Shown here piece after piece: positions 1-64,000 of a stretch of 64,000 nt of DNA (its first letter is position 1; every line of letters starts with the position of its first letter). The stretch is from an endosymbiont of Bathymodiolus septemdierum str. Myojin knoll (GTDB taxonomy: Bacteria; Pseudomonadota; Gammaproteobacteria; PS1; Pseudothioglobaceae): assembly GCF_001547755.1 (NCBI RefSeq), contig NZ_AP013042.1, forward strand, positions 1 to 64,000, in the 5' to 3' direction. The notes under the pieces are model-generated. The model did no database searches. It was given only the letters and a program-made list of their open reading frames with translations, and was not told the origin of the DNA. The translations under genes were made by a program, and so were the position numbers.

Positions 1-56
1 TAACGACCAAATATATATATTTGTAACCTTATTTTTTACAAAACCAAAACGCCCTT
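1..56. promoter_or_regulatory. AT-rich leader upstream of dnaA
   Basis: Very AT-rich sequence with a 16-bp palindrome at 8-23 (CAAATATATATATTTG). It may be part of the dnaA promoter or the edge of the origin's unwinding region. There is no clear Shine-Dalgarno before the dnaA ATG. The window starts here, so most of any origin upstream is not visible. Confidence 0.35.
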
Positions 57-1355
57 ATGTCAATAATTTGGAAAAAATGCCTTGAAACCTTGAAAGATAC
101 TGTGCCAATAGGGCAATTTAGTGTTTGGATTCAACCATTAAAAGCAACAGTAAAAGACAACACCCTAACCATAATGGCACCCAATACTTCCACAGTAGAT
201 TACCTTAAAAAAAACCTAAAACAAAAAATTAAAGCTGCGGTCGCACAACATGACAAAACGCTTAAAATTGAAATTGGCATCGAAACCCAACAAACTAAAA
301 AAAATACAAAACACACAACACCCTTATTTCCAGAATATACTTTTGATAATTTAGTTATGGGTAGTGCCAATCAAATTGCCTATGGCGCCATTCAACAAAT
401 TGCTGAAAACCTAAAAAAATCTCCTTATAATCCTTGTATTATTTATGGTGGCTCTGGATTGGGCAAAACACACTTAATGCAAGCAGCAGGGCATCTCGTT
501 AAAGAGCAAAAACCAAAAACCAAAATTATTTATGCGCCAGTAATGGATTTTGTTAAAAATATTACCACCAGTTTGCGTCACAACACCATTGAAAGTGTTA
601 AGTCTTATTACCAGTCTGCTGATTTGTTACTGGTAGACGATATCCATATGATTGCAGGTAAAGAGAAATCCCAAGAAGAATTTTTTCATATTTTTAACTT
701 TTTATTTACCACTAAAAAACAAATTATCTTCACTTGTGATCAGCCACCATCCAATATTAAAGATTTAGAAACCCGACTTAAAACAAGATTTGCACAGGGG
801 TTAAATTTATCTTTAGGCCCGCCTGAATTAGAGATGCGTGCTGCTATTTTATTAAAGAAAGCAGAAAATAAAACCATTAATATCAATCTAAATGAAGATA
901 TGGCACTCTATATTGCCAGTAATATTACGGACAATGTGCGTAATTTAGAGGGTGCCCTATTAAAGCTCAAAGCTTTTATTGATTTTTCAAGGTTGGGCGA
1001 CCTTATTATCACCAAAGAAGTGATTGATACAGCGCTTGGGGAATTAATTAAGCCTAAGGCTAAAAATATGGATATTAACGACATCCAAAAAGAAAGCGCC
1101 AAACATTATGGCGTCATTGTATCAGACCTAAGTTCATCAAGTCGAAAACAAAATATTGTTTTAGCGCGCCAAATGGCAATGTTTATTACACACGAAATGA
1201 CCAGTTTATCTCTGTCAAAAATTGGAAAATTTTTTGGAGGTAGGGATCATTCCACAGTTTTACATGCTATTAAAAAAATCAAACAAAAGGTCGAAAATGA
1301 GCCTAAGACAAAGGATGAATACGAATTATTAATACTAAAATTAGCCAGCTTATAA
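57..1355 (+). CDS. dnaA: Chromosomal replication initiator DnaA
   Basis: AAA+ ATPase that binds DnaA boxes at oriC and opens the duplex. The 432-residue product has an N-terminal domain I (WKKCLETL start), a very short linker, Walker A GGSGLGKTH near residue 131, Walker B LLLVDDIH near 192, and the C-terminal DNA-binding signature GGRDHSTVLHAI near 395. It is a little shorter than the E. coli protein because domain II is compact. It heads the classic dnaA-dnaN-recF-gyrB order. Confidence 0.98.
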   Translation: MSIIWKKCLETLKDTVPIGQFSVWIQPLKATVKDNTLTIMAPNTSTVDYLKKNLKQKIKAAVAQHDKTLKIEIGIETQQTKKNTKHTTPLFPEYTFDNLVMGSANQIAYGAIQQIAENLKKSPYNPCIIYGGSGLGKTHLMQAAGHLVKEQKPKTKIIYAPVMDFVKNITTSLRHNTIESVKSYYQSADLLLVDDIHMIAGKEKSQEEFFHIFNFLFTTKKQIIFTCDQPPSNIKDLETRLKTRFAQGLNLSLGPPELEMRAAILLKKAENKTININLNEDMALYIASNITDNVRNLEGALLKLKAFIDFSRLGDLIITKEVIDTALGELIKPKAKNMDINDIQKESAKHYGVIVSDLSSSSRKQNIVLARQMAMFITHEMTSLSLSKIGKFFGGRDHSTVLHAIKKIKQKVENEPKTKDEYELLILKLASL

Positions 1356-1567
1356 ACAATATCCCCAACATGTTTTACAATTTACTATGTATAACTTTAA
1401 TAACTTAACAAATAATTAAATTTTGTAAACATTCACCATTGTTTTTACATAAAATAAGATATTATTATCAACAATTTAATTTATTGTTTTATAAAGAAAA
1501 TATTCAGTTATCAACAAAAAATTAACTACCTAATAACAACAATAAACTTTTAATTAAAGGAAATTTT
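1356..1567. other. dnaA-dnaN intergenic region with DnaA-box-like sites
   Basis: This 212-bp AT-rich gap contains two copies of TTATCAACA (1465-1473 and 1508-1516), each one mismatch from the consensus DnaA box TTATCCACA. A good Shine-Dalgarno (AAGGA, about 1558-1562) precedes dnaN. It could be a DnaA-regulated dnaN promoter or part of oriC. Two boxes alone do not prove an origin. Confidence 0.4.
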
Positions 1568-2671
1568 ATGAACACACAACTTACTGTTAACGAATTATTA
1601 GAACCATTAGAAACTGTGATTGGTGTTGTTGAAAACAAACAAACGCTACCTATTCTTTCACATGTGCTTATTCAATTAGAAAATGAAAAACTTACTTTAA
1701 CCACAACAGATATGGAAATTGAATTACGCGCATCAAAAAAAATTCAAGCTCAAGAAAATATCAGTTTTACAATTTATGCAAAAGACTTAATTAATATTAT
1801 TCGTAAACTTCAAGAAAACACTATTATTGAATTTGTTATTGAAGAATCTAAAATTTATATTAAGGTCAATAATAATTCATTCGAACTTAATACATTCAAT
1901 ACACAAGATTTTCCATCGTTACCAGAAATTAAAGACAGTGAAGCTATTCACATTAAACATTTTATTTTAAGAGAATTAATTGAAAAAACTGCATTTTCAA
2001 TGGGTAATCAAGATATTCGTGCTTATTTAAACGGTTTATATTTTGAAGTTGATAAAAATAATATTATCGTAGTTGCAACTGATGGTCATCGTTTGGCAAT
2101 CGGTGAAATTAAACAAAACAACAATTTAACAAATAAAAAAACTGTTATTTTACCGAGGAAATCAATATTAGAATTAACCAGAATTTTAAAAAAAGATGAA
2201 AATGTAGAGGTGGTTATTCATCTTTCGAATCATTATTTTTACTTAACTGTTAACAATACAACTATTATTAGTCGTCTGATTGATGGTAACTTCCCTAATT
2301 ATTTACAAGTAATTCCAACAGATTATGAAAATACAATAACAATTAATCGCCAAAACTTTTTAGATAGTTTGCAGCAAGCTTCTATTTTTGTTGAAGAGCG
2401 TACTAAAGGTGTTAAGTTAGCTTTTAAAGATAATCAAATCAGTATATTCTCACATTCAGAGCGTGGACAAGCCAAAACAAAAATTGACATCAGTAACTTT
2501 GATAAAGAAATAGAAATTACTTTCAATATTCATTATTTAATTTCTATTTTAGAAAAACTAACCACAGATGATATAAATATGGTTATCCCAAACAGTGAAA
2601 ATCAATCTTGTTTATTAAGTAGTATCGGTGACAACACTTATCAATATATTGTAATGCCAATGCGCGTTTAA
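1568..2671 (+). CDS. dnaN: DNA polymerase III beta subunit (sliding clamp)
   Basis: Ring-shaped processivity clamp that tethers DNA polymerase III to the template. The 367-residue length matches the family, and the three-domain beta-clamp fold is evident, including ATDGHRLA in domain 2 and the C-terminal VMPMRV, which closely matches the conserved clamp terminus. It lies between dnaA and recF and is 23 bp from recF, so the two are probably cotranscribed. Confidence 0.98.
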   Translation: MNTQLTVNELLEPLETVIGVVENKQTLPILSHVLIQLENEKLTLTTTDMEIELRASKKIQAQENISFTIYAKDLINIIRKLQENTIIEFVIEESKIYIKVNNNSFELNTFNTQDFPSLPEIKDSEAIHIKHFILRELIEKTAFSMGNQDIRAYLNGLYFEVDKNNIIVVATDGHRLAIGEIKQNNNLTNKKTVILPRKSILELTRILKKDENVEVVIHLSNHYFYLTVNNTTIISRLIDGNFPNYLQVIPTDYENTITINRQNFLDSLQQASIFVEERTKGVKLAFKDNQISIFSHSERGQAKTKIDISNFDKEIEITFNIHYLISILEKLTTDDINMVIPNSENQSCLLSSIGDNTYQYIVMPMRV

Positions 2672-2694
2672 TTGAAAAAATAATTCAGTCTCTA

Positions 2695-3780
2695 ATGGCT
2701 AATATTAATCAACTATTCATTCATCAATTTCGTAATTTTACTTCTCAATCTATCACTCCCTGTAAAGGTATTAATCTATTTATTAGTAATAATGCACAGG
2801 GGAAAACTAATTTAATTGAAGCTATTTATTATCTTGGACATAACCGTTCTTTCAAAACTAAAAATTTAAAAGAAATTATTAATTTTAACTGTGATATTTT
2901 TCAGTTAAGTGCAAAGGTTGATGAAGATAAAATAAAATTAGAAAAATCAAAAAAGAAAACCAGTGTTAGTATTAATCAAAAAAAAGCAATTAACGCTTCA
3001 CAACTTAGTCAATTATTACCCATTCAAATCATCACACCCGATAAAGGTTTTATTGTTAATGGTACACCAAAAAACAAGCGTTCTTATCTAGATTGGGGAG
3101 TGTTCCACGTGAAACCAGAAACCGTTAAAACCTTTAAAAGTTACAATAAGATACTAAAAAACATCAACACCCTACTTAGTAAAAACAAAACCAATGAATT
3201 AGATTTTTGGTTTTTAGAATTAGCAAAATCAGCCGTTATTATTAATAAAAACCGATTAGATTATTTACAACAACTTAAAGAAACTTTATTTTCAGACCAG
3301 ATTAAAATTTTAAATAAATTAATTAAATCAGAACAACAACTTAATTATAAATTTTCATCTGGTTGGCCAAAAGAAGTTAATGAAACTAATGAGCAAAGTA
3401 TTTATCAATATTTACAAAAAAATACAGATTTTTTGCTGCGTGTTAAACATTTAAATTACGGTTCACATAAAGCCAATATTAATTTTACTTTTGGAGATAG
3501 AAGTGAATGTTTTTTTTCAAGAGGAGAACAAAAAACTTTATCCATTATTTTTTGGTTAACACAGGTAGTGTTATTGATTAATATGGGCATAAAACCAATT
3601 GTTTTAATTGATGATTTATCTTCTGAATTGGACGATACTAAAGTTAATATTATCCTTCAACATTTAAAAATACTAAAAGTACAAACTTTTATGACTGATA
3701 TTAGTCATAATTTATCTACTATAGAGCTTATCAAACCTACTATTTTTCAGATTAACCAAGGTGAGATAATACGACAATAA
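2695..3780 (+). CDS. recF: DNA replication and repair protein RecF
   Basis: SMC/ABC-type ATPase that helps load RecA at gaps with RecO and RecR. Walker A NNAQGKTNLIEAIY lies near residue 33, the ABC signature FFSRGEQKT near 270, and Walker B VLIDDLSSELD near 303. The length of 361 residues is typical. It sits directly after dnaN and about 60 bp before gyrB. Confidence 0.97.
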   Translation: MANINQLFIHQFRNFTSQSITPCKGINLFISNNAQGKTNLIEAIYYLGHNRSFKTKNLKEIINFNCDIFQLSAKVDEDKIKLEKSKKKTSVSINQKKAINASQLSQLLPIQIITPDKGFIVNGTPKNKRSYLDWGVFHVKPETVKTFKSYNKILKNINTLLSKNKTNELDFWFLELAKSAVIINKNRLDYLQQLKETLFSDQIKILNKLIKSEQQLNYKFSSGWPKEVNETNEQSIYQYLQKNTDFLLRVKHLNYGSHKANINFTFGDRSECFFSRGEQKTLSIIFWLTQVVLLINMGIKPIVLIDDLSSELDDTKVNIILQHLKILKVQTFMTDISHNLSTIELIKPTIFQINQGEIIRQ

Positions 3781-3831
3781 TAAAGCGATAAAAATCTCTA
3801 TCGTGGTATAATTAATCTAATTATTTTTTAA

Positions 3832-6252
<2,421 letters not shown>

Positions 6253-6276
6253 GTTGATTTAAACAAGGAGAAATAT

Positions 6277-7164
6277 ATGTCAAAGAAACATCCTGTTGTA
6301 GTTGTAACCGGTTCATCGGGTGCAGGAACTACTTTTGTAAAGCGTGCATTTGAGCACATTTTTAAAAAAGAAAACATCAATCCATTGATTGTTGAAGGTG
6401 ATAGTTTTCATAAATATGACCGTGCTGCTATGAAAGTTGCTGTGCAAAAAGAAGAAGAAAAAGGTAATAACTTTTTTTCACATTTTGGACCGGGTGCAAA
6501 TGAGTTTGATAAAATCGAACAAACCTTTAAAGACTATGCTACGACTGGCGAGTGCGACCGTCGTTATTACATCCACTCCGATGAAGAGGCAACTGAACAT
6601 AACACAAGATTAGGCTTAAATCTTAATCCGGGCCAATTTACCCCATGGGAGAAAGTTGGCGCAGGTACCGACTTATTGTTTTATGAGGGTTTACACGGTG
6701 CAGTAGTTGCAGATGGTGTTGATATGGCACAATATGGCGACCTAAAAGTTGGTGTAGTACCAAGTGTTAATCTTGAATGGATTCAAAAAATCCACCGCGA
6801 TAATGCCGAACGAGGTTATTCAGCAGAAGAAACGGTTGATACAATCTTACGCAGAATGCCAGACTATATTAATTACATCACCCCACAATTCTCACAAACG
6901 GACATCAACTTCCAGCGTATTGCAACTGTAGATACTTCAAATCCTTTTATTACACGCGATATTCCAACACCAGATGAGTCGCTTGTTGTTATTCGTTTTA
7001 AGGACTTGACAAAAACACCAGTAGATTTCACCCGCGTTAAAGCGATGATTGAAGGTTCATTTATGTCAAGACGCAACACAATTGTAGTGCCAGGCAATAA
7101 GATGGGGTTAGCAATGGAGGTTATTTTGTATCCAATTATTCACAAGGTGATTGAAAGTAAGTAA
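6277..7164 (+). CDS. prk: Phosphoribulokinase (Calvin cycle)
   Basis: Phosphorylates ribulose 5-phosphate to ribulose 1,5-bisphosphate, the substrate of RuBisCO. The 295-residue product begins with the P-loop variant GSSGAGTTFVKRAF typical of the proteobacterial (class I) enzyme. The conserved VEGDSFHKYDR and FYEGLHGAVV segments follow. A strong AGGAG (6266-6270) precedes the ATG. It lies 24 bp behind gyrB with no visible terminator between them, so a key carbon-fixation gene may be cotranscribed with a replication gene. No other Calvin-cycle genes are in this window. Confidence 0.95.
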   Translation: MSKKHPVVVVTGSSGAGTTFVKRAFEHIFKKENINPLIVEGDSFHKYDRAAMKVAVQKEEEKGNNFFSHFGPGANEFDKIEQTFKDYATTGECDRRYYIHSDEEATEHNTRLGLNLNPGQFTPWEKVGAGTDLLFYEGLHGAVVADGVDMAQYGDLKVGVVPSVNLEWIQKIHRDNAERGYSAEETVDTILRRMPDYINYITPQFSQTDINFQRIATVDTSNPFITRDIPTPDESLVVIRFKDLTKTPVDFTRVKAMIEGSFMSRRNTIVVPGNKMGLAMEVILYPIIHKVIESK

Positions 7165-7177
7165 CCTAGGTTAAATT

Positions 7178-7208
7178 AAAAAACCCTGTCTATATGATGG
7201 GGTTTTTT
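7178..7208 (+). terminator. Rho-independent terminator after prk
   Basis: Stem AAAAAACCC / GGGTTTTTT around a 13-nt loop, ending in a T-run. It overlaps the earliest in-frame ATG of the following chrA frame (7194), which argues that chrA starts later, at 7233. Confidence 0.8.
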
Positions 7209-7232
7209 ATTTCCACAATCAAAAAAAACATT

Positions 7233-8552
7233 ATGAATACAAAAAAACCACCTAAAAAACCCAGTTTTTCTCATTTTTTTCTTTACTGGCTAAAACTCGG
7301 TTTCATAAGTTTCGGTGGCCCTGCAGGTCAAATATCAATGATGCACCAAGAGTTGGTAGAAAAACGCCGCTGGATTTCTGAACATCGTTTTCTTCATGCA
7401 CTCAACTACACCATGATACTACCTGGTCCAGAGGCTCAGCAACTTGCCACCTATATCGGTTGGTTGATGTTTGGTGTCAGCGGTGGTTTGGTTGCAGGCA
7501 TACTTTTTATCTTGCCGTCTTTATTTATTCTTAGTGCGCTCACTTGGGTTTACTTAACCTACGGTGATGTGAGTGCAATATCGGGTATTCTTTACGGTAT
7601 AAAACCTGCTGTTACCGCCATTGTCCTATTTGCCGCTTATCGCATTGGTAGTAAAGCCTTATCAAATATTATTCTCAAGGTTCTCGCAGTCTTGGCATTT
7701 ATTGCCATTTATCAATTTGGTGTGTCTTTTCCTTATATCGTTTTGGCCACTGTCACTATTGGCTATTTGGGTGCAAAATTATCCCCAAACACCTTTAAAG
7801 GCACCGCCCATCAAGGCGATAAAGACAGTTCTGCCCCTGCATTAATTGACGACGACACGCCAATTCCTGATCACGCTAAATTTAAATGGTCTCGTTTAAT
7901 GGTTTTTGCTGTTATCGGCATCAGTATGGGCTTATTAGTCATGGGCTTGTTAGACAACAAAGTCCTGCACACAATGGGTGAATTCTTTACCAAAGCTGCC
8001 CTGGTTACTTTTGGTGGTGCCTACGCCGTCCTGCCTTACATTTACCAAGGCGGCGTTGACCAATACCAATGGCTCAGCGCCCATCAAATGATGGATGGTC
8101 TCGCTCTTGGTGAAACCACCCCAGGTCCTTTAATTATGGTTGTGGCATTCGTTGGTTTCGTCGGTGCCACAGCTAAAGAAATATTCGGCCCCGATCAAAT
8201 GTTATTAGCCGGTTTCGTCGGTGCATCCGTTGCCACCTTCTTCACCTTTCTCCCCTCATTTCTATTTATATTCCTAGGCGGCCCTGGTATCGAAGCCACC
8301 CGTGGTAACTTAAAATTCAGCGCTCCACTCTCCGCCGTTACTGCCGCCGTAGTCGGTGTCATCGTCAACTTAGCGGTATTTTTCGCCCTAGCCACCCTCT
8401 ACCACAACCAACAAATCGACTGGATATCCCTCGCTATTACCATTGCTGCATTTATTGCATTATTCCGATTTAAAATCAGCATTATGGGCGTCATCGCTGT
8501 TAGTAGTTTGATTGGCTTAGGTTTGACAATATTTGACTTATGGATTCATTAA
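7233..8552 (+). CDS. chrA: Chromate transporter family protein ChrA
   Basis: Integral membrane protein of the CHR family; characterised members export chromate by coupling to the proton-motive force. The product (about 439 residues) is a long two-domain form with many hydrophobic helices. The N-terminal half carries SFGGPAGQISMMHQELVEKR and LPGPEAQQLATYIGW. The C-terminal half repeats the pattern with FGGAYAVLPYI and LGETTPGPLIMV. The ATG at 7233 is chosen because the upstream one falls in the terminator. The true substrate in this organism is not shown by sequence. Confidence 0.9.
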   Translation: MNTKKPPKKPSFSHFFLYWLKLGFISFGGPAGQISMMHQELVEKRRWISEHRFLHALNYTMILPGPEAQQLATYIGWLMFGVSGGLVAGILFILPSLFILSALTWVYLTYGDVSAISGILYGIKPAVTAIVLFAAYRIGSKALSNIILKVLAVLAFIAIYQFGVSFPYIVLATVTIGYLGAKLSPNTFKGTAHQGDKDSSAPALIDDDTPIPDHAKFKWSRLMVFAVIGISMGLLVMGLLDNKVLHTMGEFFTKAALVTFGGAYAVLPYIYQGGVDQYQWLSAHQMMDGLALGETTPGPLIMVVAFVGFVGATAKEIFGPDQMLLAGFVGASVATFFTFLPSFLFIFLGGPGIEATRGNLKFSAPLSAVTAAVVGVIVNLAVFFALATLYHNQQIDWISLAITIAAFIALFRFKISIMGVIAVSSLIGLGLTIFDLWIH

Positions 8553-8653
8553 CTCAATTTGTACTCGGCGCCAGTGTTGGCCTAGCGATTAGCCCAGTTA
8601 AAACTAGAAAGGTTGCGCTAATTTCAGGGGTTTGGCAACTGGTAAAATATTAA
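8540..8653 (+). pseudogene. Remnant of a COG1988 membrane metal-dependent hydrolase
   Basis: The ATG at 8540 overlaps the end of chrA and opens MDSLTQFVLGASVGLAIS, then PVKTRKVALISGV. This is the characteristic N-terminus of the COG1988 'metal-dependent hydrolase' membrane family, which normally continues with a G-T-(I/L)-PDLD segment. Here the frame instead reads WQLVKY and stops after 37 residues. The following ligase reading frame starts inside this fragment. I infer a deletion that removed the rest of the hydrolase. Confidence 0.7.
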
Positions 8654-9552
8654 TAAAATCACTCATCGAACAAAAATTGAATTTTACTAATCATCCTTAT
8701 TTATACAAAGGTCTCAAATTAATAAGAATTAATGTCTTATTAATATCTCTATCCCTTTCTTTTGCGTCTTTTGCTGAAAAACCTGATTTATTCTTGCTCA
8801 AAACCTATAACGATAAACTCAGTGTTGTCGGCTGGGTAATGAGTGAAAAATTAGACGGCATTAGAGGATTCTGGGATGGGGAAAAGTTAATCAGCCGAGG
8901 TGGTGGCGTCTTTAACCCACCAGAATCTTGGACGGTTAATTTTCCAAATTTTGCCATTGATGGTGAACTTTGGACAAAACGGGCGGATTTTGAAGGGGTG
9001 TCATCAATTGTTAGGCGCAAAAATCCTGACAGCCGCTGGCAGAAAGTCAGTTTTAATATTTTTGAAGTGCCAAATCAGCAGGGTGGAATCTTGCAACGCT
9101 TAAAAGTTTTGCAAGATTATTTGCAACAACACCCAAGTAAAACCCTAAAAATTATCAAGCAAATTCCAGTTAAATCTACGCAACATCTAAATGTTTTCCT
9201 AGATAAAATCATCAAGAAAAAAGGTGAAGGCATCGTCGTTCGTGATCCAAAAACCCACTACCAAACTGGTCGCTTGTCCAGTGCTTTAAAGGTCAAAAAA
9301 TACCAAGACGACGAATGTGTCGTCCTTGAAATATTACCTGGAAAAGGAAAATACACAAACAAAATGGGTGTACTTAAATGCCAAACCAAAGCGGGAAAAA
9401 TATTTAAAGTTGGGTCAGGTTTCACCGATGCACAACGCCAAAATCCACCTAAAATCGGCAGTGAAATAACTTTCAAATACTATGGATTTACCAAGAATAA
9501 AAAATACAAACACCCCGTATTTTTGAAAATCAAACCAAAGTTGAGCAACTAG
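8632..9552 (+). CDS. ATP-dependent DNA ligase, small secreted (Lig E-like) type
   Basis: Seals DNA nicks using ATP. Motif I SEKLDGIRGFWDG contains the adenylated lysine; motifs DGELW, EGIVVRDP and ALKVKKYQDDE (motif V) follow, then a short OB domain. This minimal architecture matches the small bacterial ligases predicted to be periplasmic. A hydrophobic segment (INVLLISLSLSFASFA) just before EKPDLF looks like a signal peptide. The start is uncertain: no in-frame ATG exists upstream of the signal, only TTG codons at 8632 and about 8677, and the region borders the truncated hydrolase, so the native start may have been damaged. Confidence 0.85.
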   Translation: MATGKILIKSLIEQKLNFTNHPYLYKGLKLIRINVLLISLSLSFASFAEKPDLFLLKTYNDKLSVVGWVMSEKLDGIRGFWDGEKLISRGGGVFNPPESWTVNFPNFAIDGELWTKRADFEGVSSIVRRKNPDSRWQKVSFNIFEVPNQQGGILQRLKVLQDYLQQHPSKTLKIIKQIPVKSTQHLNVFLDKIIKKKGEGIVVRDPKTHYQTGRLSSALKVKKYQDDECVVLEILPGKGKYTNKMGVLKCQTKAGKIFKVGSGFTDAQRQNPPKIGSEITFKYYGFTKNKKYKHPVFLKIKPKLSN

Positions 9553-9557
9553 AGAAT

Positions 9558-9604
9558 TCAAGGGGTTAGAGAAATCAATTACTCTGGCTCCTTGATTTAT
9601 TTTC
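9558..9604 (+). terminator. Terminator after the DNA ligase
   Basis: A 14-bp stem (9558-9571 with 9582-9595, three G-U pairs on the + strand) and a 10-nt loop, followed by TTTATTTTC. Confidence 0.65.
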
Positions 9605-9727
9605 ACCTATAATGATTAGCGTGATTTACAAGTGTAGTATTGTGTGGTATGTGTATAATTATGAGCCTAATAAACAGTTAGGCGCTCAATTTAATTGTTA
9701 AAACTATCAAAGTTAAGAATCCAAATT

Positions 9728-10066
9728 ATGAAACTTTTGTTTACTTATTTTATTACTATTGTAATGTTATATGGCTGTGCAAGCACTGCGCCTATTAAAA
9801 TTGGGGCTAATACTTATTATTCATCTAAAACAAATTATGCCGGTATATTTGGTGATGTTGGCGCAACTACTGGCAGCCTAATAATTGAAGGTAATCAATT
9901 TTGTGAGTCACTCGGGAAAGAATTGCAATTAGTTACTCAAAGCGACAAGGATAATGTGCCTGGCGTTCGCTTTGGCGGCTCTACAATTACATTTAAATGT
10001 GTAAATAATGCAAGTGACCCTGTGATGCGATCAGATAAAGGTGTTTCTACTATCGAAATAAAATGA
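9728..10066 (+). CDS. Small predicted lipoprotein of unknown function
   Basis: The 112-residue product begins MKLLFTYFITIVMLYGCAST: a signal peptide with lipobox LYGC, so it should be lipid-anchored after cleavage before cysteine 17. The mature part has two more cysteines (FCESLGKEL and FKCV) that could form a disulfide, and a glycine-rich stretch. The ATG at 9728 is chosen over an upstream TTG because it puts the signal peptide at the N-terminus. It stands alone between the ligase terminator and the convergent leuS. I do not recognise the family. Confidence 0.65.
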   Translation: MKLLFTYFITIVMLYGCASTAPIKIGANTYYSSKTNYAGIFGDVGATTGSLIIEGNQFCESLGKELQLVTQSDKDNVPGVRFGGSTITFKCVNNASDPVMRSDKGVSTIEIK

Positions 10067-10109
10067 AACATGTAGAAAAAAAAGACGCCTTTATCAAATT
10101 ATTTTAATA

Positions 10110-10290
10110 ATTGGTAATAATTGGGGTCAGTGTGTGATTAAATTAAATTTTAATAAAAACAATAACTTATGACTATAAAAACACCTAACAAATCATTCCA
10201 CCTGACCGCTTACGCGTCAGGTGAATTCAAGCGTTATAAGTCACAACCAAACAGAATAATTAGGGTCAGAGTATAATTTATTTTTAGATA
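10110..10290. repeat. Hairpin flanked by GGGGTCAG-type repeats (mobile-element scar)
   Basis: Two imperfect direct copies of AATAATTRGGGTCAG lie near 10113-10145 and 10254-10285. Between them is a perfect 8-bp stem CACCTGAC/GTCAGGTG (10199-10206 with 10216-10223). GGGTCAG-type flanks are common at REP-associated Y1 transposase elements. No ORF lies between them, so this looks like a non-autonomous copy or scar. The hairpin could also serve as a terminator for the lipoprotein gene. Confidence 0.4.
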
Positions 10291-10291
10291 T

Positions 10292-13712
<3,421 letters not shown>

Positions 13713-13753
13713 AGGCGTTATTATACAATTACCATAAGACAGTTTGATTTAAA

Positions 13754-13861
13754 ATGAGACTTATGGGTAAACAAACAAATAGTAGAGATATTGAAATTAT
13801 TAATCAATTACTTGTGCAATATCTTTTTCGTAACTGCTTTTTTCCTTTCGAAGGACAATGA
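13754..13861 (+). CDS. Possible 35-residue ORF translationally coupled to bioD
   Basis: ATG at 13754 (or 13763) encodes MRLMGKQTNSRDIEII and continues to FFPFEGQ. Its TGA overlaps the bioD ATG as ATGA, the usual geometry of translational coupling, and bioD's Shine-Dalgarno lies inside its last codons. I recognise no family. It may be a coupling leader peptide, the remnant of a lost biotin-cluster gene, or chance. Confidence 0.3.
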   Translation: MRLMGKQTNSRDIEIINQLLVQYLFRNCFFPFEGQ

Positions 13862-14499
13862 AAGGATTGTTTATCAGTGGCAGTGGTACCGATGTGGGAA
13901 AAACATTTGTTGCCCGACATATTATTCAGATATTGAATGAAAAATACACGGTCATTGCCAGAAAACCAATTGAAAGCGACTGTATTAAAACCGACGCGGG
14001 GCTAATACCGAAAGATGCCAAAGTGTTAAATGACGCCTGTACAAATCCAGAGTCAATTGATATCGTTTGTCCTTTTAGATTTGAGGCACGCGTAAGTGGT
14101 GAAAAAGCCAGCGCTGAACAAGGCGCTATTGTGTGTTTGCAGGATTTGGTACAAGCGGTACAACCAACGAACGACAGTGATTTTGTGGTGATTGAGGGGG
14201 CTGGCGGGTTTTATTCTCCTATTGCACAGCAGGCGCTGAACAGTGATTTTGCATCCGCACTTGGGCTGTCCGTAGTGATTGTAGTGAAGGACGAATTGGG
14301 GGCAATTAATCAAGCATTGTTGAGTATAAATGCCGTCAAAAAGCATAAGTTAGATGTTGTGATGTTGGTGTTAAATCAGATAATACCGAATGATTTGGCT
14401 AATGCAGAAGCGTTAAGTGCGTATACAGATGTTAAGATAGTGGCTTTTAAAAAAGACCAAATAAAGGACTTTAATGCCAAAGTTTTGGCGTTAATCTAA
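13858..14499 (+). CDS. bioD: ATP-dependent dethiobiotin synthetase
   Basis: Closes the ureido ring of dethiobiotin from diaminopelargonate, CO2 and ATP, the penultimate step of biotin synthesis. The P-loop is SGSGTDVGKTFVARHI at the N-terminus, with the conserved RKPIESDC and VIEGAGGFYSP segments following. The 213-residue length is typical. An AAGGA at 13851-13855 precedes the ATG. No other bio genes are in the window. A very long hairpin begins immediately after the stop. Confidence 0.93.
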   Translation: MKGLFISGSGTDVGKTFVARHIIQILNEKYTVIARKPIESDCIKTDAGLIPKDAKVLNDACTNPESIDIVCPFRFEARVSGEKASAEQGAIVCLQDLVQAVQPTNDSDFVVIEGAGGFYSPIAQQALNSDFASALGLSVVIVVKDELGAINQALLSINAVKKHKLDVVMLVLNQIIPNDLANAEALSAYTDVKIVAFKKDQIKDFNAKVLALI

Positions 14500-14666
14500 T
14501 ACCCTAATCCAAAGATAGAAAGTGTGAATATGGCGTTAAGCCTTGCTATCACAGTGCTTTGTAAAAAATCTTAGTGCCACCCAGTGGTTCCACGGCGATT
14601 TTTTGAAAGTGCTGTGGTGGTAAGGGTTGGCGTCAGATTTGCGTTTTCTATTTTTGGATTAGGGTA
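14500..14666 (+). repeat. 167-bp imperfect inverted repeat (long RNA-type hairpin)
   Basis: The left arm 14500-14570 pairs with the right arm 14597-14666 over about 70 positions. By hand count, 54 are Watson-Crick pairs, 13 are G-U pairs in a + strand transcript, and there are two mismatches and one small bulge. The apex (14571-14596) contains CCAC-CCA-GTGG, which can fold further. It fills the whole gap between convergent bioD and sspB and its right end supplies the sspB stop codon. It may be a transcription barrier, a processed double-stranded RNA or a MITE. Confidence 0.8.
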
Positions 14667-15021
14667 ATACCGTAAAGATTGGTTTTTTCTCTTCTTCTGT
14701 CGTTGGTATGTTGTCATTATCAAAGAACATTCCTTCACCATTCTCAGCTGCATAAATTGTTAATACCGCCTCACAAGGAACAAAAACTTCTTGAGGTTTC
14801 CCATCAAATCTTGCTTTAAATGAAATAGATTCATTGCTAATTACTAAATTACTACTTGCTTGAGTAGCAATATTCAGTACGATTTTCCCTTGTTGGATAA
14901 ACATCTCAGGCACACTAACACCTGAGCAGGAACAGTCGACTAATATGTGCGGTGTAAGCCCAGAGTCTTCCATCCACTGATGGTAGGCTCTCATGAGATA
15001 AGGCGCTACAGAAGAAGCCAC
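14659..15021 (-). CDS. sspB: ClpXP protease specificity-enhancing factor SspB
   Basis: Adaptor that delivers SsrA-tagged proteins from stalled ribosomes to ClpXP. The 120-residue protein shows the substrate-binding fold: PYLMRAYHQWMEDSGLTPHI, then VDCSCSGVSVP and IVLNIA, and the FKARFDGKPQEVFVPCEAVL segment. The E. coli protein has a longer acidic tail ending in a ClpX-binding peptide; here a short tail ends KKPIFTVLP, still resembling the ClpX-docking XB peptide. It is just downstream of sspA, the conserved pairing. Confidence 0.9.
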   Translation of the reverse strand: MASSVAPYLMRAYHQWMEDSGLTPHILVDCSCSGVSVPEMFIQQGKIVLNIATQASSNLVISNESISFKARFDGKPQEVFVPCEAVLTIYAAENGEGMFFDNDNIPTTEEEKKPIFTVLP

Positions 15022-15029
15022 AACGGTAT

Positions 15030-15659
15030 TTAGTTAAATTCTTTTTCGCAGTCAGTCAGACTTTCTTTGAAACTGTCTCTTGCAAACAAACGATTTGCAT
15101 AGTCAGTTACCGCTTTACCTGGTGCACCTAAATTGATATCCAATTTTTTCAAGCGCCATAATAAAACAGCCAAACACGCATCAACAATGGTCATATTATC
15201 GCTTTTGAAAAAAGGCTTGTATTCAAACAAAGGTACCAATTCAATCAGATTGCTTTTAAGTGTTTTTCTGGCTGCTATCGCTTCTTTTTCTTCGCCAGTT
15301 TCAATGATTGCAACTTGTTCAAACCAACTATCAACTGACCTTGTGAATCTGAAGATTAACAAGCGCTTCTCTGATTTTTCAATCGGATCAACGGGCAATA
15401 AGGGTGGGAACGGAAAGCGTTCGTCTAGATATTCCATAATCACAGAAAGGTCGTATAAAACGATACCACGGTCAAATAAAGTTGGTATTGCTTGACCGGG
15501 GCTGCGCTCTAAAATTTCTTCAGGCATTTTTTCGGCATCTAAACTGACCACTTTTCGCTCAATATTTTTTTCTGCCATAATAAAGCGTACTGCATGTGAT
15601 TGCATGTCATCGTCAGATGAATAAAGGATGGTTGAAGATGGATTTGGTTTGTTTGTCAT
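15030..15659 (-). CDS. sspA: Stringent starvation protein A (GST-like RNA polymerase-associated)
   Basis: Glutathione-S-transferase-fold protein that binds RNA polymerase and remodels transcription in stationary phase. The N-terminal thioredoxin fold contains SPGQAIPTLFDRGIVLYDLSV, which includes the cis-proline and YDLSVI region of SspA, followed by an all-helical C-terminal domain. The start at 15659 (MTNKPNPSS, 209 residues) is chosen because it follows the Shine-Dalgarno AAGGACA and because the longer frame would start inside the terminator hairpin. It likely forms an operon with sspB. Confidence 0.9.
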   Translation of the reverse strand: MTNKPNPSSTILYSSDDDMQSHAVRFIMAEKNIERKVVSLDAEKMPEEILERSPGQAIPTLFDRGIVLYDLSVIMEYLDERFPFPPLLPVDPIEKSEKRLLIFRFTRSVDSWFEQVAIIETGEEKEAIAARKTLKSNLIELVPLFEYKPFFKSDNMTIVDACLAVLLWRLKKLDINLGAPGKAVTDYANRLFARDSFKESLTDCEKEFN

Positions 15660-15678
15660 GGTATTTTGTCCTTGGAGA

Positions 15679-15714
15679 ATAAAAAACAGCGAGCTCATTA
15701 ATGAGCTCGCTGTT
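15679..15714 (-). terminator. Terminator of the petABC operon
   Basis: A perfect 30-bp palindrome at 15685-15714 (arm AACAGCGAGCTCATT) is followed on the minus strand by a T-run. It separates petC from sspA. Confidence 0.85.
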
Positions 15715-15739
15715 TCATTGTATCAGAAAATAAGATTAA

Positions 15740-16426
15740 TTAGTCTTTAGCACGCCATTTGCCGTACTTCACATCCTTCCAGTATTCTTTTTTCAGTAAA
15801 TAAGAAAGGATAAATAAGATGAATAAAAAGCCCAGCACCTTGTAACCTAGGTCAACGCGCACTAGCTTAGCAGGTTCGCCAACATAGTCTAAAAAGTTAG
15901 TAATATCTCTTACATCGTTATTGAAGGCTTCTTCTGTCTTGATTTTCTTGAGCTTCCATAAAACATCAGGCATAGAAGCGTTCACTAAGACATGGTTATT
16001 GACGCCAAACGGACGAGATTTATCTTCATAAAAGCCACGCAAGTAGGTATAAATCCAATCCGTGCCTTTAGAGCGAGCCACTAAGGATAAGTCTGGTGGC
16101 GTAGTGCCAAACCAAGTTTCCGCACCTTTTTTCGACATTGATGAGACTATTTGTTCGCCAATTTTTTGGTCGCCGAACATTAGATTTTTCTCAACATATT
16201 CATCGCTAAGATTTAAGTCTTTACCGATACGATTGTAACGCATAAACGAAATCGAGTGACAACCTGAACAGTAGTTCATAAATAAATTGGCACCATTTTG
16301 TAGCGATTTTTGGTCGTTAATGTCAGTATTTGCATGGTCTAAGTGAACATTGCCAGAGGCCAATGCACCAAATGAAATTGTTAAGCCTGCTAAAACAGAC
16401 GCCATCGTTGTTAGTAATTTTTTCAT
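15740..16426 (-). CDS. petC: Ubiquinol-cytochrome c reductase, cytochrome c1
   Basis: Haem c subunit of the bc1 complex, passing electrons from the Rieske centre to soluble cytochrome c. A signal peptide precedes the haem motif CSGCH (near residue 54). A C-terminal membrane anchor (VLGFLFILFILSYLL) is followed by a basic tail. The 228-residue length is typical. It is last in petABC, 1 bp after petB, and is followed by a strong terminator. Confidence 0.94.
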   Translation of the reverse strand: MKKLLTTMASVLAGLTISFGALASGNVHLDHANTDINDQKSLQNGANLFMNYCSGCHSISFMRYNRIGKDLNLSDEYVEKNLMFGDQKIGEQIVSSMSKKGAETWFGTTPPDLSLVARSKGTDWIYTYLRGFYEDKSRPFGVNNHVLVNASMPDVLWKLKKIKTEEAFNNDVRDITNFLDYVGEPAKLVRVDLGYKVLGFLFILFILSYLLKKEYWKDVKYGKWRAKD

Positions 16427-16427
16427 C

Positions 16428-17654
16428 TTATTTCCCCGTTACTCTTTCAGGCACTTGTTTGGTTTTTCCAATCGAAGTGAACCACGGCATTAAAATAAAG
16501 AAGCCAAAGTAAAGCACAGTGAAAACTCGTGCTAACAAGGCGTTCGTTGGTGTTACTGGTTGCATACCAAGGTAGCCTAAGTAAACAAAGCTAATCACAA
16601 AGATGCCTAACGCATATTTATATGGTGCTGAGCGGTATCTGATTGATTTAACTTTAGAGCGGTCTAACCACGGTAATGCCAATAGAATTAATAGCGCTGC
16701 AAACATACCCACAACCCCTGGGAATTGCGAACCAAACATCGGTGGAATTGCTCTTAATACTGAGTAGAAAGGTGTTAAATACCAAAGTGGGGCAATGTGG
16801 TCAGGTGTTTTTAACGGGTTAGCTTCAATGAAGTTGGCATGCTCTAAGAAGTAGCCATTCATTGCAGGTGCAAAGAATACCACTGCTGAGAAAAGCATCA
16901 AAAATACTACTACACCAACAATATCTTTAACGCTATAGTACGGGTGAAACGGAATACCGTCTTTCGGAATACCGTCTTTATCTTTGTTCTTTTTAATTTC
17001 AACGCCATCTGGGTTGTTTGATCCTACAGTATGCAAGGCAACAATATGTAAGAATACTAATATAACTAAGATAAGCGGCAAGGCAATCACATGTAATGAG
17101 AAGAAGCGGTTAAGCGCTGGGTCACCCACTGCGTAGTCGCCTAAAATCCAAATCAACAAATCATGACCAATATAAGGCACTGAGCCAAACAATGAGATGA
17201 TAACCTGTGCACCCCAGTAAGACATTTGACCCCACGGTAACACATAGCCCATGAATGCTTCTGCCATTAGGGCAATGTAAAGTATCATGCCTAAAATCCA
17301 AATCAACTCTCGTGGTGATTTGTATGAGCCGTATAACAAACCACGATACATATGCAAGTAAATGACAATAAAGAATGCTGATGCACCCGTTGAGTGCAGG
17401 TAACGAATTAACCAGCCCCAATTAACATCGCGCATAATGTACTCAACCGAAGCAAAAGCACTTGCTGAATCGGGTTTGAAATGCATGGTTAAAAATATAC
17501 CGGTTACGATTTGCATCACCAATACCAGCATTGCTAATGAGCCGAAAAAATACCAAAAGTTAAAATTTCTTGGTGTGTAATATTCTGCCAAATGTTCATT
17601 CCAAACTTTAGTAAGTGGGAATCTTTGGTCTATCCAGTTTTTATTATTATCCAT
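16428..17654 (-). CDS. petB: Ubiquinol-cytochrome c reductase, cytochrome b
   Basis: Membrane subunit of the bc1 complex that carries both b haems and the quinol oxidation and reduction sites. Conserved LHSTGASAFFIVIYLHMYRG and the second histidine pair HVIALPLILVILVFLHIVALH (residue about 190-210) are the haem ligands. The Qo-site PEWY-like segment reads PLWYLTPFYSVLRA. The 408-residue length includes about eight helices. The start is 4 bp after petA. Confidence 0.95.
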   Translation of the reverse strand: MDNNKNWIDQRFPLTKVWNEHLAEYYTPRNFNFWYFFGSLAMLVLVMQIVTGIFLTMHFKPDSASAFASVEYIMRDVNWGWLIRYLHSTGASAFFIVIYLHMYRGLLYGSYKSPRELIWILGMILYIALMAEAFMGYVLPWGQMSYWGAQVIISLFGSVPYIGHDLLIWILGDYAVGDPALNRFFSLHVIALPLILVILVFLHIVALHTVGSNNPDGVEIKKNKDKDGIPKDGIPFHPYYSVKDIVGVVVFLMLFSAVVFFAPAMNGYFLEHANFIEANPLKTPDHIAPLWYLTPFYSVLRAIPPMFGSQFPGVVGMFAALLILLALPWLDRSKVKSIRYRSAPYKYALGIFVISFVYLGYLGMQPVTPTNALLARVFTVLYFGFFILMPWFTSIGKTKQVPERVTGK

Positions 17655-17658
17655 AATG

Positions 17659-18294
17659 CTAAGTGAGTTTGTTAGATTTAAAAATAGGGGTTACTTCATG
17701 TGCCTCTGGGCTAACGCCTATTTGAATAAGTGTGTCCGACACAAAGTGATAAGGTGGAATTATCAAATTGGTTGGTGCAGGAACACCTGCGTAAACGCGA
17801 CCCGCTAAGTCAAATTTTGAGCCATGACATGGACAATAAAACCCCCCTTTCCAGGCGTCGCCTCCGAGGTCAGCCGCTCCTAATTCTGGGCGGTAAGTTG
17901 GCGAACAACCTAAGTGTGTACAAACGCCGACAATAACTGCAATATCAGGGTTAATTGAGCGATAAGTATTTTTAGCATACACGGGTTGTTGAGAGGTTTC
18001 GTTACTATCAGGGTCGGTTAAAACATCGGTCAGTGTGCTTAAGTTTGCAAGGGTGGTTTTATCGCGTTTAAAAATCCAAACGGGTTTTTTGCGCCATAAC
18101 ACACGCACTAACTGCCCGTTTTCAAGTTTGCTAATATCAATATCAACGGGTGCACCTGCTGCTTTTGCTCTAGCAGAAGGATTCCAAGTTGATAGAAAAG
18201 GTATTGCCACGAAACCAACGCCTACTGCCCCTACCACACTTGTGGCCTGGGTTAAAAAGCGTCTTTTCTTAAGGTCTATTGTTTGTTCTGACAT
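17659..18294 (-). CDS. petA: Ubiquinol-cytochrome c reductase, Rieske iron-sulfur subunit
   Basis: Carries the [2Fe-2S] cluster that takes an electron from ubiquinol. The cluster motifs CTHLGCSP and CPCHGSKFD are intact. The N-terminus (KKRRFLTQATSVVGAVGVGF) resembles a twin-arginine-type signal anchor, although the motif reads KRRFLT. The 211-residue length is typical. First gene of petABC on the minus strand. Confidence 0.95.
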   Translation of the reverse strand: MSEQTIDLKKRRFLTQATSVVGAVGVGFVAIPFLSTWNPSARAKAAGAPVDIDISKLENGQLVRVLWRKKPVWIFKRDKTTLANLSTLTDVLTDPDSNETSQQPVYAKNTYRSINPDIAVIVGVCTHLGCSPTYRPELGAADLGGDAWKGGFYCPCHGSKFDLAGRVYAGVPAPTNLIIPPYHFVSDTLIQIGVSPEAHEVTPIFKSNKLT

Positions 18295-18381
18295 AAGATT
18301 ATTATTCCTTGTTACTTTAATATTGTTAAATAAAAACCCGATAATTATAATGTATATTAGTTGTAAATAATATAAAAATTT

Positions 18382-18684
18382 TTAATTTTCTTTTAGGTCA
18401 ACCTTGACGACAATCTTATTAATCTCTGTAAGCGACTCTATTTGTTGAAGTATATCCAGCAAAACAGCAGGTTGTTTTTGCGCACGAAAAGCCAACGCCT
18501 GATTATTGGTCACAAAGGTGGCTGTGTTGCCATTAATGGCGCATAAGGATAAAGATTTAAAAGTGTCAGGTAAATAATTTGCCAATTGTGCGTTTAATTC
18601 ATTTAATGCCCTGGCCTGTGTAAATAGTTGTCCTAACGCCCCTTTTGGCGTAAAGTTGGCTAAGTTCGTGATTTTTTTAGACAT
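18382..18684 (-). CDS. DUF721 (DciA-like) protein
   Basis: The 100-residue protein begins MSKKITNLANFTPKGALGQ and carries the compact KH-like DUF721 domain ending in IVVKVDLKEN. DciA proteins of this family load the replicative helicase in bacteria lacking DnaC; I infer but cannot show that role here. It lies divergently next to secA, a position often seen in gammaproteobacteria. Moderate confidence in family, low in function. Confidence 0.65.
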   Translation of the reverse strand: MSKKITNLANFTPKGALGQLFTQARALNELNAQLANYLPDTFKSLSLCAINGNTATFVTNNQALAFRAQKQPAVLLDILQQIESLTEINKIVVKVDLKEN

Positions 18685-18697
18685 AAAACCCTTAAAA

Positions 18698-18727
18698 TTG
18701 ACAAATAACTGTATAAAACGGTATATA
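18698..18727 (+). promoter_or_regulatory. Predicted sigma70 promoter for secA
   Basis: TTGACA at 18698-18703, an 18-bp spacer, then TATATA at 18722-18727, about 70 bp before the secA ATG. Confidence 0.55.
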
Positions 18728-18799
18728 TCATAACATCTGTGAGTAAAATAGAGGCATTTTTTAAATCTTATATATTAGTAAACTAGGTAAGCAATCTTA

Positions 18800-21472
18800 A
18801 TGAGTATTATAAATAAATTAGCCGCTAGAATTGTCGGCTCTCGCAACGACCGATTGGTCAAGAAACTTGCTAAGACAGTTGAGAGCATCACTGCATTTGA
18901 GCCTGCATTACAAGCGTTAGACGATAAGGCGCTTAATGCTAAGACCAATGAATTTAAGCAAAAACTTGAAAACCAAGCGACCTTAGATTCTTTATTGCCA
19001 GAGGCTTTTGCCGTGGTGCGTGAGGTCAGCATTAGGGTTTTAGGGCTTAGGCATCATGATGTGCAAATGATTGGTGGCATGGTGCTGCACGAAGGTAATA
19101 TTGCAGAGATGGGAACGGGCGAAGGAAAAACTTTAGTGGCAACACTACCCACTTATCTAAATGCATTGAGCGGCAAAGGGGTTCATGTGGTAACGGTGAA
19201 TGATTATTTGGCAGTTCGTGATGCCCAGTGGATGGGAAAAGTGTTTGAATTTTTAGGTTTGAGTGTTGGTATTGTTACTTCAAATATGCCACCAGAAAAT
19301 AAGAAAGAGGCCTACGATTGTGATATCGTTTATGCGACGAATAATGAGCTAGGATTTGATTATTTAAGAGACAATATGGCATTCACGGCTGAGCAAAAGA
19401 CACAGCGAGCGTTGAATTTTGCCGTTATTGATGAGGTAGATTCTATCTTAATTGACGAAGCCAGAACGCCGCTCATTATTTCCGGTCCAGCGGATGACTA
19501 TGCCGAGGTTTATCATGCGATTAATCAAATGATTCCAAATTTTACCAAGCAAGTTGAAAGTGGCGAAGGCAAAGAAGTGGTTGTTGAAACAAAAGGCGAT
19601 TATACGGTTGATGAAAAAAACAAGCAAGTATTTTTAACCGACGATGGACATAATAAAGCAGAAGATTTATTGATTAGTGCGGGTGTTTTGACCGAGGGTG
19701 CAAGCCTATATGATGCCAGTAATATTCTGCTGATGCAGCATATTAACTCAGCCCTTCGTGCACATGTTTTGTTTCATAAGGACGATCAATATATTGTTGA
19801 TAATGATGAAGTAGTGATTGTTGATGAGTTTACCGGCAGAACTATGCCTGGACGGCGTTGGTCTGAAGGTCTGCATCAGGCGATTGAAGCCAAAGAAGGG
19901 GTAAGTGTTAAGAAAGAAAATCAAACACTGGCATCCATTACTTTTCAAAACTATTTCAGACTTTATAACAAACTCTCGGGTATGACAGGTACAGCAGATA
20001 CTGAAGCGGTTGAATTTCAAGCGATTTATAATTTAGAAACCGTGGTGATTCCACCAAATAAGCCTTCTGCACGAAACGATATGTCCGACCAAATTTATCT
20101 AACTTTGGCGGAAAAACTAGAAGCAATTGCCAAAAATGTAGAGGCTTGCCAAGAAACAGGACAACCTGTCTTGGTTGGCACCAGCAGTATTGAAAATTCC
20201 GAGGCAATTTCAGCATTATTAACAAATAGAAAAATCAAGCACGAAGTTTTGAACGCCAAGCAACATCAACGCGAAGCACAAATTATTGCCAACGCAGGTA
20301 GCACTGGCGCGGTAACCATTGCCACCAATATGGCAGGACGAGGCACAGATATTGTGCTCGGCGGCAAGTTAGGTGAAACGGCAACAGACAAGCAAAAACA
20401 AGAGTGGCAGGGGCTTCATGATACGGTTATTGCAGCAGGTGGACTGCATATTATCGGCACAGAGCGCAATGAATCTCGTCGGGTGGACAATCAGTTGCGT
20501 GGCCGTTCTGGTCGTCAAGGCGATGTTGGCTCAACGCGCTTTTATTTGTCGTTAGAAGACAATTTAATGCGTATTTTTGCCAGTGAAAAAATGGCATCAA
20601 TGATGCAACGATTGGGCATGGAAAAAGGTGAGGCGATTGAGCATAAAATGGTTAATCGTGCGATTGAAAACGCACAAAAGAAAGTTGAAGGAATGAACTA
20701 CGATGCCCGTAAAAATCTTTTAGAGTATGACGATGTATCGAATGACCAACGAAAAATTGTTTATGGGTTGCGTGATGAGTTAATGCGTGCAGATGATGTA
20801 CAAGACAGGTTTATTGCCATGCGTTCAACCGTTGTTAAAAATTTATTTGCTAATTATGTTTCTGCCGCACAGTCTGAGGAAGATTGGGATGTTGAAGGCT
20901 TGCATCATGCGCTAGAGTCTGATTACGCTGCAAATTTTCCGTTGCAAGAATGGTTAGATGAAGGTGTTGATGTTGATGAGTTAGAGGCGAGAATTGAGCA
21001 AGGGTTGGCATACATTTGCGATCGTAAAGAAGAAATTACGGGTAGCGAACAAATGCGTGGCTTTGAAAAAGCCGTGATGTTGCAAACCTTGGATCATTTT
21101 TGGAAAGAGCATTTGGCAGCAATGGATTACCTACGACAAAGCGTCAATTTGCGTGGCTATGCACAGAAAAATCCAACGCAGGAATACAAAAAAGAATCTT
21201 TTGAGATGTTTGAGGTGTTACTTGGTACGATTGATATTGAGATTGTTAAAGCACTTTCAAGCGTTAATATTAGTACAGAAACCAATGCTGACGATGTAGA
21301 ACAACAAGACAATACGGAGATACACGCAGAACACGAAGAAGTGGCAACAGCACAAGCGCCAAACCCAACAACCAATGAAAATCAAACCTATCAGCGTAAC
21401 GGTGAAAAAATAGGTCGCAATAACCCATGTCCTTGTGGCTCGGGTAAAAAATACAAAAACTGCCATGGCTAG
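18800..21472 (+). CDS. secA: Protein translocase ATPase SecA
   Basis: Motor that pushes preproteins through SecYEG. The 890-residue product has Walker [15 protein letters not shown] near residue 102, [18 protein letters not shown] near 209, and the helicase-like [13 protein letters not shown] and [16 protein letters not shown] motifs. The C-terminal zinc-binding tail [14 protein letters not shown] binds SecB and lipids. Its 3' end overlaps the anmK start by 8 nt. Confidence 0.97.
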
Positions 21473-22541
21473 CCACTATATTGGACTTATGTCAGGCACC
21501 AGTTTAGATGGTGTTGACGGGGTTATTATTGATGATTTAGGCAGAAAAATACTGACACAAGCACACTCGCCTTATCCCGATAGCTTAAAACAAAGCTTAC
21601 TGACATTGACACAAGGCTCGCAAACTTCTTTGGAAAATCTGGCGAATATCGATACCAAAGTGGCAAAATGCTTTGCTGATTTATCCAATACATTGCTACA
21701 ACAATCGGGGCTTAACGCCAAAGACATCAAAGCCATTGGTTCACACGGACAGACCATTTTCCATCAAGGCGGTGTATATTCTATGCAAATCGGACATGGT
21801 GCCTTGATTGCCGAGCAAACAGGCGTTACCACAGTTGCTGATTTTCGTATGCAAGATGTTGCTGCGGGTGGACAGGGTGCTCCCCTTACGCCGTTTTATC
21901 ATCAGCACTTATTAAACGGCAAAGATGGTGTGGTGCTTAATTTAGGTGGCATTGCCAATATAACGATTGTTAAAAATAACGAAGTTATTGGCTTTGACAC
22001 TGGGCCTGCAAACACCCTGCTAGATAACTGGATTAAAAAACACAAAAATTTAGATTATGACCATGATGGACTTTGGGCACGCACAGGCAGCGTTGACCAG
22101 ACTTTATTAGATGCAATGCTTGCCGATGATTATTTTCAGCAAACACACCCAAAAAGCACAGGTCCAGAGTATTTTAATTTAAAGTGGCTAGCGCAACATT
22201 TAAGTGGCAATGAATTGCCCGAAGATGTGCAAAGAACACTGATAGAGCTAACAGTCATGAGTATTTCTGCCAGTATTCCAGCAGGTGAAAAAGTGTATTT
22301 ATGTGGCGGTGGTGTGCATAACTTGTTGTTATCCGAGCGCTTGGATAGTCAAAATCCTGATAGCAAAGTGATGCTAACCAATAATTTAGGCGTGCATGCA
22401 GATTATGTTGAGGCGGCGGCTTTTGCTTTTTTTGCCAAGCAAACACTGGATGGTAAACCATCAAACTTACCATCGGTTACTGGCGCTAAGGGTAAGCATA
22501 TTTTAGGTGCAATTTATCAGATAAATAAGAACATGCCATGA
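21465..22541 (+). CDS. anmK: Anhydro-N-acetylmuramic acid kinase
   Basis: Phosphorylates and hydrolyses 1,6-anhydroMurNAc to MurNAc-6-phosphate in peptidoglycan recycling. The ATP-binding N-terminus is [15 protein letters not shown]. The central [11 protein letters not shown] and [12 protein letters not shown] motifs and the LCGGGVHN motif are conserved. The start at 21465 gives 358 residues and overlaps the end of secA; a longer in-frame start inside secA is unlikely. Its stop overlaps the next ORF as ATGA. Confidence 0.93.
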
Positions 22542-24178
22542 TAGATGTTTTAAAAAGATTGTTAACAGAAAGTATAGAAACAGAAGTGTTGGAATTTAAA
22601 ACAGCCAGACAAAGTTTTGATAAGCATACATTAGGAAAGTATTTTTCTGCGCTGAGCAATGAAGCCAGTCTTAGCAATAAATCTTACGCATGGTTGATTT
22701 TTGGTGTTAATGATGACCATGATATTGTTGGTACACAAATCACCGAACAAACATTAAATAAATATAAATTAGAAATAAAAAGCAACACTTCGCCAATGCT
22801 TAATTTCACAAATATTCACCGAGTTGATGTTGAGGGCAAACAAGTGTTGATGTTTCAAATTCCATCTGCATTAAAGGGTGTGCCAACCGCTTGGAAGGGG
22901 CATTATTATGGCAGAGATGGGGAAAGTTTAGGTGCGCTTAATATGGAAGAATTAGAGCGAATTAAACGACAAAATATTGCTTTTGACTGGAGTGCAAAAA
23001 CTGTCGATAATGCCGAAATTAAAGACCTTTCTACAGAGGCAATTGCTCTAGCAAGAGAACAGTTTTTGATAAAAAACCCTAACTTAGTAACGGAGATAAA
23101 CTCGTGGGACGACACTAAGTTTTTAAACAAAGCCAAAATTACTATTAATGGAAAAATAACCACTACAGCGATATTGTTGCTTGGAAAGCCAGAGTCCGAG
23201 CATTTTATTAACCCCGCTGTAGCAAAAATCAGTTGGATATTAAAAGACAGGGACAATCTTGAAAAAGATTATGAACACTTTGGCTGTCCATTGTTGGCGA
23301 ATATTGACAATGTGTATGCAAAAATTAGAAATCTAAAATATCGTTATTTACCAGAAGAGACTTTATTTCCTGAAGAAACCAATCAATTTGACCCTTATAT
23401 TATTCGTGAAGCATTAAATAATTGTATTGTCCATCAAGATTACACGCTTGGCGGGAAAATTAATGTAGTGGAAAGGGAAGACGGTGTTTTGACTTTTGTT
23501 AATTCAGGTGGCTTTATTCCCGAAAGTATAGAAAAAGTTCTTGAGGTGGATGCACCTGAGACCTGTTATCGCAATCCATTTTTGGCAAGCGCTATGGTTA
23601 ATTTAGGCATGATTGACACCATTGGTAGCGGTATTAAAAAAATGTTTATTTTACAAAAAGATAAATTCTTCCCCTTGCCAATATATAACTTAGGCGACGA
23701 TCAAGTCAAAGTAGAAATTATTGGTAAAGTGCTGGATATGAATTATGCACGCAGACTTGCGCAATCAAAAAATGATTTAACTTTGCAAGAGATTGTCTTA
23801 TTGGATAAGGTCGCCAAGCGCTTACCCTTGTTGGGCACTGAAATTAAGGCGTTGAGGCGCAAGGGGTTGATTGAGGGGCGCAAGCCTAACTTTCATATTT
23901 CATCCTCTATTGCAGCATCAACAGGGGGAAAGTCCACTTATATTAAACTCAAGGGTATTGATAACGATTACTGTCAAAAAATGATACTTGATTTCTTGAA
24001 AAAATTTGAAAGTGGCAGACGACAAGATTTTGAAGAGATGCTTTTAGATAAGTTACCTGATGCATTAAACAAACAACAAAAAAGAAACAAAGTTCGAAAC
24101 AACCTACAGAGTTTAAAAAAGCAAAAATTGATAGAACCACATGGCAAGTTATGGAAAATGTCTAAACCTAAAAATTAG
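22538..24178 (+). CDS. AlbA_2 (Schlafen-like) domain regulator with HATPase-like domain
   Basis: The 546-residue protein starts with an AlbA_2/divergent AAA_4-type domain: LEFKTARQSFDKHTLGK, WLIFGVNDDHDIVGTQ, and YYGRDGESLGALN within residues about 18-135. A central segment IREALNNCIVHQDYTLGGKI then VNSGGFIPE and NPFLASAMVNLGMIDTIGSG resembles the GHKL-like HATPase_c_4 region. The C-terminus looks like winged-helix DNA-binding repeats. Related proteins are called ATP-dependent DNA helicase-related regulators; their function is poorly known and some associate with defence or mobile loci. Translational coupling to anmK (ATGA overlap) suggests cotranscription. Confidence 0.75.
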   Translation: MIDVLKRLLTESIETEVLEFKTARQSFDKHTLGKYFSALSNEASLSNKSYAWLIFGVNDDHDIVGTQITEQTLNKYKLEIKSNTSPMLNFTNIHRVDVEGKQVLMFQIPSALKGVPTAWKGHYYGRDGESLGALNMEELERIKRQNIAFDWSAKTVDNAEIKDLSTEAIALAREQFLIKNPNLVTEINSWDDTKFLNKAKITINGKITTTAILLLGKPESEHFINPAVAKISWILKDRDNLEKDYEHFGCPLLANIDNVYAKIRNLKYRYLPEETLFPEETNQFDPYIIREALNNCIVHQDYTLGGKINVVEREDGVLTFVNSGGFIPESIEKVLEVDAPETCYRNPFLASAMVNLGMIDTIGSGIKKMFILQKDKFFPLPIYNLGDDQVKVEIIGKVLDMNYARRLAQSKNDLTLQEIVLLDKVAKRLPLLGTEIKALRRKGLIEGRKPNFHISSSIAASTGGKSTYIKLKGIDNDYCQKMILDFLKKFESGRRQDFEEMLLDKLPDALNKQQKRNKVRNNLQSLKKQKLIEPHGKLWKMSKPKN

Positions 24179-24232
24179 ACATCTTTTAGACATTTTTTAG
24201 ACATTTTTTAGACATTTTTTAGACATTTTTTT
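24155..24232 (+). repeat. Five-fold 11-bp tandem repeat forming alternative terminator hairpins
   Basis: Units of GACATTTTTTA recur five times at 24178-24232, the first and last with small changes. The 3' end of the upstream coding region contains AAAATGTCTAAA (24155-24166), whose complement TTTAGACATTTT is present at each unit junction. The same 5' arm can therefore pair with any of several 3' arms, each followed by T-runs, which would act as a repeated intrinsic terminator. Confidence 0.75.
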
Positions 24233-24316
24233 TCTAATACTCGGTTGTACTAGGGGTTCTTAGAATATATACAAGTTGTAAATAAAATTTAATTAGACAA
24301 ACTTTAAACAAAACAA

Positions 24317-25351
24317 ATGAAAAATCAGCAAATAACTTTGATCAAACCTGACGATTGGCACCTCCATGTGCGTAGCGGTGAAGCACTAAAATCAGTAATT
24401 GGCATGAGTGCCAAACAAATGGGCAGAGCGATTATTATGCCCAATCTAAACCCACCTGTGACTGATGCAAGGGGTGCGAACGCATATCAAGAAGAAATTC
24501 TTAGCGCCTTGCCAAAAGACAGCGCATTTAAACCATTAATGGTTTTATATTTAACCGACAATACCACGCCTGAAATAATTACTCAGGCTCATAGTTCGGG
24601 CGTGGTAGCAGCAAAACTTTATCCTGCGGGTGCAACTACCAATTCTGATAGTGGCGTAACAGAGGTTAAAAATATTTATCGTGCATTAGAGACAATGCAA
24701 AAACTGGGTATGCCACTATTGGTGCATGGTGAAGTGACGCGTAGTGAAGTAGATATTTTCGACCGTGAAGCAGTTTTTATTGATGAAGTTTTAAATCAAG
24801 TGGTGAATGATTTACCTGAATTGAAAGTTGTATTTGAGCATATTACTACTAAAAATGCAGTGGATTTTGTGCGTGAGAGTAGCGACAATATTGCGGCTAC
24901 AATTACGCCACAACATCTTTTAAACAATCGTAACGATATGTTGGTGGGTGGTATTAAACCACATACTTATTGCTTGCCTGTGTTGAAACGAGCCGAGCAT
25001 CAAGTGGCGTTGATTGGTGCGGCAACCAGTGGCAACCCTAAGTTTTTCTTGGGTACGGATTCTGCACCGCACGCCAAGCACGACAAAGAATCCAGTTGCG
25101 GTTGTGCAGGCGTATTTTCTGCACCACATGCTGTTGAACTCTACGCACAAGCGTTCGATCAGGCGGGCACGATAGATAAATTAGAAGGCTTCGCTTCAAA
25201 ATTTGGTGCAGATTTTTACGGTTTGGCGTACAACACAAGCACCATTACTTTGAAAAAACAAGACTGGGTCGTGCCAGCAAGCTATCCTTTCACAAGCGGC
25301 GATATTGTGCCATTTATGGCAGGAAAAACGCTAAATTGGAAACTTGCTTAA
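24317..25351 (+). CDS. pyrC: Dihydroorotase
   Basis: Zinc amidohydrolase closing carbamoyl-aspartate to dihydroorotate. The class II (E. coli-like) N-terminus is [13 protein letters not shown] with the HxH metal motif. Further landmarks are [15 protein letters not shown] with the carbamylated lysine, [15 protein letters not shown], and [19 protein letters not shown]. The 344-residue length is typical. Three pyrimidine genes (pyrD, pyrC, pyrB) are scattered in the window rather than clustered. Confidence 0.95.
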
Positions 25352-25373
25352 AGTTATATGAAAAAAGGTCTTT

Positions 25374-26213
25374 TTAACTTATCTTATTTAAGTGTTTAAC
25401 TTTTTCGAGTGTTTCTTTTATGTCAGCTTTAATATGAGGGTTTTCTTTTAAAAGTTGAATTAAAAGATTCAGTCCTTCTATTTGAGCAGTGTAGTCCCCC
25501 CCACAAGAAAACTCTGTTATAGGTTGTTTCGTTATATTGGAAAGCAAGCAATACAACAATAGTGAGGTTGTACCATAGCCGTTGGCGCTTCCAAAAAAAT
25601 CCATCAAAGACACCATTTTATCGCCAAAATTTCTCCAAAAATCTATATCAATAGGCTTTGTGTAGTCGTTCTTGAAAAACCTCTCTACTATGGCCACACT
25701 GCCAATGGCTTCAGAATTTTCAAATTCTTTAATATGGTTAAAAAAATCTTTGTACGCTTCTATAGAATAAATAGACAAATCTATTTCTTTAATTTTTTTA
25801 TATTCTTCCAAAAAAGTTAGAGGATTTTCCTTTTTTCTTAAAATAATATCTATTGCTTTCGAAATGTTTAAGTTTAAACTAGGGTCTTTTCTTAATACGG
25901 ATAAGGCTGACTTTAGCCTTCCCCCTATCAGCTCTTTATTTAACTTTTCTTGATGAAAATCTCTTAAGTGTTCTCCTGTGAGCTTGTTTATTTTTGTTTT
26001 GAAATTGAAATACATAAAGACCAGAAGGAGAGCTGAAATTATAAAAACTACAGTTTGAAGTTTTGGAAGGCTTTGGAGGCTACAGTCAAATTTTTCATAT
26101 ATGACAAAAAAACTTGATACAAGAAAACTACCTAAAATACTTCCGAGTATTCCTAATAAAATTCCCTTGCTCCAATATAAGTATTCTGTTTCTTGTTTTT
26201 TCTTTTGTTTCAT
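25374..26213 (-). CDS. Hypothetical membrane protein with two N-terminal helices
   Basis: The 279-residue product (from ATG 26213, MKQKKKQETEYLYWSKGI) has two predicted membrane helices (GILLGILGSILGSFLVSSFF and TVVFIISALLLVFMYFNF) followed by a soluble, lysine- and glutamate-rich helical domain of about 200 residues. A longer frame start at 26273 would overlap ribF. It is at the downstream end of the ribF strand, only 22 bp from ribF, and converges with pyrC. I do not recognise the family. Its AT-richness and lack of a known family hint at an accessory gene. Confidence 0.6.
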   Translation of the reverse strand: MKQKKKQETEYLYWSKGILLGILGSILGSFLVSSFFVIYEKFDCSLQSLPKLQTVVFIISALLLVFMYFNFKTKINKLTGEHLRDFHQEKLNKELIGGRLKSALSVLRKDPSLNLNISKAIDIILRKKENPLTFLEEYKKIKEIDLSIYSIEAYKDFFNHIKEFENSEAIGSVAIVERFFKNDYTKPIDIDFWRNFGDKMVSLMDFFGSANGYGTTSLLLYCLLSNITKQPITEFSCGGDYTAQIEGLNLLIQLLKENPHIKADIKETLEKVKHLNKIS

Positions 26214-26235
26214 ATTTTTTAATTTAATACAGTAT

Positions 26236-27150
26236 TTAGAAACTAAAAAATCTTTTAGCGTCCTGAGTATCAATTTCTATTTGTTTTTTTAACGCCATAA
26301 AGTTATCAAAATTTCTCTCATCTCTAATCTTGTGTTTAAAGATGATTTTTACCTTAAGCCCGTAAACTTGCTTGTTAAAATCAAATAAAAATACTTCCAA
26401 TAGAGTCTTTTTGCCACCAATCACTGGGCGATTGCCGACACTACACACACCTTGATAAGTAGCACCATCCAATTCAATAGTTACAGCAAATATTCCGTGA
26501 ACAGGACTGATCTTGCGTTTAATGGGGATGTTGATAGTTGGGAAATCAATAGCGCGACCGTTTTTCAATCCGTGAACAATTTTTCCAGTGATAGAAAACT
26601 CACGCCCTAGCATTTGTGATGCTGATTGTATGTTGCCATTCTCTAAAAATGTGCGAATTGCTGAACTACTAACACGGTGATTATTACATAGAATACTGGG
26701 TGTTTTTTCCACAGTAAAGCCTTTGTCTTTTGATAAGTTTTGCAATAGTTCAAAACCACCCTTTCGCTCTTTGCCAAAACGAAAATCATCGCCAATTAAA
26801 CAATGTTTCATTCTTAACTTGTTCAGTAAAATATTTTGCACAAAATCTCGTGCTTCTAATTGAGAAAAATCTTTATTAAAATGGATAATCAAATGTATAT
26901 CTAAATTCAATCCAGATAATAAACGATGTTTTTCTTTAAAACTACTCAATGATGCCTGCTCGCGACCAAAAAAACTCTGTGGCGTGGGCATAAAAGAGAT
27001 TAAAACTGATGGAATCCCCATTTCTTTTGCCTTTTCAGTCAAGCGAGCGATGATTTTTTGGTGTCCAATATGCACGCCGTCGAAGTTGCCAATAGTAACA
27101 ACAGAGCCCTGCTGTTTTTTTAAATTATGCAGTCCACGGATTAAATTCAT
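26236..27150 (-). CDS. ribF: Bifunctional riboflavin kinase/FMN adenylyltransferase
   Basis: Converts riboflavin to FMN and FAD. The N-terminal adenylyltransferase shows GNFDGVHIGHQKII with the HxGH nucleotidyl motif near residue 28. The C-terminal flavokinase shows NGRAIDFPTINI near residue 200 and the VEVFLFDF-type region. The 304-residue length is typical. It is 9 bp downstream of mutY in the long minus-strand operon. Confidence 0.94.
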   Translation of the reverse strand: MNLIRGLHNLKKQQGSVVTIGNFDGVHIGHQKIIARLTEKAKEMGIPSVLISFMPTPQSFFGREQASLSSFKEKHRLLSGLNLDIHLIIHFNKDFSQLEARDFVQNILLNKLRMKHCLIGDDFRFGKERKGGFELLQNLSKDKGFTVEKTPSILCNNHRVSSSAIRTFLENGNIQSASQMLGREFSITGKIVHGLKNGRAIDFPTINIPIKRKISPVHGIFAVTIELDGATYQGVCSVGNRPVIGGKKTLLEVFLFDFNKQVYGLKVKIIFKHKIRDERNFDNFMALKKQIEIDTQDAKRFFSF

Positions 27151-27159
27151 AAGAGCATT

Positions 27160-28185
27160 TTAACCTAATTGGGCTAAAATTTTCTTCACAGGTGCGGGTA
27201 AGCCGACTTTTAATTCGGCAATGGACTGAAAAGATTTACTTGTGTTGGTACAGGCGACGATAATCGGGCTAATCATCAAGTGGAAATGGGTAAAACTGTG
27301 TTTTATCATCGGCAGTTTCTGTTGTATGTGGGCGCTTGTGTCAAATTCTGCAATCATTTTAGCAATGATTTTAGCATCATTTTCACATTCTACAAGGCTC
27401 CATAGCCCGCCCCAAATACCTTTTTCAGGTCGTTTTTCTAAATACACGCCACCCGATTTATTGCGATAAATCAACATCGCTGTCTCACGCATTGGTTTGA
27501 TTTTTTTAGGTTTTAGGTTTGGATATTCACTTTGTGTGCCGTGCTTTTTCGCCTGACAATGTGCAGCGAGTGGGCAGTTAGCACAATCAGGTTTGCTCCG
27601 CGTACACAAAGTTGCGCCCAAATCCATAATTGCCTGTGTGTAGTCGGCGTTACGGGTGTCAGGCGTGTATTGGCGCGCCAAATGCCATAAGTCTTTTAGC
27701 GTTGTGCTTTGTCCGTAATGTCCTTTAACTTGATGATAGCGCGCCAACACACGCTTAACATTACCGTCTAAAATGGCGTGATTTTGCCCGAAACTGATAG
27801 ATAAAATTGCCCCCGCTGTTGACTCACCAATGCCAGGTAGGGCAATCATTGCCTTGATTTCTTTTGGAAATTCACCCTGATATTGCGTGACAACAATTTT
27901 AGCGCATTTACGCAAATTCCTCGCCCTTGCATAATAACCCAAACCTGCCCATTGTGCCAAAACGGCATCTTCATCAGCATTGGCAAGTGCGGTTAAATCA
28001 GGAAAATGCCGAATAAAATTATTGAAATATCCAATCACTGTCGTTACCTGAGTTTGTTGCAACATAATCTCGCTCAGCCAAACGAAGTAAGGGTTAATTG
28101 GGCTATTTTTTGATGCTTGCCACGGCAGAGAGTGACGACCGAACTGGTCAAACCACTTTAGTAGCGGCTTGGCAATGAGGTGCAC
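27160..28185 (-). CDS. mutY: A/G-specific adenine glycosylase MutY
   Basis: Removes adenine mispaired with 8-oxoguanine. Helix-hairpin-helix motif LPGIGESTAGAIL with the catalytic region ADYTQAIMDLGA, and the [4Fe-4S] cluster as C-x6-C-x2-C-x5-C in CTRSKPDCANCPLAAHC. A NUDIX-like C-terminal domain begins after YPNLKPKK. The start is a GTG at 28185 (MHLIAKPLLKWF), which overlaps the metA stop by one base and implies coupled translation. 341 residues. Confidence 0.94.
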   Translation of the reverse strand: MHLIAKPLLKWFDQFGRHSLPWQASKNSPINPYFVWLSEIMLQQTQVTTVIGYFNNFIRHFPDLTALANADEDAVLAQWAGLGYYARARNLRKCAKIVVTQYQGEFPKEIKAMIALPGIGESTAGAILSISFGQNHAILDGNVKRVLARYHQVKGHYGQSTTLKDLWHLARQYTPDTRNADYTQAIMDLGATLCTRSKPDCANCPLAAHCQAKKHGTQSEYPNLKPKKIKPMRETAMLIYRNKSGGVYLEKRPEKGIWGGLWSLVECENDAKIIAKMIAEFDTSAHIQQKLPMIKHSFTHFHLMISPIIVACTNTSKSFQSIAELKVGLPAPVKKILAQLG

Positions 28186-29240
28186 TATTTTAGCCCAAGT
28201 GGGTCATTCGGATCAACGCTATCCATAAACGGCTTGCCGATTTCTTCGTGGGTGACTTGATAGACGCAACCAATCCAATTATTGATAACTTGCCTGGAAG
28301 CATCACGCCAAGTATTGCCCAAAGTTTGGCGGATTAATGTTTCTGGGAAGTCTTTGATTTCAAGGTTGCCGGCCAATAGTTTGACTTGAAACTCATCAAG
28401 AATAGCTTTGCTTTGCGCACACAGATAATTATCGGGAAACGGTGGGTAATTCACGAATTTTTTTTCTAAATATGCAATCACTTCTCGTTTATATTCTTTC
28501 AATAGGCTGACGGTATCATATTCTGGGTGTCCCTGAAAAAATACGATGCGTAACAAATCCTCACTAACGCATAAATGTGCACCAATTTTGCTGTCAACCA
28601 ATATTTGCACACCTGCTTGCTCAAATTGAACTTTGGAAATTTCGTTATAACGAGAGTGCGGCACATCGAATTGTGTATTTACACCATTGACCAGTGGGTG
28701 CGTTTTGTTTCGCACTTGGTGTGGAAAAACGCCCCAACATTTCTCCCCCATTGCTTGGCGTTTTTGTCCGTAGCGAAATTCTAGTACGGCGTGAGTTGCC
28801 AGGCACGAACAGAGTGTGGAGGTTACATTGTCATATGCCCATGTTAGTACTTCTTTGAGCTGTTCATAAAAGGGCGCTTTTTCAAGGTCTGCCTCTTCCA
28901 CATGTGCACCTGTGATAATTAACGCATCTAAACCCTGCGCTTTAATTTCATTAAAATCAAGGTAATGCTGTTCAATATGCGAGCGTGCTTTTTTGCCCCG
29001 TTTAATTGAAGACAAGGTAAAAGGATGCAGATAAAATTGTGCAATCTGATTAGAACGCCCAATCAAACGGAAAAACTGCCGTTCAGTTGCCTCAAGTGCT
29101 GCATCGGGCATCATATTTAACAACCCTATATGTAATTCCCTAATAACTTGATGATCGGCACGGTGTTTTGACAAAACAGTTTCACCTTCTTTCTGAAGAC
29201 GCTTAAATGAGGGCAGGTCAGAGTGAGCAATGAGCGGCAT
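28185..29240 (-). CDS. metA: Homoserine O-succinyltransferase (MetA family)
   Basis: Acylates homoserine in the first committed step of methionine synthesis. The glutamine-amidotransferase-like fold shows ELHIGLLNMMPDAALEATERQF at the N-terminus, the nucleophile region STLCSCLATHA near residue 150, and FFQGHPEYD near 240, which carries the catalytic His-Glu. The SCLATHA form is nearer to the beta-proteobacterial subgroup than to E. coli's CWGLQA. Acyl donor (succinyl versus acetyl) cannot be settled by eye. 351 residues. Confidence 0.88.
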   Translation of the reverse strand: MPLIAHSDLPSFKRLQKEGETVLSKHRADHQVIRELHIGLLNMMPDAALEATERQFFRLIGRSNQIAQFYLHPFTLSSIKRGKKARSHIEQHYLDFNEIKAQGLDALIITGAHVEEADLEKAPFYEQLKEVLTWAYDNVTSTLCSCLATHAVLEFRYGQKRQAMGEKCWGVFPHQVRNKTHPLVNGVNTQFDVPHSRYNEISKVQFEQAGVQILVDSKIGAHLCVSEDLLRIVFFQGHPEYDTVSLLKEYKREVIAYLEKKFVNYPPFPDNYLCAQSKAILDEFQVKLLAGNLEIKDFPETLIRQTLGNTWRDASRQVINNWIGCVYQVTHEEIGKPFMDSVDPNDPLGLK

Positions 29241-30076
29241 CAGTTAAGTGCCTCGTTAATTAACGCAAACACTTCATCGGCATTGGTGCATTGGTATAAA
29301 TCTTCGCTCTCAATCGTGCAGCCATATTGCTTAGCAATGGATTCATATTTTGGCACACGGTGCGCCAATAAATGGGGGAAAATCCAACCCACAAAAGCAT
29401 CAGGGTCAATTTGTGCGACATAAGTAAATTGATGTTCTTGTAAATAAATATTTAATTGCGTTTGCAAAAAATCATTTTGATAATACAAAGGTTTTGGATG
29501 TGTTTTTGTGCGTTCAATTAGAGCAGATTGGTTTTTTTTACTGGCCTTAATATACAGAATTAGTGTACTCTCTGCCAATGTTTGATAAACGCTATCGTCA
29601 TCTAGTTCACACAAACTGCCGCCCGCATCATTAATAAAATGCGTAAAACCCTGTCTTTGAGATTTACCGATAAATTTAGGTACATCCAGCATCGCATTAA
29701 TTTCTGCTTTATGAAATAACGCTTGTCGCTTGGTAAATTCATCAATTGGCAAACCCCCTTGGTTGGGGTTGCCAACCTTGCCTAGAAAGTTAGATATTGA
29801 TGATAAATTATCAAAAGTTACCTTGTTTTCAATCGCAATAGAATTGTTGTCCAGCAGTTCCGCCAAATATTCGTCTCGTCGAATTCTTTGCTTAATATTG
29901 TCCAAAATCTCACGGCTCAAATATTTGGCGCCAATGCGATAATCACCCGAATAGTGATACCATTTATCATCTGTAGAAAGTAATTTTGATAAGTGGGTTT
30001 TGCCCACGCCTGACATACCTAATAGCGTTAAGCGTTTATTTTTTGAGTTTATAAAATCGTTATTAGACGGCTTCAC
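29240..30076 (-). CDS. P-loop NTPase of unknown function
   Basis: The 278-residue product has a Walker A motif [17 protein letters not shown] near residue 17 and the segment [18 protein letters not shown] near 150, which may be a Walker-B/switch analogue. No membrane segment is visible. It is tightly embedded in the operon: its start overlaps the alaC stop by 4 nt and its end abuts the metA start. Possibly a small-molecule kinase or chaperone-like ATPase; no specific function can be claimed. Confidence 0.75.
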
Positions 30077-31260
30077 GACAGTCCATCTGCTTTAAACATT
30101 TCACGAATACCGCGTATCGCTTGGCGCGTTCGATGTTCATTTTCAATCAACCCAAAACGCACAAATTTATCGCCATATTCACCAAAACCAATACCTGGAG
30201 AAACCCCTACTTTTGCCACATCTAATAATTTCTTAGTGAATTCTAACGAGCCCATTGACTGATAAAATTCGGGAATTTTCGCCCACACAAACATCGTTGC
30301 CTTTGGCGGTGTTACTTTCCAGCCGATGGCATTCAGCCCTTCGCATAAAACATCACGCCTATCTTGATACATATTTGAAATTTCTCTCACACAGGTCTGG
30401 TCGCCTTCCAATGCCTCAATCGCCGCTACTTGAATTGGCGTAAACATCCCGTAATCCAAATAAGATTTAATTTTCGCCAGCGCCTCAACCAAAATCGGAT
30501 TACCGACCATAAAGCCCACGCGCCAACCTGGCATATTGTAACTTTTTGACAGCGAGAAAAACTCTACTGCAACCTCTTTAGCGCCCTCTACCTGCAAAAT
30601 ACTCGGCGCCACATAACCATCAAAAACGATATCTGCATAAGCTAAATCTTGCACTACCCAGATTTTATGTTCTTTGGCGACCTTAATTACTCGCTCAAAA
30701 AACTCCAATTCCACGCACTCAGTGGTTGGGTTTGATGGATAGTTTAATACTAACATCTTTGGCTTTGGAAAAGTATTCTTAATCGAGCGTTCCAATTCTG
30801 CAAAAAAATCATCATCTGGACCACAAGGCACATGCTGAATATCCGCACCCGCAATCACAAATCCATACGGATGAATCGGATAAGCAGGGTTTGGCACCAA
30901 AACTGTATCACCATTGCCCACCACTGCCTGTGCAAGATTTGCCAGCCCCTCTTTCGAGCCAATCGTTACAATAGCCTCAGTTTTGGGGTCAAGGTCAACA
31001 TCAAAACGGTTTTTATACCAATTGGTAATTGCCTTACGCAATCGCGGAATGCCGCGAGAAGTGGAATACCGATGCGTGTCTTTACGCCTGGCCGCTTCGA
31101 CTAATTTTTCCACAATATGGTCAGGCGTAGGCTGGTCAGGGTTGCCCATTCCAAAGTCAATAATGTCCTCGCCACGCGCCCGTGCTTCGGCCTTTAGTTC
31201 ATTGGTAATGGCGAATACATACGCCGGCAGTCTCTTTATTCGTGGAAAATCGTCATTCAT
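30073..31260 (-). CDS. alaC: Alanine-synthesising aminotransferase (AlaC type)
   Basis: PLP-dependent class I/II aminotransferase, in E. coli converting pyruvate plus glutamate to alanine. Key features are [14 protein letters not shown] at the N-terminus, [24 protein letters not shown], and the PLP-lysine region [15 protein letters not shown] near residue 235. The C-terminal [10 protein letters not shown] matches the family. 395 residues. It overlaps both neighbours by 4 nt. Confidence 0.9.
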
Positions 31261-31589
31261 TTTTTCTTAATATTTAATAATTCTATTTCAAAAATAAGGG
31301 TCGCATTTGGTGGAATCAGATTGCCCGCACCCATTTCACCATAAGCCAGTTTTGATGGAATTGTTAATTTACGCTTCTCGCCGACTTTCATACCTTCAAC
31401 GCCTTGATCCCAACCAGGGATTACTTGCCCGACGCCAAGCTTAAAATCAAAAGGTTGATTTCTATCAACGCTAGAGTCGAATTTTTTGCCATTCGTCAGC
31501 CATCCCGTATAGTGCATCGACACAAAATCCCCCGATTTACACGCCTTGCCTTTGCTCTCTTCCAGTTTTTCAATCTGCAAATCTGCCAT
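31257..31589 (-). CDS. FKBP-type peptidyl-prolyl isomerase
   Basis: Catalyses cis-trans isomerisation of prolyl bonds. The 110-residue single-domain FKBP shows [40 protein letters not shown] and ELLNIKKK at the end. There is no signal peptide, so it is probably cytoplasmic. It lies between DUF2797 and alaC with 1-4 nt spacing. Confidence 0.93.
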
Positions 31590-31590
31590 T

Positions 31591-32400
31591 TTATTCCCCT
31601 ATATAATTCATCGTAATATGATACGACCCAAACTTACGAATATTCAAAACACCCGTGTCTAACAATAAATATTGCCCTTTAATTCCCTGCAAAATGCCTG
31701 TAATTTCAGGCGTTTTATCAAAATTTAACGAATTGATTTTTTCTGGATATTTTACCACAGGGTAATCAATCGTCAAAACCTCACTTTGCAACACTTTTGC
31801 TTCCAATTCTGCAATCAAATTAGGAATTTTCCCTAACAGTTCATCTCGTTTAGCGACTAAATCGGTGATTTCCACCTCATTTTTTAACATTTTTCGCCAA
31901 TTGGTTTTATCTGCCACATAATCCTTCAGCGCCGCCTCAATTTGTCCTGATTTCAACCGCGTATCCACCTGAACAATCGGTAACGCTTGCACAGCCCCTT
32001 GGTCAATCCAACGACTGGGCATGTTGGATTGGCGTGTAATCCCAACTTTCACCCCCGAAGAATTTGCCAAATAAACAATATGCGGCGCAAAACAATTATC
32101 CAGCCCCCATATTGGCTCACGACAAGTACCTAAATGATGGTGGCAAGTTTCAGGTTTTACAATGCACAAATCACAGCGTGCCAAATCTCGACAACACGGA
32201 AAGCAAAATCCCTGTGAATAACTTTTTTTAGTCCTTGACCCACAATTTGAACAATGAATTTCCCCGTCAAAATGCAATGAAATTTCCTGCCCAATTAACG
32301 CATTCATTGCCACCAAATCATTGCCAATTGGCAATTGATAAATCGCTTTACCCTCGTCAAGAGAGACTTGCATTTTTTGAATTTGTCCACTGTGTTGCAT
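31591..32400 (-). CDS. DUF2797 protein (cysteine-rich, GIY-YIG-like segment)
   Basis: A 269-residue protein I recognise as the DUF2797 family. It has paired cysteines CSNC and CFPC, then CDLC and a CHHHLGTC segment, suggesting one or two zinc sites in the first 100 residues. The segment [16 protein letters not shown] followed by SRWIDQGA resembles a GIY-YIG nuclease core. Function is unknown. It is the first gene of the seven-gene minus-strand block running to ribF. Confidence 0.75.
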
Positions 32401-32500
32401 TTTTATTTTCCTACTCTGACAATTGAATTTTCTTCTAACTCGTTGTCTTTTATATTTTAAATATGTAAACTGATATTTTGCCGTTCGCTCATAATGGACT

Positions 32501-33376
32501 CTAACCTTTTAAGATATTCGCCACTTCCCAATATTTATCTGCAGTTTTCTGCAAAATATCCACAGGTAAGGTCGGGGCGGGTGGGCGTTTGTTCCAGTCT
32601 AGGGTTTCTAAATAATCACGGATGATTTGTTTGTCAAAACTTTTTGGACTGCTGCCGATTTGGTAATCAGATTTTGACCAAAAGCGTGATGAATCTGGGG
32701 TTAGGACTTCGTCCATTAGGGTTAATTTATTATGCTCATCTAAGCCAAACTCAAATTTTGTGTCAGCGATGATGATGCCTTTTGCTAGAGCGTAGTCGCT
32801 GGCGAAATTGTAAAGCGCAAGGCTGACTTGCTTGATTTGTTGAGCAAGGTCTGCGCCGACAATTTTCACGGTTTGACTGAAGTCGATATTTTCGTCATGT
32901 TCGCCGACTGCGGCTTTGTTGGAGGGGGTGTAGAGGGCTTCGGGGAGTTTTTGTGCGAGTTGTAAGCCAACGGGTAATTTGAGCCCACAGACTTTGCCTG
33001 ATGCTTGGTAGTCTTTCCAACCTGAACCGATGAGATAGCCGCGGACGATGGCTTCAATGGGTAGGGGTTTGAGTTTTTTAACGATGATGGCGCGATTGCC
33101 GACCTGCGTGATTTCTTCGGCGTTTAAAACACCATCCAAAGGCTCGTTGGTTAAATGATTGGGGATAATTTTTTGAGTTTTTGCAAACCAAAAATCTGCT
33201 ACTTCGGTCAGCACTTGTCCTTTGCCAGAAATCGGGTCATCAAACACCACATCAAAGGCGCTGAGGCGGTCGGTGGTAACGATGAGCATGCGGGTTTCAT
33301 CAATATCGTAGATATCTCGGACTTTGCCTTTTTGAATCAGAGGCAGACTAAGTGAAGTTTCAAAAAGTGTTTTCAT
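32501..33376 (-). CDS. purC: SAICAR synthase
   Basis: Joins aspartate to CAIR in purine biosynthesis using ATP. Conserved KGKVRDIYDI at the N-terminus, TDRLSAFDVVF, and VRGYLIGSGWKDYQ. At 291 residues it is the longer form of the enzyme rather than the E. coli-type 237-residue form. It stands alone on the minus strand. Confidence 0.95.
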   Translation of the reverse strand: MKTLFETSLSLPLIQKGKVRDIYDIDETRMLIVTTDRLSAFDVVFDDPISGKGQVLTEVADFWFAKTQKIIPNHLTNEPLDGVLNAEEITQVGNRAIIVKKLKPLPIEAIVRGYLIGSGWKDYQASGKVCGLKLPVGLQLAQKLPEALYTPSNKAAVGEHDENIDFSQTVKIVGADLAQQIKQVSLALYNFASDYALAKGIIIADTKFEFGLDEHNKLTLMDEVLTPDSSRFWSKSDYQIGSSPKSFDKQIIRDYLETLDWNKRPPAPTLPVDILQKTADKYWEVANILKG

Positions 33377-33452
33377 AAATTTTCTTAATGGTAATTTAAA
33401 GGTTATTTTAACCTAAATTCTGTTTTTATTGCCTGTGGTAAAATTCACCGTA

Positions 33453-34061
33453 ATGAGTAATATGATAATAACATTCGGTTTTCTTCTGTTGATGCAATCT
33501 GTGATGGCTTCGCCGTTGAGTGAACAGGCGTTGCGACTGATTAAAACGGGTAATGAAATTGCCTCAAAGAGTGTGGTGTTGAGCGGTCAGCAGTTACTGT
33601 TAAAAGGAATGTTTAAGTTTAATGATTTGGATGCAGCGTATGAATCATCCAGACAAACGCGCATGGGTAATCCGCTGATGGGCTATTCGCCGCAACCTGT
33701 GATGGCGAATAAAATATTGGAAAAGCTGCTTAAAAAAGGTTATGATCCAGCGATTTATGATGTGGCGTTGTATTTGCTTGACGGTGAAAGTGGCTTCATA
33801 AAAGATGAATTAATGGCGCTTAATTTACTTGAACAATCGGTGAAAGCACACGCTAATCCACAATCTGCTTTTGTAGCAGCGGTGATTAGGAATGAAGCTT
33901 TGGTGTCAGTGCTCAAAGATAATCGGCAAATTGATGAGTTGATTACTTTTGCGATACTTAATCAGGTGCCGGGGGCAAAGCGTTATCAAGCGCAATATAT
34001 TAACAATAGAAAGGGCAGTTTGCGAGTGGAAAACTGGCGTCAATGGTTTGCCAATCAGTAA
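33453..34061 (+). CDS. Hypothetical exported protein, Sel1/TPR-like
   Basis: From ATG 33453 the product (202 residues) starts MSNMIITFGFLLLMQSVMAS, a clear signal peptide. The rest is alpha-helical, with segments such as YDPAIYDVALYLLDGESG and DELMALNLLEQSVKAHANPQ spaced like Sel1/TPR repeats. The upstream TTG at 33429 would bury the signal and is rejected. It is convergent with the M23 peptidase. I do not recognise a specific family. Confidence 0.6.
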   Translation: MSNMIITFGFLLLMQSVMASPLSEQALRLIKTGNEIASKSVVLSGQQLLLKGMFKFNDLDAAYESSRQTRMGNPLMGYSPQPVMANKILEKLLKKGYDPAIYDVALYLLDGESGFIKDELMALNLLEQSVKAHANPQSAFVAAVIRNEALVSVLKDNRQIDELITFAILNQVPGAKRYQAQYINNRKGSLRVENWRQWFANQ

Positions 34062-34066
34062 ACTTT

Positions 34067-34876
34067 TTATAGGTTACGCAAAATCGCTCTTGCGCGGTTT
34101 TGAAATCGTTTTAAATCAGACTTTGCAACTTTTTTTTGCTTCGGTAGGTGCCAAGTGAGTGGGTTTCTGCGTTTGTTTTTGTAATGAAGTTCGTAGTGTA
34201 GGTGGGCGCCTGTTGAGCGACCTGTGGATCCAACGAAGCCAATGACTTTGCCTTTTTTGACTTTGGAGCCGACACGAATACCGTAGGCGAATTTGGACAG
34301 GTGGGCGTAAACGGTGACATAGTTGGTGCCGTGGCTGATGTAGATAGCGTTGCCTAAGGCGCCGATATATTCGCGCCGTTTTATGATGCCATTTGCGACG
34401 GTACGCACGGGAGTGCCGTGGTTTGCCGCGTAATCAACAGCACGATGTGGGCGGTAGGTTTTTAAGATGGGGTGGTAGCGTCGGTATTGAAATTTGGAAC
34501 TGATGCGTTTGTATTTTAATGGCGCTCTTAAAAAGGACGAATAGAGGGTTTTGCCATTGATATCGTAATAGCCTAACTGACCGCGTTTGTCGATGTAAGA
34601 AAAGACAGCGATGCGTTTTTTACCACTGATATAGATGATGGCTTTTGGTGCGGAACCATGGTTGCCGACGAGAATAAATTTGTCGCCTTTTCTTAAGTCC
34701 TTGTTGAAGTCAATTTTCCACGAAAAAATACGCACGATATTGTTAATAGTCTTATAACTGACACGGGATTTTTGTGCGTCGTAGTTGAGTGAGCGAGTGA
34801 TATTGATAGTGACATCAGCGAGTGCGTTGGCGCTGAAAAATAAGGCGGTAGCTAAAAAAAGTAGGGATTTACGCAT
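34067..34876 (-). CDS. M23-family peptidase (peptidoglycan endopeptidase)
   Basis: Zinc endopeptidase of the LytM type that cuts peptidoglycan cross-links. It has a signal peptide (MRKSLLFLATALFFSANALA), a central beta-rich domain, and the catalytic motifs HRAVDYA and HLHYELH with GNAIYISHG between them. The ATG at 34876 overlaps the end of dxr by 8 nt, so it belongs to the uppS-cdsA-dxr operon. In many proteobacteria rseP follows dxr; here this peptidase takes that place. 269 residues. Confidence 0.9.
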   Translation of the reverse strand: MRKSLLFLATALFFSANALADVTINITRSLNYDAQKSRVSYKTINNIVRIFSWKIDFNKDLRKGDKFILVGNHGSAPKAIIYISGKKRIAVFSYIDKRGQLGYYDINGKTLYSSFLRAPLKYKRISSKFQYRRYHPILKTYRPHRAVDYAANHGTPVRTVANGIIKRREYIGALGNAIYISHGTNYVTVYAHLSKFAYGIRVGSKVKKGKVIGFVGSTGRSTGAHLHYELHYKNKRRNPLTWHLPKQKKVAKSDLKRFQNRARAILRNL

Positions 34877-36020
34877 AATGTTGAACAGCCTCCAAGGCAA
34901 TTTTTCGTGCGAGTTTGTCGTTGGCAATGACGGATTCCAGGGAAGTAATACTGATGTTTTCAATAGCGTTCAGTGTTTTTTCAATAATATTTGGAATCTC
35001 TAAAAAGTCAATTTTGTTGTTTAAAAAATGCGCAACGGCAATCTCATTGGCGGCATTGAGTGTGCCCATCGCATTACCACCTTGTTTGAGTGCATCAAAA
35101 GCGAGTTGTAGGCATTTGAATTTTTCTAAATCGGGCGGGTAGAATTCTAACGGCGAGTTTTGTGTTAAATCCAGCGCTGCTACGCCAGAATCGACTCTAT
35201 CTGGATAACTCATTGCATAAGAAATCACCGTGCGCATATCGGGATTACCGAGTTGCGACAGGGTTGAGCCATCGTTGTAATAGACCGAGGAATGAACGAT
35301 AGATTGCGGATGCATGATCACATCGATATTTTCGGCAGGTAGATTAAATAGGTAGTGCGCTTCAATAACTTCCAGCCCTTTGTTCATCATTGTTGCTGAG
35401 TCTACCGATATCTTGCGCCCCATTGACCAGTTCGGGTGGGCACAGGCTTCATCAGGGGTAATGGATTTTAAGTCGTTTAATGGCGTGTGTAAAAAAGGAC
35501 CGCCACTCGCAGTTAATTGGATTTTGTTGAGTCCCGATTTGCCACTTTGCAAACATTGAAAAATCGCTGAGTGTTCAGAGTCCACAGGAATAAGTTCGGC
35601 GCCATTATCACGCACCGCCTGCATCATCAAATCGCCAGCCAAAACCAAAGATTCTTTATTGGCTAACATTAATCGCTTACCCGCTTTGGCGGCGGACAAA
35701 CTTGATGCCATTCCTGCAGCGCCGACGATGGCCGCCATGACGAAATCCGTGTCATCGTGTGCGGCAATCGTGTTAAGCGCTTCGCTGCCGTGTAAAACTT
35801 GAATGTTTTTGTCAATAACTTTTGATAATTGTTGCGCCGTTGCTTGGTCGGACATTACCACGATTTTAGGCTGAAATTTTTCACACAAAGTTTGCATTTT
35901 TTGCCAGTTGGTATTAGCACTTAAGGCAAAAACGCTAAATTTATCAGCATGCAAAGCCACTACCGATAGCGTGCTATCACCAATAGACCCTGTTGCACCA
36001 AGGATTGTAATGTTTTTCAT
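34869..36020 (-). CDS. dxr: 1-Deoxy-D-xylulose 5-phosphate reductoisomerase
   Basis: Forms 2-C-methylerythritol 4-phosphate in the non-mevalonate isoprenoid pathway using NADPH. The N-terminal dinucleotide site is GATGSIGDSTLSV. The catalytic segments PVDSEHSAIFQCL and ASGGPFLHTP and the metal-site region are intact. 383 residues. It overlaps the end of cdsA by 4 nt. Confidence 0.95.
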   Translation of the reverse strand: MKNITILGATGSIGDSTLSVVALHADKFSVFALSANTNWQKMQTLCEKFQPKIVVMSDQATAQQLSKVIDKNIQVLHGSEALNTIAAHDDTDFVMAAIVGAAGMASSLSAAKAGKRLMLANKESLVLAGDLMMQAVRDNGAELIPVDSEHSAIFQCLQSGKSGLNKIQLTASGGPFLHTPLNDLKSITPDEACAHPNWSMGRKISVDSATMMNKGLEVIEAHYLFNLPAENIDVIMHPQSIVHSSVYYNDGSTLSQLGNPDMRTVISYAMSYPDRVDSGVAALDLTQNSPLEFYPPDLEKFKCLQLAFDALKQGGNAMGTLNAANEIAVAHFLNNKIDFLEIPNIIEKTLNAIENISITSLESVIANDKLARKIALEAVQHYA

Positions 36021-36811
36021 TGTAAAAAGAATATGCCAGTAACAAAAATCGGTGTGGCAGCGAGCAGCCCATCAATACGGTCTAACACGCCACCATGCCC
36101 AGGCAAAAGACTGCCGCTGTCTTTTACATTTGCTTCGCGTTTGTAAATACTTTCATATAAATCACCTGCCACGGAAAAAATACCCGTAACGAGTGCCAAC
36201 ACTAAAATTTTCCAATCTGGGTAACTGGTGATACTCATCCATGCGCCAGTGATAAGTAGTACGCCTATTAGCCCACCAATCACACCTTCAATCGTTTTTC
36301 CGCCACTTAAACTAGGTGCAAGTTTGTGCTTTCCAAAGGTTTTACCTGAAAAATAGGCAAAACTGTCCGCCCCCCAAACAATTAAAAATAGTAAAAGTAG
36401 CAAGGGTTTTTGATCGTTAAAGTGTAACCACCATAAGCCAAATATTGGCGTAAGTAACAACACTGCATTAATCGGCAGTAAAAAATTTGTTGGCTTATTG
36501 TTAGGATAACTGATAACTTTGTATATATTGAGTAGCCACCAAATGCAAGCGATAGGGAGCATAATGACGGCAAAAGGGTGTCCAGTTGGCAAACCAAATG
36601 CCATATTGGTGCTAAACATAATAACGCCAGCAATGCTGAGTATTTTGTTCAAAGTAGAGACATTGGCGAGTCTTAATAATTCAAATAGAGACAATAAAAC
36701 AATGACTACAAGGTAGCCAAAAAACCAGTCTACAGGTGTTTTAAAAACGAAAAAAATCATCACAGACGCTAAAACAATAGCGGTTAAAATTCTTTTTACC
36801 AGTTCACTCAT
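36017..36811 (-). CDS. cdsA: Phosphatidate cytidylyltransferase
   Basis: Makes CDP-diacylglycerol, the precursor of all bacterial phospholipids. A polytopic membrane protein with the C-terminal signature SVAGDLYESIYKREANVKDS and LLPGHGGVLDRIDGL. I choose the ATG at 36811 (MSELVKRILTAIVLA, 264 residues) because it leaves a short overlap with uppS; the longer frame adds a non-membrane tail. Middle gene of uppS-cdsA-dxr. Confidence 0.93.
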   Translation of the reverse strand: MSELVKRILTAIVLASVMIFFVFKTPVDWFFGYLVVIVLLSLFELLRLANVSTLNKILSIAGVIMFSTNMAFGLPTGHPFAVIMLPIACIWWLLNIYKVISYPNNKPTNFLLPINAVLLLTPIFGLWWLHFNDQKPLLLLLFLIVWGADSFAYFSGKTFGKHKLAPSLSGGKTIEGVIGGLIGVLLITGAWMSITSYPDWKILVLALVTGIFSVAGDLYESIYKREANVKDSGSLLPGHGGVLDRIDGLLAATPIFVTGIFFLQ

Positions 36812-37499
36812 TTCTACCTCCGTAACGCCTATTGCGGCAATTATAACTCTCAATCGCCTTATCCAATTCTACTTTGTCAAAATCTGGCCACAGTGTGTCA
36901 GTAAAATATAATTCACTATAGGCAATGTCCCATAATAAAAAATTACTAATGCGCTGTTCACCACTGCTACGAATCAGTAAATCCACCGAATTGCTTTGTA
37001 ATGATAGGTACTGTGCAAAATTTTCTTGGTTAATCTCATCAGCAGCAATACCATCTGCCATCGCTTGCTTGCAAGCATTAACGATGTCCCATTGTCCGCC
37101 ATAATTGGCAGCGATTACTAAAGTTAAGCCTGTGTTTTTTGCTAATAAAGTTTGTGCTTCAGAGGCTGTTTTCTGCACATCAAAGGGGAACAGCGTCATA
37201 TCGCCGATGATTTTTAATTGCACATTATACTTATTGAGTTTGTTAACTTCTTTTTTTAGTACATTCAAAAATAACTTAAATAATAAAGTTACTTCTTCAT
37301 CAGAGCGATTTTTATTTTCACTACTAAATGCAAACAAAGTCAGCGTTTCAACGCCAATCACACCACAATATTTAACAATACCCTTAACCGAATCCACGCC
37401 CTTCTTATGCCCTGCAATACGCGGTAATTTGCGTTTTTTCGCCCAACGACCATTGCCGTCCATAATAATTGCGATGTGTTTAGGGGTGTTCATATACAT
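36804..37499 (-). CDS. uppS: Undecaprenyl diphosphate synthase
   Basis: cis-Prenyltransferase that builds the C55 carrier lipid for cell-wall synthesis. N-terminal HIAIIMDGNGRWAKKR carries the catalytic aspartate; TLFAFSSENKNRS and LLIRSSGEQRISNFLLWD are conserved. Start at 37499 or two codons later (MNTPKH). About 230 residues. It opens the isoprenoid/lipid operon. Confidence 0.95.
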   Translation of the reverse strand: MYMNTPKHIAIIMDGNGRWAKKRKLPRIAGHKKGVDSVKGIVKYCGVIGVETLTLFAFSSENKNRSDEEVTLLFKLFLNVLKKEVNKLNKYNVQLKIIGDMTLFPFDVQKTASEAQTLLAKNTGLTLVIAANYGGQWDIVNACKQAMADGIAADEINQENFAQYLSLQSNSVDLLIRSSGEQRISNFLLWDIAYSELYFTDTLWPDFDKVELDKAIESYNCRNRRYGGRNE

Positions 37500-37623
37500 A
37501 CCAGCGCCACGCGCCAGAATAATAGAAAATATTGATGGATTAACATATTTTTAGAATTATACCTACCCTCTAATCCCTAACTCAAAAATAAAAAAATACA
37601 AAACCCCCTATAAAGAATAACGG

Positions 37624-37629
37624 TATAAT
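37624..37629 (+). promoter_or_regulatory. Possible -10 element of the surface-protein gene
   Basis: A perfect TATAAT lies 25 bp before the ATG at 37655. No convincing -35 element is seen at normal spacing. Confidence 0.35.
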
Positions 37630-37654
37630 ACACCCAAATTAAAACTATATAATC

Positions 37655-40600
37655 ATGAAAAACACAAAAACACTCATGCTAACCAACCTATTCAAAAGCA
37701 TCTTTAATGTTTTCAAAGTTTCTAAAAACACCCAAACCCACTCATCAATAGCAAATATCGCGGGGGGGCACATTTCTAATGTACTCAACAAACTCAAACA
37801 ACTCCTCCTCTTCAGCGCACTAACCTTATCACTGAATGTTACCGCTGTTGACAAGCCTCAAAGCTTTGATAAAGAAGCCTACTTAAACCTTAACCAAGAA
37901 TACAACTGGAACAACCCCCAAACTTATTACAAAAAAGACAACCAAGGGCTGCTAATACTCAAGCAAGTCGGTAGCACAGTGCGTAACACTCTAGGCGCTA
38001 CTAATTCAGACAATGCCAACCAATTTGGCAGCACACTTAAAGACAACCTTAAAAACCAAGCCATTAACCAAGCCGTTAGTGGTACCGAAGGCTATATCAA
38101 CAACAAAGCCAACGAATATGCCAATCAATTTGGCGCTGGTCGCACTGAAATCCAATTAGGTGGATTTAACTCAGAAGCACTCAATTACAACATTAGAACC
38201 ATTCAACCCCTCTCTGAACTTAACGAAGACAGCCAAGATTTAATCTTCTTCCAAGGACAACTAACCTCAGGTCAAAATCACAGCGAACGCCGTGAAACCT
38301 TAAACCTAGGTATCGGCTATCGCAAATTACTAGAAGCAGGGCAATCGATTGCCGGCATCAACCTCTTCACCGACTATGAAACCCAATCTGCACACAAACG
38401 CGCCAGCATCGGCTTAGAATACCAAAGAACCAATTTTAAAGCCAACTTTAACAAATACCAATCACTCTCAGACAAAAAAGTCATTGGTAGTTTTACTGAA
38501 GAAGTACTTGATGGTTATGATGTGAAACTAGAAGGACAAATCCCTTACCTGCCTTGGGCTAAAATCAAAGGCACCCGCTATGTTTGGGACAAAACCACCA
38601 ACGCCAACAGCGTAGATATTAAAGGCACCATTCTTGGTGTTGAAGTGCAACTCTCTGACGCCGCTCGCTTTGAGTTCGGCACTGAGAAGTCCAACAGCGC
38701 TGATAGTAACAGCTACGCCCGCCTAAGCATGGCAATACCTTTTAAAGACAGTAAGTTCACCAACTTTAAAATAGCCGATAAAGCCTTTAAAAACACAAAC
38801 AAAATGCAATTGGGTGAATTTGCCTGGGTAGAACGAAGCAACAAAATCCGTATTGAAAAAGTCACAAATGGTGGCACTATTATCCTAGGTGAATACAATG
38901 CCTTTACTGTCGGCGCAACTTGTACCATCACTGACAGTGCAAGCGTATCAACAGTCGCAACCACAGAAGCCGATGGCTCTGTTACCCTGCCAAGTCTTAG
39001 TATTCCAGCAGGCTTAGTGACTATGAGTTGTACTGGCGGTACTTACACCGATGAGGCAACTAACGCTGCAGGCACCGTAGCAGCAACTCTTCGTGTAGCT
39101 ACGATTTACTCAGGCACAGGTCCTTTAACGATTTTAGCCTCACCACTGTCTGAAATTGCTTATCAATTGGCAGACGCAGCAGGTGGTATTGCAACTGATA
39201 TTACCGCTCAAAACATCGCTGTTGCAACCGCCTTTGGTATCGCAGGGGTTGACCTTGCTGCCACCATTCCAACCGACATTAGCCCTACCACTGGCACTGT
39301 CGCAGGCAATGACCCTGCAGGCAAGTTTGCTATTGCCTTAGCCGCTGTCTCACAGATAATGGAAAACTCAGCCACCGACGGTGGACAATCGCCCTCTGCT
39401 GCAAAGGCAACGACACTTATTACTGCCCTAGTAACTGATATGGGCGATGGTGACATCGATGGCATAGATGACGGTACTGGCACTATGATTGATATCGCTA
39501 TGGCAATTAGTAACTTTGATAACGGCACAGGCAATAACAACCCAGCCGCCGATACTGGAAGTAGTAATACAGGCACTGCAGCCACAGCCACTGGCGAAGG
39601 CTCTATCAAAGGCAACCTAGCCATTCTTAAAATTAGTAACTATGATGGCACTAATGCAGTGCCAACTGTGCAAGACTACGTTGATGCTGGCGTAACTGGT
39701 GTTACTGCAGCTAATTTAGTAGAAGTCAACAAAAAGGCTGACACAGCAACAACTACTGATTCTGATAGTACTGTTGAAATCCAGGCATTAGTTGATAGTG
39801 TTGCTGCTGCTGCTGCCTCTGACAGTGTGCTAGCCGATATTGGTACTGATGTTAATACTGCTAGCACCTCTGACACCACCATTGCTGAGTTTGGCAGTAT
39901 CTTGCCAGCACTCACTGATTTTGTGAATGCCAACTTGAGCGCTTATCAAACTTACATTGATGCCAACCCAGGCAGTTTTACCTCGCCTGCCACGCAAGCT
40001 GAAGTACAAGCAATGATTACTGCGGTGAATGCTGCGGTAACTGCTGCTGCCTCTGACAGTGTGCTAGCCGATATTGGCACTGATGCTAATACTGCTAGCA
40101 CCTCTGACACCACCATTGCTGAGTTTGGCAGTATCTTGCCAGCACTCACTGATTTTGTGAATGCCAACTTGAGCGCTTATCAAACTTACATTGATGCCAA
40201 CCCAGGCAGTTTTGCCTCGCCTGCCACGCAAGCTGAAGTACAAGCAATGATTACTGCGGTGAATGCTGCGGTAACTGCTGCTGCTTCTGACAGTGTGCTA
40301 GCCGATATTGGTACTGATGCTAATACTGCTAGCACCTCTGACACCACCATTGCTGAGTTTGGCAGTATCTTGCCAGCACTCACTGATTTTGTGAATGCCA
40401 ACTTGAGCGCTTATCAAACTTACATTGATGCCAACCCAGGCAGTTTTGCCTCGCCTGCCACGCAGGCTGAAGTACAAGCAATGATTACTGCGGTGAATGC
40501 TGCGGTAACTGCTGCTGCTGCCTCTGACAGTGTGCTAGCCGATATTGGTACTGATGCTAATACTGCTAGCACCTCTGACACCACCATTGCTGAGTTTGGC

Positions 40601-41683
40601 AGTATCTTGCCAGCACTCACTGATTTTGTGAATGCCAACTTGAGCGCTTATCAAACTTACATTGATGCCAACCCAGGCAGTTTTGCCTCGCCTGCCACGC
40701 AAGCTGAAGTACAAGCAATGATTACTGCGGTGAATGCTGCGGTAATTCTTGCTACTGTCTCCGTTAGTAATTCAACTGTAACTGCTACTCCAAGCAGTGT
40801 TGTTGCCGATGGTAGCACAACTTCAACCATTACCCTACAAGTTAAGGATGCTAGCAACAACAACCTTACTATAGGCGGTCTAACCGTTACCATGAGTGCG
40901 AGTGGTTCAGCGGCAGTGTCAAGTGTTACTGACAATACTGACGGTACTTACACAGCGATTATTACTAACAGCACAGTTGAGACGGTTACTATAACTGCTG
41001 CATTTGGTGGCTCTAATGTTACTAATACAGCGGATGTCACCTTTACTTTCGTCTCAGAGACCATTACCTTTGGTGGTGGAAGCTATAAAACCGTTCTTTC
41101 TCCAGATACAGGCAAAGTATGGCTAGATAGAAACTTAGGTGCAACAGCTGTTTGTAGTGCTAGTGGTGGTGCGACTAACCCTTGTTATGGTGATCTATAC
41201 CAATGGGGTAGAAGGGCTGATGGACATGAAGATAGAACAAATATTAGCACATCAGGTACACTGACTTCTGATGTCACCAATGCGGGCACGACGCTATTTA
41301 TTACTAGTGCTAGTGATTGGGCGAGTGTAGATTCAATAGGTACATCGCGTACAGCCGCTTGGGCGGATGGTGGAAGTAATGACATTTGTCCAGCAGGCTT
41401 TAGTGTGCCAACTGAGGCCGAGCTAACCGCTGATACCATCAGTGCCACTACCACGGATATTACCAACTCTGCCACAGCCTTCTCCAGCTTCTTGAAAATC
41501 CCAGTTGCTGGCAGTCGCTTTCGGTCGAATGGCACGCTTGACTCTGTTGGCACTATCGCCATCTTGTGGAGTCGCTCTGCTGGTGGGTCGAATGCTCGCG
41601 CTTTGGCCATCGGTAGCGGCAGTGCGGCCTTCTTCAGCGGTAGTCGTGCCCTCGGCTTTAGTGTTCGTTGCATTAAGGATTAA
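37655..41683 (+). CDS. Inverse autotransporter (intimin/invasin-like) adhesin with DGR-type C-lectin tip
   Basis: A 1342-residue surface protein. An unusually long N-terminal signal region (hydrophobic LLLFSALTLSLNVTAV near residue 50) leads to an inverse-autotransporter beta-barrel at about 150-400. Barrel landmarks are QPLSELNEDSQDLIFFQGQ, ETLNLGIGYRKLL, GINLFTDYE and KRASIGLEYQ. Next come a threonine/serine/alanine-rich passenger, four 78-residue tandem repeats (about 721-1031), and one Big-1 Ig-like domain (TPSSVVADGSTTSTITLQV). The tip is a C-type-lectin/FGE-like domain: VWLDRNLGAT, GDLYQWGRR, CPAGFSVPTEAE, SVRCIKD. Base composition is richer in GC than the AT-rich housekeeping genes. 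A host-contact role is inferred. A reverse-transcriptase fragment follows downstream. Confidence 0.9.
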   Translation: MKNTKTLMLTNLFKSIFNVFKVSKNTQTHSSIANIAGGHISNVLNKLKQLLLFSALTLSLNVTAVDKPQSFDKEAYLNLNQEYNWNNPQTYYKKDNQGLLILKQVGSTVRNTLGATNSDNANQFGSTLKDNLKNQAINQAVSGTEGYINNKANEYANQFGAGRTEIQLGGFNSEALNYNIRTIQPLSELNEDSQDLIFFQGQLTSGQNHSERRETLNLGIGYRKLLEAGQSIAGINLFTDYETQSAHKRASIGLEYQRTNFKANFNKYQSLSDKKVIGSFTEEVLDGYDVKLEGQIPYLPWAKIKGTRYVWDKTTNANSVDIKGTILGVEVQLSDAARFEFGTEKSNSADSNSYARLSMAIPFKDSKFTNFKIADKAFKNTNKMQLGEFAWVERSNKIRIEKVTNGGTIILGEYNAFTVGATCTITDSASVSTVATTEADGSVTLPSLSIPAGLVTMSCTGGTYTDEATNAAGTVAATLRVATIYSGTGPLTILASPLSEIAYQLADAAGGIATDITAQNIAVATAFGIAGVDLAATIPTDISPTTGTVAGNDPAGKFAIALAAVSQIMENSATDGGQSPSAAKATTLITALVTDMGDGDIDGIDDGTGTMIDIAMAISNFDNGTGNNNPAADTGSSNTGTAATATGEGSIKGNLAILKISNYDGTNAVPTVQDYVDAGVTGVTAANLVEVNKKADTATTTDSDSTVEIQALVDSVAAAAASDSVLADIGTDVNTASTSDTTIAEFGSILPALTDFVNANLSAYQTYIDANPGSFTSPATQAEVQAMITAVNAAVTAAASDSVLADIGTDANTASTSDTTIAEFGSILPALTDFVNANLSAYQTYIDANPGSFASPATQAEVQAMITAVNAAVTAAASDSVLADIGTDANTASTSDTTIAEFGSILPALTDFVNANLSAYQTYIDANPGSFASPATQAEVQAMITAVNAAVTAAAASDSVLADIGTDANTASTSDTTIAEFGSILPALTDFVNANLSAYQTYIDANPGSFASPATQAEVQAMITAVNAAVILATVSVSNSTVTATPSSVVADGSTTSTITLQVKDASNNNLTIGGLTVTMSASGSAAVSSVTDNTDGTYTAIITNSTVETVTITAAFGGSNVTNTADVTFTFVSETITFGGGSYKTVLSPDTGKVWLDRNLGATAVCSASGGATNPCYGDLYQWGRRADGHEDRTNISTSGTLTSDVTNAGTTLFITSASDWASVDSIGTSRTAAWADGGSNDICPAGFSVPTEAELTADTISATTTDITNSATAFSSFLKIPVAGSRFRSNGTLDSVGTIAILWSRSAGGSNARALAIGSGSAAFFSGSRALGFSVRCIKD
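39815..40748 (+). repeat. Four tandem 234-bp coding repeats in the adhesin stalk
   Basis: Copies begin at 39815, 40049, 40283 and 40520; the fourth copy is offset by one extra GCT (alanine) codon. Each encodes SDSVLADIGTD and, further on, FGSILPALTDFVNANLSAYQ. The copies are nearly identical at DNA level, implying recent expansion or gene conversion. Such arrays change copy number by slippage or recombination. The antisense frames in this array are artefacts of the repeat. Confidence 0.95.
41510..41683 (+). other. Candidate DGR variable region (VR)
   Basis: The terminal region encodes GSRFRSNGTLDSVGT, LWSRSAGGSNARALAIGSG and SGSRALGFSVRCIKD. This matches DGR target proteins, in which AAY codons of a template become NNY in the variable repeat. 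From 41566 to 41671 only 9 of 106 bases are A, and the apparent variable codons (GCT, GCC, ATC, GGT, GGC, TTC, CTC) all end in C or T. The limits of the VR are inferred; I found no template repeat in the window. Confidence 0.65.
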
Positions 41684-41766
41684 GCGCAGCGTGCCACTTT
41701 GACAATTTGCACACTTTGTCCCTTGACACAGACATCCCGCAGGGTGGCTGGGTGCTCTTGGCTTTG

Positions 41767-41790
41767 TGCGCCGTAGGCGCAAGTTTTTTT
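41767..41790 (+). terminator. Terminator (or homing-type hairpin) after the adhesin
   Basis: Stem TGCGCC / GGCGCA with loop GTA, then AG and seven Ts. It may simply end the adhesin transcript. Hairpins at this place downstream of a VR also take part in DGR homing, so both roles are possible. Confidence 0.65.
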
Positions 41791-41812
41791 AAAATTTTAA
41801 GGCACTAAAACT

Positions 41813-42016
41813 ATGGATAAAGATAGGGCGCCTTCATCTATTGCTAGTTTTGAGCTTCAACAAAAAGAAATTGTTAATGCTATTGCTGAATTTTCAATAG
41901 CACAAAGTACGCGCTTGGAGGCGTTAGAATTTTTGCTGAACTTAAGAGAAAAGTTAAGTATTTTTATCAAGAAAATGAATGATAAATTTGACAATTTGGT
42001 CTATCAGCTGTATTAG
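41813..42016 (+). CDS. Small helical protein in the DGR accessory position
   Basis: A 67-residue ORF starting MDKDRAPSSIASFELQQKEI, entirely helical by composition (LEALEFLLNLREKLSIFIKK). An AAGG lies about 12 nt before the ATG. In DGR loci the slot between the target gene and the reverse transcriptase is usually filled by an accessory protein (Avd) and the template repeat. I see no clear Avd similarity, so the link rests on position only. It could be a truncated or unrelated protein. Confidence 0.45.
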   Translation: MDKDRAPSSIASFELQQKEIVNAIAEFSIAQSTRLEALEFLLNLREKLSIFIKKMNDKFDNLVYQLY

Positions 42017-42031
42017 CATAAAGGAGCATAA

Positions 42032-42276
42032 AGGAGAGATAAAGCAATAGCCAAATCAGTTAGCATTCGAGTTGATTATGAATCAAAATTGATTGAATTA
42101 GCAAAACAAATTAATAATCAAACTTACCAGCCTAAGTCATCCACTGTATTTATGGTTAACAAGCCTGTTAAGCGCGAAATATTCGCTGCTGATTTTGTTG
42201 ACAGGGTGGTGTACATCATCTTATCTATCGGGCAATTTATGGCGATATTGAAAAGTGCTTTATTGAGGATAGTTAT
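42032..42276 (+). pseudogene. Truncated, frameshifted DGR-type reverse transcriptase
   Basis: One frame reads YESKLIELAKQINNQTYQP, STVFMVNKPVKREIFAADF and VDRVV. After a 2-nt insertion at about 42209-42212 the +2 frame continues VHHLIYRAIYGDIEKC and FIEDSY. Joined, these match the N-terminal RT motifs typical of DGR enzymes (REIFAADFRDRVVHHLI...DSY). The N-terminus and everything after DSY, including the catalytic YxDD box, are missing. The stop falls at the edge of the Y1 transposase element. The gene cannot make an active enzyme. Confidence 0.8.
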
Positions 42277-42282
42277 TAGCAT

Positions 42283-42985
42283 AAAGGGGACGCTACCTTT
42301 TTATGTTAAAATATCTAAATGCCAAGACAAGCCAGAAGTGTATTTGCCAATATTCCACACCATGTAACTCAGCGAGGTAATCGCAAAACTGATGTGTTTT
42401 TTTGTGATAAAGATAAAGATTATTACCTAGAATTATTACAAGAATACACTACAAAGCACCAAGTGAAAGTATTAGCATATTGCCTAATGACAAACCATAT
42501 TCATTTAATTTTACAACCAGCCACAGCAGATGGGCTACAAAAAGTCTTAAAGCCATTGCATATGCGCTATAGCCAATATATCAATAAACAACAAAATACG
42601 AGTGGTATTTTATGGCAAGGCAGGTTTTTTTCTTGTGCTTTGGATGAAAAATACACTTATTACGCATTTGCTTATGTTGAGAATAACCCTGTAAAAGCAA
42701 ATATGGTAGATAATGTGCAAGATTATTTTTATTCAAGTGCAAGATTTCATCTTGGTCTGGATAAAAATAGTTTGTTGGTTGAATGTGATATTGGCGTTAG
42801 GCAAGATGAGTATGGCAATTATTTAAAAAATATGTCTTTTCAAAATAATGATATTTTAAAGTGCAATACTAGAAAGGGTTTACCTTGCGGAAGTGCTGAT
42901 TTTGTAAAAAAACTTGGAAAAATTGTAGGTAGAGATTTGAGTTTTAAAGGCGTTGGTAGACCTAAAAAAGGGTAGCGTCCCCTTT
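42283..42985 (+). mobile_element. REP-associated Y1 transposase element with terminal inverted repeats
   Basis: Left end AAAGGGGACGCTACC (42283-42297) is repeated in reverse at 42971-42985 (GGTAGCGTCCCCTTT). The ends enclose a single transposase ORF, whose stop lies in the right repeat. The element cuts the reverse transcriptase immediately upstream and ends about 45 bp before hisF. Confidence 0.85.
42319..42975 (+). CDS. REP-associated tyrosine transposase (Y1_Tnp, RAYT)
   Basis: The 218-residue product begins [20 protein letters not shown], followed by the HUH metal motif [10 protein letters not shown] near residue 60. The catalytic-tyrosine region is [14 protein letters not shown] near 115. 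The terminal GRPKKG is typical of this family. These single-strand endonucleases mobilise REP hairpins and are often domesticated. Reading frame is intact. It is preceded by a normal ATG inside the element's left end. Confidence 0.93.
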
Positions 42986-43028
42986 AAGAAACCAATACGA
43001 CGGTCTCATTTTGGTAAAATCTGCGTTT

Positions 43029-43796
43029 ATGAGTTTAGCAAAAAGAATTATTCCTTGTCTTGATGTGCGTGATGGTCGCGTGGTTAAAGGTACCAAATTC
43101 GTTGACATTAAAGACGCTGGCGACCCAATTGAGGTGGCAAAGCGTTATGACCTTGAAGGGGCAGACGAAATCACTTTTTTGGACATTACCGCATCGCATG
43201 AGGGTCGGGATACTACTGTACATATGGTTGAAGAGATTGCTGAGCAAGTATTTATCCCTTTGACAGTAGGCGGTGGTATTCGCAAGGCAGAAGATGTTCG
43301 TGCAATGTTGAATGCCGGTGCAGACAAGGTTGCGGTAAATTCTGCAGCAATTCACAATCCAAATTTAATTAATACACTAAGCGAAGAATTCGGCTCACAA
43401 TGTATCGTTATTGCCATTGACGCGAAAAAAGTCGCTGAAGGAAAATGGGAAATATTCACTCATGGCGGTCGTAACACTACTGGTATTAATGCCGTTGATT
43501 GGGCAGTGAAAATGACCGAAGGCGAAAATGGCGCCGGCGAAATCTTACTCACCTCAATGGATTGCGACGGCGTAAAAACTGGCTTTGATTTAGAGCTAAC
43601 CAAGGCCGTATCTGATGCCGTTAGCGTACCAGTCATCGCCTCTGGTGGCGTCGGTAATTTAGAACATTTGTCTGAAGGCATTTTACAAGGCGGTGCAGAT
43701 GCAGTGTTAGCAGCCAGTATTTTCCATTTTGGCGAATATACAATACAACAAGCCAAGCTTGCAATGCAAGAAAAAGGTATTGAAGTTAGGCTTTAG
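43029..43796 (+). CDS. hisF: Imidazole glycerol phosphate synthase subunit HisF
   Basis: Cyclase half of the enzyme that makes imidazole glycerol phosphate and AICAR in histidine synthesis. TIM barrel with catalytic aspartates in [13 protein letters not shown] and IAIDAKKV and phosphate loops GGIRKAEDV and [11 protein letters not shown]. Start at 43029 ([13 protein letters not shown], 255 residues). It lies right behind the transposase element, so its upstream partners (hisA/hisH) are not adjacent here. Confidence 0.95.
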
Positions 43797-43833
43797 CGTA
43801 TCATTTTGCAATACTCTATTAAGGATAAAGTTT

Positions 43834-44367
43834 ATGAACTCTAAAAAAGAATTGTGGATATTGTTGGCATCATTTGTGCTGCCGATTGCACTCGGTACAG
43901 CGTTTTTCTACTGGAATCCAACGGCTTTTACCGGTACTACGGTCAATTATGGCGAATTTGTTAATCCGATTATTACCACTTCAAAGGAAGATGTGCGTTT
44001 TTCTGAGAAGACCAAAGGCACGCTACAAGGCTTATGGACATTGGCTTATGTGTCTAAGAATTGTGATAGCGGGTGTAAAAGGACGCTTAAAGATATGAAA
44101 ACTATTCGTACTTTGATGAATGAGGATATGCGTCGAATTCAAAGAATGCTGTTGATTGATGGCACGACGAATGTAGAAGAATCAGGGCTTTTGGTGGCAT
44201 ATCCGAGTGTGAATTTAAGCCAACAATTGAAAAGATTTCCAAACAATACTTTGTATTTGATTGACCCGCTTGGTAATGTGATGTTGCGTTATAACCCACA
44301 AGACCTTGTTATAAAACGTGTGTTGAAAGATTTGAAACGCTTGTTTAAATATTCGAGGATTGGTTAA
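43834..44367 (+). CDS. SCO-like cytochrome oxidase assembly protein
   Basis: The 177-residue product has one N-terminal membrane helix (ELWILLASFVLPIALGTAFF) and a periplasmic thioredoxin-like domain. A C-x3-C motif, NCDSGC, sits near residue 77 in the place of the SCO copper-binding CxxxC, and LYLIDPLGNVMLRY follows near the C-terminus. SCO proteins deliver copper to the CuA site. The domain is short and I could not find the distal histidine with certainty. It is followed after one base by ctaB. Confidence 0.7.
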   Translation: MNSKKELWILLASFVLPIALGTAFFYWNPTAFTGTTVNYGEFVNPIITTSKEDVRFSEKTKGTLQGLWTLAYVSKNCDSGCKRTLKDMKTIRTLMNEDMRRIQRMLLIDGTTNVEESGLLVAYPSVNLSQQLKRFPNNTLYLIDPLGNVMLRYNPQDLVIKRVLKDLKRLFKYSRIG

Positions 44368-44368
44368 G

Positions 44369-45250
44369 ATGCCGTCGTTAAGTGCCCTGCTTGGACTTTG
44401 TAAGCTCAAAGTCGTTGCCTTAATTTTACTGACCGCGGTGGTGGGCATGTTTTTGGCAGTGCCTGCGCCGTATTTGCCAGGTGCAATGTTGGTGTTTGCG
44501 GCTTCTGTCGGTATTTCTATGGCATCTGCTTCAGCGGCGGTGTTTAACCATATTGTTGATGAGCAGATTGATATTCAGATGGCACGGACAGATAATCGCC
44601 CTTTGCCACGCGGTAAAGTGACGCGTAATCAAGCGTTGATTTGGGGGGTATTTTTAGGCATTATTGGTTTGGGAACTTTGCAGTTGTTTGTGAACACAAT
44701 TACCATGGTGCTGACTTTTATTTCCTTGATTGGTTATGCGGTGATTTATACTATATATTTGAAACGCGCCACGCCACAGAACATTGTGATTGGTGGTGCA
44801 GCGGGTGCTGCTCCGCCGATTTTGGGCTGGACTTCAATTGCAGGGACACAAGGTATTGAGTATGCGTTTTTGTTATTTCTGATTGTTTTTATTTGGACGC
44901 CACCGCATTTTTGGGCGCTGGCAATTTTCCGAGTGGAAGAGTATAAGAAAGTGAATGTGCCAATGTTGCCAGTAACACACGGTTTGGCTTATACTCGATT
45001 GCAGATTTTGCTTTATACAATTTTGTTATTTTTAGTGGCATTGTTGCCTTATTTGGCAGGTATGTCGGGGTTAATTTATCTTGTTTCCGCGGTTATTTTG
45101 GGCGCGATATTTTTGGGGTATGCGATTAAGATTTATATAAATCCAGACGATAATCGCATTACCTGGAAGGCCTTTATGTTTTCGGTGAATTATTTAATGT
45201 TGCTATTCGTAGCATTATTGGTTGACCACTATTTTTTAATAACTTTATAA
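44369..45250 (+). CDS. ctaB: Protohaem IX farnesyltransferase (haem O synthase)
   Basis: Transfers farnesyl to haem b, forming haem O, the precursor of haem A for the aa3 oxidase. UbiA-type prenyltransferase with VDEQIDIQMARTDNRPLP (first Asp-rich motif) near residue 70 and about nine helices. ATG 44369 (MPSLSALLGLCKLKV, 293 residues) is preferred over the upstream TTG. Part of the oxidase assembly cluster. Confidence 0.95.
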   Translation: MPSLSALLGLCKLKVVALILLTAVVGMFLAVPAPYLPGAMLVFAASVGISMASASAAVFNHIVDEQIDIQMARTDNRPLPRGKVTRNQALIWGVFLGIIGLGTLQLFVNTITMVLTFISLIGYAVIYTIYLKRATPQNIVIGGAAGAAPPILGWTSIAGTQGIEYAFLLFLIVFIWTPPHFWALAIFRVEEYKKVNVPMLPVTHGLAYTRLQILLYTILLFLVALLPYLAGMSGLIYLVSAVILGAIFLGYAIKIYINPDDNRITWKAFMFSVNYLMLLFVALLVDHYFLITL

Positions 45251-45260
45251 AGGTAATACT

Positions 45261-45452
45261 ATGAAAGGATTAGGGCAAGTATTTAAAGCAGTAACATCAG
45301 CGATGATTGGTGTTGGCAAAAAAGAGGATCTTATTAAGGATTTTGAACGCACAGAGAAATCGGGCCCATGGCCCTATATTATTGTTGGTTTGGTGATGAC
45401 GGTTGTTTTTATTACAGCAGTGATTACGGTGGTGAAGTTGGTATTGCCCTAG
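45261..45452 (+). CDS. DUF2970 small membrane protein
   Basis: The 63-residue protein ends in one membrane helix (PWPYIIVGLVMTVVFITAVI) after a short amphipathic N-terminus (GVGKKEDLIKDFERTEKSG). I recognise the DUF2970 family, often found in cytochrome oxidase clusters; function unknown. It lies 10 bp behind ctaB and overlaps the convergent ctaA by 4 nt. Confidence 0.75.
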   Translation: MKGLGQVFKAVTSAMIGVGKKEDLIKDFERTEKSGPWPYIIVGLVMTVVFITAVITVVKLVLP

Positions 45453-46438
45453 GTACTTAGTGCTTTAGTTACTTTGTGTAGCAACGCTAATATACTAAGG
45501 AGTAGTAGCAACGCCACCACATTGTGCATGACTGCAATAGCCATTGGGATTGAAAACAATACATTTAAAATACCCAGTATGACTTGTGTTGTTAATAAGC
45601 CACCAATTAGTACTAAATTTGATTTAAGGTGTGGATATTTGCTAAATAGATAGATTAAGAGCACAATCATTGATGTGGTGATTAACGCACCAATGCGATG
45701 CATCATCTGAATACCAACACGGGCTGGATTCTCCAATACACCAAATTCATAGTCATGTTCTACGCCAATTGGACCCCAGTGTAATGCGTTAATAAAATCC
45801 ATCGTCGGCCACCAAGCGCCCAAACAAGTTGGAAACTCTTCACCACAAGACAGCGCTGCATAATTAGTAGAAGTCCAGCCACCGAGAATAATTTGCCCCA
45901 CCAAAACGAATAAAGTTGCCACCAATACCCATTGATGTCTTTTTAAGATGTGTCTATAAGCAATCGGTGGATTGCCTTGGTTGAGTAACATCCACACCAA
46001 AAGAGCGGTGGTCATAAAGCCACCAATGAGATGCGTGGTAACGATGCCAGGATGCACCATTAATGTTACGGTCCACATGCCAAAAGCACCTTGTAGCATG
46101 ACAAAGAAGGCGGTAAACCCAGGTAGTGCGAGTGACTGACGGCGTTTTGTTTTGCCTTTAGCGGCTAAAAAGAACAAGGCGAAAATTGCTAACCCTAATA
46201 GAGATGCAGCGTAACGATGTACCATTTCTTTCCAGCCTTTAGCGGCTTCAAGTGGGCGCTCGTAACCCTCAAGTATAGTACCGTCGGTATGGTGGTCTGG
46301 AACTGTTAAATGTCCATAACAAGTTGGCCAGTCAGGGCAGCCTAACCCCGCATCACCGAGCCGGGTATAAGCACCTAAAACAACAACAATAAGCGCTAGA
46401 ACGATTGAAACTTTTAGTAATTTTTTAAACATAGTCAT
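45449..46438 (-). CDS. ctaA: Haem A synthase (CtaA/Cox15)
   Basis: Oxidises haem O to haem A. Eight-helix membrane protein with the conserved GAYTRLGDAGLGCPDWPTCYG start, EMVHRYAASLLG, HLIGGFMTTALLVW, and QMMHRIGALI haem-ligand histidines. About 329 residues (or from MFKKLLK at 46432). It is convergent with the ctaB-DUF2970 pair and divergent from coxB. Confidence 0.93.
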   Translation of the reverse strand: MTMFKKLLKVSIVLALIVVVLGAYTRLGDAGLGCPDWPTCYGHLTVPDHHTDGTILEGYERPLEAAKGWKEMVHRYAASLLGLAIFALFFLAAKGKTKRRQSLALPGFTAFFVMLQGAFGMWTVTLMVHPGIVTTHLIGGFMTTALLVWMLLNQGNPPIAYRHILKRHQWVLVATLFVLVGQIILGGWTSTNYAALSCGEEFPTCLGAWWPTMDFINALHWGPIGVEHDYEFGVLENPARVGIQMMHRIGALITTSMIVLLIYLFSKYPHLKSNLVLIGGLLTTQVILGILNVLFSIPMAIAVMHNVVALLLLLSILALLHKVTKALST

Positions 46439-46546
46439 GATTATTATACCTATGTGGCATATAGCACATAGTAGATTTTATTGGCGCTCAGTTTAGGACA
46501 GGTAAAAAAATAATTAAATTTTATAACATAAGTTAATTAAAGTCAG

Positions 46547-46552
46547 TATAAT
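46547..46552 (+). promoter_or_regulatory. Possible -10 element upstream of coxB
   Basis: TATAAT about 65 bp before the coxB ATG; a weak -35 (ATAACA, 46523-46528) lies 18 bp upstream. The gap between divergent ctaA and coxB should hold promoters for both. Confidence 0.35.
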
Positions 46553-46616
46553 TCTCAGCAGTTTATTGTGTGTATAGCATACTTTAACGGGGAAATATTT
46601 TTTATTTGGAGGATAT

Positions 46617-47726
46617 ATGAAAAGATTAACAAGGCTTTTAAGTGTGCTAGTTGCCATAGTGTCAACGAGTGTATTTGCTGAGTACAATGTAAATATGACC
46701 AAAGGTGTAACTTCTGTTAGTCACGGTATTTATGGTTTGCATATGATGGTATTTTGGGTGTCTGTGGTCATTGCAATCGTTGTATTTGGTGCAATGTTTT
46801 ATTCGCTATTTACACACAGACAGTCAAAAGGCGCCGTGGCAGCAAATTTTCACGAAAGCACAAAAGCAGAATTAATTTGGACAGTTGTTCCAATCATTAT
46901 TTTGATTAGCATGGCAATTCCAGCCTCTAAAGTATTGATTGATTTGGAAGACACAACCAAAGCCGAGATGACTATCAAAATCACAGGCCACCAGTGGAAA
47001 TGGCAATATGATTATCCTAAAGAAGGCATTAGTTTCTTTTCAAACCTAGCACAAGGCTCTAGAGATGTTATTACTGGCACAAGTGCAGAGCGTGAAAATG
47101 CCGATAATTATTTATTAAATGTTGATAAGCGTTTAGTCTTGCCAGTTGACACTTCCATTCGTTTCCTGATCACTTCAAACGATGTTATTCACAATTGGTG
47201 GATGCGTGATTTTGGTGTTAAGCAAGATGCCAATCCAGGGTTTATCAACGATGCATGGGCGAAAATTGACAAAATCGGTACTTACCGTGGCCAATGTGCT
47301 GAGCTTTGTGGCAAAGACCATGGCTTTATGCCAATTGTGGTTGATGTGGTTTCTAAAGCAGACTACAAAAAATGGGTTGCCAAGCAAAAAGCAGCAGCAC
47401 AGGCAGAAGCAGCAAGTGCGACCAAGACTTGGTCTAAGGCTGATTTAATGGCAAAAGGCAAAACAGTATACAACACTAACTGTGCAGCTTGTCATAAGGC
47501 AGATGGTTCAGGTTTACCGCCAGTATTTCCTGCAATGAAAGGCTCGGTAATTGCCAATGGTCCAGCTGCTGCACACATTAATAGAGTTTTAAATGGTAAA
47601 GGTGGAATGCCACAGTTTAAAGCGTTGGGTGATAGCGACCTTGCAGCAGTCATGACTTACGAAAGAAATGCCTTTGGTAATACAGGCAGCGTTGTTCAAC
47701 CTTCAGATGTTAAATCTGCACGATAA
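46617..47726 (+). CDS. coxB: Cytochrome c oxidase subunit II with fused cytochrome c domain
   Basis: Holds the binuclear CuA centre that receives electrons from cytochrome c. Signal peptide, two membrane helices, GHQWKWQYDYP, and the CuA ligands in GQCAELCGKDHGFMP near residue 225. A C-terminal cytochrome c domain (NCAACHKADGSGLPP near 288) makes it a caa3-type subunit. 369 residues. A GGAGG-like Shine-Dalgarno lies before the ATG. First gene of coxB-coxA-coxC. Confidence 0.95.
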   Translation: MKRLTRLLSVLVAIVSTSVFAEYNVNMTKGVTSVSHGIYGLHMMVFWVSVVIAIVVFGAMFYSLFTHRQSKGAVAANFHESTKAELIWTVVPIIILISMAIPASKVLIDLEDTTKAEMTIKITGHQWKWQYDYPKEGISFFSNLAQGSRDVITGTSAERENADNYLLNVDKRLVLPVDTSIRFLITSNDVIHNWWMRDFGVKQDANPGFINDAWAKIDKIGTYRGQCAELCGKDHGFMPIVVDVVSKADYKKWVAKQKAAAQAEAASATKTWSKADLMAKGKTVYNTNCAACHKADGSGLPPVFPAMKGSVIANGPAAAHINRVLNGKGGMPQFKALGDSDLAAVMTYERNAFGNTGSVVQPSDVKSAR

Positions 47727-47742
47727 TTAAAGGAGAAATAAT

Positions 47743-49356
47743 ATGACAACAGCAACAGACACAATGGCACACGACGACCATCATCACGGTCCTTCAAGCG
47801 GCTTAATGAGGTGGGTTAAGACAACCAACCATAAGGATATTGGCACACTTTATTTATGGTTCGCCTTCACGATGTTACTCGTGGGTGGTGCATTTGCAAT
47901 GGGTATTCGTGCTGAATTATTGCAGCCGGGCCTTCAATTGATGGAGCCACAGTTCTTTAATCAGTTAACAACAATGCATGGTTTAATTATGGTATTTGGT
48001 GCGATTATGCCTGCCTTCGTTGGTTTGGGTAACTGGCTTATCCCGATGATGATTGGTGCGCCTGATATGGCATTACCACGAATGAATAACTGGTCTTTTT
48101 GGATTCTGCCATTTGCTGGCGGTATCTTGCTCAGCACTTTCTTCATGGAAGGTGGCGCACCAGCATTCGGTTGGACATTTTATGCACCGTTGTCAACAAC
48201 CTTTGCACCAGACAGCACGGACTTCTTTATTTTTGCGGTTCATCTATTAGGTTTCTCATCTATTATGGGTGCGATTAATATTATTGCAACCGTATTGAAT
48301 ATGCGTGCGCCTGAGATGAAGTTGATGGATATGCCATTATTCGTATGGACCTGGTTGATTACTTCATTCCTACTGATTGGTGCGATGCCAGTATTAGCGG
48401 GTGCAGTAACGATGATGTTGACAGACCGTAATTTTGGTACCGCATTCTTTGATGCAACTGGCGGTGGCGACCCAGTATTGTTCCAGCATATTTTTTGGTT
48501 CTTTGGTCACCCTGAGGTTTATATTATGATTTTGCCTGCCTTTGGTGTGGTTTCTCATATTATTCCAACTTTTGCACGCAAGCCTTTGTTTGGTTATTCT
48601 TCAATGGTGTATGCAACGGCTTCAATCGCATTTTTGTCCTATATTGTATGGGCACATCATATGTTCTTAACGGGTATGCCAGTGGCAGCCGAGCTATACT
48701 TTATGTATGCAACGATGTTAATTGCAGTACCAACAGGCGTTAAAGTCTTTAACTGGGTGTCAACGATGTGGAGAGGCTCAATGACTTTTGAGGCGCCAAT
48801 GTTGTGGGCAGTATCCTTTGTATTCTTATTTACTATTGGTGGTTTCTCTGGCTTAATGCTAGGTATCGCACCAGCGGACATTCAGTATCATGATACTTAT
48901 TTCGTGGTGGCGCATTTCCACTATGTATTGGTAACGGGCGCCTTATGGTCAATCATCGCGGCGACATTTTATTGGTTGCCGAAGTGGACAGGTAAGATGT
49001 ATAACGAAAAGTTGGCCAAGATACATTTTTGGTGGGCAGTGATTTCAGTTAATATCTTGTTTTTCCCTCAGCACTTTTTGGGTCTTGCAGGTATGCCTAG
49101 GCGTATTCCTGACTATTCATTACAGTTTGCAGACTTTAACTTTATTTCGTCAATTGGTGGTTTTGCGTTCGGTGCATCGTTCATCTTATTGACTTATATC
49201 GTTATCGATTGCATTCGCAATGGCAAGCCAGCAACGGCACGCCCTTGGGAAGGGGCAAAAGGTTTAGAATGGACACTAGAGCCTAAAGCCCAGTACCATA
49301 GTTTTAACACACCACCAACAAGAGCATTGATTGAGGCTGAGTCTCAAAACTCTTAA
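47743..49356 (+). CDS. coxA: Cytochrome c oxidase subunit I
   Basis: Catalytic haem-copper subunit reducing O2 to water. Typical aa3 features: [19 protein letters not shown] (haem a histidine), [17 protein letters not shown] (CuB and cross-linked Tyr region), [10 protein letters not shown], and [14 protein letters not shown]. 537 residues with twelve helices. It follows coxB by 16 bp. Confidence 0.97.
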
Positions 49357-49463
49357 TGGATAAACAAAGAGAAGGCGCCATTATTACAGCGGTAATTGTA
49401 GGTGTCGTAGCAATAGGAGTATTTGTAGCCACCATCGTGTTGTTCAACCCGACTGGTAGCTAA
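49356..49463 (+). CDS. 35-residue single-helix protein in the cox operon
   Basis: ATG overlaps the coxA stop by one base and the stop lies 1 bp before ctaG. The product starts [20 protein letters not shown] and is one membrane helix ending NPTGS. Small hydrophobic assembly proteins are common at this position between coxA and ctaG. No family named with certainty. The tight packing and codon use argue it is real. Confidence 0.65.
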   Translation: MDKQREGAIITAVIVGVVAIGVFVATIVLFNPTGS

Positions 49464-49464
49464 T

Positions 49465-49986
49465 ATGGAACGAAAAAAAATAACAAAAGGGTTCTGGATA
49501 AGGTTAGTTTCAGCGCCGATATTGATGTTCGCTTTTGCTTTTGCGATGGTACCTATATACGATGTCTTTTGTGATATTACTGGGTTCAATGGCACAACAG
49601 GAAGGATAGGCAGCGAACAACAATATGTGGTTGATGAAAATCGCAAAGTTGAGGTCAGTTTTTTTGCCATGACGATGGGCGGTTTTCCAGTACAGTTTGG
49701 ACCTAAGGTAAGTTCTATGACAGTTGTCCCTGGTAAGTTTTATACCACCAGTTACATTGCCAAGAACAATACAGATCAAACCGTAATTGGACAAGCAATA
49801 CCGAGCGTGGCACCGACAGATGCAGCACTTTATTTTAAAAAATTAGAGTGCTTTTGTTTTAACAAACAAGTGTTCAAACCACATGAAGAAGTTGAAATGA
49901 CTTTACGATTTGTGGTTGAACCAGAGATGGATAAGCGCATCAAAGATGTTAGTTTGTCTTACAATTTTTTTGAAATTAAAAAATAG
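49465..49986 (+). CDS. ctaG: Cytochrome c oxidase assembly protein CtaG/Cox11
   Basis: Inserts copper into the CuB site of subunit I. One N-terminal membrane helix, then a periplasmic immunoglobulin-like domain with the copper-binding ECFCFNKQ motif near residue 130 and the FCDITG segment near 36. 173 residues. It is in the conserved coxA-ctaG-coxC order. Confidence 0.93.
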   Translation: MERKKITKGFWIRLVSAPILMFAFAFAMVPIYDVFCDITGFNGTTGRIGSEQQYVVDENRKVEVSFFAMTMGGFPVQFGPKVSSMTVVPGKFYTTSYIAKNNTDQTVIGQAIPSVAPTDAALYFKKLECFCFNKQVFKPHEEVEMTLRFVVEPEMDKRIKDVSLSYNFFEIKK

Positions 49987-50004
49987 AAGAAAGGGAGAGA
50001 GAGT

Positions 50005-50928
50005 ATGAGTAAAGAGCAAGCATATTATGTGCCACACGGTACTTACTGGCCAATTATTGGCTCAATCGGTATAGCGACCTTATTTGTTGGTTTTGCCAAC
50101 CAAATGCATGGCGTATCATGGGGTGGTTCGGTAATGGCACTGGGTTTTGCAATTACTGTGTTTATGATGTTTGGCTGGTTAGGTCAGGTAGTAAATGAAA
50201 GCACTAATGGCGTTTACAATGATCAAGTAGACCGTTCATTCCGTTGGGGTATGAGTTGGTTTATCTTCTCTGAAGTGATGTTCTTTGCGGCCTTTTTTGG
50301 TGCATTGTTTTATGCGAGACAACTTTCAGTACCATGGTTAGGCGGCGCAGATAATAATATCTACACGCCAGATTTATGGAATGCATTCAGTGCCTCATGG
50401 CATCAAATGGCCTTCTTAGCGCCAGGCACAGAGTTACAATCAGGTACAGTAATGAGTTTTCCTGCGGTTCCAGATAGTGGTCTTGCAACAGCAACCCCTG
50501 CTGATGTAGTGGATCCATGGGGTTTGCCTGCATTGAATACAGCGTTACTATTGTTATCAGGCGTTACCCTAACTTTTGCTCATCACGCATTGCGTGCTGG
50601 ACATCGTAATCAAATCGTTGGCTGGTTAGTGGCAACAATCGCTTTAGGCGCTGCATTCTTAGGTTTTCAAATTATGGAGTATGGTCACGCATACCATGAT
50701 GGTTTGAAATTAACTTCAGGCATTTATGGCTCTACTTTCTATATGTTGACAGGTTTTCATGGTTTTCATGTAACCGTTGGTGTTATTATGTTGACAGTTA
50801 TTTTATACCGTGTGCAAAAAGGTCACTTCAATGCTGACAACCATTTTGGTTTTGAAGGGGTTGCTTGGTACTGGCATTTTGTAGATGTTGTATGGTTGGG
50901 CTTATTTGTATTCGTTTATTGGCTCTAA
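50005..50928 (+). CDS. coxC: Cytochrome c oxidase subunit III
   Basis: Stabilises the oxidase and its proton pathway. Seven-helix protein with YYVPHGTYWPIIGSIG at the N-terminus, FIFSEVMFFAAFF, and WYWHFVDVVWLGLFVFVY at the end. 307 residues. Last structural subunit gene; a strong terminator follows. Confidence 0.95.
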   Translation: MSKEQAYYVPHGTYWPIIGSIGIATLFVGFANQMHGVSWGGSVMALGFAITVFMMFGWLGQVVNESTNGVYNDQVDRSFRWGMSWFIFSEVMFFAAFFGALFYARQLSVPWLGGADNNIYTPDLWNAFSASWHQMAFLAPGTELQSGTVMSFPAVPDSGLATATPADVVDPWGLPALNTALLLLSGVTLTFAHHALRAGHRNQIVGWLVATIALGAAFLGFQIMEYGHAYHDGLKLTSGIYGSTFYMLTGFHGFHVTVGVIMLTVILYRVQKGHFNADNHFGFEGVAWYWHFVDVVWLGLFVFVYWL

Positions 50929-50950
50929 TGAGCTAATAGGAATACAGTAA

Positions 50951-50980
50951 AAAAAAGGCTCCTTTGTTGGGGCCTTTTTT
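50951..50980 (+). terminator. Terminator after coxC
   Basis: 12-bp stem AAAAAAGGCTCC / GGGGCCTTTTTT (one G-U) with loop TTTGTT, ending in Ts. The next two small genes lie beyond it. Confidence 0.85.
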
Positions 50981-51004
50981 ATCAATAAAATTTAAGGAGT
51001 TGTT

Positions 51005-51247
51005 ATGACAGAAGTGTTAATCGTTATTGTTATTATTGCTATATTGGTAGCTTTGGGCTTTGGGCTTATCGGTATGCTTAGGGGTGGGAAACAAGGCTCA
51101 GATAAAATGTTTAAATCTTTGGTAACCCGCGTGGCTTTATCCGTAATGCTGTTTATCTTTGTGATGTTTGCAGGTGCGATGGGCTGGATTAAGCCGAACG
51201 GCATGATGGTTGATGCGCCTGTCGTGCAACAACCCGTGCAGAAATAA
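51005..51247 (+). CDS. DUF2909 twin transmembrane protein
   Basis: An 80-residue protein with two membrane helices (VLIVIVIIAILVALGFGLIG and LSVMLFIFVMFAGAMG). The family commonly accompanies cytochrome oxidase genes. Its stop overlaps the SURF1 start by one base. Role in oxidase assembly is inferred. Confidence 0.75.
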   Translation: MTEVLIVIVIIAILVALGFGLIGMLRGGKQGSDKMFKSLVTRVALSVMLFIFVMFAGAMGWIKPNGMMVDAPVVQQPVQK

Positions 51248-51942
51248 TGAAACGCAGTTTTATTCTACCTGGCGTCTTAATATCTCTAACGATATGGGGT
51301 TTGATGTCATTAGGGTTTTGGCAGTTAGACCGCGCCGATGAAAAACGCGCGATTGAACGCGCTATCACTTTAGCGGAATCAAACCCCGCGCAACTTATAT
51401 CAAGTGTTGATGAATTGCTTAACAAAGAACATTACCAAGTATTGCTTAAAGGTCATTATGATAACAATAAACAATTCATTTATGACAATCAAATTGTCAA
51501 CAGTACCGCAGGTTATTATGTTTTAACACCTTTTATCTTTGAAAACAAAAGCGCTATTTTGGTCAATCGAGGTTTTGTGCCTTGGTATGGAAATCGCAAC
51601 AAATTGGCCAACATTAAAATTAACAATGAAACCACTATTATTCAAGTCAAATTAATTATTCCCAAAGAGCGTATTAAACTCAAGCAACAGACTGTCAATA
51701 AAAATTTCCCAATCCTAATCCAATCTTTAAATATAGAACGACTCTCACAACTTTCTGGATACCAGGTTGTGCCAATGTTGGCACAGTTAGATGTGGATGC
51801 TAAAAATGGCTTTTATCGCAAATGGCAACCCTTTTATGGCAGTGTTGACAAACACTTGGGTTACGCATTACAATGGTTTTTGATGGCGTTGGTGTTGAGT
51901 TTTATTGCTATTTATCTATTAAGGAAAAACAGTAGAAAATAA
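51247..51942 (+). CDS. SURF1 family cytochrome oxidase assembly protein
   Basis: Helps insert haem a into subunit I. Two membrane helices flank a periplasmic loop: GLMSLGFWQLDRADEKR at the N-terminus, YYVLTPFIFENKSAILVNRG in the middle, and HLGYALQWFLMALVLS near the end, all characteristic of SURF1. 231 residues. The stop codon lies inside the target duplication of the IS1595-like element. Confidence 0.9.
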   Translation: MKRSFILPGVLISLTIWGLMSLGFWQLDRADEKRAIERAITLAESNPAQLISSVDELLNKEHYQVLLKGHYDNNKQFIYDNQIVNSTAGYYVLTPFIFENKSAILVNRGFVPWYGNRNKLANIKINNETTIIQVKLIIPKERIKLKQQTVNKNFPILIQSLNIERLSQLSGYQVVPMLAQLDVDAKNGFYRKWQPFYGSVDKHLGYALQWFLMALVLSFIAIYLLRKNSRK

Positions 51943-51944
51943 TT

Positions 51945-52692
51945 TTGGGTCTTAACTAGTTAAGCAATTAAAAATTGCTTAAGATACTAGTTATGACAAG
52001 GAAAAATAAGTATTACAACCGCTCAAGACTTTCAGAGGCAAAATTTAGAGAGATAATTAAATATTTTTCTCTAGATTTAAGTGCCACACAAATTGCACAC
52101 ACAAATTTAAATTTAAATACTGTTAATAAATTTTGACACTTGTAAGAATAAGAATTTTTGAATTATCAGCCCAAGATCAACTTCAATCTGCCCCACTAGT
52201 GGGGCAGATTGAAGTTGATGAAAGTTACTTTGGCGCACGGCGCATCCGCGGGAAACGCGGTAGAGGCGCCAGAGGTAAAACAATAGTATTTGGCTTATTA
52301 AAACGAGGAGATAAGGTCTATACTCAAATTATAGAAAAGTGTGATAGAATAACGCTTCACAGTATAATAAAAGACAAAACATCAACCGATAGTATTATTA
52401 ATTCTGATGGATGGCGTGGACATAATGGCTTAGTAGATTTTGGCTATAAAAAGCATTACCGTGTTCATCACGGCAAGAATGAATTTGCCAGAGGAAATTC
52501 TCATATTAACGGTATTGAATCTTTTTGGGATTATGCTAAAATTAGACTAGTAAAATTTAAAGGAATGAATAAAAAAATGTTTAAATACCACCTTAAAGAA
52601 TGTGAATTTAGATTTAATAATCGCAAGCAAGATGTGTATAAAATCTTGCTTGATAATTTTCGAAAAAATCCGCTTAACTAGTTAAGACCCTA
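51945..52692 (+). mobile_element. IS1595-family insertion sequence (ISXO2-like)
   Basis: Perfect 19-bp inverted repeats: GGGTCTTAACTAGTTAAGC at 51947-51965, reversed at 52672-52690. An 8-bp target duplication AAATAATT flanks it (51937-51944 and 52693-52700), so the insertion is precise and fairly recent. A palindrome AAGCAATT-AAA-AATTGCTT lies inside the left end. The transposase is frameshifted. Confidence 0.9.
51993..52681 (+). pseudogene. Frameshifted IS1595-family transposase
   Basis: Frame 1 (51993-52136) encodes MTRKNKYYNRSRLSEAKF to NLNTVNKF and stops. Frame 2 (52133-52681) continues with the DDE core: GQIEVDESYFGARRIRGKR near its start, NSDGWRGHN, and GNSHINGIESFWDYAK. The two parts are joined by one missing base in an A/T run near 52130. 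Either a decayed gene or, less likely, one needing ribosomal frameshifting; the run is not in phase with a canonical -1 slippery heptamer. Confidence 0.85.
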
Positions 52693-52845
52693 AAATAATT
52701 CTAAGCAAAGAAAAAGCCAAAAAACTCAGTGCTTTTTTCTTTTGGACTTCTTGGGCGGCATCAACTAACAGGCCTGGCGACGACATCACTTATACCAGTA
52801 ATTGGCCACATGAGCCACTAATAGATAATACCCCGTCTCCAGGTA
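52693..52845 (+). pseudogene. norB fragment (qNOR, internal part)
   Basis: The frame reads LSKEKAKKLSAFFFWTSWAA, then STNRPGDDITYTSNWPHEPL and IDNTPSPGT. This is the periplasmic/helix segment of quinol-dependent nitric oxide reductase. It has no N-terminus and stops matching at about 52845, where IS3-like DNA begins. Confidence 0.8.
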
Positions 52846-52849
52846 CATC

Positions 52850-53603
52850 ACCCCAAAACCTCAAACAACTTTCTAAATTTTCTCATATAGCAAACCCTAA
52901 GAAGCCCTCTTCTTTTTCTGATTCAATTTTATACTTTCTTGATACACATCCATTGGTTTTTTATATTTCAATGTTTCATGGAATCTTCGGTGGTTATAAA
53001 ACTCAATATAATCATCTACATCCGTGGTTAATTCAATGATAGTTTGATATTCATTCAAATAAATCCTTTCACATTTGGCACTTCTCCAGAAGCGTTCAAT
53101 GCAGATATTATCTGTGGCTCTGCCTTTGCCTCTGCCCGAGCGTAGCGACCAAATGCCCTTGGGGTGCATTGAGATAGTGATGTCTAAATCTTTTAGTCGT
53201 TTGGTGTGTATCTCACTGGTGTATTGGCTGCCTTGATCGGTATTAAATATCTCTGGGTGTGGGTACTTCTCCAAGGCATCATTAAGCACACTCATTACCA
53301 ACTGTGAATCCATGGTGTTGGATATTCTGTGTGATAAAACAGCCTTGGAATGCCAATCAATAATAGCAGCCATATACACCATACCTCCCGCAATCTTAAT
53401 ATAGGTGATGTCTGTACTCCAAACTTGATTAGCGTGGTTAATACCAAGACCTCGAAGCTTATAACTGTATTTTTTATGTACTTTTATTGGTATGGTTGTA
53501 TTGACCTGCTTAACCGCCAACACTGCTTTTAACCCTAATTCTTGACGATAACGAGCCACCGTGTTTAAACTTACCTTGTAACCATCTTCAAGTAGTTGTT
53601 TTT
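52850..53603 (-). mobile_element. IS3-family insertion sequence fragment
   Basis: Carries a partial OrfB transposase on the minus strand: the HTH-adjacent segment KQLLEDGYKVSLNTVARYRQ leads into an rve integrase core with VWSTDITYIKIAGGMVYMA, FNTDQGSQYTS and IERFWRSAKCE, and the tail HRRFHETLKYKKP. OrfA and the OrfB N-terminus are missing, and no inverted repeats were found. It sits exactly between the two norB fragments. The ATG-initiated part spans 52897-53559. Confidence 0.8.
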
Positions 53604-54065
53604 AGTGCCGTACTATTTTGGAACTTAGTTGGTGCTGGGTTATTTGGTTTCCTAATCAATCCGCCTATCGCGCTTTATTATATGCAAGGCTTAAATATTA
53701 CTGCCAATCATGGGCATGCGGCATTATTTGGGGTTTACGGCATGCTTGGCATTGGCTTAATGTTGTATTGCATGAGAGGTTTGACCGATGTCCGTAAGTG
53801 GGATAATAAATTACTTAAAATTACTTTTTGGTCGCTTAATATTGGTTTGGCAATGATGACTTTTCTGTCATTATTGCCGCAAGGCTTATGGCAAACTTAC
53901 CAAAGCATAGCCAATAGTTATGTTTCTGCTCGTTCAGTTGAATTTATGCAAAGCGACATTATGCATGCTTTAGTTTGGGCTAGAGTGCCGGGCGATACAG
54001 TCTTTGCAATCGGCGTTCTTGCTTTTGCATGGTTTGTATTTAAGGCGTTTACCGCAAGAAAATAG
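53604..54065 (+). pseudogene. norB fragment (qNOR, C-terminal part)
   Basis: In frame from 53604: SAVLFWNLVGAGLFGFLINP, then PIALYYMQGLNITANHGHAA and LFGVYGMLGIGLMLYCMRGL, to the natural stop. This is the C-terminal catalytic region of qNOR, including haem-ligand histidines. The open frame from 53682 would be a 127-residue product, but without the rest it cannot work. Nitric oxide reduction has been lost at this locus. Confidence 0.88.
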
Positions 54066-54067
54066 AG

Positions 54068-54661
54068 CTATCTAATGACATCGAAATCAGAGGGAATATT
54101 TAACGCAAAATCTTGTGGGTTAATTTTGGCGTTGACTTTTATATTGCTAAAGGTAATGTAAATAGTTTGGTCCAATTCGTTTTCTAATGAAATGGTGGAC
54201 AGTTCTTTGCCAACAAAGCCAAAACCCAGGGGCTGTGTTTTTTGGTTGGTGAGATACCAATCAATACCGCCTTCTGAATGGCTATATTTTGGCGTATTTT
54301 TAAGGGTATTGGGTTTATTGATGAGCCAGTAAAGCGGGGTTTTGGAGAAGTCTTGGTTTTTCTGTAAAACGGTTTGTTCAAGTTCAGTGTCAATCATCCA
54401 AAGCTCATTGTTGTTAAGTAGTAATGTTTGTTCGCTTGGCTTTATAGTATGCCAGCGCAGTTGTTGTGGGCGTTGGAAGGAAAAATTTCCAGCAGTTTCG
54501 CTGATGAATATGTCGCCAGCGGTATAAACGCTTTGGGTGAAATCAGCCTTGAGCGAATTTAAGTTATTGAAATAATCAGAAAATTGCGTTTTTGCCGCTG
54601 CGCCTTCACTAAGGGCAATGTTGCCCCATAAGGCAGATATTACAATAAGAATTTTAATCAT
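54068..54661 (-). CDS. lolA: Outer-membrane lipoprotein carrier LolA
   Basis: Periplasmic chaperone that ferries lipoproteins from LolCDE to LolB. Signal peptide (MIKILIVISALWGNIALS), then the typical SLKADFTQSVYTAGD, GNFSFQRPQQLRWHTIKP, and YSHSEGGIDWYL segments. 197 residues. It overlaps the 3' end of ftsK by 8 nt, the usual ftsK-lolA pairing. Confidence 0.92.
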   Translation of the reverse strand: MIKILIVISALWGNIALSEGAAAKTQFSDYFNNLNSLKADFTQSVYTAGDIFISETAGNFSFQRPQQLRWHTIKPSEQTLLLNNNELWMIDTELEQTVLQKNQDFSKTPLYWLINKPNTLKNTPKYSHSEGGIDWYLTNQKTQPLGFGFVGKELSTISLENELDQTIYITFSNIKVNAKINPQDFALNIPSDFDVIR

Positions 54662-56912
54662 TGTCTATTGGTTCCGGTGCTAATACTTGACGATTGCCTG
54701 CACTATTCATTGTGCTAACGACGCCAGCAGACTCCATATCTTCGATGATGCGTGCAGCGCGATTGTAACCAATACGCAAGCGTCTTTGCAGCCCTGAAAT
54801 TGAGGCTTTACGGGTTGAGGTGACGATTTGCACGGCTTGGTCATACAGGTCATCTTCTTCGCCGTTAGATGTGCCTCCTGTGCTTTCATGTGACTCGCTA
54901 GATTCACTGTGTGCATTGACGACGCTGTCGAGATAATTGGTCTCAGAATGCTCACGCAAAAAACCAACCACACGGGCAATTTCTTCATCGCCAACAAAGG
55001 CACCATGCACACGAACTGTGTGTGAGATGCCTGGCGTTGTATAAAGCATATCGCCCATACCGAGTAATTGTTCGGCGCCACCTTGGTCAAGAATGGTGCG
55101 AGAATCTACTTTTGAAGACACCTTGAAGGCAATGCGAGTTGGGATATTAGATTTAATCAAGCCAGTAATCACATCCACACTTGGCCGTTGAGTGGCAATG
55201 ATAATATGAATACCTGCGGCGCGCGCTTTTTGTGCCAGACGGATGATAAGTGCCTCTACGCGCTTTGCCTTGGCGCGGTCCTCTTGTGCCAGTGCACCGA
55301 GCATATCGGCGTATTCATCGACCACTAACATAATGAGTGGTAATGGTTCTAATTCAGGGGCAGTTTCGCCTGCTTCGGCAGTATTTTCATTAAAAGATGG
55401 GTCTAAGAACGGCTCACCTTTTTCTTTAAAGGACTGGAGTTTTTCATTGAATCCGTCAAGATTACGCACGCCGAATTTTGCCAATAGTAAATAACGACGC
55501 TCCATCTCATTCACACACCACCACAGCGCAGCAGCAGCTTGGTTCATATCGGTGATCACTGGTGTTAGTAGGTGTGGCACATCCGCATAGCAGGACAACT
55601 CAACAATTTTGGGGTCAATCATAATTATTCGTACTTGCTCTGGCGTGGCTTTGTAAAGCACACTTAAAATCATTGCATTCAATCCAACAGATTTACCCAT
55701 TCCCGTTGCACCTGCAACTAATAGATGCGGCATTTTTGCTAAATTGGCAACGATTGGATGACCATTAATATCTTTACCTAGGGCAACCGTAAGCATAGAA
55801 GCAGAATTATTAAACGCATCAGAACTTAAAATTTCTTTCAGTCCAATGATATCTCGCTCGGTGTTTGGAATCTCTAGGCCGATGACAGGTTTACCCGGAA
55901 TAACATCAACAATACGAACACTTTCAACCAATAAGGCGCGTGCAAGGTCCTTGCTTAGATTCATAATCTGTGACACTTTTACACCCGCTGCCAGTGACAA
56001 CTCAAACTGAGTGATAACAGGACCTGGCGTTACTGCAGTGGTGATAACATCAAAGCCGAAGTCCTTGAGTTTTTCTTCCACCTGACGCGACATATCTTCT
56101 AATTCTTTTTCAGAATAACCTTTGGAAGTGCTGTTTATCTCGTCCAGTAGCGATAAATCAGGCAATCCACTGAGGGTTTCTTTTTTGAATAAGTTAGAAC
56201 TCGGAATGGCAACTTGCGTTTTTTTGGCTTTGGCTTTATTTAGTTTTATTTTTTTTGCTTTAGAAGTAGTAGCAATCTTAGCCATTCTCTTTGCTTTTGC
56301 TTGTTGTCTAGACGCTTTGAATTGTCCCAACACTGCCCCAAGTCCAGAGCCAGTAGAGCCAAAGATTTTAATCCATGAGATGCCACCAGCTATCGTTAGA
56401 CTTATCATAATAATACCCAAGTAAACAAGCGCAGAGAGTGAGCCGAATAATACGCCAAAATAACCGTGTAAGAATTCACCGATCCAACCACCTGCAATCG
56501 CACCTTCGCCAGTAAAAGTTTGCGTCAATAAGGCAGAGGAAAAAGCAATAAGTAACAATACTGCGATAAATCTAATCCAAACATGACTAGATTTGTTTGG
56601 ATTTTGATCAGTGCTCTTGTGAATTTTCCAGCCTAGCCAAATGAATGAAATTGGAATCACATAAGCGCCATAACCCAAAATTGATAAACCAATATCACTT
56701 AAATAAGCACCAATGACACCTGCCAAATTAATCACCGAATTGTCCAATGCAACACTACCAGACCAGGGGTTTTCTAATGAGGAGTGGCTAATCAATGCCA
56801 CTAGGCTAATCAGACCAAGAACAGTCAGTGCAATAAAAATAACTTCATTAGCGGTGCGTGAACGGGATTGTTTTTTGCGTTGAGGACGAATAGGTTTGTT
56901 ATTTGTTTCCAA
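54654..56912 (-). CDS. ftsK: DNA translocase FtsK
   Basis: Divisome-linked motor that pumps chromosome termini and activates XerCD. Four N-terminal membrane helices, a lysine/alanine-rich linker, Walker A VAGATGMGKSVGLNAMIL near residue 405, IATQRPSVDVITG, and a winged-helix gamma domain at the C-terminus (TRKASISGLQRRLRIGYNRA) that reads KOPS. At 752 residues it is much shorter than E. coli FtsK because of its short linker. Confidence 0.95.
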   Translation of the reverse strand: METNNKPIRPQRKKQSRSRTANEVIFIALTVLGLISLVALISHSSLENPWSGSVALDNSVINLAGVIGAYLSDIGLSILGYGAYVIPISFIWLGWKIHKSTDQNPNKSSHVWIRFIAVLLLIAFSSALLTQTFTGEGAIAGGWIGEFLHGYFGVLFGSLSALVYLGIIMISLTIAGGISWIKIFGSTGSGLGAVLGQFKASRQQAKAKRMAKIATTSKAKKIKLNKAKAKKTQVAIPSSNLFKKETLSGLPDLSLLDEINSTSKGYSEKELEDMSRQVEEKLKDFGFDVITTAVTPGPVITQFELSLAAGVKVSQIMNLSKDLARALLVESVRIVDVIPGKPVIGLEIPNTERDIIGLKEILSSDAFNNSASMLTVALGKDINGHPIVANLAKMPHLLVAGATGMGKSVGLNAMILSVLYKATPEQVRIIMIDPKIVELSCYADVPHLLTPVITDMNQAAAALWWCVNEMERRYLLLAKFGVRNLDGFNEKLQSFKEKGEPFLDPSFNENTAEAGETAPELEPLPLIMLVVDEYADMLGALAQEDRAKAKRVEALIIRLAQKARAAGIHIIIATQRPSVDVITGLIKSNIPTRIAFKVSSKVDSRTILDQGGAEQLLGMGDMLYTTPGISHTVRVHGAFVGDEEIARVVGFLREHSETNYLDSVVNAHSESSESHESTGGTSNGEEDDLYDQAVQIVTSTRKASISGLQRRLRIGYNRAARIIEDMESAGVVSTMNSAGNRQVLAPEPIDND

Positions 56913-56938
56913 GAATATTCCTGCTTACTTTATAATGA

Positions 56939-57922
<984 letters not shown>

Positions 57923-57951
57923 TTATTTAATGGGTATAATTATCCCTTTTT

Positions 57952-58027
57952 GGCCACATAGCTCAGTTGGTAGAGCAAGGGATTGAAAATCCCTGTGTCC
58001 CTAGTTCAATTCTAGGTGTGGCCACCA
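57952..58027 (+). tRNA. tRNA-Phe (anticodon GAA)
   Basis: A 76-nt cloverleaf. The acceptor GGCCACA pairs with TGTGGCC, then the A discriminator and encoded CCA follow. D-arm GCTC...GAGC, anticodon stem AGGGA/TCCCT with loop TTGAAAA (anticodon GAA), and T-arm CCTAG-TTCAATT-CTAGG. It closely resembles the E. coli tRNA-Phe. Confidence 0.97.
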
Positions 58028-58130
58028 TTTTTTCAAAAAACCCATATTTAAAATATGGGTTTTTTATTTCTAAACCCGGGACAGTGTCCTATCGCCTTGA
58101 TGTCAATTCTAGGTGTGGCCACCATTTTTT
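58006..58130 (+). repeat. Direct repeat of the tRNA-Phe 3' end
   Basis: The 28 bases at 58006-58033 (3' end of the tRNA plus six Ts) recur exactly at 58103-58130. Each copy is followed by a different terminator hairpin and then a similar TTTCTAAA-rich tail. This could be a decayed second tRNA gene or an att-type duplication. Confidence 0.85.
58035..58065 (+). terminator. Terminator of tRNA-Phe
   Basis: Long stem AAAAAACCCATATTT / AAATATGGGTTTTTT ending in Ts. Confidence 0.85.
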
Positions 58131-58136
58131 AAAAAG

Positions 58137-58162
58137 AAAACTTGCGGAAACGCGAGTTTTTT
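58137..58162 (+). terminator. Second terminator after the tRNA-end repeat
   Basis: Stem AAAACTTGCG / CGCGAGTTTT with a GAAA tetraloop and a T-run; one G-U pair. Confidence 0.8.
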
Positions 58163-58293
58163 GTTTCTAAATCCCGATAGATCTCCGAAATATTTCAATC
58201 ACATAGCAAGGTTATGCTTAAGCAAACTGCTAGTGTTAAATAGCAAAAAAATGCTTGATAAAATCAACAGGATGAAAAAACTATATAATAAAT

Positions 58294-58321
58294 TTGTAAT
58301 ATTATAAAAATATGATATAAT
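58294..58321 (+). promoter_or_regulatory. Promoter for a candidate small RNA
   Basis: TTGTAA at 58294-58299, a 16-bp spacer and a perfect TATAAT at 58316-58321. The start point should fall near 58328. Confidence 0.5.
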
Positions 58322-58327
58322 TATTGG

Positions 58328-58434
58328 CGTGTCATCATTCTCCCCCAAGAATTTATCCTCTCCTCAAAGTAGATAATAAGTGGTGGCACATTCATTCAAG
58401 ACGCTATTAGCCATTCGGTTAATAGCGTTTTTTT
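58328..58434 (+). ncRNA. Candidate small RNA with CU-rich loop and intrinsic terminator
   Basis: About 107 nt from the predicted start to a strong terminator (ACGCTATTA / TAATAGCGT, then seven Ts). The 5' half is single-stranded and CU-rich, with CTCCCCC and CCTCTCCTC, which can pair with Shine-Dalgarno sequences. No convincing ORF lies within it. The design matches trans-acting small RNAs that block ribosome binding. It is not a known family that I recognise. Confidence 0.5.
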
Positions 58435-58478
58435 ATTCCACTACGGTTTAAAACTGGGTGTTTTACTTCTGAGTGAAA

Positions 58479-59048
58479 TTAATGTAGCATGTCGGTAGAG
58501 ATGTAATCTTGCTTGGAAGGCTGCAAGGTTTCTTGGATAAGCAGCGTGCCCATACGCACAAATTCGATGATTTCGCTAAGGTCGTTGGCATTTTCTTCAT
58601 TGTCTAAAACATCGCCGTTAAGTTGTGAGATTTCGCTGAAATCTTTCATCATTTCTAAGACATCTTCATCGTGGGTAGAGATTTTTTGTAAGCCTAAGCC
58701 GACTAAAAACCCCTGGCACCATTGAATTAGCGTATCAGCCTGTTCCCTCAAAGTGCAGTTTTCATCGGCAATCAATAATTGAAAATTCAGCGTCGCATCA
58801 TTGAGTTGTGAAAGTGTGGTGTTATAGACTTGTGCCAATTTTTCGTGGGCTTCTTTTTCGTTTAGATTGTTAAGATCAATGCTGACTAGCACTTCGTTGA
58901 GCCAATCGTCCAGCGTAACGCCAGGTCTAACGCAAGAAAATCCACACAAAATTCCATGGGCACTGGCAATCGTATCGTCAGTATTGAGTTTATGCAGGAT
59001 GTCTTTTACATCATCATAGTTAATGATATTAACTTCCATTTCTATCAT
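58479..59048 (-). CDS. UPF0149 (YgfB/YecA-like) protein
   Basis: A 189-residue helical protein with [20 protein letters not shown] near the N-terminus and [15 protein letters not shown] in the middle, characteristic of the UPF0149 family. YgfB in Pseudomonas affects regulation of an amidase and antibiotic resistance; its role here is unknown. The start overlaps the pyrB stop by 4 nt, so it is cotranscribed with pyrB. Confidence 0.8.
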
Positions 59049-60007
59049 GATTTTCCTGCCAAAATTTCCATCACAGCCATCCGCACCGCAATACCATTGG
59101 TAACTTGTTGTAGAATGACTGATTGCTCGCCATCAGCAACCGATGAGTCGATTTCCACACCACGATTAATCGGGCCGGGGTGCATGACAATCGCACCAGG
59201 TTTTGCCAATGCCAAGCGTTCAAAGGTCAAACCGTAGTTGTCAAAATATTCCTGTTCATTTGGAATATCCGCCTCCATCATCCGTTCTTTTTGCAAACGC
59301 AATACCATAATAACATCGCAATCTTTTAACCCTGTTTCAATATCAGTAAAGCATTTAATGGTATCACAATTTTTAGATTCATATTGCAAACCTTCTGGTG
59401 CAATGAGGCGAATGTCTTTCGTACCTAAAGTTTTCAGCGCTTGAATGCCAGAATGCGCCACGCGAGAATGTAAAATATCACCCACAATTGCCACTGATAA
59501 ACTCTCAAAATTTTTCTTATATTGGCGAATGGTCAACATATCCAATAACGCCTGTGTCGGGTGGGCGTTGATGCCATCGCCGGCATTCAAAATTGCTACA
59601 TTGCCAATATTCTCAGCCACATAATGAGGCAAGCCGCTTTGCTTATGGCGAATGACGAACATATCAATTTGCATGGCTTTTAGCGTGTGCATTGTGTCGA
59701 GCAAGGATTCGTTTTTCTTCGTCGCAGAGTTCGCTAAATCAACATTGATAATATTTGCACTGGTGCGTTTTCCTGCGATTTCAAAGGTATTTCTGGTACG
59801 CGTGGAAGGCTCAAAAAACAAATTAGCGACACTCATATCGTCCAATGCTTTGGATTTTTTTAGATTACCTTGTGCATCAAGCAAGTCATCAGCGACATCA
59901 AGAATATGGGTTAAATGTTGTTTGGATAGCCCTTCAAGACCCAATAAGTGAACCAACTTGCCAGAAGCATTTAGTTGAATATCGTTGCTAATCAAGTCTT
60001 TTTTCAT
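59045..60007 (-). CDS. pyrB: Aspartate carbamoyltransferase catalytic subunit
   Basis: Joins carbamoyl phosphate and aspartate in pyrimidine synthesis. The carbamoyl-phosphate motif is [13 protein letters not shown] near residue 58; [29 protein letters not shown] and [12 protein letters not shown] follow. 320 residues, similar to the non-E. coli (class B/C-like) form. No pyrI follows; the gene order is mltB-ruvX-pyrB-ygfB-like. Confidence 0.95.
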
Positions 60008-60020
60008 TAGTTTTTATTGT

Positions 60021-60443
60021 TTAGAGGTTTTCTTCAAGCCAAGTTTGCAAAATCAATTCTGCAGATAATTTATCCACAGTACCTCGATTTGCGTTTGGAT
60101 GATAATGGTTGTATTTTAATTGTTTTTTAGCATCAGAGGAGGACAAATACTCATCAATAAAAACCGTCTCAATCTTATATCTCGCTGTTAATTTTCGCCC
60201 AAAAGACTTTGCAATGAAAGTCATTTCCTGCTCTTTCCCGTCTTTATCAAAAGGCAAACCGACCACAAATAAATCCACATTATGGGCATTCACAATCTCA
60301 TCAAACCCTTTAAAATTAGTAGAACCGTCTTTGTGGTTCGTAACCACGCTAATGCCTTTTGCACTTTGTGTCAAACTGTTTGCAATTGCCACCCCCGTGC
60401 GTTTTGTCCCCACATCAAAACCTAAGTAGGTCTTAATGTTCAC
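60021..60443 (-). CDS. ruvX: Putative pre-16S rRNA nuclease / Holliday junction resolvase YqgF
   Basis: RNase H-fold protein needed for 16S rRNA 5' maturation. LGFDVGTKRTGVAIAN at the N-terminus, FVVGLPFDKDGKEQ, and the DEYLSSSDAKKQL catalytic segment near residue 99. 140 residues. The start overlaps the mltB stop by 4 nt. Confidence 0.93.
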   Translation of the reverse strand: MNIKTYLGFDVGTKRTGVAIANSLTQSAKGISVVTNHKDGSTNFKGFDEIVNAHNVDLFVVGLPFDKDGKEQEMTFIAKSFGRKLTARYKIETVFIDEYLSSSDAKKQLKYNHYHPNANRGTVDKLSAELILQTWLEENL

Positions 60444-61651
60444 AATTTTTGTAACAATTGATATCCAACATATCCATCCACAGGCAAGCCATTCTCTTGC
60501 TGATATGCACGCACTGCTCCGCGTGTTTTTGGCCCTGGAATGCCATCAGGTTTCCCCGTGTCAAAGCCCAATGTATTGAGTTTAGTTTGAATGGCTTGAA
60601 TGTCTTCTCGACGCAACGACGGCTCCGCAATCGGCAGTGCAATCAGTGCTGATTTTCCCATGATGCGGTCCGCCAAATGCCCGACCGATAAGGCGTACAA
60701 AATAGAGCGATTCCACCTTAAAATTGTACGGAAATTACGATACACCAAAAAAGCAGGGCCTTGATACCCCATCGGCAATAGCAATGATGCCATTTGCGAT
60801 GGATTAGAAAATGCTTGCCCATCAGTACGAGTAACGCCTAGTTTTTGCCACGCTTGTACCGTTTTTTTAGTCTTTAAATTCGCCAATGAAAACTCAAAAT
60901 TCTTAGCCACTTTTACTTCTTCGCCCCAGCGTTCACCTTGTCGCCAGCCGATATTTTTGAGAAAATTAGACCCTGTGTAAAAGATATCGGCTTTACTACC
61001 CCCCCACAAGTCCAACTTCCCATCTTTGTCCTTATCTATCGCATATGCCTGTACATTGCTCGGCATAAATTGCAGATTACCCATTGCTCCCGCCCAAGAG
61101 CCCTCAACGGTAAGTGGTAATTTTCCCAGGTCAATCAGTTGCAACAAAACCAACAATTCGCCCGTAAAAAATGCCCGACGACGCTTATCAAAGCTCAGTG
61201 TTGCCAGTGAACGCACCAAATTCATCTTGCCCACATGCCGTCCATAGTTGGTTTCCAACCCCCAAAACGCCACCAAAACTGATGGGGGGACGCCATATTT
61301 TTTATAAACACGATTGAGCAATTCTTGGTTTTCTTGAAGTTTAATTCTACCTTTTTGCAGGCGATTATCGCTGACTCTAGAATTTATATAACGCCAAAAA
61401 TTCAGGGTAAATTCTGCCTGATTACGGTCATATTTAATGATTCTAGGATCGGGCGTTAGCCCTGTAAAAGCACGGTCTAATGTCGCCGATGAAACGCCTT
61501 TTTTCATCGCCGTTACGCGCAGCGTATTTAAGAATTGTTGAAAACTTTGTGTATTTTCGGTGTGCAGGGTATCATTGATTTTTGTGTTGCCCATTGTTGC
61601 CGTGGCGCACGCTGAAATCGCAAAGGTAAAAACAAGTATGAATCGAAACAT
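60440..61651 (-). CDS. mltB: Lytic murein transglycosylase B with peptidoglycan-binding domain
   Basis: Cleaves glycan strands, leaving anhydroMurNAc ends. A lipoprotein signal (MFRFILVFTFAISAC) precedes the SLT fold; the catalytic glutamate is in LVAFWGLETNYGRHVG, and GNLQFMPSNVQAYA and GWRQGERWGEEV follow. The C-terminal PG_binding_1 domain is GFDTGKPDGIPGPKTRGAV. Start at 61651 (403 residues); the ATG at 61672 is an alternative. It overlaps the start of the divergent apbE. Confidence 0.92.
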   Translation of the reverse strand: MFRFILVFTFAISACATATMGNTKINDTLHTENTQSFQQFLNTLRVTAMKKGVSSATLDRAFTGLTPDPRIIKYDRNQAEFTLNFWRYINSRVSDNRLQKGRIKLQENQELLNRVYKKYGVPPSVLVAFWGLETNYGRHVGKMNLVRSLATLSFDKRRRAFFTGELLVLLQLIDLGKLPLTVEGSWAGAMGNLQFMPSNVQAYAIDKDKDGKLDLWGGSKADIFYTGSNFLKNIGWRQGERWGEEVKVAKNFEFSLANLKTKKTVQAWQKLGVTRTDGQAFSNPSQMASLLLPMGYQGPAFLVYRNFRTILRWNRSILYALSVGHLADRIMGKSALIALPIAEPSLRREDIQAIQTKLNTLGFDTGKPDGIPGPKTRGAVRAYQQENGLPVDGYVGYQLLQKL

Positions 61652-62597
61652 AATAAAATTATACCTTATCATTGCCACTCTTTTGACACTTGGCGCCTGT
61701 GGTAAAAGTGAACAAGTGCATACTTTTTCAGGTGCCACAATGGGCACTACCTACACCGTCAAAATCGCCGATGACACAACCATTACCCAACAACAAATCA
61801 ACAGCAGACTCAAACAACTCAATAAAATATTCTCCACATGGGATGCCGAATCTGAATTATCTTTACTTAATAGGATGCCTGCTAATCATTGGATTCCAGT
61901 TTCCGATGAGTTATTTTATGTGCTAAAAACTGCCAAGCAAATCTACCGAAAAACCCATGGATATTTTGACCCCGGTGCAGGCCGTTTAATTGATATTTGG
62001 GGTTTTGGCGTCAAAAAAGTCATTCAAAAGCCCAGCCGATTGATGCTCCAAAATGCATTTCGCAACAGCTCTATCCGCCACCTAATGTTCCGAGACAGAC
62101 AAGACAAAGCCGTTATCAAAACTAAAGACATTCACATCAACCTCTCTGCCATCGCCAAAGGCTATGCTGTGGATCAAATTGCCAAACTTCTCAACGCTCA
62201 AAATTATCTTGTAGAAATTGGCGGAGAAGTTCGTGCCCAAGGTGTTAAACATAATGCTCCATGGACAATTGCTATTGAACACCCCAACAACACGACCCCA
62301 ATCCCAATCACCCTTGTCAACCAATCCATTGCCACTTCTGGCAATTATCGTAACTTTTTCATTTGGAAGGGTAAGCGTTATATGCATATCCTTAATCCTC
62401 TCACTGGACTCCCTGCCGATACTGACCTATCCTCCGTTAGTGTTCTCCATCCTAGTGCTATGCTTGCCGATGCCTACGCCACTACCCTTATGGCAATCGG
62501 TAGTCGCAATGCTACCGCCTTAGCAAAAATACTAGGTTTAAAAGCAATCCTAATTTTGAATCAAGCCGCCAACTTCAGAGTGATCGAAATTAATTGA
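61638..62597 (+). CDS. apbE: FAD:protein FMN transferase ApbE
   Basis: Attaches FMN covalently to threonines of membrane flavoproteins such as Nqr and Rnf subunits. A lipoprotein signal (IIATLLTLGACGKS) is followed by ATMGTTYTVKI, GYFDPGAGRLIDIWGFG, NLSAIAKGYAVDQIAK, and the metal/FAD motif ADAYATTLMAIG. Start at 61638 (MNRNIIKLY, 319 residues). Its 5' end overlaps the mltB start on the opposite strand. No Nqr or Rnf genes are in the window. Confidence 0.93.
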   Translation: MNRNIIKLYLIIATLLTLGACGKSEQVHTFSGATMGTTYTVKIADDTTITQQQINSRLKQLNKIFSTWDAESELSLLNRMPANHWIPVSDELFYVLKTAKQIYRKTHGYFDPGAGRLIDIWGFGVKKVIQKPSRLMLQNAFRNSSIRHLMFRDRQDKAVIKTKDIHINLSAIAKGYAVDQIAKLLNAQNYLVEIGGEVRAQGVKHNAPWTIAIEHPNNTTPIPITLVNQSIATSGNYRNFFIWKGKRYMHILNPLTGLPADTDLSSVSVLHPSAMLADAYATTLMAIGSRNATALAKILGLKAILILNQAANFRVIEIN

Positions 62598-62724
62598 TTT
62601 TGCGCTAAAATTACCTTTGCCACTTGAAATCTTTGACCCCAGTCAAGGACCCCCTCTAATAATTTTATCGCTGACACAACTGAATATCAAGTATTATGCT
62701 AGAAAAAATATTATCAAGCGTTTT

Positions 62725-63969
62725 ATGAAGCCATTAGCAGAAAAATTACGACCGCAAAATTTGGATGAATTCTTTGGGCAGAGGCATTTGCTAGATGAAG
62801 ACTGTCCGTTGAGGCAGGGACTGGAGAAGGGGCAGTTACATTCGATGATTTTGTGGGGTCCATCGGGGACGGGAAAAACCACTTTAGCGCGGATTATTGC
62901 AGGGTATGTGGAGGGGCATTTTGCACAGATTAGTGCGGTGTTGGATGGGGTGAAGGAACTGCGGGCGGTGATTGAGGATGCTAAGAAATTCCAGAACATT
63001 GGGCAAAAAACGGTGTTATTTGTAGATGAAATTCATCGGTTTAACAAGGCACAACAGGACGGCTTTCTACCGCATATTGAGTCGGGATTGATTACGCTGA
63101 TTGGGGCAACGACTGAAAATCCATCGTTTGAACTTAATCGTGCTTTATTGTCACGGATGAGTGTGTATGTGTTGAAGGTGTTGAGTGCGGAGGAGTTGGC
63201 ACAGATTTTGCAACGGGCATTGGCGCACGAGGGTTTGGAGGCGATGGATGGGGAAGCGCGGGCGCTGGTGATTAAGGTGAGTGGGGGTGATGCACGGCGC
63301 TTGATTAATATTGTAGAACAGGTGGCGTTGGCAAAATTGGCAGTACTGGATAAAGTATCGATGGGGGTGTTGTTGCAGGAAAAAATCAATGCATTTGATA
63401 AAGGTGGGGATATTTTTTATCAGCAACTCTCGGCGTTTCACAAATCGGTGCGGGGGTCGTCGCCAGATGGCGCGTTGTATTGGATGGCGCGGATGTTGGT
63501 GGCTGGGTGCGATACAAAGACGATTGCGAGACGATTGTTGGCGATTGCATCGGAGGATATTGGTAATGCCGACCCACGAGCTTTGGAAATTACCCTGAAT
63601 GCTTGGCAGATTTTTGAACGAGTGGGCGCGAAAGAGGGTAATCGGGCGATTGCACAGGCGGCAGTTTATTGTGCGGTAGCACCGAAATCAAATGCAATTT
63701 ACAAGGCTTTTAATCAAGCGATGAGTGCAGCGCGGGAAAGTTCAGATTTGGCAGTGCCGAAGCATTTGTGTAATGCACCGACTGGGTTAATGGATGAATT
63801 GGGATATGGCGAGGGGTATCGGTATGCACATGATGAGGTAGACGGGTTTGCTAAGGGGCAAAGTTATTTTCCTAAGGAGATGGGAGAACAGATTTATTAT
63901 GAACCTGTTGATAGAGGTTTAGAAATTAAGATTAGTGATAAATTAAAACAATTAAGGAGTGAAAAATGA
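62725..63969 (+). CDS. rarA: Replication-associated recombination protein RarA (MgsA)
   Basis: AAA+ clamp-loader-like ATPase acting at stalled forks. LAEKLRPQNLDEFFGQRHLL at the start, Walker A WGPSGTGKTTLARIIAG near residue 50, Walker B TVLFVDEIHRFNKAQQD near 100, and sensor GATTENPSFELN. C-terminal LPHIESG, QPVDRGLEI-like tail. I choose ATG 62725 (MKPLAEKLRPQ, 414 residues). It overlaps the next start as ATGA. Confidence 0.93.
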   Translation: MKPLAEKLRPQNLDEFFGQRHLLDEDCPLRQGLEKGQLHSMILWGPSGTGKTTLARIIAGYVEGHFAQISAVLDGVKELRAVIEDAKKFQNIGQKTVLFVDEIHRFNKAQQDGFLPHIESGLITLIGATTENPSFELNRALLSRMSVYVLKVLSAEELAQILQRALAHEGLEAMDGEARALVIKVSGGDARRLINIVEQVALAKLAVLDKVSMGVLLQEKINAFDKGGDIFYQQLSAFHKSVRGSSPDGALYWMARMLVAGCDTKTIARRLLAIASEDIGNADPRALEITLNAWQIFERVGAKEGNRAIAQAAVYCAVAPKSNAIYKAFNQAMSAARESSDLAVPKHLCNAPTGLMDELGYGEGYRYAHDEVDGFAKGQSYFPKEMGEQIYYEPVDRGLEIKISDKLKQLRSEK

Positions 63970-64000
63970 CATTTTTTCCAACAGTTTTAGCCATTGGCGT
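63966..64000 (+). CDS. Start of a membrane protein, probably fluoride channel CrcB (partial)
   Basis: The ATG overlaps the rarA stop (ATGA). Only about eleven codons (MTFFPTVLAIG) are visible. crcB often follows rarA and begins with a short hydrophobic run like this. The window end cuts it off, so the name is tentative. Confidence 0.35.
   Translation, partial: MTFFPTVLAIG

Follow-up and report, generated by a model that had tools for sequence, protein, structure and literature searches.

The convergent genes bioD and sspB in the endosymbiont of Bathymodiolus septemdierum str. Myojin knoll (contig NZ_AP013042.1) meet at a long hairpin that occupies the entire gap between them. The hairpin lies in the window, i.e., the stretch of 64,000 nucleotides (positions 1 to 64,000) that was analyzed as a whole. 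A sequence-only reading had noticed that the arms differ almost exclusively by changes compatible with G-U pairing in a + strand RNA, and had left the choice between selection on an RNA fold and strand-biased mutation, as well as between a local terminator or regulator and a mobile element. The questions raised by this locus are whether the hairpin serves the two adjacent genes or belongs to a dispersed family, and what process generated the asymmetry between its strands.

The hairpin is a MITE inserted between bioD and sspB

The hairpin was proposed to span 14500-14666; its presence stood, and its limits were corrected to 14502-14664, an exact extent of 163 bp that forms a near-perfect palindrome with the direct repeat TAATA on both sides (Table 1). 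The element fills the convergent bioD/sspB gap and its right end supplies the last bases of sspB including the stop codon, as had been read from the sequence. The two genes are convergent without the element in 13 relatives, in which the empty site reads GCGTTAATC-TAATA, and the window copy is thus a lineage-specific insertion. It is a recently inserted MITE with a 5-bp duplication, and its insertion altered the last sspB codons.

Table 1. Features of the palindromic element and its insertion site in the window
Feature	Position	Strand	Evidence or remark
Left target-site duplication TAATA	14497..14501	.	Sequence; empty site in relatives; 5-bp duplications across family copies
Full-length palindromic MITE, family A	14502..14664	+ (GU-compatible strand)	Folding, copies, model R1 match
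Left terminal inverted repeat CCCTAATCCAAAGATAGAAA	14502..14521	+	Matches IS1380-family IS ends
Tandem wobble, 5' half (U14555.G14611, G14556.U14610)	14555..14556	+	Conserved among 24 aligned homologues
Apical motif CACCC-AGT-GGTT	14578..14589	+	Near-invariant among 24 homologues
Tandem wobble, 3' half	14610..14611	+	Conserved among 24 aligned homologues
Right terminal inverted repeat, reads TTTCTATTTTTGGATTAGGG on +	14645..14664	-	Holds sspB stop codon 14659-14661
Right target-site duplication TAATA	14665..14669	.	Sequence; empty site; family duplications

The same genome (one contig of 1,469,434 bp) contains two more copies that are 98% identical, a third at 84% identity, and several truncated ones. 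Other members of the bacterial family carry full-length family A copies with identities of approximately 71-93%, the carriers including genomes assigned to Candidatus Thiodubiliella endoseptemdiera, Candidatus Thioglobus pontius, and another Thioglobus MAG, and the Bathymodiolus azoricus thioautotrophic symbiont displayed short matches. An exact 5-bp direct repeat flanks 24 of the 49 family A copies with both ends present, as opposed to a single copy in a shifted control; repeats of different length are not conspicuous. The dispersed copies, these duplications, and the 13 empty sites confirm the MITE origin, for which a search for other copies had been suggested as the check. The element is short, has terminal inverted repeats, and holds no transposase ORF within its 163 bp; by these sequence traits it classifies as a non-autonomous, fully palindromic MITE with IS1380-family ends, with IS1380 as its putative mobiliser.

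Several derivatives of family A were encountered. A 205-bp variant with an insert of approximately 42 nt near the apex is present in about 10 copies in genome G056 (e.g., L061, L064, L066, L106, and L110), so the extra stem did not block spread. Short derivatives of 65-76 bp, some with exact 5-bp repeats, were detected at L006, L008, and L013, and in the Thiodubiliella genome G050 at C1:707914-707980 and 1206890-1206955; those at L006 and L008 have one deletion junction in common, at a GAAAGTG direct repeat. A family A copy at L104 is interrupted by a nested hairpin MITE similar to family B, with ends AGACCCCTGCAT (L104:218-545).

A local function in cis, such as a double-strand terminator, an RNase III site, or a regulator of bioD and sspB, would agree with an element that spans the space between the convergent genes and contributes the sspB terminus. 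This function is contradicted by the 13 relatives that lack the element at the junction and by a terminator scan, which found no intrinsic terminator (a U tract immediately after a GC-rich stem), the U6 tract of the element being paired with A6 inside the helix. Moreover, relative to the flanking genes 20 copies are co-directional and 29 opposed over two sets (18/26 and 2/3), i.e., there is no orientation preference, which also speaks against any straightforward gain from inserting co-directionally. The local terminator or regulator that had been suggested for this junction is consequently hardly credible, and the window copy by itself probably serves neither bioD nor sspB.

Putative IS1380-family partners

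The MITE ends match those of IS1380-family ISs at L155, L250, and L341, and the IS1380 transposase was identified by NF033539 in G054 and G387. In G054, a 1718-bp IS has nearly the same 20-bp ends and carries an IS1380-family transposase in broken frames, a related IS in G052 has such ends together with the 5-bp repeat CTTAT, and in G387, which belongs to another family, the IS1380 bears that genome's own end variant, CCC(T/A)AATCCCCAGATAG. Transposase matches were obtained in G051, G052, G054, G058, and G071, with a weak one in G050, and none in the genome of the window or in G056. As its own genome has no IS1380 match, family A may no longer be mobile there.

The IS1380 copies contain a CACCC..GGGTG dyad approximately 88 bp from the right end (L155:5371-5384, L341:2782-2795, and the right end at L250). 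The dyad at L155 sits in the 5' coding region of the transposase and resembles the MITE apex, a likeness that is not significant as homology. Derivation of the MITE interior from the IS1380 right end through this dyad was considered; the similarity was mostly not above shuffles, and such an origin is not claimed.

Strand asymmetry of the fold in family A

The hairpin is far above chance expectation. Folded as RNA, the palindrome reaches about -94 kcal/mol on the + strand and about -52 on the - strand; for the segment 14480-14690 the values are -98.7 kcal/mol (z = -12.3) and -56 (z = -5.7), respectively, with z scores computed against dinucleotide shuffles. An arm alignment with equal penalty for G.T and A.C gave 79 pairs, of which 58 are Watson-Crick, 15 are G.T, none is A.C, and 6 are transversion-type mismatches, and a binomial test of 15:0 yields p = 6e-5. 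The initial counts of about 70 pairs and 13 transitions are revised by this alignment, whereas the direction of the differences, G-U compatible without exception, and the conclusion drawn from it hold.

The asymmetry is old and common to the lineages. Intact copies of 162-163 bp in all lineages carry 8-15 G.T and 0-2 A.C, always on the same element strand. Across ten lineages 45 distinct G.U states, distributed over 43 of the 79 pair columns, were counted versus 11 A.C states, which indicates that wobble pairs turn over and do not represent a single frozen set. In alignment A1, comprising 18 copies from the Thioglobaceae family, 96.1% of the cells are paired versus 86.3% in shuffles, and changes on both sides have occurred in 25 of 70 pairs; the covariance analysis over related genomes that had been proposed thus came out in favor of a maintained fold.

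Mutations in resident copies follow another pattern. Private mutations, i.e., changes found in one copy only within clusters of near-identical copies, were collected for family A in two genomes and for the IS5-ended family B in three. They converted Watson-Crick pairs to G.T 38 times and to A.C 34 times, with 44 C>T plus A>G changes versus 56 G>A plus T>C changes, so resident copies decay without strand bias. Source lineages, unlike these private mutations, carry G.T to A.C at 15:0, 13:0, or approximately 9:1. Variants present in at least two copies are intermediate, with 13 G.T versus 9 A.C and no clear bias, implying that the short-term filter is weak or that selection acts elsewhere. Unbiased decay of residents in biased lineages points to selection on the lineages that keep spreading and not on the window copy. 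The proposed selection on the + strand fold is accordingly retained for the spreading lineages of the element and abandoned for the site in the window.

Strand-biased mutation of the source copy (C to T together with A to G, confined to a single strand and without selection) would yield G.T pairs alone, precisely as in the window copy, and had been raised as the alternative on these grounds. It is contradicted by the nearly equal private mutations in both classes and by direction, it cannot produce the 37 pairs with both-side changes in the class-level alignment described below, and the bias follows the strand of the element whatever the genomic strand, which makes this explanation very improbable. 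Repair of the palindrome by template switching during replication, with no need for selection, deserves mention since template switching has been reported as a source of compensatory change in RNA stems (PMC8794818). Such repair would turn G.T and A.C equally back into Watson-Crick pairs, and it leaves both the 15:0 ratio and the class-level ratio of 212 versus 17 unexplained, and resident copies decay with no visible repair; there is very little chance that it accounts for the pattern.

A shared interior across Gammaproteobacteria

Model R1, which was built from family A and favors such hairpins, matches the window copy with 170.6 bits, this copy being part of its own building set, and it detected full-length elements of 159-164 nt, mostly multi-copy, in 10 further genomes from 8 other gammaproteobacterial families. 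Their interiors can be aligned to the window copy through GTGCAAGATATTGGTTTCACAGTG, through an apex that has CACCC..GGUU and is flanked by A5/U5, and through GCTGTGGAATCAAGAGCTTGTGC. Among 24 aligned copies over the class 93.9% of the cells are paired versus 78.2% when shuffled, extending the covariance result, and changes on both sides were found in 37 of 64 pairs, including flips from C-G to G-C; G-U combinations outnumber A-C by 212 to 17. Of the two pairs of the tandem wobble, the U.G is conserved in 18 and the G.U in 15 of the 24 homologues, and at the apex CACCC and three of the four GGTT bases are invariant (24/24), the other G being present in 23.

The apex and the tandem U.G/G.U wobble are common to elements with different ends and with 5-bp or 3-bp duplications. 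One class-level group has the ends ACCTGAATCC, with an exact 3-bp repeat in 4 of 7 cases, and a transposase for this type was not found; these cases, few as seven are, suggest another transposase acting on the same interior. Neither the element nor its homologues matched Rfam at the gathering score, searches with one class-level member gave no match in plasmids or phages, nor did blastn against E. coli genomes, and the exact apex patterns were absent from viral contigs. We tentatively propose, at somewhat short of even odds, that a structured RNA of approximately 120-160 nt, absent from Rfam, sits inside palindromic transposons throughout the Gammaproteobacteria, has been joined to the ends of different transposases (with duplications of 5 bp and 3 bp), and promotes the spread of the element as RNA.

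Other palindromic families and repeats

Family B consists of IS5-ended elements of 161 bp with ends GAGACCTTTGCATAA; an exact 5-bp repeat flanks 58 of its 87 copies, and its lineage consensuses each display 8-10 G.T to 1 A.C. A survey of every palindrome whose arms reach approximately 50 or above, covering the loci collected for families A and B and not a random genome sample, revealed further types at 9:1, 11:0, 4:1, and 7:0. In the sponge symbiont SB0662_bin_52, elements of 166 bp have the same ends, size, and duplication as family A with another interior, and together total approximately 68 G.T versus 77 A.C; they are an imperfect control, their fold not being one clean hairpin.

The genome of the window holds two 1243-bp IS5-family ISs (L214:1421-2663 and L217:707-1949) with ends GAGACCTTTGC, one of them with the 5-bp repeat AATAA, and these are likely the partner of family B. 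In G050, at least 41 family B copies within C1:43953-386579 are 100% identical and represent a very recent burst. Elsewhere in the window, 29-bp inverted repeats (90%) at 51937-52700 surround a 182-aa ORF resembling an IS1595-type transposase, probably constituting a complete IS, and four nearly identical tandem repeats of 234-237 bp at 39804-40753 lie within a 1342-aa ORF (37655-41683) reminiscent of an invasin-type surface protein.

RNA or single-stranded DNA

The reading preferred here, to which we assign a probability of roughly two in three, is that selection maintained the fold of one strand in spreading lineages, most likely as RNA, while single copies decay. The preference for RNA derives from the tandem wobble and the apical motif, which are conserved across bacterial families and different ends. 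The main rival is selection of the fold as single-stranded DNA, during transposition, replication, or DNA uptake. G.T is better tolerated than A.C in DNA too, the DNA folding energy favors the same strand (-42.7 kcal/mol for + versus -26.8), and the lack of gene-orientation bias agrees with a role independent of local transcription. As DNA and RNA energies both favor this strand, energy does not separate the two. A role as single-stranded DNA is nevertheless unlikely: the transposases of IS1380 and IS5 belong to the DDE enzymes, whose substrates are double-stranded ends, the tandem wobble and apical motif kept across end types look like RNA, and IS1380-type ends with another interior show no bias.

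The MITE inserted at the bioD/sspB junction with its 5-bp duplication, and selection for the folding of one strand presumably acts on the lineages still spreading. The RNA hairpin might be cut or protected by double-strand-RNA enzymes, e.g., RNase III, a step that is possible and on balance rather doubtful; an inserted copy could then disturb transcripts less, or give a small RNA useful to the element. The G.U pairs would preserve the helix in RNA and at the same time spare the DNA from forming a perfect palindrome, which is unstable.

Hairpin MITEs are commonly taken as debris defined by their ends. The arms of the present elements hold a strand-specific record of selection that is readable from sequence, with G.U allowed and A.C removed in the long term while single copies drift, and the conserved one-strand fold suggests that these "junk" elements carry a working RNA. 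If the RNA reading is true, a mobile non-coding RNA family has been overlooked in many Gammaproteobacteria, and MITE hairpins acting as RNA become a testable question.

Comparison with known elements

The freely accessible literature, of which an incomplete part was covered, contained no account of IS1380 MITEs with such a fold or of the apex sequence, no test of G.U over A.C for source-level selection in MITEs, and no case in which the ends of different transposons enclose one hairpin interior. That palindromic MITEs can have roles at the RNA level is already known (PMC2229807, PMC2267715, PMC5896051). ERIC/IRU and YPAL of enterobacteria are palindromic MITEs, and RNA-level effects of MITE hairpins on neighboring mRNAs have been reported (PMC2229807, PMC2267715), the capacity to form a stem-loop being common to both strands unless GU pairing is essential (PMC2267715). 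They resemble the present element in being intergenic, approximately 127-169 bp long, and folded as a single long stem-loop, and differ, by description, in their ends and sequence. Arm transitions in two E. coli ERIC copies amounted to 1 G.T:1 A.C and 1:0, too few for an asymmetry to be visible.

The bcr1 element of the Bacillus cereus group, approximately 155 bp in length, combines mobile-element traits with a predicted RNA fold; its host belongs to the Firmicutes and its likeness to the MITE is one of description only. Hairpins of Correia/NEMIS elements undergo RNase III cleavage. As RNA, these MITE hairpins of Neisseria participate in the regulation of transcripts from adjacent genes (PMC2229807), and they were distinguished by description, having 24-bp ends with TA termini and other hosts. 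QMITE1 and QMITE2 of Coxiella (CbsR13 and CbsR16) are long-palindrome MITEs with transcribed members that have different ends and repeats of 2-4 or 7-9 bp, and the accessible part of their description does not discuss strand asymmetry of wobble pairs (PMC5896051). The IS1380 family differs from the MITE, which has no transposase and an interior that is not demonstrably IS-derived, and shares with it the end sequence and the 5-bp duplication.
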